Shown: one piece after another, positions 1 through 64,000 of the stretch
Layout: each line of letters begins with the position of its first letter
Numbering within the stretch: position 1 is the stretch's first letter
Notes under the pieces: generated by a model
Database searches by the model: none
Told to the model about the DNA's origin: nothing
The model's input: the letters and a program-made list of their open reading frames with translations, nothing else
Origin: Ulota crispa
Lineage: Eukaryota > Streptophyta > Bryopsida > Orthotrichales > Orthotrichaceae
Direction of reading: 5' to 3'
NCBI GenBank assembly: GCA_963920765.1
Contig: OY987242.1
Location: 15,524,002-15,588,001, forward strand
DNA: 64,000 bases
Program-made: the position numbers and the translations under genes

Positions 1-466
1 AGAACGGCCGACTCCAAAACAGCCGCTCTCACATTCCAGCACCAAAAGACGGAGGGCCGGAATAATTTTCTCTAGCCACTCGGGAAGCTGCTCGCAGTGG
101 AATACCGGCGCTGACCAGGACACGGATAGCATATGCCGAAGTAGGAGCACCGTGGGCGGGCGGCCAAAGCTGGTGGCGCTGGGAGAGACGGGGGAGACGG
201 GGGAGCGGAGGCGAAGCTCAGACGGAAGAGTGGAGTATGCGTGTCCGGGAAGGTCTCTGGAAGAAGCCCCTCCCGTCTCTGGCCCTGACCCCTGACGGAC
301 GAACGGACGAACAAGCATGTCGCTGGATCTCATCCGTGTGGGTGGTGGATGTGGGCCATCCATCCGTTGGGGGTGGGTCTTTGGGTCGGGGCCTCGGGGC
401 TGCGCTCGCTTCCTTGGGCCCTGAAGCTGAGTCAGCAGTAGCTCTTGCAGCTGACCTGCTGACCCA
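1..466 (+). promoter_or_regulatory. GC-rich leader or promoter-like stretch
   Basis: This stretch is much richer in G and C than the AT-rich DNA after 557, as are the sequences around the two real genes here. It stops abruptly where a transposon begins at 557. A consensus splice donor follows at 502. It could be the promoter and 5' leader of a plus-strand gene, or a remnant of one. No conserved protein is recognisable in any frame. Confidence 0.25.
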
Positions 467-501
467 ATGGAGGGTGGAGGTTCCAAGGGTCTTCGCTCTC
501 A
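467..501 (+). CDS. Candidate first coding exon of an unknown gene
   Basis: An ATG at 467 opens a short reading frame (MEGGGSKGLRS, then a split codon) that runs into a consensus donor, CTCA|GTAAGT, with GT at 502-503. The lead-in is GC-rich. A longer frame from 237 reaches the same donor. I find no downstream exon that can be joined to it: the intron side is filled at once by a transposon (557-1787), and the next 10 kb are repeats. It could be a first exon with a very long intron, a noncoding leader, or a gene fragment. I do not recognise the product. Confidence 0.2.
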
Positions 502-556
502 GTAAGTTAACGTGTGGCAGAAGTGGTTCACACTTTAGATGCGAGCCCTGAGATCA

Positions 557-1787
557 TAAGGTAGGAGGTTCTAAAACAGAGCGTTTATCCCCTAAATGTT
601 CAAGAGTGTTTTTCTTGTTTTTGGAAGGTAGTTTTGAAGTTTTTAAATTATCATTGTAAGATCATTATTAAACATCAAAATGAAATCGAAATTGTTGAAT
701 TTTGAACTTCAAGGTTTTTAAATGGCACTACCTCAATAGAATCCAAAATGGATGCGCGGATTTTAAGATATTTGAGATTGAATGATGATGAGTATGGAAT
801 TTTTTTTTTGAGCTGCCCAAAACTTCTAATGCAAATTGGCAATTTTTGGATAAAAACTTGGGAAACAACTACTTAGGATGTTTTAGTGTTTATTGTTGTT
901 GCTTCAAAACCAATGGCCCCTCTTCCAAATCCATGACCACAATTTCACAAATGAGCCTTGCAACGCAATTGTCAAAATGCAACTGTCTCATTCTTTAAAA
1001 AAATCAGCTTTAATTATTGACCAAAAAACATTATGAATGAAAGAATTTTCAATGGTGAATAGATTCTAATTAGTATAACAAAGACATTCCTAGTGAAATT
1101 AGTCCAAAAGCACTTTTAGATATTGTTAGAAGTCCAAATTTCAGAAAAAAAGCCCTTGTTGCCCAAGAAAGTGCCCAAGAGAAATCTTCACTTTTTGCTC
1201 AACTTAATGCCCGTCTTTTCAATGTGGGAACATCTCATAGGCTTTGTGACACTATTCACGACACTATTCATGATAGAAATTGTATGCTTGTGGTTAGCCT
1301 TCCACCAAAAACAAGTGGAATAAGATCTGGAAGAAGTTGAATTTGAATAGTGAAGCTAACTTCAGCGCACAACTTTTCCAAAATTAAAAACCTCAAAAAA
1401 ATAAAATTTGTGCCTTCAACAAGGTTTCAAAGTTTTTGAAAAAAAATTGGACACTAGATTCTTGTGCCTTGGGCATTTAGGGGTTAAGGGCTAAAACTGA
1501 ATTTTGTGGAGGGTAAACTTCTTGAAATATTTTTCAATAAATTTTCCTTGAAAGACAAGAGGAATTGGCATCTATCCCGTAATGTTTCATAAATTTTGAA
1601 GCTTTTTGGACTCTGTTATGCAATTTTGAAGTGGAAAAGTCATAGGTGCTCTAAAGTGGTGCACCTCTTCAAATGTACATCACATGTATATTGTTGAAGG
1701 GCTATGAAAAACAACATGTACAAATTGAGTACATTTGAGGAAGTGCATTGTTTTAGAGCCTGCACCATTTTAGAACCTCCTACCTTA
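557..1787. mobile_element. TIR element, family F (host of a nested element)
   Basis: The ends are a perfect 20-bp inverted repeat: TAAGGTAGGAGGTTCTAAAA at 557-576 and its reverse complement at 1768-1787. The outermost TA on both sides would serve as a 2-bp target duplication, leaving TIRs that start AGGTAGGAGG; this resembles Tc1/mariner-type insertion but is not proof. A partial inverted copy lies at 57954-58177. A TTAA-family element (589-1483) is inserted inside. No transposase is encoded. Confidence 0.7.
589..1483. mobile_element. TTAA-flanked CCCCTAAA element T1, nested in F
   Basis: It starts CCCCTAAATGTTCAAG and ends CTTGGGCATTTAGGGG, flanked by TTAT (585-588) and TTAA (1484-1487). 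The unfilled relative near 58130-58177 reads, in this orientation, ACAGAGCGTCTAAGGGCTG. Here the same flank reads ACAGAGCGTTTAT, element, TTAAGGGCTA. One TTAA-like target has therefore become two, which fixes the element's borders. Length is 895 bp. It is non-coding. Confidence 0.75.
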
Positions 1788-1814
1788 GTGTATTTTCAGT
1801 CCTTCATTATGGCT

Positions 1815-2041
1815 TTAGGGTTGTTTCAAACTATGGCCAGAGGTCAAGAGGTCGTGGATTTCCACCAATCAAATTGCAAGAAACCAAGAGTTTGACCCCT
1901 CAACCCTTCATAGAAGAGGTCAAAGTCCAAAGTCTCTCACCCCCTATGACATTATCCTTTCATCCAAAAATGACGCTCTCAAGAAAAGTTTGGGTCAAGC
2001 AAAAATGGAGACCCAAACTTTGGTTTTGTTGTAAAAATGTG

Positions 2042-2117
<76 letters not shown>

Positions 2118-2163
2118 TGTATGTATATATATATGTATATATATATATGTATATATATATATG

Positions 2164-2215
<52 letters not shown>

Positions 2216-2233
2216 CATATATATATATATATG

Positions 2234-2277
<44 letters not shown>

Positions 2278-2804
2278 GAGGATATCTATTATATGTTTAC
2301 TATGTCAAATAGATTTCAAGACTATAGTAAACAAGCAATATAAGCGGCACAATATATTGGTCAAGGCTTTATGGTAACTTTAGACCATATAATTGTTTAC
2401 CAATAAATATTCAATACCCTTATGAAAAATTAATTCCATTTGAATGCTTTTGTGGACGTATTCATTTTGAATTTGATAAGTAGTCAGTTTTTCTCATTAA
2501 CAAGAACTTGAACGTTATATTTGGAAGGTCTAATAAATGTTATGACTTTGGACTTTGAGCTTGACCTTTGGAGGCTTCACACTATGACCATTCAAGTTGA
2601 GAGGCTATTGAAATTCATTGCCAAGAGTTTGGCCTTTGGACTTGGCTTTTGGAGGCTTCACACTATGGGCGGTCAAAGGTGTCAAAAACAATATTTTATT
2701 GCTTATTTTCAGCACATTTCAATTCTTTGGCCTCTCAACAAAGTTTGGCCACTCAATCCCATGGCCTCTTGACTTGGTCAGCCATAAGGTGAAGCGGCCC
2801 TTAG
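1815..2804. mobile_element. Family D element, copy 1, interrupted by a TA microsatellite
   Basis: The ends are imperfect inverted repeats: TTAGGGTTGTTTCAAACTAT at the left, and, reverse-complemented from the right, CTAAGGGCCGCTTCACCTTA. Internal modules recur in copies at 14398-14968 and 43918-44378: GTTTGGGTCAAGCAAAAA near 1990, and repeats of CTTTGGAGGCTTCACACTAT near 2567 and 2650. The TA microsatellite lies inside it. It is non-coding. Confidence 0.55.
2037..2277. repeat. TA microsatellite with TATG/CATA interruptions
   Basis: About 240 bp of nearly pure alternating purine-pyrimidine (TA)n, broken by periodic TATG and CATA variants. Apparent ORFs on both strands (runs of Ile-Tyr) are artefacts of the repeat. 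It can form cruciform or slipped structures and is likely length-variable. Confidence 0.97.
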
Positions 2805-2865
2805 TCTCTAAAGTCTGCAAGGCTAAGTGGGCAGAAAAGCCCAAGAATTTACCTAGGTCATATGG

Positions 2866-3074
2866 TGCATGACACTTATAACCGACAACTTGCAATTCAA
2901 GTGGTTAGCCTAAGGCTTTGTCAAAAAAAAAGTTATCAAAAATTCAAGTCCACCAAGATGAAGCTTAGGGTTTGTCCCACTTGGCGGTGGAATTACTTTT
3001 GAGCTAATGGTTATATGTGTTGTGCTTTAATAATTCTTGTTTGGCCAATAATTGTTGATTATAAGTGTCATGCA
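2866..3074. mobile_element. MITE, family C, copy 1
   Basis: Terminal inverted repeats TGCATGACACTTATAAC (2866 on) and GTTATAAGTGTCATGCA-like sequence (ending 3074) enclose about 209 bp. A second copy at 26251-26433 has the same ends and a related interior that includes TGTGTTGTGCTT-like sequence. It is non-coding. No clear target duplication was found. Confidence 0.75.
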
Positions 3075-3264
3075 TTATAGCTCTGTCCTAATATAATGAA
3101 GCCATGTTGCTTTCTAGAAGAATGAAGACAAGCTAACGAGGTCCCAAATTAACAACATGGTCTATCTCTCAGTTTTCACAGTCTAGGGATCAATTTGTAA
3201 CCTATCCTAACACAATTTATGATTGTTGTGTCTCCAAAATTAACATCCACCAAATCTATTTTAA

Positions 3265-3900
3265 CCTCTAAATGCCTAAGGCACCCAATTTGGGTGTTTG
3301 CAAAACTTTGAAGTTGAATAAAACCTTATCAAATCACAGTTTTTAGTTTTTTTTTTTCATTTCAAGTTTGTATTGAAGTCTATCTTCACATCAAAAACTT
3401 GATTCTGAAAAGGAATGTTGATGATTTTTCTACTCAAGATTTTGTACAAGGGTGTCCATTGCAATTCTAAGTTTTTAGTGTTGGAAGATCTTGAAGATAA
3501 ACCTCAACTACACTAGAGCTTGGAGACAAAATCACATTAGAAATTCATTTGAAAAATATGGAAGAGTAAATTTTGAAAACTATAAATTGTTTAAAGTTAG
3601 GCATGTAATGACCTTAAACCTCATATTTTTTGGGTGACCAACTTTTTAGATTTGACATGTGAAATGAGAATTAGAAGACTTCAAGTCACTTTTGCGTTTT
3701 AATACCGTCATGTTCAAACATTATAATCTTTCAAACTATAAGTGATATTGTGATGTTCTCTTTTCCCATGTAATCTCTAACATGTGAAGTTAAAACATTT
3801 ATGGTTACAACTACAAAAAACTTGATAAAATTTATGAAATGGTTGGTTGATTGTTTAGTTTCATGGAAATTCTAAGAAGCTCATAAAGGCCTTGGGCACC
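3265..3900. mobile_element. TTAA-flanked element T2 (636 bp)
   Basis: It begins CCTCTAAATGCCTAAGGCACC after TTAA (3261-3264) and ends GGCCTTGGGCACC before TTAA (3901-3904). The last bases of the right TIR (ATTTAGGGG) have been lost. The body aligns with 42759-43389 and, reversed, with 29924-30932. At about 3612-3626 it carries the intact, unfilled version of the site that is filled in the 29924-30932 copy. Confidence 0.75.
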
Positions 3901-3904
3901 TTAA

Positions 3905-5225
3905 CAATAGGATTTTACTCAACTTGGTGGTTTTTCTTTGACTTGAATAAATATCTGGTACGCTAAAAATTGTTTCATGGTAAATTGAAGGTGGACCTAT
4001 AATAACTTCAACAACTTGTTGACCATGAATTGGGCTTTTTTCAAAATTTTGTAGCACCATTTCTCCTTGCTCAATGCAAGTACAAGTATGGATACCTTTG
4101 CTCTACTTTTTACCTTTAAAATACCTAAATATTTTAAAATTAGTGAGAAATCAATTGTGTGGAAAGGGTCTAGTTAAGTGTTGATTATTTTAGGCTAGGT
4201 TTTTTTTGATAGCTGAACATTTTGCGTGGTTTTCCATGAGATTGGGGATTTTGATTAAATAATATTTTTGATACAAAAGGTAGACAAATAGAGTTGATTT
4301 TTAATTGTTTTTAAATGGTCCTTAGATGCTTAAACATGATCCATAGGTTAATAGGATACTACCACTAAAACATTTATGGCCAAGGTACATCCATTTTTTA
4401 AAATACACTCTGAAATCTTACTGAAAATTTTATATTTATATGAGAAGTATTTTCTACTTACTCTTTTTAAACTTGAGGCCATATTTCTATGAAAAACATG
4501 TATGACTTGCATATCCTCTAATGAATATGGATTCTTGAATGAATAATAACAAGAACTTTTATTTATATTGTGTCAAGTTATTTCTCCTCTTATGTGTGTG
4601 TTGAATTATCTTTTTTTGGTAATGAGAAAGTTTCTATGTTAGTACTATGCATTTTTTGTGTAAAGACTAAAGTCATTTTCATTATTATCTCATTGTTTTG
4701 CAATTGTGAAGGATCATTTACTCATTATCACTTGAAGAATGCACACTACCAAGACAAACATTTGAAGATGTATATTGTAATCTTGATGTCTAATAATCCT
4801 AAAGAGTAAGAATTGGCATTAAGAAATTTGTTTATCTCTTCAAATCTGGAGTGTCTTTTGATATTTCAAGAAAATGAAAGTCACCTTCATGATTCTCAAA
4901 AAAATAGCAAATTCTTTTGTTTCTTAAAAAGAAAACAAAAAACAAAATCCCCCACATTTTTTTTTTTTTGTGATTCAACCATTGAATAGTTCAACCTCAA
5001 CTAGAAGTTTGAATTGTGAGCATATTTAAGTTATAGGCTAGAAACCTTGCTATATTGCTCTAATAATACCATAGTGTTGTTGATTTTGCCTCTATAACCT
5101 TTAGCTTTTAATGGTACTAATACATCTCACCCACTTTTTGTATTGACTCTTCTTGGTGATTTTTCACCCTACCTTTCTCTTTCTTTTATGTTCCTCTCCT
5201 CCCTCAAGTCTTCAAGGTCTTTTCA
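3905..5225. other. AT-rich intergenic DNA, nothing recognised
   Basis: Short ORFs occur by chance. I found no terminal repeats, conserved protein or RNA gene. Confidence 0.5.
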
Positions 5226-5377
5226 CACTACAAGAAATTTGTGTCTAAATTGACACGTCCAAATTGACTAATTATGTCCAAAATGACAAAAAATTGTCTA
5301 CAGTGACAAAAATATGTCCAAATCAACTTGTTTGAATCTACAAAAACTGTCTAGTTTGACAATGTTCCCTTGTAGTG
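5226..5377. mobile_element. CACTA-type MITE with TCA target duplication
   Basis: The left end is CACTACAAGAAA (5226-5237) and the right end is TTGTAGTG (ending 5377), the hallmark ends of plant CACTA (EnSpm/CMC) elements. A 3-bp duplication TCA flanks it (5223-5225 and 5378-5380), as expected for this superfamily. Subterminal repeats of the form TGTCCAAATTGAC, TGTCCAAAATGAC and TGTCCAAATCAAC fit the usual transposase-binding arrays. At 152 bp it is non-autonomous. Confidence 0.9.
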
Positions 5378-5380
5378 TCA

Positions 5381-7865
5381 CCTTCCCTTTCCCTACCTAT
5401 TTGATTCCATCCCTCTCTCAAAATTTAGATTATGGTGACAAAATGACCCAATACTTGACACCCAATGCTTTAATAGAGAATTTCAAGTTTTTATGAGTAG
5501 AGAATTTTGAATTTCCCATGACAAACAAGCACTTGCTACTTCATAACAGAGATTGTCTTGCTTATGCTATGCTACTCATATGTGCAATGTGTTTTAATCA
5601 TTAAAAAAATGTAATAGTGCATTTAAAATTTGTGATAAATCAATAAGTTTTAACCAAGTTCATAAAGTTCAAAGAAGTAGGAAAAATTTGGTTTGCTACA
5701 ATTAATTGTTGACTTTATGGCTCATTTTTTGGTGTGTGATTGTTTTTTCTACACTTTGCAACTCATAATTAACAATTTGATGTTGATGTTTAATTTCAAA
5801 CTATTATTATCAAGACTTCTTTTTTATGTAGAACAATACAAAATATTTGTGAAAATTAAAGCATGGTCTCTTATAAAAAGTTGAATTTGGGACTTAAGAC
5901 TTCCAAAATTCATGGAAGATGGTGTATGACACAAAAGCGTCTTTAGGGTGAACTTTGACACTTAAAAATTAGAAGATAATGGCATCCACTTGTTTTTGCA
6001 AAGTATCAAATACTCGGGGGTCACACCTCCTTACGCTTGGGTATCACGTGCATTAATGGGGTATTTAAAGGGATGATATTTATCTTCTCTAAGGTAATTT
6101 TCCCCTCCCTATTTTTAGATGAAAAGCTACTTTTATGTATTTTAGGGTACCTTATGTTTATTTCTAAATGGTTAAGAAGTCTAAATTTTGGCACCTTATT
6201 TTTTTTTACAAATTGCATAGTATTAGAACCTAGCGCAAGAATGCAACAAAGTTTCTACCCTAAATCCTCATTTTCCAAGTGGAATATTGCAAAAAATAAC
6301 TAAATCTTAACTCTAGCGTCCACCATTGTTGTCCTCCTGCAACTTGCACCAAAATTCTACACACCAAAAGAACCTTATATTGCTTCAAACAATCACATAA
6401 ATTCAAACTGTAAACACTAAGTAGACCCTACAAAGTAAAACAAAAATATCAAAACTCTTAAATACCCTAAACCGCCTCTATGATGCTTGCAAAATGCGCC
6501 AAGATGTCAAATTTGATAAGAAGATAACACAAAAACCATGAATTGTAAAGCGCCCAAAACTGCCACTTTCATGCATGTTGTAAGCACGGTGAACACGAAT
6601 GTGAAAGCATGTAGGAATCTAAGGTGCATGAACCCTCAGCAACAGTAGGAACCTAAAGGGCATGCGGGAATCCAAAGACCTCAAACCCTTACCACTAGTA
6701 GGTCATTAGTGTTTCTAGAGTTTTCAACCCTATTCTTGCTAACATTGCTAGCATCCTTGCCACATGTAAAATGAAACCCCTAAACCCTACAAGATTCTCC
6801 TCCACTACATTTGAAAGTGGGATAGAAAATGCAATATCTTTCATCCAAATTGGTCATACAATTATAACCAAAATCATCCTACTAAGCACTTTTAGGGGGA
6901 TCCTATTTTTCTTACCCTATTCTTTTCTACAATATACTAAAGTGGGGGTATTATTTACTACCCTATTTTACATATAATGAAGCAAAAGACACATTTTCAA
7001 TGCTATGGTAGGTATAACAAAAATATAAAATTCACCTCCAATGAATAAAATTGACCATATTTTTTCTCTCATCTAATTTTCTAAAATTTCAATGGTCACC
7101 CCAGAGATCAAATGTACTGCTTGTTGATTTGCTTTAGTTTCATCACTTTCATGTATCGATATTTGGGTTTATTCATAAAAGTAAACAATCTCCTTATCTT
7201 TTGTAGGGTTGTTAAATTTCGTTCACTTATTATGTTGTGAAAGCCTATGATTTTAGTTTAAACGCATTTACATCACTCGAAAAGTTATTTTGAGTTATTT
7301 ATATGACTCTTTGAAAATTCACATACATGGTCTTTGCTTGTAATACTTCTTTATAATTATTGATTTCGAGACCATGGACCCTTAGGACTTTTTGGAATTG
7401 AAGATGAAAGTAATTTGTCATTATTTATTTACTATTTATTTTAAAATTATATTTTAAATACCTTTTAAATGTATAATACTTAGGTCAACAACCAACTTAT
7501 TTTGTTTGTTTAGTATAAAGGTCCATACATACATAAATCCAAAGATTATTTCATTTGGATCTACAAGGTAGAAAGAGAATGACTAGTTTCACCTAGATGA
7601 GATGAGCATCTTCCTATTTCTCCTAAGCTACATAGGAACAACATCAATATGGTTCCTTCTTTGTGTTGTTTACGTGCCTATAGATATGATGACAGGAAAA
7701 AAAAAGGCCTATTCCTCTAAAAGTAAAATCATGTTTCACAATGTGGGTATTTAGACACATAGAAAGCACACACATAGAAAATGTCAACCTAATCAACACT
7801 AATATCACTTGCATTCACAAGTGTGGCTAATCATTCAAAAATTATTCCAGTTTCTTTTTACATTT
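5381..7865. other. AT-rich intergenic DNA, nothing recognised
   Basis: Scattered small ORFs only, none conserved. No paired terminal repeats were found. Confidence 0.45.
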
Positions 7866-8009
7866 CACTAGAAGAAAAACGTGTCCTAAACAATGGTGCA
7901 AAACAACTACAAATATCCTAAACAACTATACAATGACTCAATTACAGTTTTTTTAGGACATTTGCAATTGTTGTAAACTAGTTGTTTGAGACATATTTTT
8001 CTTCTAATG
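7866..8009. mobile_element. CACTA-type MITE with TTT target duplication
   Basis: The left end CACTAGAAGAAAAACGTGTC is paired with a right end that reverse-complements to CATTAGAAGAAAAATATGTC (ending 8009). TTT flanks it on both sides (7863-7865 and 8010-8012). CCTAAACAACTA-type subterminal repeats are inside. At 144 bp it is non-autonomous. The right terminal base triplet has drifted from TAGTG to TAATG. Confidence 0.8.
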
Positions 8010-8012
8010 TTT

Positions 8013-9064
8013 ACAAAAAATGAGAATATTACACTTAGTGCAAGAGTCATTGTAAAACTTCTTCACATTATTTTCAATGATTTTCAAATTGAATTATGTT
8101 GATAAGTGTAAAGTCATAGCATGCTTCTTACCCTCGTTTTGTTAACAAATTATTGACAAAACTTTATTGCCAAATTTTAGACAATGACTTGATAACACAT
8201 CCTCTAATGCATCATAACATCTTCAATAGTAATCAATACAAGTACAAAGTTACAAATGGTTCAAAAGGCTTATTGGTCTTAATATTTGAGATAGTGTATA
8301 ACTTATGTGGGATCTAAAGTACATAACCCACATTATGTTGGATTCACCTGTTTTTTTTTTTGTCAAGTACCTTTTAGTGCCCCTCACAAATTTAAATAGT
8401 TCCTAAAGTAGTGCAAGTTGGCAGTTTTAGTGCAAGGAGCAACAATTGAACTAACTCGTGTAATGTTAATTCAAATACTTAGCACACTTATAGTTAGTTG
8501 GGTGCCTCAATAGCATGGTTTTGATAAAGGTTGAATGGGATTCTATGTTAGTTTTTTTGCCATACTCATTTGGATGGCCACATTCATAGAATTAGACCAT
8601 CCAATTTTAGGAGATTTTGAGCGTCATTGCCTAAAATTCAAAATTCCTCAATTTCTACTACTTGTTCTTGGGTATGCACCAAATACTTTATAAAGTTATT
8701 GTATAACATACCAAAATTTGAATATTTGTGAAAATTTGGTTGATTTTTTTCTGGTGCTTTCAACTAACAACCAATTTTTTTTGACATTTCAACCAAACTT
8801 TGCATTGATAATAGCTTCTTCTTAATCATTGTTGAGACCCATTTTGGGATTATATTCAATCAATGATTGGAAAGAATAGCTACTAATGTGAAGTCAATCA
8901 ATTGAAACAAAAAAATGGCAAAAACAATTGATTGAAATTTGAAATTGTCGGAAAACAAATAGGGAATTGTTTGGACTAGGGCTGCTCTACAATACAAGTC
9001 AAGGTTGGTTTTTAGTATTTGGCCCCCAATGCTTGGTTTTGATTGATTCATTTCTTTAAATGAC
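8013..9064. other. AT-rich intergenic DNA, nothing recognised
   Basis: No conserved ORF, RNA gene or paired terminal repeat was found. Confidence 0.45.
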
Positions 9065-9955
9065 CTCAAGGCCTTTACACTAGGAGTCAAGGCCAAATTT
9101 TGAGATTTTTTTTTTCAATATTTCAATAAGAATACCTGTCATAGCCCTAACTTTAGAAATTGAATCTTTCAAAAATGAGAAACCAATTCTAGGATGGGTC
9201 ATTGTTAGATTCTATTTGAAAATGACTATTTGAGTAAAAAACATCCTTTTGAGATAATTATCACCATGGGATGGAATAAAAAAATTCAGTGGCTCTCCTA
9301 GGTCTCTTTTTTTTAATTCATTTTTCTCCTTTAAAAAAAAATATCATTTTCTCCTTTTCTTTAAAAAAGTTTGCTGTTGTGTTCTCAACTTTTTGGCATT
9401 AAGGCCTTTACACACAAGAATTGGCCCCCATTATACTCATAATACAATGGGCATTTGGGGCCGTTCTTGAGGCCATTTGGACTGAAATTTTGGTTGAAAA
9501 GACCCCAAGGTTTTCATGGCTAGGGTAAGCTGACCCCTCATTGCCCTTTCTTGAAAAAATGGGGCTGAGAGCTTAATCAATTGCTTTCTAAGGTTGTGGG
9601 GCCAAGGTAAAAAAGCTATGCTTTTTTACATTTTAAAAATTATGAGAGTTTGAGAATTTACCATTAAGAGATTGAATCTGGAAATTTTGACTTCACATTT
9701 GGATTCACAAATTGAGCCCAGAACCCTAGAAAGGGATATAATTGAACACTACAATTAGAAGCAAAATACTACTTTTACCCTTGCTTGAGAATTACAAAGC
9801 TTTTCCATCTTGTCCTAAAAATATGGATGTGCAGTGGACTTAGCCTCAATGCCCCATTCGTACAAGCAAGGGACAATGACAATGACGGGTCAATTTAGCA
9901 TTTAATTTCTTGGCAAATTTATGCCTAAATCTTACCTTGGAAGTCTATTGGCAAC

Positions 9956-10155
9956 CATTACACTAAGAAATTCACATGAAAAATTGGATAAAATTGCAAG
10001 ATCCTTCCTAGTTCAAATTCCAATTTGCCAAATTTTGGATGAAAATAACTTATATTAGCAAATTTTTAGGACTTCCGCATATCATTCATTTGTTCCATAT
10101 TAACCAAATTTTCCTTACCTCCTTGCATTCTAGGGTGCGGGTTGCTCTACCTTGA
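9956..10155 (+). repeat. Dispersed repeat J, copy 1
   Basis: It starts near TTACACTAAGAAATT and contains AAATTTTGGATGAAAATAAC and AAATTTTCCTTAC. It aligns with 45425-45650 and, reversed, with 51655-51845. It is non-coding; class unknown. Confidence 0.6.
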
Positions 10156-10189
10156 CCAAAACAAAAATTAAACCTTGAGTCAGCGGGGA

Positions 10190-10475
10190 ATGCTATATCA
10201 TGGGCAAGGATCCATGAGTTGTGAGCCGTGAACCTAAATTTTTATCAAAATAATAAATTTCACCTATAATTGTTTGTGTAGGGCCTTATAATTATGCATT
10301 TTAAACTTTCATTTATTGAAAATCTTACTTTACTTATATTTTTCCATTAATTTTGAGCTCAAAATTGATTATTGCTCACCAAATTTTGGCTCACCGCTCC
10401 CAGAATCACCATTTATCAGCATTTTGGATCACCATTTATCACCATTTTAAGCTCACAAAATAGCGATATCCCTGG
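10190..10475 (+). repeat. Dispersed repeat P, copy 1
   Basis: It shares TTTTGAGCTCAAAATTGAT, GCATTTTAAACTTTC and GCTCACAAAATAGCG with an inverted copy at 12195-12440 inside intron 13 of the UKL gene. GTGAGC/GCTCAC motifs recur at both ends. It is non-coding; class unknown. Confidence 0.6.
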
Positions 10476-10531
10476 GTCAGTTCACCACGAGCAGTTTTCA
10501 TGGCCTCGACTCCTAGTGTAAAGCGGCATTT

Positions 10532-11864
10532 ACTATAGGAAATATCTGATGCATGCCTAATAAAAACCGGATGGAATTGGAACTACCGGATTTTAGATGG
10601 TGGAGCGCAAAACTCTCCCCAATCGCTGGGCCTGAGATTCCTGGAAGTCAGCATACCATGACGGAAATAGTATTTTCTTGGAATCATACGATTTTGTAGC
10701 AATTTAGAGAAAGCTGCAAAATGAGTCCAAATTCCGACAACGCAATTCTCAAGGAGACTTTTATGCACAATTAATGATAAAAGCTCAGAACAAACTGTTA
10801 TACATCAGAGAGAATATGGTCTAGAATCTGAATATATGATGTCAAAACTTAGTATAAGAAAATCAGACTTTTTTTCTATTTCTCCTTTGAACAAAATCAA
10901 ATCACATTGCAGAATTTTTTTTTAATAAATTCATCATAGAGGTGTATAAAACCTTAACCACATAAATCTATCGATTGTATCAAAAAGACCTTGCAAAATG
11001 ATATTTGGCCTTCAAGCATCAAATTCAAGATCTTAGTTTAGACTGCACACAACATTGAGAAAAAAATACATCTTTCATTTCACCTTCATTCACATCTCCG
11101 ATAATTAACTATCAAAGATAGAAAACCTACCACAATCGCCAAACTTTGCAAAATACAACCAAAAATACTTGCATAATGGTATAGATATCCCAAAAAGCCA
11201 TCTTGGATTTTAACTTCGATGCTCTGAAAGCATGTCTCTTTGAAAAAACCAAGAGATATTTCTATCCTTCAAAAAATATTGCACCCCAAAAATACAAATT
11301 CTTCAATCCAATGAATCATTGTAGTTGTACACTAGAGGATTAGGATATAAAATCAACTGACCAATCAGGATATGCTCTGAACAAGCTTCATAGTTGTCCA
11401 AATCATTTGGAAATCTCAAAAGATAGCCTGCCACCAACCTCTCTGATAAGGCTCATATTGCAGATTTTAAGGGTATCCTATGAGTGAAAAAAAAAAATCC
11501 ACGTCATTCAGGAACAGCCAGGTGGACTTGTACACAGGACGCCACAATGCAAGACGCTTTGATAAAGCCATTATAAGAGAGTCAGATGCGAGAGAATGCG
11601 GGTAACTTTCGCCCACATCAATCTCCGGTTAAACTTTCTCAAGCTGAAGAGAATTTCTGGATTTTGAGCTTCTCAAAATCCTAGTACCGTTCAATGAGAA
11701 CTAGTATATCATTCAATAGCCCATCTGACATGCATTTGGATAAATTCTGATGCTAATCTCAATCTCTCCCATACTATCGAATACATCACTCCAGGAATCC
11801 AAGCTACAATATGTAGGGAATGCTGAGTTACAACTTGCCTGCAGAATGAGTACAAATAATACCC
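10532..11864. other. 3' flank of the UKL gene
   Basis: This lies downstream of the UKL stop codon on the minus strand and probably includes its 3' UTR at the 11864 side. The poly(A) site cannot be placed. The sequence is less AT-rich than the DNA further left. No other gene is recognised. Confidence 0.4.
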
Positions 11865-18080
<6,216 letters not shown>

Positions 18081-18472
18081 TTCCCCGGCACTACCACATG
18101 TAAACCACTTTCATACCCGCCCTAAGTCACAGTCAAGTCCAAACCCTAATTTCTTCCAAGAGCGACAAAAAAAGAAAAAGAAAAAGCTCAATGTAGCCTA
18201 CATCATCCGCCGCATAGATTCGACGCGATGAAACCCGATCGTAAACCAGAACAAAAACAGAGAGGGATTAATTACAGAGCATTGCAGTCACTTCAATCCA
18301 TAAAACGAACTGAACTTTGAAAGTGCGAGATTCAAAGACAACACATTCTTCGACAAGATTCATGATGCTACCTGAAATGCTGGCAGCCAAGAAATGCATG
18401 AACCAATGCCACCACCAGAGACTGGGAACAAAAGCTAAAAGAATTTTCCTATAGGTTGAATGAGTGCTCTAG
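18081..18472 (-). promoter_or_regulatory. 5' leader and promoter region of the UKL gene
   Basis: On the minus strand, a donor-like CATTTCAG|GTAGCATC lies near 18373. Possible acceptors occur before the start codon, so a leader intron is possible. No TATA box or transcription start can be fixed. A CT-rich, leader-like plus-strand sequence begins soon after 18500, so the region may be a divergent promoter. Confidence 0.35.
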
Positions 18473-19160
18473 GTGGTTATTATAGCAAGACTCGTAGGTT
18501 CTGCGTCACTGATTTTTCCTTTTCATCCTTTGTGCTTTGCTTTCAGATCTTGTTCTTTCTTCCTTCGCTCTCGTCGTCCTTTCTTTCATTCTTTCTTCCA
18601 TTCTCCGTCGGTCGGTTTCAAATGTAGTGATGTGACCACACGCTCTTGGCTTGTGTGCAATCAGTGTGCATTTGCAACACATCCATACTGCTACAGTAAG
18701 TAGCTCCTACAGAATCTTCAACATCTGTGCTCGTGGATGCTATGTGACTTCCTTTCGAGCCTGAATCGATCCAATGTAATTATGACACGTCACAATTATT
18801 TGCGGAACAGCTAAATTAGTGCTCCCTTCCCGGATTCGAATTGTCGGCAAATGATATGTGCTACTTATTGCTCAAGAAAGTGAACTAATGTGAAGCTTTT
18901 CGGACGCGCTTGGATGTTGATGAATCGTTGCCGCTGTTCATTTCGTATTTGCACGTGGTAGTCTCTGTTGAACGGCCAGCCTTTATTCCGTCCTCATCGA
19001 CGCCATCAATTGAAGTCAAGAATTCAAGATGCATTCAAGTTCCTTAAGCGAATGCGGTTGGCTTTGGAAAAGAAACCAGGTCTACCAGATTTTAGCCTGC
19101 AAACGTGCGGAGTAAGTTGCAAATCTCTGAAGAGATCGTCGCAGGCCGTGTAAGTGAGGC
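18473..19160 (+). other. Exon-like region of unknown identity
   Basis: GC content is raised compared with intergenic DNA. A pyrimidine-rich stretch (18530-18610) is followed by a donor-like CTACA|GTAAGTA (about 18694). A second open stretch (18968-19112, encoding SRIQDAFKFLKRMRLALEKK) ends at the donor-like TGCGGA|GTAAGTTG. I recognise no family. It could be a divergent gene's leader and an exon, a lncRNA, or remnant sequence. Confidence 0.2.
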
Positions 19161-19269
19161 TACGGGTTTGATCGGATGATCCTGATACTGCAGATTTGCA
19201 GTTTCCGGAGCTCGCTTTCCAGCATCACTTCATCACCGTCTTTGTCTCCCAAGTGTAGCCCTAAAGATG

Positions 19270-19697
19270 CATGGGTAGTCACGGTTGATCTGAGATTGAA
19301 ATTTCCGTCAAGATTGAGAAATAGTTGAGTGAATGTAGGAGCTAATGAAAGGACTTCATGGAAGGACTTCATGGAAGGAGGTGTGACACCCTTTTTGTGG
19401 GTGCTGGAGAATGAAGAATGAAGAATGGAGAATGTTTTACTTAGGGGAAGGCAACACAGTCATTGATTGGAGGAGTAGAAAAAATAAGAGTGAAGCAATT
19501 CACAAGCGAGTAAATAGTCCAACCATGGTAAGAATTCTCACTCAAATAATTTTCTCTTGCCATTTCTCCACTCTTAGGGGAGGAGATTTTTTTTTCTCAA
19601 TTTTCACGGAACTGCGCTTGCGCAAGTCACGAAGGAAGCGCCATAGCGATTTTTAGTGAAGATTGAGAATGCGAAAATGCAACTGTGACTACTCCTA
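19270..19697. mobile_element. Family O element, copy 1
   Basis: The ends pair as TGGGTAGTCAC (left, 19272) and GTGACTACTCCTA (right, ending 19697). The interior (GGAGAATGAAGAATGAAGAA, GTGTGACACCC) aligns with the element at 61741-62157, which has matching ends TAGGGATAGTCAC. It is non-coding. A short tandem duplication, GGACTTCATGGAA, occurs at about 19351. Confidence 0.55.
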
Positions 19698-19766
19698 ATG
19701 CAAGGGCCTTCATGCAAAGGCCTTCACCCGACATTGGAAGCCTTTACACTTTACATGCTACAAGCT

Positions 19767-20198
19767 TAAGAGCATTTCCACCCATTGACTCAATACAAGC
19801 AAACAATGTGGCCAGTGAGTTTTATTCACTCTATGGATCTCCAACAAGGACTCCACTCGCTCAAATTTTAGAGCAAATTTCAAAGTAGGCTTGTCATATG
19901 AGGGCCTGGGACGGTGACCTTCCGAGAGACTCATCTTTTTTAGCAAGCTAAAATTTCAATCACTGTCTCAAAATTTTGTCCTTGCTTTCACAAAAGGTGC
20001 TATAAAGTTGACCTAGCCTAAGACCTTGGTGCCTCGTGGCCCAAACAATAACACCTGACACCGTGAAACCCGCAATGCAGTAGTAGTGCATCTTCATCGT
20101 TGGAGATTGCCTCTTCTACCCGCTTAGAAGAGCACTTTAAGGCTTGCTCAAAATGCTTTAGCAAGTCTAGATTTGATCGGATGGGTGGAGATGCCCTA
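19767..20198. mobile_element. Family N element, copy 1
   Basis: Terminal inverted repeats TAAGAGCATTTCCACCC (19767-19783) and GGGTGGAGATGCCCTA (20183-20198) enclose 432 bp of non-coding DNA. Related ends occur at 41094-41466, 37487-37635 and at the extreme right of the window. Confidence 0.6.
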
Positions 20199-20199
20199 A

Positions 20200-20564
20200 C
20201 CCCTAAACGACGAGGTGGACGTTTTTTGTTCACTAGTCATAGAAAAACATTCTACAAGCCAAAAAAAAGCCACTTTTGATGTGATTTTTTTAGAAGTGAT
20301 CATAGATACATGGTGTATCATGAGAGGCAAGAAAAAACCACGCTAAATATACTCATATTTTCAAGTAACATAAATTGTGAGAAGATTCATAAACATAGTG
20401 TTAGGTCCCATGCTGCCTTTCTAGCAATTTTCACAAGCGCATTGCGCACTATTGACTTCAACAACTTTTGGAAACAATATTATAGTGATCAAACACTTTC
20501 CACATCACTGCACAACACTGTAGGTAAACGGGCTGGTCACGGTGACCAACCCAGCATTTAAGGG
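20200..20564. mobile_element. TTAA-family element, subfamily G, copy 1
   Basis: It begins CCCCTAAACGACGAGGTGGAC and ends CCCAGCATTTAAGGG, with CTAA on the left and TTAA on the right (20565-20568). The interior matches 30215-30576, 45669-46022 (reversed) and 53051-53433. It abuts the N element directly. Confidence 0.65.
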
Positions 20565-20844
20565 TTAAGATGGAAGCACTCATACCCAATAACTTAAGTG
20601 ATTATGCAACAAAATACAGAGAGTTTGAGGCAACAAGTATTTTTCCCATGTAGGAAGATAAGAAATATTGAGATTGCAAATTTTTCATAATTTTATTTGT
20701 AGAACTAAAATTGCTGTGAATTTTGGGAGTCAACAAGTGTTCTAAACGCATGGCCAATGTTTAGATTCATGCAATTCAGGTAATAGCAAAACTACTTTCA
20801 ACTCATTGCTTCCTACTTCACTTTAGGACTTGTGGGGTGACATA

Positions 20845-21360
20845 GGGCTAGTTTCCATTGATAACCAAAACTGGAGGCCCACCCAAGTTTACCATTAGCA
20901 GAGAAAAGAAAAAACTTTGAAATATTGACAAGACGTATAGTTTTGAAAGTAAGTTTTGGTTTAGGATTTGGAAGGTCTAGGAATGTTATTTAACTTTTGT
21001 AGAGTTGGAGACTAGAGGTGTTATTGTGTTAAATAGAGCAATCACGCCAAGTGCTCTTGTGTGGTTGTCAAGCGTATGTGGGTGCAGATCATTGAACGGG
21101 AAGAGCCGATAAAACAATAGAAAGTCAGCCAAATTGAACGTGCAATAAACCGATTGAAATCTAATTAAATTGGCTAAAAACCAACTAAATTTTTGAAAAT
21201 TTCCAATTATAATGTAGGTATAAGGTGAATAGCCGATGCATCCATTGAAAAAACCAGATGAAAACAAGAAGTGTAGGCTTTTAACAGAAAAAATTCAAAA
21301 TCTCCCTGCACACTGGTGCAGATGTTCTAAGGGCAAGCCAAAAATACAAAGGGTTTTGTT
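20845..21360. repeat. Dispersed repeat related to 38285-38400
   Basis: GCTAGTTTCCATTGATAACC and the following 100 bases resemble the stretch from 38290 (CAGTTTCCATGGTTGATCAA). No paired end could be fixed. The remainder is AT-rich and unassigned. Confidence 0.4.
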
Positions 21361-21369
21361 CAAGGGATG

Positions 21370-21560
21370 TTTAAGGTAGCCGCATCCACAGGCGTGACGT
21401 CCCCATGGACGTCACTGACAATGTCAGGGTGCTTATGGATAAGTAAGTGATATTTATGAGTGACAAAGTGATGGTTGTGGGTGACTCCATGACAATTTTG
21501 AGTACCCATCGCACTATTTGAGAACCAGCAAGCCTTGTTTTTAGCATCTCTTACACATGG
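21370..21560 (+). repeat. Dispersed repeat L, copy 1
   Basis: It begins TAAGGTAGCCGCATCC and contains GGACGTCACTGACAATGTCA. An inverted copy lies at 53675-53876. It is non-coding; class unknown. Confidence 0.55.
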
Positions 21561-21922
21561 TCCTTACAATTTCAGTGATTTTGGACTTTAAAAGATTTTT
21601 GTGAACAAATGCGTGCAATTGAAACCTTGAAATTGATGCCAATATTTTTGGTTTCCATTTCCTAACTTACAGTATTTTTTTCAAAATTATTCAATTATTT
21701 TACCTACTCCAAAACCCTTATTTCCACGCTTATGGGTGCGCCTCCTTTACATGTATTGCAGAACACAAGTTTTGCATTCTGACACCCCTACTGAACCCTC
21801 CGTACAAAAGACAAAGACATCATACGAGAATACGGGAACGCGAGATGTGAACTTGGTCGTCTTCCCACCGCCGAACACCTCGTGGCTCGTGTAGCCGCGG
21901 CATCCCGACCCCTACGACGGCT

Positions 21923-22102
21923 ATGGCCGTGGCCATGGCCATGGCCACAACACAAATCTCGTTGCACGAAACCCTACGCCCCCAAACGCCTAACGCTTAC
22001 CTCGCCCGATTCGCACTCCAGCACGCAGCGCCAGGTGCTTCCGATACCGATTCCCCTCGTCAGATCAATTTCGTAGCTCGAGTGATGCTGGCTCTCGTTT
22101 GA
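21923..22102 (+). CDS. Small upstream ORF, 59 aa
   Basis: It starts MAVAMAMATTQISLHETLRP and ends ARVMLALV before TGA. Codon choice and composition look protein-like (few rare-looking runs, GC-rich) rather than like random AT-rich DNA. It lies about 740 bp upstream of the bZIP start. If the bZIP transcript begins this far up it would be a regulatory upstream ORF. Otherwise it may be the first exon of something else or a remnant. I do not recognise the peptide. Confidence 0.3.
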   Translation: MAVAMAMATTQISLHETLRPQTPNAYLARFALQHAAPGASDTDSPRQINFVARVMLALV

Positions 22103-22712
22103 ATGACTGATTGCAAGAGCAAGGCGAAGCTCAATTTTGGCTATGGCCATGTCCCACCCTATCCGCCCTTCAGGACCCCACCCCCTTCCGCGTGCGGGAA
22201 TTTTTTAAGTTAAGGGATGGCGAAGAAAGTGCAGGAGCTCGGATGCTTTCCTTGAGTTAAGGGAGAGAAGGAAGGGTTTCGTGGAGGTAGCTGGGAGGAC
22301 GAAGCAGCTTTAGACGTTCCTGTAGAGCACGCGTGTACGGTTAGTTGCGCCGTTTGGATTTGCTGATTGATTCGTTCCCTTGCGGTTGGAGTGGTGTGCG
22401 CCTCTTTTTAAATTGATATTCTTTTGCTCCTTTTTCGTGTGTGTGTGGGGTCGTGTGTGAGGTTTATGTGCGTATCTGATTTAGAGAAGATTAGTCGCAT
22501 GTCGTGGAGGTGAGGATGTTAGTTGTTGATTAGGGGAGTAATGCTAGTTACTTGATTTCATTGAGAGTGTACATGTGTGTGTGCCCGAGATTTTTGGTTG
22601 AAGTAGCGGCACTCCGGCCGTTGTTCGATCTGCTGAGGGATTAGGGATTGTAGTGAAAGAGCAAAGAGGTGGCACTTCGGTGATCTTGCAACAGGAAGAA
22701 CCATCCAAGACT

Positions 22713-22811
22713 ATGCTCAGTGCGTTCCTAACAAGCACTGCGGCGATAAGTTTGTGCTGCAGCAACTCAGAATCCGTGTTCGCACCATTTGGAAATAAAG
22801 CCTCTATATAA
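22713..22811 (+). CDS. Upstream ORF, 32 aa, just before the bZIP start
   Basis: It runs from ATG (MLSAFLTSTAAISLCCSNSE) to TAA at 22809-22811, 29 nt before the bZIP ATG, in a different frame. If it lies in the leader, ribosomes would have to leak past it or reinitiate, which would lower bZIP translation. Its stop codon overlaps the TATA-like box, so it may instead be untranscribed promoter. Confidence 0.3.
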   Translation: MLSAFLTSTAAISLCCSNSESVFAPFGNKASI

Positions 22812-22813
22812 AA
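22804..22813 (+). promoter_or_regulatory. TATA-box-like sequence
   Basis: CTATATAAAA fits the plant TATA consensus but lies only about 27 nt from the ATG at 22841. Initiation about 30 nt downstream would give almost no leader. It could drive a short-leader transcript or be chance. Confidence 0.35.
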
Positions 22814-22840
22814 GGGACAGGAACAGAGAATTTTGACGCG

Positions 22841-25557
<2,717 letters not shown>

Positions 25558-26240
25558 AGAAACGTGACGGAAAACTCCAAGACTACTTTAACAAGATGTC
25601 ACAAAGGTAACCGGAGCTGTAATTCTACGTTGGTTTTAAGATCCAGTATTTGACTTACCTGGCAGGTCTTTTTGTTGGATTGTTTTCTCAGACGATGTTG
25701 GAAGTCTTTTACAGGAAGTTGAAGGCCTTTTCCTCGTCAGACTTCTGTACAGCGAGTGGGCGGATATGACAACCTGACCTCGGATCTGTTGGTGTATCTA
25801 TGGAGGTGACAGCCGGGGGCACATTTGTTACCATTTACCATTTATTGCAGAGAATACCTTCATTTTCGCTGGGGTCAAACGAATGTTGTGCAAGCCTCTC
25901 TGCATTTGCAGGGTAAGATTTAATTTGGTGAAGCCCTCACAGGGCATTTATGGATTTAATTTCAGGCCGTTTTCTTAGTTTTTGCACCCCCTGATCAACG
26001 TCACACAAGGGCCTGTAGTGTGATCATTCCCTCGTAAGATAAGTTTTTTATATCTGTTTGTTTACACACATCGTATGCTCCTTGTCGCTGTTGTAGCTGT
26101 AGATTCAAAGCTGGGTGTTCATGGGCTGTGTTTCTGTTTAACGTCCATTTCAAGGAGAGAACGTTGTCAGTGGTGTTGTGAATCTACTCCTGGTTTTATT
26201 TTAGTGATGTTTGTTGGAGGGTAGTTGGGGAAAATTTCTT
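25558..26240 (+). other. Probable 3' UTR and downstream flank of the bZIP gene
   Basis: Composition stays less AT-rich than intergenic DNA up to about 26200, then changes at a MITE (26251). The poly(A) site is not identifiable with certainty. Confidence 0.4.
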
Positions 26241-26250
26241 GGATGTACGG

Positions 26251-26433
26251 TGCATGACACTTATAACCAACAACTCTCAAATCTGCAAAAAAAGCTATAA
26301 AAATCCAAGACCACTATTATGAAACTAGGTTTTGTTCTTCTTGGTAGTGAATTGCTTTTGAATTGATGGGTATATTTGTTGTGCTTCAATAGTTGTTTTC
26401 ACAGCAATAATTGTTGGTTATAAGTGTCATGCA
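26251..26433. mobile_element. MITE, family C, copy 2
   Basis: Ends TGCATGACACTTATAACCAA and, reversed on the right, the same block (TTGGTTATAAGTGTCATGCA, ending 26433) form a 20-bp perfect inverted repeat. 183 bp, homologous to 2866-3074. It marks the edge of the bZIP 3' flank. Confidence 0.85.
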
Positions 26434-26605
26434 CTAAATTATTGGTTTGATGTAGGCTATTACTTGGTGCCTAGTTATCTTTTTGCTTAACATCTCTTGT
26501 CTCACAATCTTGGTCTCCAAACTGCTTTTGGTTATATTGATTTTTGTAATGCTTTGATAGATGATAGTGGTTTGTGCAAAAGGGGCAATAACTTTTAACT
26601 CTTAA

Positions 26606-27143
26606 CCCCTCAAGGCCCAAGGGGGTAATGGCAAAACATAGATGTGTTCTAAAATGGTACTTTTGTAATTTTGATGAAATTTGCTTCAAAAGAGAAAATA
26701 AGAATCATAATGTTTAGTAATTATCCATATGGTCAAACACTTAGAAAAAGTTTTAGATTTTCATGTAATGAATCTAAAGCATTTATCATTTAATATTCAC
26801 CAAAATTACAAATTTTAATCATAGATTTCAAATTTTGATATGATTGGTTGAAAATAGAGATTTCTCTTAATCTTCAAAAATGTAATCTTTTGAAAGGCGA
26901 GAACTTCATTAGCTTTTTGAAATAGTAAATTTTATAATACTAGCAATTGTTGAAATGTTTATCTTCAAAAAATTCTCCTTGGAGTTTAATTTGGATTGAC
27001 ATGATTCAAGTTACGTTGGAAAGTAGACTTGATTTTCTATTGCAAATATATATATATATATATATAATTTATTTATTTATTGATCTCAGGCAGCCGGAAA
27101 AAATGAGCAGCAACTAAAAAATGGTTGAGTGGGCGCTTAGGGG
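26606..27143. mobile_element. TTAA-flanked element T13 (538 bp)
   Basis: It starts CCCCTCAAGGCCCAAGGGGG and ends GAGTGGGCGCTTAGGGG, flanked by TTAA at 26602-26605 and 27144-27147. A short (TA)n run lies at about 27046-27066. A truncated inverted copy is at 55736-56120. Confidence 0.75.
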
Positions 27144-27147
27144 TTAA

Positions 27148-27400
27148 ACAATGGGTTGGTCACTATGGCCAAAAAGTGGGTTGTAAATAATTGCAAATTG
27201 TGCAAGAAGAAATAGAAATAGTTGTAGGTTGTAAGAGAAGTGAGTGGTGTAGTGAAGTGCTCATACAATTTAATACTGTTGACAAAAGTTGCATAAGTTA
27301 GCATTGTATGATGCCCCAATGGAAATTGCAAGAAGGGCAACATGTGGCCTAGCATTGTCATTATGAATCTCCTCATAATTTGAGGTACTTAAAAATATGA

Positions 27401-27439
<39 letters not shown>

Positions 27440-29919
27440 TAAAGTAGGAGCCTAACCCTCACTAACTCCATGCCCTTTTCTACAACCTTCTAGAATTTTG
27501 TGGTGGAAGGTGAAGTAATAAAGGACACTCTAGATGTAGAACACCAAGCACCTTCCCACTATGTATTTGTCCAAAATCTTCTTGAATTTTTTGGTGGAAG
27601 TTGAAACAATAAAGAATACCTCAAATATAAAACACCAAACTCCCTTCAAACATGTTTCAGGAAATCAACAAAACTTTAATTACCCCCTAGCAAAGTATAA
27701 AAGTAGCATTGTGATGAAAGGCGATTCTTATTTTTGGTTTCAAAAGAAGACCAAAATCACTTTGTTCAAGGTTGGATTTTGAACCAATCACAAGATATTG
27801 ATTTCTTATGAAGTACATCATGATTAAATTCTAAACCAACTAATTTGTGAGATATGGTTTTTTATTAAATGTTGCATTATTCATACATATCCAATTCACG
27901 CAAAGCGTGTGCGTATGTATATATGTAGGTAGGTAGTGACATCTTGAAAATAAAAACTATTACGTCACTATTTTTTTTAATTTTAAGATCACATTTGAGC
28001 TCTTGGCAAAGTTTCCATACTCCTATTACTTTCCAATATTAATTTTTTTTAATGAATGGATGGAAGTTAAAAAATGTTATATGGCTATATTATGTAAAAA
28101 AGGAAATAACAATAATTGGGAGAACTTGATATCATGAGAGGAATTTTTCATGTGCTTTGGATTAATGACAAGTGGTTTCATTCATAGGGAGCATTCAATG
28201 ATGGAAGAAAATGGACTACCCATTTGTAACATTGAGGACAAACTTTGAAACACATGGAAATCCTTCATTTGTGTTTGTCCAAGGCATTAATGTACTTGAT
28301 AAATGTAATAGCCTTTAAAATGCAATAGCTGTTAGAGATTTGGTTTTTTTTTGTTCTTTTTGTTTTTGTGATTTTCAATAAAGGTGAATTTTTTCAATTT
28401 GTGATTTGGATATTTACACTTCATCAAGGTTTTTGCAAACCAAATTTGTGGGCTAAATTTGAAGTGTGAATTTCAAACACAAAGTCCACATTGGGTGTTT
28501 TTCATGTCTCTACTGGCTATGAAAACTTGTGACAATATTCCTAATGCAATTAAAAAGCATTTGAACCAATAACTTCAATACCCACAATGCAAAAAATGTT
28601 CTTGACATTCAATCAAAGGTTCCTGAAAATTGGAGCAAATGTTTTAAAAAACGAATAGTACATACTTTAAATGATAATATCTATCAAAACCATAGAATCA
28701 AACCTCACAAAAATTTCACCATGAATTTTTGCATAAATCCAATGTAAGAACCTACTTTTAGATTTGTAGAAAATAGAAAAAGATTATTCTTGGGATCAAA
28801 TGAGATAGCAAATGACAAATTTTAAGTGTTTTTAGAGAAAATGGGCTTTGTCTTTTAGAGATTGAGAAAAACTAGAATATTTTGTGCAATAATACAAAAT
28901 TACCATTTTTCCTCCAAATACAATCATGGAAGCATTTTAGAGTGAAATCTGACTGGGATCCCAAGATAGAGTGCAAAGCCCAAAAAAAATTGATTTGCAT
29001 CCTTCTGAAGATGAAGACTTGAGTAGGCATGTAGAGGTCACATCCCCGGATTAAGCTTAGACCTCTCCAATTTCAACCGATCATATTTTGAGAATTTCCC
29101 AAACAGACTTGGGATATGGTGTGACCAGACCCCTCCGTCAAAGTTTGAAATTAGCTGGGGTAACTCAGCCGAATCAACTGGGCACCGGTGCTTGACTCTC
29201 TACAGGAACTGCCACTCATCTGGACTTCTGGAGGTTGAGTGATTGCTATAAATTCTCCGACATGGTCTCAGTGTCTGGGGAGACTTTGAGCTTTCCTCTG
29301 TAAGGGCGTCTTTCCATGTTAGAGGGTGGGGGTGGAATCAGGTTTTCTTTTGGTTTTCTCACCAATGCTTGGTGGCATTTTTTGAAAATGGTTTGTAGCT
29401 TGCTGCTGGCTCTATCTCTATTTTGGTTGGAGCTGAAGGTGGCACCAATGCATGGATTTTTGGAGCATCATGGGATTTGTTTTGTAGGTAAAAAATATTC
29501 ATTAGTCATTTTTTGAAAACATCCAAATAACCATTGCCATTACTTAAGAAATGTATTGAATTGGATTAGGCAACACCTCAAAAAAATTAAAATGCTCAAA
29601 TAATTTCAAAATGATGGCATCAATTTTCAATTTGATAAGGATTTTATGAAAGCCTAGGCTGCAATGCAATTTTCCTAATTGCAATCTAGCATTTTTTGAA
29701 ATTTTTCCCCCTTTTTTCCTATAGGCTTGAAGCTAGCCTTTTTTTTTTTTGAGGCAACTGGGCCTTAAATTGCCAAAAAAAAAAAAAAAAAAAAAAACTA
29801 GGTGGAATTCACCAATAATTGGTCAAATGGGATTTCAGAAAAATTGGGACTTCCATATGATATATTATCAGTGAGATAGAGTGAGCTTCACCCCCCACCC
29901 CCTCACATGGAAGGGTGTT
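27148..29919. other. AT-rich intergenic DNA with a TA run and a GC-richer patch
   Basis: It contains a (TA)n run at about 27404-27434 and a homopolymer A run near 29775-29798. A less AT-rich patch at 29030-29330 resembles neither gene nor any repeat defined here. No conserved ORF. Confidence 0.4.
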
Positions 29920-29923
29920 TTAA

Positions 29924-30932
29924 CCCCTGAAGGACCTTGGAATATCTTGAGCTTCTACAATTTTGCTCTAATTTGAACAAAAAGCCAACATTTTGATAAG
30001 TTGTATCAGTTTTTTTTTGAATTGTAACCGTGTAAAATCAAACTAGGCATGTTAGACATCACATTAGAAAAGAAGATACAACATCTCTTATGGATTGAAA
30101 GATTATAATGTTTGATCAGGAGGGTGTTAAACTATGAAAGTCATTTGAAGTCTTTCAATCCTCTTTTCACATGTCAAATCTAAAAACTTGGTCACCAAAA
30201 AAATATGAGATTAACCCCTATATGTCGAGTAGGACAAAAAATGTCCTTTGGCTCTGAAAAAATATCTTGTGATTCTGAAAAAACTTGTTTTCATCTGATT
30301 TTTTTTTCAGAAGTGACCATAAACACATGGTCCATCATGGAAGACAAAAATTTACCTCATGAGATGCATTCATATTTTTTTGTAACCTAGATTGTGATAA
30401 GGTTCAAAAACATGGTGTTAGGTCCCAAGCTGCCCTTTTTGCAATTTTCATGAGGGCACCATGCACTATTGACTTTTCCAACTTTTTGAAGCAATACTAC
30501 TGGTGTCCATGTGCAAAAACATTGTAGACTGCTATAGGCAAGGCAAGCCACGGTGATCCATCCGTCCTTTAAGGGTTAAAGGGCTTAACATGCATAGCCT
30601 CAATCAATTTATGACTTCTCATAATCTACTCTACAATTTTTTTAAATGAATTTCTAATGTGATTTTTTCTCAAGGATCTAGTGTGTTTGAGGCTCATTCT
30701 CAAGAGCCCTCAACACTACATAAAGTCAAGATTGCAATGGACACCCATGCACAAAATATTGAATAGAAAAATCATAATCAATCATTTGCAAAATTAGATT
30801 GTTGAATTTAAAACTAAACTTCAAAAAGAAAATTTCAAAAATATAAACTACTAAAAATAGTAATATGATAAGGTTTTATTCAACTTCAAAAATTGGTCAA
30901 GGACGTAATCTGTCCTTAGGGTCCTTTAGGGG
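29924..30932. mobile_element. TTAA-flanked element T17, split by a nested G element
   Basis: It begins CCCCTGAAGGACCTTGG after TTAA (29920-29923) and ends GGTCCTTTAGGGG before TTAA (30933-30936). It aligns, reversed, with 3265-3900 and 42759-43389 except for 30215-30576 plus one TTAA. Removing that insert leaves about 643 bp, close to the 631 and 636 bp of the relatives. Confidence 0.85.
30215..30576. mobile_element. TTAA-family element, subfamily G, copy 2, nested in T17
   Basis: It begins CCCCTATATGTCGAGTAGGA and ends CCGTCCTTTAAGGG, with TTAA at 30211-30214 and 30577-30580. The host site in the relative at 43103-43135 (read reversed) is AATATGAGGTTAAAAGACAT. Here it reads AATATGAGA-TTAA-element-TTAA-AGGGC. 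This shows a TTAA target duplication directly. Confidence 0.9.
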
Positions 30933-30936
30933 TTAA

Positions 30937-32851
30937 AAGTCCTACATTTCTCATTTTCAATTGATTTACCTGGTGCATGCACTAGAACTTGCCTATAATC
31001 TCATACATTATACTATAAGTAGACATTTTCCAAATCAAGTCAATTTTTATCCAGTAGATTCAAATTTCAACCTGTTCTTTTTTTTTTTATACATTTTTTT
31101 GCTAATTTTTTAATTATTTTTTAGATCTCCACGCTCATTGCATGGTCCTTATATTCTTGTGGATTGTGAGCTAATTAGCATCATCAAATACCTTCCTCGA
31201 TTTTGCACATATTATTGTGCTGCAGACTAACAATGCTAACTTGCACTTATTCAAGAAACAAGTGAAATTGCAAGGCACACTAGTAAACCAATTCAAGTTA
31301 ACTTAGGTGAATTCATTATAATGTAAGCTACATCAGTTAAACATTGTTTCAAATAGTGTGGTCTATTTGACCAAAATTCCCAAGAGATTTTGCAAGTTTG
31401 TGGCCCAATTAGAGAGTGTGTGAAGGATGCTTTATTATTGTGCCACCAAGTTGTCAATTAAAGGGCAATGAAAATTCATGACCAAAACTCTTGTTGTAAA
31501 ACAAGAGCAAGAGGTAAGTCGCATATTTTGACTAGTTAGGAATATTCACTCAAACTAGAGTGAAGGATCTTGCGCTTTTCAAAGTCTTCTAGTAATTGAA
31601 GTAATTTGTGTAGCGTTCTCAAGAAATTAAATTTTTGTAATTAGCTCAAATTCTTATAGGCTAATTGAGCTCAAATTTTGATGTTGTCAATGCTATATTC
31701 ATTTTTTTGTAGGCAAAAAAAACAATTAGTGTACGCTTAGAATATTTTTTTTTTGTCTTTTACTTAGTTTTAACATTAGATAAAGGAGTTTTCACCATTG
31801 TCTTTGCTACATTTTATGCTAGAGCATCACCAATGCACATACCAAATGTAGATATAGAATAAGAAAGATAACATTCTAAAATTATTTCTAGGAAATATGG
31901 CAAAGTTGGTTTAAGTACAACGTGTTCTGCAAAGCCCTTTTTTTCTCACAATAGAGAGTTGTTTGGCATGCGCTTCTTTATGCAAGGAAAAATTATTCTC
32001 TTCACACAACTTGGATTCCTTGTTGGTTCAATAGGAGGTTTCAGATATCTCAAAAAAACGGTAAACTAATGGTTATAAACAAGTTTTTTTCATTAATGAA
32101 TATGCTGCCACGACCTCCGAAGGTTGTCATGACTCGTTTACGGAGTGACTTGACCAAATTATTCTTCAATTTCATTCACGTGAACGAAATTGGTGGTGAA
32201 CAACATATTTGAAACCCCCTAATGTAGAAGATGAAATTTGCAGCATACAAAACCAAAAATGCAGATACCACGTCCAAGTTGAATTGGCATTCCCAACTTT
32301 CTACACCTCACATATGACCCTTTCTCCCAATTAAGCGCTTCCTCAAGTGTACCATTGATGATCCTCTTACAGATTTTTGATGCATAAAGATATTGAAAGC
32401 CCAAAAACAAACATAAAATAATATGTAAAAATAGAAGGTGGACTATTGTATTAACAAGATTTCCCATAACAAAATGAGGTGACAAAAATTAGACAAAACA
32501 AGATGTAATTTCATATCCTACAAAAAAGGACCATTTAGTTGCTCATTCACCAAGTGAATCACAAAATCATTCATAATTTCAAGTAATGGATTACCACACA
32601 TTCAATACTACTACGTAGCGCCACATTCGTTAAATTGGGAAAACGCAATTTTCCAATTGTACTTCACCTTACACCCAAAAAGTTATCTTAAACCATTTAA
32701 ACGCCAGATTTAAAGGTATCCGATTTAGTTTGAGCCACTAAGATTTTATCCCTTGCAAATGACCACAAAAAACGCTGCTTAATCCTAAAGTTTGGTTTAA
32801 GGTGATTACCTTAAACCTAATTTATTCTCAAAATGGGTGTTTAGTCCCAAA
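30937..32851. other. AT-rich intergenic DNA with a weak dispersed repeat
   Basis: Around 32615 the sequence CGCCACATTCGTTAAATTGG resembles the ends of a short repeat at 48482-48600. Otherwise nothing is recognised. Confidence 0.4.
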
Positions 32852-32855
32852 TTAA

Positions 32856-33780
32856 CCCCTAAAGGACCATGGCCTTTATTTTATCAAAAGACACTCAAAA
32901 CTGCCACCTCTATGGCAATGAGTAAAAAAGTTTGAAAATCAAGCATTTTGCATATGTGACCGTAGGATCTTGTGCTAGACTACTATAAGAATGTGTCATA
33001 CAAAACTCAAGAACTTTGACTGCACAAATTGGAAGATATATACATTTAAAGTGTAAAAAATAGCTTTTTTTGCACCTTGCTTGACTAGATTTTTTAACTT
33101 TGAACATTTTTAACTTAAAATTTTTGCACCACAGAGTTTGGAATTCTATTTTTGCATGGTGGGAAGTTGAATTGGGAATCTTGGGAAAAAAAAAAAAAAA
33201 AAAAAAAAACTTAATTTTCATTCTTTAAAAAATCATTGGGTAGAAGAAGGTATGAGATTGAACAAAAACTTAAATTGCTAATAACCCTGCAATGGAATTG
33301 AAATGCAATAATCCCAATGGTGGTATTGTTCTAGAAAGCAAACTTCACCCTCTCCAACAATTTTTTTTGAAAAAAAGTTAAACCCACATTCAAAAATGAA
33401 GTTTACAAGTTATTTTTTCAAGAAGATGCTTGAGTTGCCCAAAATACAAGATTGTCCATAACTTTCTCATAACTAGTCCAAATGGAATGAATCAAAGCTT
33501 CAGATGTAGGCAAGGATACAATCTATAAGAAAAGAAAATTAAACTTTTTTTTCAAGTTTTTATAAGAATTTTTTTTGCTGCCCTTAGTCCCCAAATTTGT
33601 GCTTATTTGGGCATAACTTTTGCTCCTTGGCATCAATTGGAATAAAAGTTATATTTCCCAAAAGCTAATGTGTTTTTCTATCTTCAAAAAAAGTTTCAAA
33701 AAATCAAGACAAAAATTGAGGCCGTAGGTACCTGCCCAAAATCCCATTTGTCCCTCGAAGGGACAATGGTCATTTAGGGG
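32856..33780 (-). mobile_element. TTAA-flanked element T5 (925 bp)
   Basis: It begins CCCCTAAAGGACCATGGCC after TTAA (32852-32855) and ends GGTCATTTAGGGG before TTAA (33781-33784). It aligns over its length, reversed, with 60281-61203 (923 bp). The subterminal hairpin TTTGTCCCTCGAAGGGACAA lies near the right end. It is non-coding. Confidence 0.85.
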
Positions 33781-33784
33781 TTAA

Positions 33785-34246
33785 CAAATATGGCATTTTT
33801 GTGCTCTAAAATTCACCCTGAAATGTTGATGCAAACATTTCTATTCCAATGGATGACAAATAAAAACAATCTACCATATGTAAAAAAGCCATTTTATATC
33901 CATTTAAATAAAATAGTGATTATGAAAACGTGGTTTATTGTGAACAGCAAAATAAATAAATTTTTAAATGTATTCATATTTTGAGGTACATCAAATTGTG
34001 AGAAGATTCACAAAGACAATGTTAAGTTCCATGATACCTTCCTTGCAATTTTCATGAGAACAATATGCAATGCTAACTTATGCAATTTTGGCACTAACAT
34101 TAAATTTTAGGGGTGTTTTGCCACACCACAATAGTGGGCAATTTTCATGTTTTCAAGAACCTGCTTTTGGTTACAATAACTAACCCATTTTTTGCCACAG
34201 TAACTATCCCGTGTTTGGCCACGGTGACCAACATGTTGTTTGAGGT
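33785..34246. mobile_element. Probable degraded subfamily G element
   Basis: The stretch from about 33960 (TTGTGAGAAGATTCACAAAG) to GGTGACCAACATGTTGTTTG resembles the right two thirds of the G elements and ends at TTAA (34247-34250). The left end is eroded or shared with T5. Confidence 0.4.
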
Positions 34247-34639
34247 TTAAATCCACAAAATATGCTATACTAAATATTGTATTTAGGCTACCTTAATAAT
34301 AAGGTTGCATTATCTAAGAAGGTTACCTCCTTACTTAGTGCTTGACCACTTAGAAGCGCATACAGCTCTTTAAATACTTGGGTTTTACATGATTTATAAC
34401 TTGGACATTGCTACTTTGTTTTTTCGCAACTTTGTCACTATTGCTAAACCTTGTAAAGTTTGTTTATTGGAGTAATTATTAATGAAAATTACTGTAGTAT
34501 CAATAAGTATTTGTAGTGTAGAAAGTCTTTAAAGTGTAGAAATGCTGATAAGTTAGTGTGGGGCAACCTAAATGAAATGTTCATTGTAAAGGCTAAGCAA
34601 TTGTGTAGATTGATAGAAAAAAAATAGCTTAACCCTTAA

Positions 34640-35996
34640 CCCCTAAAGGACCATTGTCCCTTTGGGGGACAAATGAGATTTTGGGCATGTATCTTTTGAT
34701 AAGCTACTTTTTGTGATTTTTAAATTTCAGATGAAGGTAGGGAATTTAGAGATTTGCATGGGCATCTAATTTTTTTGTCATTTTGACATTTAACAAAGAA
34801 GTTATGCAAGAATTTATCAAAAATAGGGGAGGAGTGGCAATTTGGGCAACCCAAAAAAAATATTTAAAAATTGGGGAAATTACAAATAGGGGCACAAAAA
34901 CATATAATATTACAAATAGGGGCACAGTTTCAAAATAATTACAAATAGGGGCACAATTTCAAAGAAAATTTAATTTTTTGTAATTTTTTTTGGTTTGGAC
35001 ATAGGTTGATTTAGATACATCATATTGAATGTTAGCTAACTTCCAAAAAAATTAAAGTTTTCAAAAATCGTCATCTCCTATACTAAAATTTCTTTGTTTA
35101 GGCTTGATTTGGAGAGACTTTTAAGTTTTTTGGAAATCAACTAACTTTTAATGTGATGTGTCTAAATCAACCAATGTTCAAACCAAAAAAAATTACAAAA
35201 AATTACAATTTGCTTTGAAATTGAGCCCCTATTTGTAATTATTTTGAAACTGCTCCCCTCTTTGTAATATTTTACATTTTTTGTGCCCCTATTTGTAATT
35301 TCCTCTTAAAACTTACATTTTTTTAAAATGAAAATTTGGAATTGGTTCTTTAGGTTTTTTTTTGTATGGGGGAAGCTTTGAATCATTTCATTTCAATAAA
35401 TGACATGAAAGTTATGAGGAGTTTTTGTTTGCAGGCAAATTTGGATAGACTTTGAAGTTGTTTATTTTACTCAATTTTCAGTATTTTGGAAAAAAATTTG
35501 AACCCAAGGAAATAGATTGTTTGTTACAACATTATCACTAGTCAAATCTGGTTTTTTTTATTTCAATAATTAAATTCTTAACAATTAGTGTTTTTACTCA
35601 TTCTCTACTTTTTTTTACTTACCATTTTTTTCCCATGTGTTATATAGTTCTAGTTGATTTGAAATTTCTCCCACATATACCTAACTTAATCTCCTACATG
35701 GTAAATTAAAAGCACAACTTTGGGTAGAGCAATTTTGTTCATGTAAGAGTAGTCAAATGCTTCTAAAATTTATAGACAACACGGAAAACACAAATCCCCT
35801 TCACTTCAGATGTAAATATCTCCCTCCTCTCCATCTAGAATTGCCTGATTTTTTTTCCCACAAGTACCTCTTCTAGGCTAAGGCAAGATCCTATGGTTGG
35901 ATTTCCAAAAAAAAAAAAAAAAAACTACCTTATTACTCATTCCCTAGAAATGGTAGTTTTGTGTGATTTTGGCAAAAAAAAAGGGGCTTGGTCCTT
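34640..35996. mobile_element. TTAA-family element T8, with a nested element
   Basis: It begins CCCCTAAAGGACCATTGTCC after TTAA (34636-34639), with the conserved subterminal hairpin. The right end, GGCTTGGTCCTTTAGG near 35996, is eroded and lacks TTAA. A different TIR element is nested at 34875-35303. The body is shared with 46608-47345 and 48603-50367. Confidence 0.6.
34875..35303. mobile_element. Foldback TIR element Q nested in T8
   Basis: Perfect 26-bp inverted ends (34875-34900 and 35278-35303, starting GGAAATTACAAATAGGGG) close a 429-bp foldback. The arms hold repeated TTACAAATAGGGGCACA units: three on the left, about three inverted on the right. It is non-coding. Confidence 0.75.
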
Positions 35997-35999
35997 TAG

Positions 36000-37486
36000 G
36001 CTTCAAACATTGTTGCAGCCATTTTATGGCTTCTATATGACTAAATATGCTTTAGACAATGGAATAGCATTGTTTTTCATCCAAGATTCCATTGGGATAT
36101 GAACAATGCAATCTTGAGCATGTAGATAGATAACTTTTGCATGCACAATGTTCACAAAAGGGTCCCACTTGCCAATTGAGTAGTAAAAATGCACCACCAT
36201 GTAGTGTAATTTAAAATTTGAGGATCTTTTTACCAAAACTCAATGTGGGTTACAAAAATGATGTGTTTTTAGTTTGAGCATAACTAGCAAATAGAAAGTT
36301 TACCAAATCTAGTTTCTCCTTGTATGTTAATTTTCTAAAAAAATTTAAGGTTTAAGATTTTTATTACTATCACAAGTTGAATACCTATTACCATGAAACA
36401 TTTCCTACTTTTACCAAAATGGGAAAAAAAATTCCATCATGATGATTTTCATTGTGATTCACATCCATGATAAAAAAATTGGCATAATTGAAAGTTAACA
36501 TATTGTAATTAATATGAATTTCTTTAGCATTCCCTTCAAGGAATATACAAAAATTTCAAATTTTCACCAAAATTTATGAATATTTTTTATACATGTAGTA
36601 TGTACATACTTTCTTCTTCGAAAATTATAATGTTGAATTTTGATGATAATTAAATTGCCAAAATAACTCCTAGAAGATGTTTGCAATTCCATAGAAATGC
36701 CATGGTTGTAGGCCCATCCTTTAACCCCTAAGCGCACAAGCTATTTTCACCAAAATCAAGGTTTTGGGAGACCGTCAACTTTGATGCATCATATTTCAGT
36801 CAATTGGATGATCCACAAAAAGTAACCATTGGAAGTAGTGAAACACTTACTTAGAAAATGGCTTGCAAAATTTTGAAACAATTGACCGTGGGAGATGGGA
36901 GATTATAACATTTGATCAAACAACATATGATGGCAAAATCTCATTTTTTGGTAGGTGGTTGCTATTTGATGATTTTTACAAAATTCTATAAGCACTTGAT
37001 TCATCTTAAATTTTGTGGATAGCAAGATTAGATGTGAATGTACACACTCATAAATTTTTTTGAAGATTGCACTTCTTTTTATGTCAAGTTTTAAAGCTTC
37101 AAATTGCTATTGCACAGAAAACAATGACCAGCACAGTCGGTTACAATTGCCACAATAAGGGTCTAGAACATGCTTGAACCCTTGCCAATAACTTTCCTGC
37201 TATAGCAAAGCTTACACAAGGAAGTTTGCAAGGGATGTTGACCGGTTGAAGCCTGTAAAACACTACCTGCCACCACGCTCCGTATGTTATTTCACCCAAT
37301 CAAATCTCTTGGAGCACTTGTACAAAATTTGGATTTCCTAACCATTACTCCATTGACATGGACAACTTGAGTGCCTACATTGTTGTAGCTTATAACAAGA
37401 TCAAAAAGTTAAATCCAGTGCCTCAAACAAGATTTTGAAATCATGGGAGGCGATATATGAGGTACTACAATGCTAAAAGATTAAAG
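36000..37486. other. AT-rich intergenic DNA with one TTAACCCC terminus
   Basis: A lone left-type end, TTAACCCCTAAGCGCACAAG, begins near 36721. No matching right end was found. Nothing else is recognised. Confidence 0.4.
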
Positions 37487-37635
37487 GTTAAGACCATCTT
37501 CAATGTAACCGTAACAAGGCACGGGAAAACCAGCTTGACGTATTAACAGTCATCAGATCATGATTTTGATGAATATTAATATGTCAAGCTAGGTTTTCCC
37601 GTGCCTTGTTGGGGCTACATTGGGGGATGCCCTAA
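37487..37635. mobile_element. Short hairpin MITE, family N-like
   Basis: The ends pair as AAGACCATCTTCAATGTAACC and GGCTACATTGGGGGATGCCCT. Inside, AACAAGGCACGGGAAAACC (from about 37513) pairs with GGTTTTCCCGTGCCTTGTT (from about 37592). About 50 nt per arm pair with few mismatches around a short loop. It could fold as a long hairpin RNA if transcribed. Confidence 0.75.
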
Positions 37636-38001
37636 CAACGATGAATTTGCTGGGGACGGAAGGAAGTCCGAGCGGGAGAGGAGAGAGGTCAGATTTCTGG
37701 ATGAGAGGTAGCGGATATTCGGATGAGAGCTGTCAAGTTTTTGGATGAGGGGTGTCAGATATTTTGGATGGCAGTATAGCAGAGGTCTGGAAAAGAAGGC
37801 TATGAAAGGATCAGAAGTTCGGAACCGCAGCTTCGGTCAACACCTCAGGAACCTGGAATAATCGAAAGTCGCTCTGTACAGACAAATAGGACAAAAGATA
37901 TTTTAAAGATATTTTGAGCGGTGTTTATTGGCATTCCGGGAGTTTTTTCCAGATCCCCGGGCATTTCTCCTCCCGTTACCAGACTGCTCGTAAGCTTAGT
38001 G
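37636..38001. other. GC-richer patch with imperfect tandem repeats
   Basis: The motif GGATGAGRGNTGTCARRTTTTT recurs about three times between 37697 and 37770. No conserved protein is seen. It may be a gene or retroelement remnant. Confidence 0.3.
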
Positions 38002-39475
38002 AGGGCCGGTTTCTATTGGGGCTGGAGGGGTCCAGGACTCCAGGCCTGGACTTCCAGCCTCCAGCTCCATAAAGTTGACCAACAGATTTGGAGCTCCTAA
38101 ATTTTTGATAGGAGGTTATTTTTAAACTATAAGTGGTTTGGAGATTTTAGAGTTTTTTTTTCCTTTGCCTATGATTCGTTTGGACAAACAATCCAACTAC
38201 AGTTGCCAATGGAAACTAGCTCTGATGTCATTTTTCCTCTAGTTACCCGTTGCATCCTCATAACTAGTAAAACCTTCCATCTTTCCCCCTTAGGACCAGT
38301 TTCCATGGTTGATCAAAACCGGAGGCTCATCTAGGGTGACCTTGAGCAAAACAAAGAAAAAGTTATGAAATCTTCACAATGTGTAGAGTTTAGAAAGTGA
38401 CCTTTGATTTTGGGCCCAAACCCTCCAGGGATGTAGTTTGACTTTTGCGTAATTGGAGGCTGGACATCCAGGCCAGACCCCTCTAGCCCCTTGTGGAAAC
38501 GTGCCCGTCTTTCCATGTGGAGGGCATCTTGGATCCCCAAGAGCTTGCCATGCCGATTGGGGATCCAAGATCTATTTTGATGTAGGGGTCTAGCCATGGC
38601 TCATGAATTTAGGCTTTGTAGGCCTAGAGGGCCTTGACCCATATCCAGGATGGGACCATGTGGCATTTTTGATTTTTATTTTTTTGATTTTTTATAATTT
38701 ATCTTTAATAGATCCTTTTATATAAAAACAATTTATTACAATAAGTAATGGTAAACATTTACAATAATTTTATTATTTATTATTATTTAGAACAAACATT
38801 AATTATCAACTTTTTTCTTATATGTATCTAAATGACATAAATAAATAACAGTAAAAAATTCATCCTTTTTATATATAGCAATACTTTACTCATCATAAAA
38901 TGATAAAAAAAATAATGTTGATAAAAAGGCCTTATAAATTTTTTATTTGACTCTCGGTTTTTAAACCGATACACTAAACTTGTTAGGGTTATTATTATTT
39001 TTAAACTTAAGTCTCAAGCAAATATGAATTTATTTCCAATTTTTTTGGAGATTGATGATTTGACATATACATAGCTGATACAAAGTAAAACTGCAAAAAG
39101 TTAAAATGTATATAATAATCAATTATATTTTTTTCACAAAATGAGAAACAAGGCTTTGAATATTGAATTTCAAAATTATATAATTTGTTTATCAAAAACT
39201 TCAGAAATTTTTTTATTATAGAAAATTGATAATTTCATATAACTTTGATCTAAATAAGTCATTCAGTTATTTAGTAAAATCGAATCCAGTTCTTTATGAA
39301 AAAATAATAATTATGTTATTAAAATCTAATTTTGAGATAAATTTTAAAAATTCCAAAATGACTCTCATCCAAACCTCCCATGGAAGGTCTAGAGGGTTCA
39401 GGACGTCCAAGATCCTCCAATTGCCCTCCGATGCCCTCCAGCTTTTGGACGTGCAGAAGCCCCTATGGAAACCTC
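38002..39475. mobile_element. Composite TIR element H
   Basis: The left end GGTTTCTATTGGGGCTGGAG (38009) has inverted partners at about 38476-38492 (CTCTAGCCCCTTGTGGAAAC) and 39450-39470 (AGCCCCTATGGAAACC), suggesting one element of about 0.5 kb or a longer one of about 1.46 kb. The interior beyond 38640 is very AT-rich. No transposase. Confidence 0.4.
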
Positions 39476-39489
39476 GAGAACTTGCTCTA

Positions 39490-40389
39490 GAGAATCATTG
39501 ACCTTTTGGGGAACAATTGGAATTCTGGGCATGTATCTAAAATTATAATAAATTTGTTTGATATTTTTATGGAAGGTAGGGAACACAAAGAACTACATTG
39601 GATTTTATTTATTTTATTTTATTTTATTTTTCATTTCAACATTTGAAGAAGAAGTCATGCAAAAACTTATCAAAATTTAGGGAGGAAGGGCAATTCAAGC
39701 AAGACCTTTCGTTTGTAAATAAGTGTTGAATTCAAAATTGGTCATGATTTAGAGGCACAAGGTGTGGCCATGCGGGCAAAGGGGAGTGGAGTGAAAGGGC
39801 TTGTCTTTGAGAATATCCAACCCTCTATTCCACCCGCCCCTTGTAAAATTTGGAGGTTTATTTTTTTGAGCAATTCATGTTTTTTTTTTAAATTTTTTTT
39901 GTAGTAGGCTAAGATTCCTTGGATTTTAGTGTTTGGATTAGTATGATTTGGGTTTTTGAAATGTGCATAATGCTTCCAATTTTGCCTAAAGTATTTGCAA
40001 ATTTCATCTGCTTTTGGCATTCCAAAAATTTATATAGTATGTTGTACTCTTGCAATTCATTTGAAAAAATTCCAATACATACCTAACATGGTCTTCTACA
40101 TAGAAAATTAAACCTCAACTTTATGTAGAGCAATTTTATTACTATAAGAGTAGTTGAAAATTTGTGAAAGACTTGGGCATGAAGGAATTTTTTTGGCTTG
40201 GATGTCAATATCTCAGTCTTCTTCATTAAAAATGAGATGTATTTTTCCCACAAGCACCTTCCTAAATTATAAGCAAGATCTTATGATCAAATTCCTAAAA
40301 GAAATTTTTTTCCTACTTTTTTACTAATTCTTCTAAAAGTGGCAGTATTGAGTGACTTTTACCAAAAAATGGGCTTGGTCCTTGAGGAG
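39490..40389 (+). mobile_element. TTAA-family element T15, left end eroded
   Basis: The right end GGCTTGGTCCTTGAGGAG precedes TTAA (40390-40393). The left part (TTTTGGGGAACAATTGGAAT, GGCATGTATCT) matches the left region of T8 and T9, but the CCCC end is lost next to element H. Confidence 0.5.
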
Positions 40390-40978
40390 TTAATCAAGTT
40401 TTGTGCTAGCACATTAGAACATCCTCATAACCCTTACATGCAAAGAATATGACACATGTAATACTTGGATGATAAGCGCTTTGGGCTCCTCAAAATGTTC
40501 TTTCAAAACTATTATGAATATTGCCCTTTGAAGATTTGACAATACCATTTGGGCTGAAATTTTGGTTAAATGGCCCCAAGTTTTTGTGGCCTTTACTTGT
40601 AGTGTAAAGTAGCACTTAAGCAAAAATTTGATAAGAAAAAGAACCTTGATGTGTAATAGATTAAGCCAAAAACAAGGGCCAAGGTGAAGTGACCCTCTCA
40701 TTGCCCTTGGCTTGGATGAATGTAGTCTTGAAGCTTTGTCTATTGCACATCCATATTTTTGGAATAAGATGAATAAGTTTTATAATTTTACAAACAAGGA
40801 TGAAAATAATGATTTTCCCCCTATTTTGGCATTTTTTTAATTGTATTATTCTCAGGGTTCCAATATAAATCAAGGTTTCAAAATCTAAATGGAAATTCAA
40901 GATTTCTCAATTCAATTTCCTGATAGTAAACTTTCAAGCTTTTACAACTTTTGAAACGTGAATAAACGGAACTTTTTC

Positions 40979-41014
40979 ACCCTCACCTTCACCCTCACCT
41001 TCACTCTCACCCCC
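40979..41014. repeat. Short CACCCTCACCTT tandem repeat
   Basis: Imperfect 6/12-bp units (CACCCT, CACCTT, CACTCT) are repeated about six times. Confidence 0.85.
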
Positions 41015-41093
41015 ACAATCATAAGACAGTTAAATGAGCTCCCAGCCCCATTCATGTAGGCCAAGGGAGGTGGTAAATTGGCAATCGACCCCC

Positions 41094-41466
41094 TAAGGGC
41101 ATCTCTACCCCATTTCCGCAACATCAAACACAATCAAAGAATTCACGGGCTACCACGCAGGCTACTTCACATACCAGCTATGCCTTTTTGGGAGCTCTTC
41201 TACTACACATTCACGATGCTTCGTTGTTTGTTCTCTCCAGCACCGAGAAAGGAAATGAGCAGGAATGAGCCTCAACCTATTTGAGTCCTCCCGTGAGTTG
41301 TAACGTGAACGCAAAAGATATGGAGAGTGGTGTGGATAGGAGCTTGTAGCGTTGCCCAAAAACTTGGAAAAAGTTTTGGCATGAATGTAGTGGAGCTCAG
41401 AAGTTCTCCCTTCGTGCAACATTTGCGTTTGTATGTGTTGTTGCATTTGCAGTGTAGATGCTCTAA
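41094..41466. mobile_element. Family N element, copy 2
   Basis: The left end TAAGGGCATCTCTACCCC pairs with the right end GTGTAGATGCTCTA. 373 bp and less AT-rich than the surroundings. The apparent ORFs on both strands are not recognisable proteins. Confidence 0.5.
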
Positions 41467-41779
41467 GCCCTGGGTGGCCGGGTGACTAGGTCGATTCACC
41501 CTGGCCTAAAACAAGGTGTCAATGACATTAAATCCATGGCATTACAAAGGATTTGTGCCCAAGAAGGGGCCCGTTCCCCAAAACCATGGGAACTTTGGGC
41601 CCATTCCCCCAAAACATGGGAACACTTCCACATGGGCAGGATGACCTAGTTGAAGTCCGACCATGTCAAATGACATGATTAATTATTATTATTATTGTTA
41701 TTTTTAATTTTTTCTGACAACCAACAAGGTTTGATTTCCAACATTGGGAACAACCAAACTTGCAGCCCCTTCTTCTTAA

Positions 41780-42669
41780 CCCCTAAATGACCAAGCACAT
41801 TTTTTCTCAAAAAACACTCAAAACTGTCATTTCTAGTGATTTGATCTCAAAATTTATACTTTTCAAAAATGATCATATCTAACCTTAGGATCTTGTAGTA
41901 GACTCATTCAAGAACATATCCTGAAAATTTTGTGAAGTTTGACCATATGGTTCAAGAGATATGATCATCTAAAGCTAGTACATAAAGTTTTTTACCTCTG
42001 CCCAAAATTTTCAGGTACCTTTGACTACATGTGGTGAATAAATTTTGCACTATAGGTGTTGAAGAGATTTGTCTAACATGCTCTAAATCATGTTAGGCAT
42101 GTCTCTCCAAGTTTTTGTGATCAACCAAGACATGGAACACACCCTCCATGGCCCTGCATTACAAACATGTGCTTGAAGTTCACACTACATTGAGGTTTTT
42201 TGCCAACTAAGTTTTCTAAAAATATATTAAAAAATATGAAAATCCAAGCGGTAGATTGGAAGAGTTTAGCTTCATTGACAATCTCAAGAAAGAAAATTGG
42301 AAAAAGAGACTAAATCTCTATTAGCTAGTGCAATTCAAAGGTTAATATATTTATCAAATACAATAATGTATTTATTTAGTACACTATTGCTTTGGATAGA
42401 TTCCATTGAGGGGCATCCCTTCATTGGATCCCCTTGGGAGAAGTCAATAAAAAATGGCATGCCCAAGTTGCCCCTCCAACTAGAATTCACATGTTTACCC
42501 TTATACATTTTGTGCCATAAATCAAAATTCAATAAAAATTGTTCTCCACAAAACTCTTGCAAAACTCTACCTTTGGAGAAAAAATTATAGAATCTGATCA
42601 TAAATTGTAGTAGCATGACCTTGCCCAAAATTCTATTTGTCCCCATAGGGACAAGTGGTCCTTTAGGAG
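41780..42669. mobile_element. TTAA-flanked element T4 (890 bp)
   Basis: It begins CCCCTAAATGACCAAGCACA after TTAA (41776-41779) and ends GTGGTCCTTTAGGAG before TTAA (42670-42673). The subterminal hairpin TTTGTCCCCATAGGGACAAG is near 42636. Same broad family as T5 and T6. Confidence 0.8.
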
Positions 42670-42758
42670 TTAATGTGACTTAAAGTAAAATCTGTCCTTT
42701 TCTATCTCTACCAGGATTGGAGCATGAGCTTCTGCCTTTTCTTGTGCACAGTTTTTAA

Positions 42759-43389
42759 CCCCTAAATGCCCAAGGCACCACATTTTGGTGCCGACAATAT
42801 TTTGAAGTTCAACATATCCTAACTAAGTTGCTATTTTTAGTGTTTAGTATTTAGAGTTATTCTTTTTGAAGTCTAGTTTTAGCATCAAAAACCTGATTTT
42901 GAAATTATTAATTGTGAACTTTTTATTCAAGATTTTGTGCAAGGGTGTCCATTGCAATCTTGACCTTTTTAGTATTGAGAGCTCATGAAAATGAGCCTCA
43001 AATACATTAGATTTTGAAGAAAAATTCACACTTGAAATTCATTTTTAAAAATTGTAAAAGAGATTTTGAAAAGCCATAAATGGATTGGAGTTATGCATGT
43101 TATGTCTTTTAACCTCATATTTTTTTGGCAATCAACATTTTAGATTTGACATGTGAAAAGAAGATTGAAAGACTTGAAGTCATTTTTGTAGTTTTAACAC
43201 CCTCTTAATTAAACATTATAATCTTTCAATCCATAAGAGGTATTGTTGTGTTTTCTTTTCTTGTGTGATGTTTGTATTTATACGGTTACAATTTTAAAAA
43301 AAACCAATACAACTTATCAAAATATTGACTTTTTGTTCAATTTAGAGCAAATTCCTAGAAGCTCCAAAAAGGCCTTGGGCATTTAGGGT
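42759..43389. mobile_element. TTAA-flanked element T3 (631 bp)
   Basis: It begins CCCCTAAATGCCCAAGGCAC after TTAA (42755-42758) and ends GGGCATTTAGGGT before TTAA (43390-43393). Homologous along its length to 3265-3900. It holds an intact unfilled TTAA at about 43107-43110, the site filled by G2 in T17. Confidence 0.85.
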
Positions 43390-43393
43390 TTAA

Positions 43394-43917
43394 GCTACAG
43401 CTCCATGAAGTCGTAAACGATAAAATTCACATACAAATAAAGCAAAAGATCAATAAAAATCAAGACTGATGAAAAAGCAAAAACGTTCACGAGATACTAT
43501 GGACTGGGATGGAGCTAAGCCTGTCTCATTCTAGCACGTGTCACTGTGATCATTGGTGCACAAGTGCACGTGATCCTCAAATGCTGCTATTGCAGGACGC
43601 CTTCTGCCACGCAAAGGCGTTTCCTCCAAGGTGAGTCAAGTGACTCCAGTCACCATTTTCAGCTGCGAGTCACTATTTTAAGCTAAATGAGTTTCCTTAA
43701 GAAAAGTGAGTGAGTGTGAACATCCTTTCAGTTTGATCCTAACTTTGACTATTCTATGGTCAAACCTTTGGTCCAACTGCCAATTCCAATGTGCACTTTG
43801 CATGGTTCACGGGATATTTTTGCCAAATGGATCCATGCCTAGTGAAGGGTTTTTTGTAAAGTAAGTTATGTTCATCTTTGTGCACCACATATGGCCATAA
43901 AGGATTATGGCATGTAC
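43394..43917. other. Intergenic, GC-richer patch at 43480-43690
   Basis: No ORF is recognised. The patch includes a short palindromic run, GGTGCACAAGTGCACGTGATC. It may be a gene-edge remnant. Confidence 0.3.
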
Positions 43918-44378
43918 TAAACGCTGCTTCGCACTATGGCCGACCAAGTGGAGAGGCAATGGAATTGAGTGGTCAAATTTGGTTGAGAGGTCAAAGAAAT
44001 GAGTTGAAAATGGGTAATTTTTGTTTTGTTTTTGACACCTTTGGTCGCCCTTAGTGTGAAGCCTCCAAAGGTCAAGCCTAGGGTTCAAAGCTAACATTTA
44101 TTAGACCTTCCAAATCTAACGGTTAAGATCTTGTTGGTTTTTTATTATTTTATGCAAAAAATTAATGGCCTCTCGATCATAGTTTGGGTCTCCATTTTTT
44201 CTTGACCCAAACTTTTCTTGAGAGGCCGTTGTTTTGAATGAAAGAATGATGTCATAAGAGATGAGAGACTTTGGACTTTGGCCTCCTATGTGAAAGGTCA
44301 AAAAGCCAAACTCTTAGTTTCTTGCAATCAGAAACCAACCGCCTCTTGACCTTTGGCCGTAGTGTGTATCGACCGTAA
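43918..44378 (-). mobile_element. Family D element, copy 3
   Basis: Ends TAAACGCTGCTTCGCACTAT and, reversed from the right, TTACGGTCGATACACACTAC. The internal blocks GCCTCTCGATCATAGTTTGG and TTAGTGTGAAGCCTCCAAAG are inverted relative to 1815-2804. 461 bp. Confidence 0.6.
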
Positions 44379-45424
44379 GGTTTTTTATTTTTATTTTTAT
44401 GTCCTCTTGAAACAATTCAAATATCGGTTTTGTGGCAGCTCCTCAAAAACCACCCTTATCTGGATATCGTCAAAAATCCTTGCTTCTTCTGAATATGTCA
44501 ACAAAATTAGAATCTTTTGTATTGTCTTCCTCAAAAGTCAATGTCGTGGGCCTCTCCTCAAAATCTTTTGCTCCACTAAGACGACATACTACCTTCTTGA
44601 ATGTAACTTATAACTTGGAGCGTTGGATGTGGTAGGGGTTGCCACTCTTTGAACCAAGTGCCACGACAAGCCTTCCAAATTGAAGATGGTGTATTGGATT
44701 CCACACGAAAGGTTGAAATTTTTTTGGGAAGTTTTGCAACCAATATATTTCACAAAAGGATCACTTTATGGCATTCCCACTGTGATGGAAAATAGGTGGT
44801 TTTCATATAGGTTGCTTTGGAAATAATTCCAATTTCAGCTTCTTAGCTAACTAGCACATTTGATTCAATGAAAGGAATTGCAAATGTGGAAACTATCAAG
44901 AAATAATCACCTTAACATCTTCCCTCTCAATTGGTTCAAACACATAATTGCTGATGAAAGATCTTATGGAAAGTGTTTGACATCGAGTGGAAAGTAAAGG
45001 ATTTGTTCTCATATGCTATTGATGTGCCTAAAGTTTTGGTGTTGAGTCTCACATAAAAAGAAAAATATGGTTTAGAATTAAAAATCACGGAATTTTTGTC
45101 ATCATTGTCATTGTTGATCTCTTGAAATCTTGTCGGAATTATTATTCATCTTCTCATTACTAGAATCAAAAACAAAAACCATATCTATTGAAATTTTCGT
45201 TTTCGTTTTAAAATGGATAAATCATACTCTAGAATGCATTAAAATATTATTCTTGTAAGGAAATCGAAAGAACATGGCTACAACTTTAGCCTTGCGATGT
45301 GTGACGTGTAAAAAATATGACTTGTAGGCAAAACTTGAACAAGACACAATTGATGAGGCTGAGGCAGCCATTAAATTGGCGATTTTTTTGCCTAAATCTT
45401 ACCTCTGTCTTGGATTCGGTATCG
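44379..45424. other. Intergenic DNA, nothing recognised
   Basis: An open stretch around 44350-44635 in two frames encodes no recognisable protein. Confidence 0.4.
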
Positions 45425-45650
45425 TTACACTAGCAAAATCATGTGAGAAAATGGATGAAACCACCAGGTCCCTCCACAAGCAAACAAGACATTAGCCAAA
45501 AGTTGGCATGACATTAGCCAAAAGTTGGATGAAAGTTACTAAAATTAGTAATTTTTAGGAATGAATGTGCACAAGTTGTTGATTCTATTAATTCGTGTTT
45601 AAATGTTTTGTACTTACTTGCATTGTTGGGTGCCTAGGTTGAGCAATCAA
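45425..45650 (+). repeat. Dispersed repeat J, copy 2
   Basis: TTACACTAGCAAAATCATGT and AAAAGTTGGATGAAAGTTAC align with 9956-10155. A 22-bp unit, ACATTAGCCAAAAGTTGG, is duplicated in tandem at about 45488-45530. Confidence 0.55.
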
Positions 45651-45668
45651 CCAAAAAACAAAGTTTAA

Positions 45669-46022
45669 CCTTTAAACGTCTGGTAACTGTGACCAACCCA
45701 ATTACAATAAATTCTACAGTGATTTCAATGCATCATTGGTAGACAATTGCCCAATTATTCCAAAAGTCAACTATACATGCTGACCTCATGAAAATTGCAA
45801 GAAAGGCACCATGGGACCTAACACCCTAGCTCTTAATATCCTCACAATTTGAATTACCTAAAAATACAAGTATATTTGATGAGGTTGTTTTTTACCTCCC
45901 ATGGTAAACCATGTGTTTATGATCACTTCTAAAAAAGTCAGTTAAAAACAACTTTTTTTGCTGTTGTGCATAATGTTTTTTCAGTGCTAGTAGATTTAAA
46001 ACGTCCTCCTTTGCGTTTAGGG
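45669..46022 (-). mobile_element. TTAA-family element, subfamily G, copy 3
   Basis: Inverted relative to 30215-30576. The left end CCTTTAAACGTCTGGTAACT follows TTAA (45665-45668). The right end GCGTTTAGGG precedes a decayed ATAA. 354 bp. Confidence 0.6.
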
Positions 46023-46607
46023 ATAAAAGGCTGGGCTGAGGTTTAGAAGTGCCTCTATGATTATCACTTACGTATACATCTCCTTCTGATTGAGGACAAA
46101 AGACTCTATGTCTTTGATCCAAGTGCTTAGTAATTTGCTGAACTAGTTATTAGCATTCATTCTAATGCACATTCATGAATTTTGACTAAACAATCCGTCA
46201 CAAAGAAACTGTGGATGGACAAAACATTGTTCCGTTCTAAGTAACTTACTTTTGAAATATTTGATCTCATTTAGTCACTGTAACACCAAATCTTGATGGA
46301 TTTTTGTAGAGTGGCGCACAAGTAAGTTGTTTGAATTTCTCTAATGATAGTTTTATCCCCAATGGATTATAAACAGATTTTTTTGATTATTTCTATATAT
46401 AATGTGTTTCAATACCATGCAAGGAGTTTATAACTATGGTAGCCTCTATCCTTCCATCATAAAGCTTAGGTTTGCAATGGGTTTATAACAAATACAATGA
46501 ATGTTTTTCTTGAAGACCTATATCCAAATCAAAAAACAAATTTCTCATTTTATGTACACACAACTTGCTTACAAAAATCGTTACTTGAGTCTTTCATGCA
46601 CTGTTAA

Positions 46608-47345
46608 CCCCTAAAGGATCATTGTCCCTTCAGGGGACAGGTTGGACATCGAGCATGTACCTGTGGCTAAACTACTTTGTGTGATTTTCTGAAACTTTTA
46701 TTGAAGGTGTGGAATTCAAAAATCTACATGGGCATCTAAGATCTTCTTCATCCTGACATTTGACAAAGAAGTTATGCATGAATTTACGAAAATTTGGGGA
46801 TGATTGTCCTTCCGGTCAGCCCAAAACTTTCTTTTAAATTTTATTTTTTTAAAAACTCAAATTTGAAATTGGTTCTTTAGAATTTTTATTCATGAGAAGC
46901 TTTAAATCATTCAATCTCAATCAATGACATGAAAGTTATGAGGAGTTTTTGTTTGCGGGCGGTTATGAAATCTCTACTCTAAGATAAACTTTGAAGTCCT
47001 TTATTTTACTCAATTTTTAATATTTTGGAAAAAAAAATTAAACCAAAGGAAGTAGATTGTTCATCACAACATTATCACCGTTGGGATTTACATTTTTCAT
47101 TTCCATAATTAAATTCTTAACAATTTTGTGTTTTGAATCATTCTCTACTTCTTTTTACTTACTGATTTTTCCCCTATGTTTTATAGTTCCAATTGATTTG
47201 AAAATTCTCCCACACATACCTAACTTGATCTCCTACATGGAAAAAAAAAGCGCAAATTTGGGTAGAGCAATTTTTTTGTTATAAGAGTGGTCAAAGGCTT
47301 TTGAAATTTTTGGGCAACATGGAATTTTTTTGGGAGACCTATGAG
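46608..47345 (+). mobile_element. TTAA-family element T9, right end missing
   Basis: It begins CCCCTAAAGGATCATTGTCC after TTAA (46604-46607), with the subterminal hairpin TGTCCCTTCAGGGGACA. The body matches T8 and T7. No right end is found; it appears truncated near 47345. Confidence 0.55.
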
Positions 47346-48481
47346 TCAAAAATAGGTGTTTACTACAAAAAAAAACTTAAAAAATTCATCAACAATTCAA
47401 TAATGCTTCAAAAAACATGAAAACTTGTGTTACCATTTAACATCTAAGGTAGACATACCCATACCCTACTGTTTAATGGTTTGGGGTATATTGAGGCCTC
47501 AGAAAATTCAAGAAAAACTATGTAGGATTAGCCTTTGAATAAACTTTTATGGAATGCAATTTTTGTGGAAAAACATATTGTAGAATAATTTGTATTAAAG
47601 GGCAAAGTTGCAGCTCATAGGGTCCTTATTGGCGATTCTAGACTAACCTTGAAATTGCTTGGATATGTTCCCATAGTGGCATTGGATGGTATTAATCCCA
47701 ACCATCCAAAGTAGCTTAGCAACTGACATATGGCAAAATTAGATTGTGCGAGTGACATTCACTGCTCCACTATGGGTTCAATGGTCTGTGGTGAAAGCCT
47801 CAAATCTAGGGTGCAGAATTGGAGAGGGGTTGGGAATAGGTGTGTCTACCTTAGTTCTCTTTGTCTAAAATTAGACAAAATTTCTTGTTTCAAAATGCCC
47901 ATGGAAAGGGAGACCAGCCAGTATTGCTTTTAGAGCACGCTAAGATAGTTGGCTCATAAACCGACCATCTAAGGGAAAGATGATGTTTGTACTAAAATAA
48001 ATTTAGATTGGCAATTTGGGATTTTTTTTGCTAGAAAATCAAAGAAGAATAGTTCTATGGCCATTTAAATTGAAATTTTCTAGAGTTGGTATGAATTAAC
48101 TACAATTTATCAAAGCAAAAGGTGCATGGGTATCTAATCTTGATCATAGGTGGTAGCATTCATGATGCAAAGGCTGCTTGTAAATGGAGCACATGAGTCC
48201 TAAAAGCAAACACTACAAAGCCAAGATTGTTCCAATAAGGCTCTTAAAGTGTGCAAGCACCCATTCCATATTCCAATGCTCAAATCGTGATTGAGAACAT
48301 GTTTTCATTTATTCTAGTATGACATATATCTATGTATTATTGAAAATTAAAACTCAACACAACTATGACCAATAAGCATGATAACATACATCACTCTCTT
48401 GAGATTCTAAAATTGTGCATGCACAAGTACAATTTTTGAACATAAAAAAATGTGACCCATTTAACTCCAAAATGCCCAAAT
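47346..48481. other. AT-rich intergenic DNA, nothing recognised
   Basis: Only short, unconserved ORFs. Confidence 0.4.
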
Positions 48482-48600
48482 AACATCATATTCATTTAAT
48501 TGGGAATTTTGTAACATTTAGGTTTAAGGTGACCAACTTAAACCAACTATTAGGGTACAACTTGGGAATGTGGTTTTCCCAATTTAATGAATCTGGTGTT
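48482..48600. mobile_element. Short MITE-like inverted repeat, family M
   Basis: AACATCATATTCATTTAATT on the left pairs with AATTTAATGAATCTGGTGTT on the right, about 119 bp. Related sequence is near 32615. Confidence 0.45.
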
Positions 48601-48602
48601 AA

Positions 48603-50367
48603 GCCCTTTTTCTATGAAAGTCACTAAAACTACCACTTTTGGAGGAATGAGTGGAAAAGTAAGACAAAAAGTTCTTTTTGGACATCTAGCTGTAAGATCT
48701 TGCCTTAGACTATGGGAGGTACTTGTGGGAAAAAAAATCAGCTCATTTTAGATGTACACAAGTGAGATATCGACATTTGAAGCAGAAAAAAATAGTTATT
48801 TTTTGTGCTGCCCAAAATTTTCAGAAGCCTTTGACCACTCTTATATCAAAAAAATTGCTCCATGCAAAGTTGAGGTTTTTTTTTCCCATGTAGAAGACCA
48901 AGTTAGGTATGTGTGGGAGAATTTTCAAATGAATTGGAGGTGTGAATCATACTTCGTAAAATCTTGCAATGCCATAAGGCCATGAAATTTGCATATACAC
49001 TAGGTAAAAGGGTGATGGCACAGTTAGGGTACCCTTGAATGAGCTTGACGGACCTCTGGACCTCTAGATAGGACTCTCCTGAGGAGTTCAGATTTGTTTT
49101 GTTTAGGTAAAAGTTTGAACTTGCAAGTGATGAAACATTTTTCTTAAGCTTTCCTTATGTTAAGACATTCATTTAGAAAGTGTTCCTTCCATCAAAATGA
49201 ATTTCTGGATTTTTTTTCACACCATAAAAGTGATTAGAATCCAAATGTTTTGATCCAGACTTTTTTTGACTTGTAATTTGTAATGGCTCCCTAAAATGAA
49301 TTAGTAACATTTTAAAAATTTTGACCATATGTGCACCTAGAAACAAGTATATGTGCATTCTTTTGCCACTTTAAAAACAAATTACAAATTTTTAATGTTC
49401 TTTATTGGACGTGGAAAAATTCGCATGAAAGTGTTCCTAAAAAATTCATAACAACTAGTTTTAATAATGTATGGACTAATACACTTCAAATTCATGGACC
49501 ACAGAAGCTTGCACAACTATAATCGCATTAATCTAATTCCTACTAACCAAACTTGTGGTCCAGATGAGTCCTTTACTTCATTATTATGAAATGAGACAGT
49601 TCCGGAACTTCTCACAAAATCGCTCATGTAGACATGATAATATTCATCATTTGAAAAAGTGTATTTTTTTTTCTACTAATCTACAAGTATAAGCAACTTC
49701 TTGCCAAAAAATAAATAACAAAGCACTATCTAGTAAGACGTAATAAATAGCAAAAGTATCATGGGTATGGCCAAATCGGAGTTAAGCAGTCCTTTTTGGG
49801 TACTCTAATTGAGCCATTGCCCAAAATTGGAGGATTTATGTAGATTGAGAAATCTAAACTACTTTGATCCAAATGGTGAAAACCAAGGAATCTTAGTCTA
49901 CTACAACTTGGAAAAAAAGCTCTAAAAACAATTACAAAAAGAGCTCAAAAGAGTAAAGCACCAAATTTTACAAGGGGCAAAAGGAAATAAGGAATGGAGG
50001 TTTGGGAGTTCCATACCTACTTGCAAACTAAAACTTCTCATATCTTTCATCTTGTCAATCAAAGTTGAATGATTCAAAGCTTCCCACATATATAAAAATC
50101 TAAAAAACCAATTTCAAAATTTTATTAAAAAAAAACTCAATTTTGTTTTTGTAATTTTTGGGTTGCCCTCTTCTCCCTTGTTTTTCAATTATTTGTGCAT
50201 AACTTCTTCAATAAATGTAATAATGAAGAAAAAATTAGATGCCCACGTAGATATTTGAATTCCCCATCTTCAATAAAATTTCCAAAAAATCACAAAAAGT
50301 AGTTTAGTTGTAAGTACATGCCCGAAATCCCATTTGTCTCTTGAAGGGTCACTTGGACCTTTAGGAG
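48603..50367 (-). mobile_element. TTAA-flanked element T10 (1765 bp)
   Basis: TTAA at 48599-48602 and 50368-50371. The right end reads ACTTGGACCTTTAGGAG. The left end has lost the CCCCTAAAGGACCA part but keeps the next block (GCCCTTTTTCTATGAAAGTC). It is T8-like, reversed, and the largest member here. It has no transposase ORF; the extra middle sequence is AT-rich and unassigned. Confidence 0.6.
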
Positions 50368-50655
50368 TTAAGAACCTATGTGCATTGTTTTTGTGACCCT
50401 ACATTGTTGGTTTAAAATGACCGAGTGTGCCAGTCAAAATGATCGAATGGTTTTAGAGCTGACTACCTTACCTTAGTGGAGGTATCAACAACAATCATTC
50501 AAGCCGGTTTTCACACATGAGTTAACCTTCTTCCTCTGACAACCTGCCTACGTGCACTTATTAGAAGCTTGACAAAGTTTGGGATGTGGCGTCAAGGTGA
50601 GACTGGCAGAGTTAGGAGGTGGGACCAGGCCGTGCTGATCAGTGATCAGTGCATG

Positions 50656-50836
50656 CATAACATTGTTAACCAACCTTTAAACTCCCCCCTCCGGTGGAAG
50701 TATATGCCTCCCCAGATACCTCAGGGGAGGTTTTAGTTATAGATTGCTGGAAGCTGGTTGGTGCATGCCCTCAGCCGCTGGTGTTCAATTGCTTGGGATC
50801 CTCATATTATGGGGAGGAAGGGTTAACAATGTTATG
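50656..50836. mobile_element. Foldback with perfect 16-bp ends
   Basis: CATAACATTGTTAACC (50656-50671) and its exact complement GGTTAACAATGTTATG (50821-50836) enclose 149 bp that includes CCTCCCC/GGGGAGG pairs. The region is less AT-rich than its surroundings. Probably a small MITE; no relative in the window. Confidence 0.5.
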
Positions 50837-50869
50837 TGCCAAACGGGTTGCATGCATTTAACAAGCAAC

Positions 50870-51414
50870 TTCAAGAGCATAACATGGGAAACGCAAATAA
50901 CTTAAGCTTATGGGCTTTCAAGAGCAGGCAGAGCCACGGAGGCCGCGGAGCAACTGAGAATCCGGGTTTTAACCAATGGGGGCAGAATTGAATTCAAGTC
51001 TGAAGCGGTGAAGCCACACCGAGAAACTCTTCCGATTTAGAAAGCTTCCTAACTCGTGATCGTGACTCACTGACTCCTGACTGGTGAGTCATATGATTCA
51101 GGTTCGAAATCGGATCAGAGGCCCGAGGCCTTCGTCCGGAGCTTGTAATTAGGAATCCTGGTTTGCACTTTGCAGTGTCAGTGCCGCTGCAATGCTGCAT
51201 GCCTGCGTCTAGGCGCGTCTCCTGTCGCGGCGACCGCGTGCTCCGATGCCGAGGACCCGCAGCGATACTCGGCCTCAAGTTTGCTCCCGCAGGGCATGAC
51301 GGACACGGCATTGCACGTGCATTTCGTGTCCCGTGCATTCGGCCCCTTGCCCCAGAGAATTCCTCTCTCATTTGTCGTTGGCAGAGTTTTTTCTCTTTTT
51401 TCTTTTTTGTCAAG
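50870..51414 (+). other. GC-rich island ending in a consensus splice donor
   Basis: GC content is far above the flanks. A pyrimidine-rich run precedes the donor CAAG|GTAAGT (GT at 51415-51416). An acceptor-like TTTGCACTTTGCAG ends at about 51176. Frames are open on both strands; the plus frame includes GMTDTALHVHFVSRAFGPLP, which I do not recognise. It could be a first exon or leader of an unknown gene, or a remnant. Confidence 0.25.
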
Positions 51415-51654
51415 GTAAGTTAGAGGCTGCACAGTTCGGGGAGTTTTTTTTTTTGTTTAATCAGCCAATATCCTTCATTCTCTTGGGCTAAATCGGTTGT
51501 CTGGAGTATACTCCTGGTCAATAAAGAATGTTCTTTTTTTTCCTCTTAAAAGTTTGATCTTTTTCCTAAATTTTTGTATTTCAATTTGGCAATCCTCATA
51601 ATCAATCAGCTAACTTGTAATCAAATGCTGGTACTCCCCGTCTGCTCTACTGCA

Positions 51655-51845
51655 GAGCAAATTGCACACTAGAATGCATGCGAGTAAGGAAAATTTGGCT
51701 ACTATTGGAATAAACAAATGATGTGTGCATGTTTATCCAATAAGTTTTCTAATATAAGCTATTTTCATCCAAAATATGACAAACAACGTGTTTATTCAAG
51801 TAGACATATGGCAGTTTCATCCACTTTTTTAGCCAAATTTCTTAG
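51655..51845 (-). repeat. Dispersed repeat J, copy 3
   Basis: Reversed, it reads ACACTAAGAAATTTGGCTAA and ATTTTGGATGAAAATAGCTT, aligning with 9956-10155. It abuts element K1. Confidence 0.6.
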
Positions 51846-52394
51846 TGTATAGTACCAGAAAGAAAGAGTACATGAGTCCCTCTCATGGCATTCATAAAAC
51901 TTGGTATAACAAAGAATATAATTGACATTTTATCCTCAAGTTTTTATATGTGATCCTCGTGCAATCACGATCAAGCATACCAAATTTTAGTTACTAAAAC
52001 CAAAATCCTATTTTTGACAAATTGTTTAGATGTCAAAATCATGGCTTTGCAAGAAAGTAGATTAACAAACATCGATGATAAATTTTTGAGATTTGATTGC
52101 ATGGATATGTAGTAGACATCCCTATGCACATCTTTGTTTTAGACAAACATTTCCAAAAGGTTTCAAAATTCCTTCTATAGAGATTTTAATTTTAGGGTGA
52201 TCATGATCAAATTTAGTAAAATACATATTTCTTTATGAAAATTAGTTTTGTTATTTGACTCATACATTGTGATCAAGTTTGTACCTTTAAACATGATGAT
52301 ATGTTTATTTTGCCAAAAACTAATTTATTAACAATACAATTTCTTTGAATCCCATAAGAGGGACTTATGTACTCTTTCTTTAGGGTACTATACA
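51846..52394. mobile_element. TIR element K, copy 1 (549 bp)
   Basis: The ends TGTATAGTACCAGAAAGAAA and, reversed from the right, TGTATAGTACCCTAAAGAAA form about 43-bp inverted repeats with few mismatches. The interior aligns with each arm of the foldback at 57071-57947. Confidence 0.75.
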
Positions 52395-53050
52395 ACACTA
52401 AAATTATTTTGTGCTAATTATTGCTTTTTTGCTACACCAAAATTGGTGTAGCTAATTGTTCTATAGTATTTTTTAAAAAATGTAAAATATGTACCCAAAT
52501 TTTATACACAAGTTTGGAAGTAAGAGGCCCAATTTTTAGGGTTTCATTTGATGTAGCCTCACCCTACTAGTGCAATATTCTAATTTCTCACAAAACCATT
52601 ATGACATTTAACTTTGATGAAAAGTTGAAAGCATCCAACTTTATATCTGTAAAAAAAAATGTAGCCATTCTTGCTGCTCAACCATTTTTTGATTAGAAAA
52701 TAAGCTAAGGCCAGTTCATCCAAAATATTTTCACTGCTGTACATTAGCCACATGAGCCACATGGATTTCGAGGTAAGATTTAGGCAAAAAAAAATCGCCA
52801 AGATCAAAAACGCTGTAAACTTAGCAGAGGCACACGCACGAATGCATTTAGGCAAGGGAAAAGCAAGGATGAGTGTTTCTATTCATCCATATATGATTGC
52901 TCATCCACTGAGCTATAACTTTCATCTGTCTATTGCCAAACCTCTTATTTTTTTGCAAGATGTTAGACCATTTAACATATTGGGAATTGCTAAATCCACA
53001 ACACTCCATCATGTTTAGGAGTTCCATAAAGAAAAAGAGGGAGTCTTCAT
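52395..53050. other. Intergenic DNA with a short palindrome and a J fragment
   Basis: GCTACACCAAAATTGGTGTAGC-like palindrome at about 52432. A reversed fragment shared with 45390 and 9930 (AGGTAAGATTTAGGCAAA) lies near 52771. No gene is seen. Confidence 0.4.
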
Positions 53051-53433
53051 ATTTTAAACGTCCATGAGGATATTTTTTGTCCTTTGGTCTTGAAAAAATA
53101 ATATGTGTAATAGAAAAAAGTTGTTTTTTATCTGTTTTTTTTTCCAAAGTGACCGTAAACACATGATCCATCATAGAAGGCAAATAAAAATTTTATCAAA
53201 TATATTCATATTTTTAGGTAACCCAAATTGTGAGAAAATTCAAAATTACGGTGTTGGGTCTCAAGTTGCCCTTATTGCAATTTTCATGAGGTCGGCTTGC
53301 ATTATTGACTTTTGAGACTTTTAGAAGTAATACTATTGATGCCCATCAACCAAAACATTGTTGAAGCTATAATATTTATACTCTTGAAGCTACAGTGTGG
53401 GTAGGGCATGGCCACCCAACGGTCCTTTAAGGG
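53051..53433 (+). mobile_element. TTAA-family element, subfamily G, copy 4
   Basis: The interior (TTTTTTGTCCTTTGGTCTTG, AAACACATGATCCATCATAG) matches 30215-30576. The right end CGGTCCTTTAAGGG precedes TTAA (53434-53437). The left end has decayed to ATTTTAAACG. Confidence 0.6.
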
Positions 53434-53674
53434 TTAATGATGCTGGTACACATGTTTGTTTTAAGATTATGTACACTCATAGACATAAGGTAGGCACCCC
53501 CATAAGCATGAGTTTAAGCACTTTAGCATGGCTAGGATAGTTGGACAAGGGCAAAAAATTATATCATTAGATTGGAAACAGAGAACAAAAAATATTAGTT
53601 TAGTTTGGGAAGTTATCCACATAGTCATGTGTGTGTATTTTCCAAAGTGCTAAATCATTGAAATTGTAGGAACT

Positions 53675-53876
53675 ATGTGTAAGAGATGCTAAAAACAAGG
53701 CTTGTTGGCTCTTAAATAGTGAGATGGGTATTTCAAAACCGTCATACCAATCACCCACAACCATCACTTTGTCACCCATAACCATCACTTAGTTCACTCA
53801 TAAACATTTGCTATTTTTAATTATGATGTCAGTGACGCCCATGGGGACGGTCACGCTAATGGGTGCGGCTACCTTA
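53675..53876 (-). repeat. Dispersed repeat L, copy 2
   Basis: Inverted copy of 21370-21560: GATGTCAGTGACGCCCATGG and GGTGCGGCTACCTTA. Confidence 0.55.
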
Positions 53877-53983
53877 GTTATGGAAATTAAGATAAGTAAA
53901 AAATAAAAAAAGGGAATGGTGGGCAAAGTTATGGGACACAATTTACCATCCAATAAATATGAAATGTCCCTTATTTTCTTTAA

Positions 53984-54225
53984 CCCCTAAAGGATCAACC
54001 CTTTTTTTTTTGTGAAAGTCGCTGAAAACTATCACTTTTGGGGAATTGAGTGGAAAGGTAGGATAAGAGTTATTTTTGAAAATCCAACCATAGCATTTTG
54101 CTCTATACTATAGGAGGTACTTGTGGGGAAAAACCACCTCATTTCAAATAAAGAAGAGTGAAATATTGACATCTGAAATGAAGAAAAAAGTGTTTCTCCT
54201 TCCTACCCAAAAACTTTAGATTCTC
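53984..54225. mobile_element. TTAA-family element fragment T16
   Basis: CCCCTAAAGGATCAACCC follows TTAA (53980-53983). The next block (GTGAAAGTCGCTGAAAACTA) matches the T10 left region. No right end. Confidence 0.5.
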
Positions 54226-55498
54226 TTGAGATTATAAAATTGTGCATACACAAGTACAATTTTTGAACATAAAAAAACTTTACAAAGGAAACTAGGCCTC
54301 CAGAAGGCCTCTACTTCTTTATAAAGTGTGACCCATTTATTTGTGCACTATTTTTTTGACCCTACATGGTTGGTTCAAAATGACCAAATGCTTTTAGAGC
54401 CGACTACCTTAATTTAAAAAATATGCAAATTATTGATTATTATACATCCAAAACATCAAAACACGACATTGACTTACCATAGAAAAGCCGGTCACAATCA
54501 GCGCTATTAGTTTCATTTTTGGTTTTTATCTCTACCTGCCAAATACGTGGGTTGTAGGTTGAATTTTTTGTAACCCGTCTTGGATTTTAGTAGTGGGCAA
54601 GTTGTAATACTTTCTCATTTAGTTTAATATTTTGTCTACAAGTTTTTTCTTGCCTAAGAACTTTTAGCTACATGCATGGCAGCTTATTAGGTTATATATG
54701 GCAACTAATAAGTTTAGTTCATATATTCTTCAATTCTGCAAATTGGTGATGTCTAACATCAACCTTCAATAGTTGTTTTATTTTGTTAGTTATAATGCTA
54801 AACTTGGACATTTACAAAGTGTACACTAACAATTTTGTCAAGAAGCTGCTAAAAGATTATTTAGTACATTTGTACATGCGCTAAATCTTGCCATGACACA
54901 ATAACTACAAGTAGTTGTTTGAGGGAGGGCATGTGAGTAAAAAGCGCATTTACACTTTGCATTATAGCTAGATGGGGGGAAATCAAATATAATTATCGGC
55001 TACTCAATTTGTCATAATCTAAGATCCCATCAGTGACAAGGTAGCATGTCAAATTAAACTTCACCTCAAAGGTAATTTTGCATCTTGAAACTTTGGATAC
55101 TTTTTAAACTTTCCGCTTTGCTTTTACAATACAGTTTTAACGCAACCAGATTTGAGATAGAAATTTTGATACCACTAGTTACATTGTGCATCAAAGCAAT
55201 ATTTGAGGGAAATTGAGGTTAGGACGATTGAGCTTTGGGAGTGCAAGAACAAGACTAAGACAAACCAAGCTAAAAACAAACATTGAGGTGGCTATAGTGG
55301 GAAGGTTATAAAAAGCACAGGTTTTGCTTGATGTTTCTTCATATTTGTAGTTCTAAGATTAGCCTGGAATCAACAATATAAACACTAGGCATCTTCCCCT
55401 AAATGCCCCATCGACCATTTTTGGTTGCTCCTCTTTTTTGTGGGCTACCCAACATGAAAAGAAAGATTTTTTGAAAAAAAAAAATCACTTCAAGTTGA
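54226..55498. other. AT-rich intergenic DNA with low-copy repeats
   Basis: Segments at 54228-54275 and 54340-54412 recur near 48395 and 50385. Otherwise nothing is recognised. Confidence 0.4.
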
Positions 55499-55731
55499 CC
55501 CTTAAAGAACAAAGCTACTATGATACATAGTATGTACTTTGCTGTACAACTGGTATTTGCTACCAACAAAAAGTTTAATTTGGGATCTTGACTACCTCAC
55601 TAGAACATTATTGATCTATATTCTAACTTCTTTGTTAATCTCAAATGTAATAAAGGTGTGGATGCACTCCAAATACAAGAAAAATATACCTTATTGTATT
55701 GGTTGCAAAGGGCTACTTTGTCCTTTAGGGG
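55499..55731 (-). mobile_element. 233-bp TTAA MITE, copy 1 (T11)
   Basis: Ends CCCTTAAAGAACAAAGCTAC and CTACTTTGTCCTTTAGGGG, flanked by TTGA (55495-55498) and TTAA (55732-55735). It is the inverted counterpart of 63471-63703, with the same length of 233 bp. Confidence 0.8.
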
Positions 55732-55735
55732 TTAA

Positions 55736-56120
55736 ACTTCACCAAGGAAAATTTCCCAAAGACATACATTTCAGTATTTGCTAGTGTTGTAAAATGTATA
55801 ATTTTAGGAAACTAATGACGTTCTCTCCTTCAAAAATATAGCATTTTTGAGTTTTAGAATATGATGTTTGTTTTTAACCAATCATACCATAATTTAAATT
55901 CTATGAAGAAAATTTGTAATTTTGAAGAATATTAAATGGTAAATGCTTCTAAATTCATTAAACAAGAGTTTAATTTTTTTTGGAATGTTTGACTGTAAGG
56001 GTAATTACTAAACATCATGATTCTTGTTTTCTCTTTTGAAACAAACTTCATCAAAGTTACAAAAGCATCATTTTATACTGCATTTATGTTTTGCCCTTAC
56101 CCCCCTTGGGCATTTAGGGG
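55736..56120 (-). mobile_element. TTAA-family element, truncated inverted copy of T13
   Basis: It ends CCCCTTGGGCATTTAGGGG before TTAA (56121-56124). The body aligns, reversed, with 26606-26960. The far end is missing where it meets T11. Confidence 0.6.
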
Positions 56121-56236
56121 TTAAACTCCTTGTATTGTGGGGTACACTAATCTTACCAACTGCTTATTTTAGCCATTCAATTTGTTTGGTGAAACATGGA
56201 GTATAATTGGTACACTTTTGTCAAGTTTTTTAGCAT

Positions 56237-56972
56237 TGCATCCTTGTGCAATTCCAAATAGGCATACCAAATTTTAGTTCCTAAAAATCAAGACTTCATT
56301 TTTTAAGAATTATTTTGTAAGAAATTCATGATTTTACAAAACAGTTGATTGAAAAACATTGGTGATGAACTTTTGAGATTTGATTCCATGGATATGTAGG
56401 AAACATCCCTGTGCATATATCATCCATGCTAAAAAAAAATCCCCCTGAAGTAACAAAAATTTGATCTACAAAAGTTTTAATGAAACTTGTGATAGGCTCA
56501 AATTTTGTAAAACATACATTATTCTATGAAAATCCATGTTTGACATAAACATTGTAACTAAGTTTGTAACTCTAAACATGAAATTTTGTTTACTTAATGA
56601 ATAGCTAGTTAAAATATAAATAAATATATTTTACAATTTTTTTGCCTATCACAAGTTTCATTGAATCTTTTGTAGATCAAATTTTTGTTACTTTAGGGGT
56701 ATTTTTTTAGCATGGATGATATATGAGCATGGATGATATATGCACATGGATGATATATGCGCATGGATGATAATGCGCATGGATGATATATGCGCATGGA
56801 TGTTTCCTACATATCTGTGGAATCAAATCTCAAAAGTTCATCACCAATGTTTTTCAATCAATTGTTTTGTAAAACCATTGATTTTGTACAAAATCATTCA
56901 TCAAAAATGAAGTTTTGATTTTTAGGAACTAAAAATTTGATATGCATGTTTGGGATTGCATAAGAATCAAGT
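56237..56972. mobile_element. Foldback element S, related to K
   Basis: Arms of about 270-320 nt (56237-56510 and 56645-56972) are inverted copies sharing TTGAGATTTGATTCCA-type sequence. They flank an AT-rich loop. The right arm has expanded through a 17-bp minisatellite. Several arm blocks are shared with K1 and K2. Confidence 0.65.
56710..56802. repeat. 17-bp minisatellite, about 5.5 units
   Basis: The unit GCATGGATGATATATGC is repeated with small changes. The left arm of the same foldback carries only one unit-like stretch, so the array grew after the foldback formed. Confidence 0.9.
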
Positions 56973-57070
56973 TTCTATGATTCAAATCAACAAAATTTTG
57001 ATTCTGTTCACTGTGATGCAAAGTTGTTGGATCGGCAAAAACAAGGTGATGAAAATTTCTGATATGGTAT

Positions 57071-57947
57071 TGTACAGTACCCAAAAGAAAGAGTACATAA
57101 CACCCTTTTATGGCATCCAAAAAAGTATGTATAATGAAGAATATAAGTCACATTTCATTCTCACATTTTTAATATGCAATCCTCATGCAATCTTGATCAA
57201 GCATACCAAATTTTAGTTACTAAAACCCAAAATCCTGTTTTTGATAAACAGTTTTGTGTCAAAATCATGGTTTTACAAGAAAGTTGATTAATAAATAGTG
57301 GTGATGAATTTTTGAGATTTGATTGCATGGATATGTAGGAGACATCTATACACACATCTTCCTTTCAAACAAACATTTTCAAAAAAAATCAGTATTCCTT
57401 TTGTAAAGATTTTGATGTCAAAGTGATTATGACCAAATTTAGTGAAATACATATTTTTTCATGGAAATTAGTTTTTGGCAAAAAAAAAAAATCATCATGT
57501 TTAAAGGTACAAACTTAATCACAATGTATGAGTCAAATAATAAAAACTAATTTTCATGAAGAAATATGTATTTCACTAAATTTGGTTATAATCACTCTAA
57601 CATTAAAATCTCTACATAAGGAATATTGATTTTTTTTGGAGATGTTTATTTGAAAGGAAGATGTGCATATGGATGTCTCCTACATATCTATGCAATCAAA
57701 TCTCAAAAATTCATCACCACTATTTATTAATCAACTTTCTTGTAAAACCATGATTTTGACACAAAACTGTTTATCAAAAATAGGATTTTGGGTTTTAATA
57801 GCTGAAATTTGGTATGCTTGATCAAGATTGCATGAGGATTGCATATTAAAAATGTGAGAATGAAATGTGACTTATATTCTTCATTATACATACTTTTTTG
57901 GATGCCATAAAAGGGTGTTATGTACTCTTTCTTTTGGGTACTGTACA
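57071..57947. mobile_element. Long foldback element K, copy 2
   Basis: It begins TGTACAGTACCCAAAAGAAA and ends with the reverse complement. Two arms of about 405 nt (57071-57476 and 57541-57947) are near-identical inverted copies around a spacer of about 65 nt. Both strands therefore encode the same chance peptide (YSTQKKEYITPFYGIQKSMY). Each arm resembles K1 at 51846-52394. It has split an F element: the remaining F piece starts at 57954. Confidence 0.85.
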
Positions 57948-57953
57948 TGGGGT

Positions 57954-58177
57954 GTGCACTTGAAGAGGTGCACTATTTTAGAGCTCTATGTTGTTTCTAA
58001 CTTCAAAATTTCATAACTAATTCCAACAAAGCTCCAAAAAATATGGAACAACTTGGATTAGATGCCAATTCTTCTTGTCTTTTGAGAAAAAATTGTTGAA
58101 AAATATTTCAAGATGTTTCACCTCCTCAAAATTTAGTTTCAGCCCTTAGACGCTCTGTTCATGAGCCTCCTACCTTA
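57954..58177 (-). mobile_element. Partial F element with an empty T1 site
   Basis: Reversed, it starts TAAGGTAGGAGGCTCATGAA and continues ACAGAGCGTCTAAGGGCTGA without the 895-bp insert present at 589-1483. The rest matches 1488-1690. It is cut off by K2. Confidence 0.75.
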
Positions 58178-59796
58178 GGGCCACTTTACACCTAGAGGCC
58201 GGGCCAATTTTCCATGAGACCAAATGCTTAAAATTTCAACCCACTTTTTGCTTAAGGTTGGCCTCAACTACTAATTAAAGAAGATTATAGTGGGGGCCAA
58301 TTGTCCCATATGTAAAGGCCTTAAGGCCAAAGAGTTGGGCCAATTCAATAAAGATAAGCCATCTTTACACTAGAGGTGAGAAGTAGTGACAAAAATCTCT
58401 TATGGGCCATAGCTTGTTTTTAAAAGCCAACCTTTGGAGATAGTGGCTTCTTCTTGGAGTGTAAAGTGAGAATATGCCGCAATTTTTTTTTTAATTAGTT
58501 AATTTTGTTATTTTTATATATGTTTTATTTATTTTTAAAATTGAAACAACAACATGATGATAGACACCCAAAAAAATAGAATTGGAGACATGGGGACAAT
58601 GTCAAAATGTGCATAAACCCTAAACATGCAAAGTAAAAAACAAAATCTTAAGTTTCTTGTTTACCTTATCAAGGTGTATTATACCAATTGCCTTCACTTA
58701 TTTTCTTACTAACAATTACATTCATCTATAATTTTTTTGCATATAAATCAGTTTTTCCATATATCAAGTTTTATGCAAATAGTGATGGCAAAATATATAA
58801 TGATTGTATAACATCTTGTAAAATACATACTGTGAGTTATAGATCATCAAGAGTATTTTGCATGAAAGATGATAGAAAAAAGAAATCAACTTATCAACAT
58901 ATGCAAGGTTTACATCAAGACTTTATGAGAAGCATAGAAGGAAAAAATGATTTGCAAATAGATACAAAATGTACAAGCCTAGTGTTATTTATACACTTAG
59001 AGTAAGTAACAATGATTTAATCTGAGTAAGCATAAAAATAATATTAGAAACAAATAGAGTAAAGTAGAAGAAAGTATTAAAAATAGAAATAGAGTGGTAT
59101 ATGTACTTAAGTTCATACACTTTCCAGCTAAACAACTATGAAATAACAAGGAAAAGAAAAAGAAAAAGGTAAAAGAAATTCAAAATTATAAATATTACAG
59201 TTTTTTTTTTAAATTCAAATTTTTTGTTTGGTTGTGAGGAATTTGGAGGAAACGATTCCCAAAATTATAGTCAGATTCACCTCTTTAGATGGATTTGACT
59301 ATAGTTATGGGAGATTCAGATTTTTTGTTTTTTAATTGACAGGGAGGACAAAAAAGTTGTTCACCTTAATTTTTCTTTTTCTTGTCACTTGGAATAAAAA
59401 ATCCAATGTAAAGTGATCTTGCTTGGTCTTCTTAATTTCTATAGTTCTCATTGGCTAAAATTCTCCTCTCCATGGCTTCTTGCCTTTAGTGCAAAGGAGG
59501 TTTGAATGGATTTGAATTGAGAGAATAAAAAAAACTATGTTTTTTTTTCTTAATGAAATATGACATTGGCCCCAAGGCCATGAATTGGCCTCCCATTCTT
59601 GGTGCACCCAATTCATTCAACTTGGGCCATGTTAGAAATTCTCTTTTTGGTAAAAAAATTGGTTGTACAAAGTTGGCCTTGCTTGTTGGAGTAAAGGAGT
59701 TGGGGTCAATTTCAACCTTTGATCCAATCACAAATGAAGATTTTGGGCCTCTTACACATCAAATTGACCCAACCTCTAAGTGTAAAGCCGCCCTTA
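58175..59796. mobile_element. Family E element (about 1.6 kb)
   Basis: The left end TTAGGGCCACTTTACACCTA and the right end, reversed, TAAGGGCGGCTTTACACTTA form about 30-bp TIRs. Internal TTTACAC ends near 58366 and 58460 suggest nesting. The overlap of a few bases with the F end reflects shared TTA. There is no transposase; a frame at 58688-59005 is not recognisable. Confidence 0.6.
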
Positions 59797-60276
59797 GTGA
59801 TTACATCATCTCACAATCCAAACTATCATGATCTGTCATAGTTAAAGTAGTCTTGTTACAAGATTTTGTGATATTATTCTATGTTTCTATTAAGTAGTAA
59901 TGAGAATAAAGGACCTCATTTTTTTGTTTCATCCAATTCAAATCGCCTCGTTGTTCTCAAATTTTTTTCTATTTAATATACACACATGCTCCTATTTATT
60001 TTCCCATTTCTTGTTTATTGTTGTTGAAACAAAAAAAAGTCTACATATTATTTTTGGTGTTCAATTTTTTGTGCTCATAATATTTTTTATGCTAAGAAAA
60101 TTAGTTGCAATGTTAGATGTCGGTTGTATACACAACACTCTGTGGTTGTAAGCCCATCATCAAAAAAGAAGAAGAAGTTCACATGCTCACATACCAGCAT
60201 CCTCAAAGATTTAAATAATTTTTGCATTTCTACCATTACCGGTACTTTGTAAAATCATTACACTACAAAGACGTCT
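59797..60276. other. AT-rich intergenic DNA, nothing recognised
   Basis: No paired ends and no conserved ORF. Confidence 0.4.
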
Positions 60277-60280
60277 TTAA

Positions 60281-61203
60281 CTCCTAAAGGACCATTGTCC
60301 CTTTGGGGGACAAATGGGATTTTGGGCAAGTACCTACGGCTTTAATTTTTGTCTTAATTTTTTGAAATTTTTTTTGAAGATAGAAAATCACATTAGCTTT
60401 TGGAGAATATAAATTTTTATTCCAATTGATGCCAGGGAGCAAAAGTTATGCCCAAATAAGCACAAATTTGGGGACTAAGGGCAGCAAAAAAAATTCTTAT
60501 AAAAACTTGAAAAAAAAATTTAATTTTCTTTTCTTATAGATTGTATCCTTGCCTACATCTGAAGCTTTGATTCATTCCATTTGGACTAGTTATGAGAAAG
60601 TTATGGACAATCTTGTATTTTGGGCAACACAAGCATCTTTTTGAAAAAATAACTTGTAAACTTCATTCTTGACTGCAGGTCTAACATTTTTCCAAAAAAA
60701 ATTGTTGGAGAGGGTGAAGTTTGCTTTCTAGAACAATACCACCATTGGGATTATTGCATTTTAATTCTAGTTCAGGGTTGTTAACAATTTAAGTTTTTGT
60801 TCAATCTCATACCTTCTTCTACCTAATGTTTTTTGAAAGAATGAAAATTAAGTTTTTCTTTTAAAAAAAATTTCCCAAGATTCCCAACTCAACTTCCCAC
60901 CATGCAAAAATAGAATTCCAAACTCTATGGTGCAAAAATTCTAAGTTAAAAATGTTCAAAAATAAAAAATCTAGTCAAGCAAAGTGCAAAAGAAGTTCTT
61001 TTTTACACTTTAAATGCACATACCTTTCAATCTGTGTGGTTAAAGTTATTGAGTTTTGTACAACACATTCTTATAGTAATATAGTACAAGATCCTATGGT
61101 TAGATATGCAAAATATCTGATTTTCAAACTTTTTTACTCTTTGCCATAGAGGTAATAGTTTTGAGTATCTTTTGACAAAATAAAGGCCATGGTCCTTTAG
61201 GGG
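60281..61203 (+). mobile_element. TTAA-flanked element T6 (923 bp)
   Basis: It begins CTCCTAAAGGACCATTGTCC after TTAA (60277-60280) and ends GGCCATGGTCCTTTAGGGG before TTAA (61204-61207). It aligns end to end, reversed, with 32856-33780. The subterminal hairpin TTGTCCCTTTGGGGGACAA is intact. Confidence 0.9.
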
Positions 61204-61207
61204 TTAA

Positions 61208-61740
61208 TTTGGATTTTCAAAGAAACCACCTTTTTGGCTCCTACTTGCTACATTATTAAAACAATGTAATGTTCAAATCAGAACAATATGACCTCTGGAA
61301 AAATGAATCCTCTTGAGTCAAGATTGAGTTAACCTTACGTAATTTCATGCCAAACAAAGCAACAAAAGTTACAATATAAAAAGTTGGATAATGTGAAAAA
61401 AAAACATGCATTTTGTGTTTAGATGTTCACATTCAAAGTTTTAAGGTTTGATTTTAAGATTTGTTTACGTAAAACCCTTAAAAACGCGGATATCCCTAAA
61501 CCAATGATTGGGTGAACGTTATTGAAGATTTTTTTTCTTTTTGAGCAAACACTAGTTCTAAATTAATTATAAAATAGACCATGCCAAAACGAAAAAAAAT
61601 CCCGTAGGTTCAAAATGTTTTCCAAAACATTGTAAAAATGATCGAAGGGCTTTTATAATTCCCAAACGTTAGTAATTTATACATATAAAAAAATGTTTAT
61701 TCTTTGAAACAACATAGTTCATTTTCTTCTTCATTATCAT
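61208..61740. other. AT-rich intergenic DNA, nothing recognised
   Basis: No conserved ORF or paired ends. Confidence 0.4.
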
Positions 61741-62157
61741 TAGGGATAGTCACACCTTCTCCAAGACTAAAATTTTTACAAGATGTGAGAAGTCTAGGAG
61801 TGAAAGTAGGAGTCAATGGAAGTACTTGTTCATGAAGAAGGTGTAATTCACCTTTGTGGGTGGTGAAGAATGGAGAATAGAGAATGGTTAAGGTAGGAGG
61901 AGCTATGATGAAAGTAAGAGTAGAAACTTCTAAAAATCAAAAAGCAACAATCAACAAAAACCAACAAGGGTGAAAACAAGACAAGCGTGGGTAAATTGTT
62001 AGCGTGTGAAGATTTCTTCACCCCACTCTTCCCCTGCAAAGGTGAAGAGAAAAAATTCTCAATCATTAAAGAATAGGATTTCCAAAAATCAAGGAAAAAC
62101 TGCCCACAATCTCATTCTTTAAAGATTGAGAATGGGGTGAAGGAGTGACTATCCCTA
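61741..62157. mobile_element. Family O element, copy 2
   Basis: The ends TAGGGATAGTCAC (61741) and GTGACTATCCCTA (ending 62157) form a perfect 13-bp inverted repeat. 417 bp, homologous to 19270-19697. TAGGG ends suggest a hAT-like class, but no 8-bp duplication is evident. Confidence 0.7.
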
Positions 62158-62246
62158 TTACTTTACAAAGACTTGCATATGATCAAAATTGAAAAAACAC
62201 ATTTAGTTTCAATATGGTGGATTTCATATAAGACCTTTTAATTAAC

Positions 62247-62943
62247 CCCTAAAGGACCAACTGTCTCCTCGGGGGACATGGGATTTTGGGCATGTACCTA
62301 TGGCTAAACTACTTTGCGTGATTTTTTGAAACTTTTATGGAAGATGGGGAACTCAAAGATCTACTTGAGCATCTATTTTTATCTTCATTTTGACATTTAT
62401 TGAAGAAGTTAAAAATTAATTTTTGGGAAAAGGTCCAGATCAAGCAGCCCAAAAATTTCTTAAAAATTGCATTAAAAATAAATAAAAACATGAAATGTGC
62501 TCTTGAGACTTATATGTAGGTGGGGGATTTTGAATCATTCAATTTTCATTGATGAGATGAAAGTTATGAGAAGTTTTTGTTTGTGTGTAGGTATGGTTTC
62601 TCTCAAAATCACACCTACCCGCAAACAAAAACTTCTCATAACTTTCATCTCATCAATGAAAATTGAATGATTCAAAACTCCCCACCTATAAATAAGTCTC
62701 AAGAGCGTATTTCATGTTTTTATTTATTTTTAATGTGGGCTGCCTGATCTGGACCTTTTTCCAAAAATTCATTTTTAACTTCTTTAATAAATGTCAAAAT
62801 GAAGAAAAAAATAGATGCCCACGTAGATCTTTGAATTCCCCATCTTCCATAAAAGTTTCAAAAAATCACGCAAAGTAGTTTAGCCATAGGTACATGCGTG
62901 AAATCTGATTTGTCCCCCAAAAGGGGGCTTGGTCCTTTAGGGG
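62247..62943. mobile_element. TTAA-flanked foldback element T7 (697 bp)
   Basis: TTAA at 62243-62246 and 62944-62947; ends CCCCTAAAGGACCAACTGTC and GGCTTGGTCCTTTAGGGG. Both halves are the left-end half of the T8/T9 type, head to head and meeting near 62600, so nearly the whole element is one inverted repeat. The subterminal GTCTCC/GGGGAC stem is present at both ends. Confidence 0.85.
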
Positions 62944-62947
62944 TTAA

Positions 62948-63466
62948 AGTAGGCCTCTTTAACTTACGTTTTCTAAAAATAAATGCACAAATTAACAAAT
63001 TAACCCTTGACGATGTGCACAAATTCAGCCCATTGGTTCCCTACAAAAAAATTTGCACTTGACATATGCCACATGGCAGTCATTGTGCAACCTTTGTGGT
63101 GGCAAGGCCACCATATTCCTTACCATGGCTGAATCCAATTTCCTTATTCTTAAACTTTCAAAAGATGAGCATTGTAAATAGCTAACTAAACTCTCACTTG
63201 AGGGGGTGCGGCACTGCAAGTAATTTAATGCTTTGTTGCAGGTAGTATGATATCAAGTATGCAAATATAAAAAACAAGTTTGTTAATTTATGACAATACA
63301 CAAATTAACTTTCATTATGTGCATAAATTAGGCTAGTTTGTTAATTTATAAAAAAATGTAAATTAAAGAGGCATGGGTTAAAGAGCATAGATTATTTTAT
63401 TTCTTAAAGGTTGAGAATGGCACGTAAAATTAAACTAGTGTTGACAATTGTCCAACAGTTATCTCT
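62948..63466. other. AT-rich intergenic DNA, nothing recognised
   Basis: No conserved ORF or paired ends. Confidence 0.4.
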
Positions 63467-63470
63467 TTAA

Positions 63471-63703
63471 CTCCTAAAGGACAAAGTAGTCCTTTGTGAC
63501 TAGTACAATGCGGGGTATTTTTCTTGTATTTGGATTGTATTCACACCTTTATTACATTTGAGATCAACAAAGAAGTTAGAATATAGATCAATGCTGTTCC
63601 AGTGAGGTAGTCAAGATCCCAAATTGAAACTTTTTGTTGGTAGCAAATACCAGTTATACAACAGCGTACAAACTATGTATTATAGTAGCTCCGTCTTTTA
63701 AGA
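63471..63703 (+). mobile_element. 233-bp TTAA MITE, copy 2 (T12)
   Basis: It begins CTCCTAAAGGACAAAGTAGT after TTAA (63467-63470) and ends GTAGCTCCGTCTTTTAAGA before TTAA (63704-63707). It aligns, reversed, with 55499-55731 at the same length. Confidence 0.85.
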
Positions 63704-63707
63704 TTAA

Positions 63708-64000
63708 CCCCTAAATGATGTTGATGTATTGTATACGCGCTCTCTTGTATTGTATATGAATGGGGTATTTGGGTAGCACATGAATTTCATTGGAACTGCA
63801 AAATTCAAGCCAAGTCATAAGCATACTACTAGTCAACGACAGTAGGATTTTTTGGGAAATTTTTGATGTTTATCATGAAGCCATTTTTTGATTACTAAAT
63901 GATCCTTGTATACATACAAGGAACACTCTTTGTAAGTTAATTATTTTGATTTATCAAGGCATGTATATTGAGGATATTCATATTGCTAAGGCCATCTCCA
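63708..64000. mobile_element. Left end of a further TTAA element, and start of a family N end
   Basis: CCCCTAAATGATGTTGATG directly follows the TTAA shared with T12, so a second element abuts it; its right end is not in the window. The last 14 bases, TAAGGCCATCTCCA, match the family N terminus seen at 19767 and 41094. Confidence 0.45.

Follow-up and report, generated by a model that had tools for sequence, protein, structure and literature searches.

A stretch of 64,000 nucleotides from the moss Ulota crispa, called the window here, holds one transposable element nested inside another, and raises the question of which kind of transposase moved the inner one. The outer element, F (557..1787, no strand), has the terminal inverted repeat (TIR) AGGTAGGAGGTTCTAAAA and TA on both sides, and is split by the inner element, T1, a non-autonomous TTAA element on the plus strand (589..1483; 895 bp excluding duplications). 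T1 has a left TIR at 589..605 (plus strand; CCCCTAAATGTTCAAGA, with CCCCTAAATGCCCAAGG as the majority form), a right TIR at 1467..1483 (minus strand; CCTTGGGCATTTAGGGG) and the paired end words TTAACCCCTAAATGCCC...GGGCATTTAGGGGTTAA, and is framed by the left and right copies of a target duplication, TTAT at 585..588 and TTAA at 1484..1487 (neither with a strand). The first-pass annotation had proposed that T1 is nested in F, that one TTAA-like tetranucleotide became two on insertion, and that T1 belongs to the piggyBac superfamily, a family best known from animals. The filled site bears out the nesting, as it reads GCG-T-TTAT (585-588), CCCC...GGGG (589-1483), TTAA (1484-1487) and GGGCT. The F relative with an empty site in the same window (57954..58177, minus strand) also reads as had been claimed, namely GCG-T-CTAA-GGGCT from 58177, with the single tetranucleotide CTAA at the T1 target. 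Within T1, an open stretch of 88 codons (1074..1337, plus strand) is similar in many copies and stop-free in most of the best-scoring copies among those listed; it gave no Pfam match and no similarity in the fetched transposase loci. Elsewhere in the window, near 22841, lies a fragment of a plant-type gene that we take to be bZIP from its motif.

The empty F site shows what was present before T1 arrived. Empty F is about 327 bp long; the genome search for it scored the best 40 of 3429 first-look candidates, and TA was found on both sides in the window copy and in 12 of the 16 copies read (20 fetched). The T1 site was read in 25 F copies (the window relative, the 20 fetched copies and 4 places in L009, L011 and L044), and 16 of them carry TTAA there. 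In four of these copies (L107, L117, L118 and L120) the DNA to the left of an internal TTAA is not F; three of the four end in ...GGGG and differ from each other, and one is T1-like (GGGCGTTTAGGGG). The same F target TTAA has probably taken other TTAA elements in these copies, in a case of repeated insertion. The remaining 21 copies are contiguous and hold a single tetranucleotide, as expected if one became two on insertion; this is TTAA in 12 and a variant in 9 (CTAA and TCAA twice each; TTGA, TTGG, TGAA, TTAG and GTAA once each). At this site the F majority reads GAGCG-T-TTAA-GGGCT (GCGTTTAAGGGCT), so that the two filled junctions overlap by exactly TTAA; the TTAT at the left junction in the window is best explained by a change after the insertion. 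The paralogous sites of other T1 copies, for which the query held one tetranucleotide, gave mixed support. It was good for L019 (TTAA in 2 of 2) and for part of L039 (TTAA in 4 of 12; variants or unlike words in 8, i.e. TTGA 3, TAGA 2, TAAA, TCAA and TGA-), and partial for L036 (CTAA, with a gap of 3 bases close by), L033 (TCAA or TCAT) and L046 (TTAA, TTAG, TTAG and CTAG, with gaps nearby); the paralogs of L029 (GAAA twice) and L012 (TAAA) held no TTAA site.

The T1 copies themselves fix the length of the duplication. The copy search, with 557-1787 as query, scored the best 40 of 5296 first-look candidates, and the resulting set of 40 (39 other places and the window copy) is best-scoring and non-random, the ends having played no part in the choice. 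The majority of 39 copies (L041, which has lost its right end, was omitted) is 908 bp long including duplications, and the 17 bp adjoining TTAA, CCCCTAAATGCCCAAGG, are identical at both ends, which gives T1 a short TIR starting CCC beside TTAA. The copies are 89.6-95.2% identical to this majority, and the window copy, at 89.6%, has diverged furthest. Aligning more copies and empty sites, a check that the first-pass annotation had proposed, gave TTAA on both sides in 33 of the 40 T1 copies, alongside the 12 of 21 empty F sites with TTAA. Two further copies have matching odd flanks (L030, CTAA/CTAA; L040, ATAA/ATAA), and they are the only two of the 40 whose right end has a different first base. 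The other five have the left and right flanks AGAT/TTGA (L012), TTGA/TTAA (L014), TCAT/TTAA (L031), TTGA/TAGA (L041) and TTAT/TTAA (window). Odd sites such as CTAA also occur at animal piggyBac ends, according to the accessible part of PMC10813416. The exact TIR core CCCCTAAATGCCCAAGG occurs 2520 times in the genome, preceded by TTAA in 2118 cases (84%) and by VTAA in 97. From the 97 VTAA places, which a search with VTAACCCCTAAATGCCCAAGG returned, we hand-picked 20 away from chromosome ends and located the partner end for 18 (L085 and L093 gave none), taking the longer element where there were two candidate partners (L084, L087 and L097). The identical odd tetranucleotide stood at both ends in 5 of the 18 (CTAA in 2, ATAA in 3; L082, L084, L088, L090 and L099); opposite the others stood TTAA (11), TTAG (1; L092) or an eroded end (1; L096). 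L086 and L089 both have one extra base before the opposite TTAA and alike flanks, and are therefore not independent. At a chance of 3% per copy, five or more matched odd ends among 18 have a binomial P of 1.5e-4, and at 6% a P of 0.003. The GTAA ends are mutations, since TTAA stood opposite in all five with a located partner. A repeated odd outer base implies a 4-bp duplication, and neither a TTAA encoded in the TIR nor a TA duplication would give it. Therefore, the TTAA/TTAA majority, the matched odd-site copies and the empty F sites together establish that T1 makes a target duplication of 4 bp with a preference for TTAA.

This length weighs against three other accounts of T1. Were T1 of the Tc1/mariner type, it would make a TA duplication, its TIR would start from ACCCC and TTAA would be preferred by chance. 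Duplications of TA and of TTAA are indistinguishable in TTAA-flanked copies, and F itself is TA-flanked and resembles the Stowaway/Tc1-mariner-like MITEs, which are TA-flanked elements with TIRs, a likeness that concerns F and not T1; however, the outer base is also repeated in seven odd-site copies (L030, L040, L082, L084, L088, L090 and L099), so that the duplication is not one of TA and has the wrong length, and we regard a Tc1/mariner origin of T1 as highly unlikely. A PIF/Harbinger-type (Tourist-like) element with a 3-bp TWA duplication is extremely improbable, as the flanks do contain TTA and TAA, but these stand as ...TAA on the left and TTA... on the right beside CCCC/GGGG and are not direct repeats, and the empty sites and the odd-site copies fix 4 bp instead of 3. 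The remaining account does without duplication altogether: TTAA would be part of the TIR, and T1 would have spread by other means, for instance segmental duplication. A TIR word could give roughly the observed 84% of exact TIR cores preceded by TTAA, some odd ends are close to chromosome ends and the flanks of L086 and L089 are similar, yet the flanks are unlike between most of the copies shown, the odd tetranucleotides are matched, and the empty F sites already hold one TTAA, which refutes this account for the window copy and leaves it very improbable overall.

Ends of this kind are abundant in the U. crispa genome. Counted exactly on both strands, TTAACCCCTAAATG occurs at 6367 places (control 1), TTAACCCCTAAAGG at 15,411 (control 1), which makes it commoner than the T1 word, and TTAACCCYTCATTGCC at 273 (control 0). 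The shorter word TTAACCCCT occurs at 47,305 places, against 3,579 for the reversed control, an excess of about 43,700 sites; with two ends each this would come to about 22,000 elements, a rough guide in which the elements themselves are uncounted. Six T1-ended elements of 640-654 bp have only 20-48 bp at their ends in common with the 908-bp class. The window holds what may be a T1-ended element from the 640-650 bp class at 42755-43393 (TTAACCCCTAAATG ... CATTTAGGGTTTAA), and further TTAA-flanked inverted pairs with ends of CCCCTAAAGGACC or near it at 29920-30936, 32852-33784, 55495-55735 and 62242-62947. A scan of the window for exact flanked inverted pairs was rejected as evidence for TTAA, as TTAA (8 pairs) did not stand out from other words (AATT 11, TGCA 8, CATG 7; TATA and ATAT thousands, from simple repeat). 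ATAA-flanked T1 ends were also seen about 2-23 kb from chromosome ends (C1:41366996, C3:34062705, C7:23143, C8:21154541, C9:19133028 and C10:20773), perhaps the trace of a single T1 copy carried within a subtelomeric repeat. The T1 TIR includes CCCTAAA, the plant telomere word.

The genome also encodes transposases of the expected kind. The piggyBac transposase domain PF13843 has 120 matches in the U. crispa genome (best E 1.3e-73; the search scored 116 of 527 candidates, all above the cut-off), only 10 of which are free of internal stops, so the transposase genes are mostly broken. Grouping the best 30 loci by nucleotide identity across half the domain gives 28 groups at 80% and 14 at 65%. 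The domain, the flanks and the ends come together in one family, PB_A. It is represented by two loci, one on C3 and one on C10 (L079+L049 and L080+L058), which share 90% identity across about 5.03 kb; the identity begins at TTAACCCCTCATCGCC / TTCACCCCTCATTGCC and stops at most one base from GGCAATGAAGGGTTAA. PB_A is bounded by TTAA and CCC[C/T]TCATTGCC-like ends, the left about 2.5 kb before the PF13843 domain and the right about 1.4 kb beyond it; the second copy has TTCA as its left flank, and the frames are broken in both copies. As it combines TTAA flanks, CCC TIRs and PF13843, PB_A is a piggyBac element.

The ends of PB_A link it to shorter elements. The T3 family, seen in two copies and in a portion of L123, is about 980 bp long with TTAACCCCTCATTGCC ends, and its left end agrees with that of PB_A at 24 of the first 26 bp. 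The first 18 bp of T1 match T3 at 15 positions and PB_A at 13-14, a likeness to PB_A that includes the generic CCCCT; as a background, 10 of 1243 other TTAA-adjacent 18-mers reach 12/18, the best 16, in a test that is not clean and hence yields no P value. In L054, which belongs to another transposase group, GGCGGTGAAGGGTTAA lies downstream. L123 (5.45 kb, TTAACCCCTCATTGCC at both ends) was rejected as an autonomous element, since its right end is occupied by a T3 copy (4481-5442) and none of its frames exceeds 83 codons. The transposase between matching CCCCTAAA ends that the first-pass annotation had looked to did not appear: T1 ends (14 bp, up to 2 substitutions) flanked the domain within 1.5 kb in none of the best 30 transposase loci, a short reach, because the left end of PB_A lies about 2.5 kb before its domain, and one that tests mainly right ends and misses decayed ones. 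The only T1-end match in these 30 loci lies inside the domain of L073, and T1 and the loci have only stretches of 15-25 bp in common. When individual transposase loci were searched for flanking TIR pairs, no more than two weak pairs emerged.

Two loci retain stop-free transposase frames, L125:2351-3769 (472 codons stop to stop, PF13843 E 1.3e-47) and L126:2528-3958 (476 codons stop to stop, E 8e-60), whose products are, to judge by their sequences, piggyBac-type enzymes. The L125 frame matches PDB 6X67, which we take to be the T. ni piggyBac enzyme, at E 3.6e-14, and the piggyBat transposase 9C0F at E 7e-12. It resembles these structures in the transposase domain and in three aspartate-bearing motifs, as its TVDE, TCDN and GGVD align with TIDE, TCDN and GGVD of the structure match, the aspartates of which are presumably the catalytic ones of 6X67; the similarity is nevertheless distant. 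L124-L126 held no TTAACCC or GGGTTAA, within the 5.4-5.5 kb fetched in the case of L125 and L126. The L125 and L126 frames are therefore candidates for tamed piggyBac genes, or are simply pieces with lost ends. A 563-codon frame at C1:1180709 was rejected, as it is not a single open frame in L124.

Taken together, the 4-bp TTAA duplication, the CCC-type ends, the 120 PF13843 matches and PB_A support the superfamily that had been proposed, and T1 is very probably a non-autonomous MITE of the piggyBac superfamily, whose TTAA duplication would have been made by a piggyBac-type transposase acting in trans. Such a transposase, of the DDD type, would bind the T1 TIRs, cut T1 out at its TTAA flanks and join its ends across a target TTAA, which would leave T1 with a TTAA at either side; in the present case, the target would have been a TTAA inside the older, TA-flanked element F. 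Because no transposase was found between T1's own ends within the reach of the search, the superfamily of T1 itself is a matter of strong inference and not of demonstration, as would be the assignment of its movement to a piggyBac transposase and to one lineage of them. T1 could instead have been moved by a TTAA-specific transposase outside piggyBac, of the Sola3 type or from an unknown family, with the piggyBac genes unrelated to it. Sola elements make 4-bp duplications. The lack of a transposase between T1 ends in the best 30 loci within 1.5 kb, the 88-codon stretch without a Pfam match and a Sola row in the accessible part of a fern repeat table (PMC6890710) would fit this alternative; however, PB_A, a piggyBac family of this genome, combines TTAA with a terminal motif like that of T1, and CC[C/T]T beside TTAA is a hallmark of piggyBac in the accessible parts of PMC2872659 and PMC10813416, which makes a mover outside piggyBac unlikely.

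A piggyBac MITE such as T1 has close parallels in corals. The accessible part of PMC2872659 describes coral piggyBac/TTAA MITEs (CMITEs) with a TTAA duplication, CC[C/T]T ends and no transposase of their own, and related full-length piggyBac-like elements in the same genome. As far as this description goes, T1 resembles the CMITEs in all these respects, with piggyBac-like elements in its genome, and differs from them in its moss host, in its end sequence and in that the search turned up no full-length element sharing the ends of T1. PB_A resembles known piggyBac systems in its TTAA target and CCC ends; it measures about 5.03 kb, with both copies broken. The first-pass annotation had suggested that piggyBac is hardly documented in land plants. 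No description from a moss was among the literature matches listed, which is weak evidence of absence, as most subscription journals lie outside the search, and the accessible part of the U. crispa genome note (PMC11803377) makes no mention of transposons, repeats or piggyBac. For land plants at large, in the parts accessible, a fern repeat table lists 1230 PiggyBac-labelled copies (PMC6890710), PiggyBac is listed among plant superfamilies (PMC10794571) and piggyBac is stated to have been identified in plants (PMC10140906). PMC10619864 was rejected as a source, the matches in its accessible part being to 'piggybacking'.

In summary, T1 behaves as a piggyBac MITE would and is most likely one, an element of a kind already known; what is unusual is the moss host and the scale of the load. 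On balance, we lean towards the view that U. crispa, and perhaps mosses at large, carries a long-resident and highly diverse piggyBac radiation, with many transposase lineages, tens of thousands of TTAA ends and a few open frames without recognisable ends nearby, which would be candidate tamed genes. The results also suggest that the repeat libraries of plants may carry TTAA MITEs under wrong labels. Animals are the focus of piggyBac research; the 120 domain matches, the 28 groups among 30 loci and the excess of about 43,700 TTAACCCCT sites make the origin of plant piggyBac elements, vertical or horizontal, their control and their possible taming testable. If this view is true, at least one lineage of land plants would have piggyBac as a native and major superfamily of transposons.
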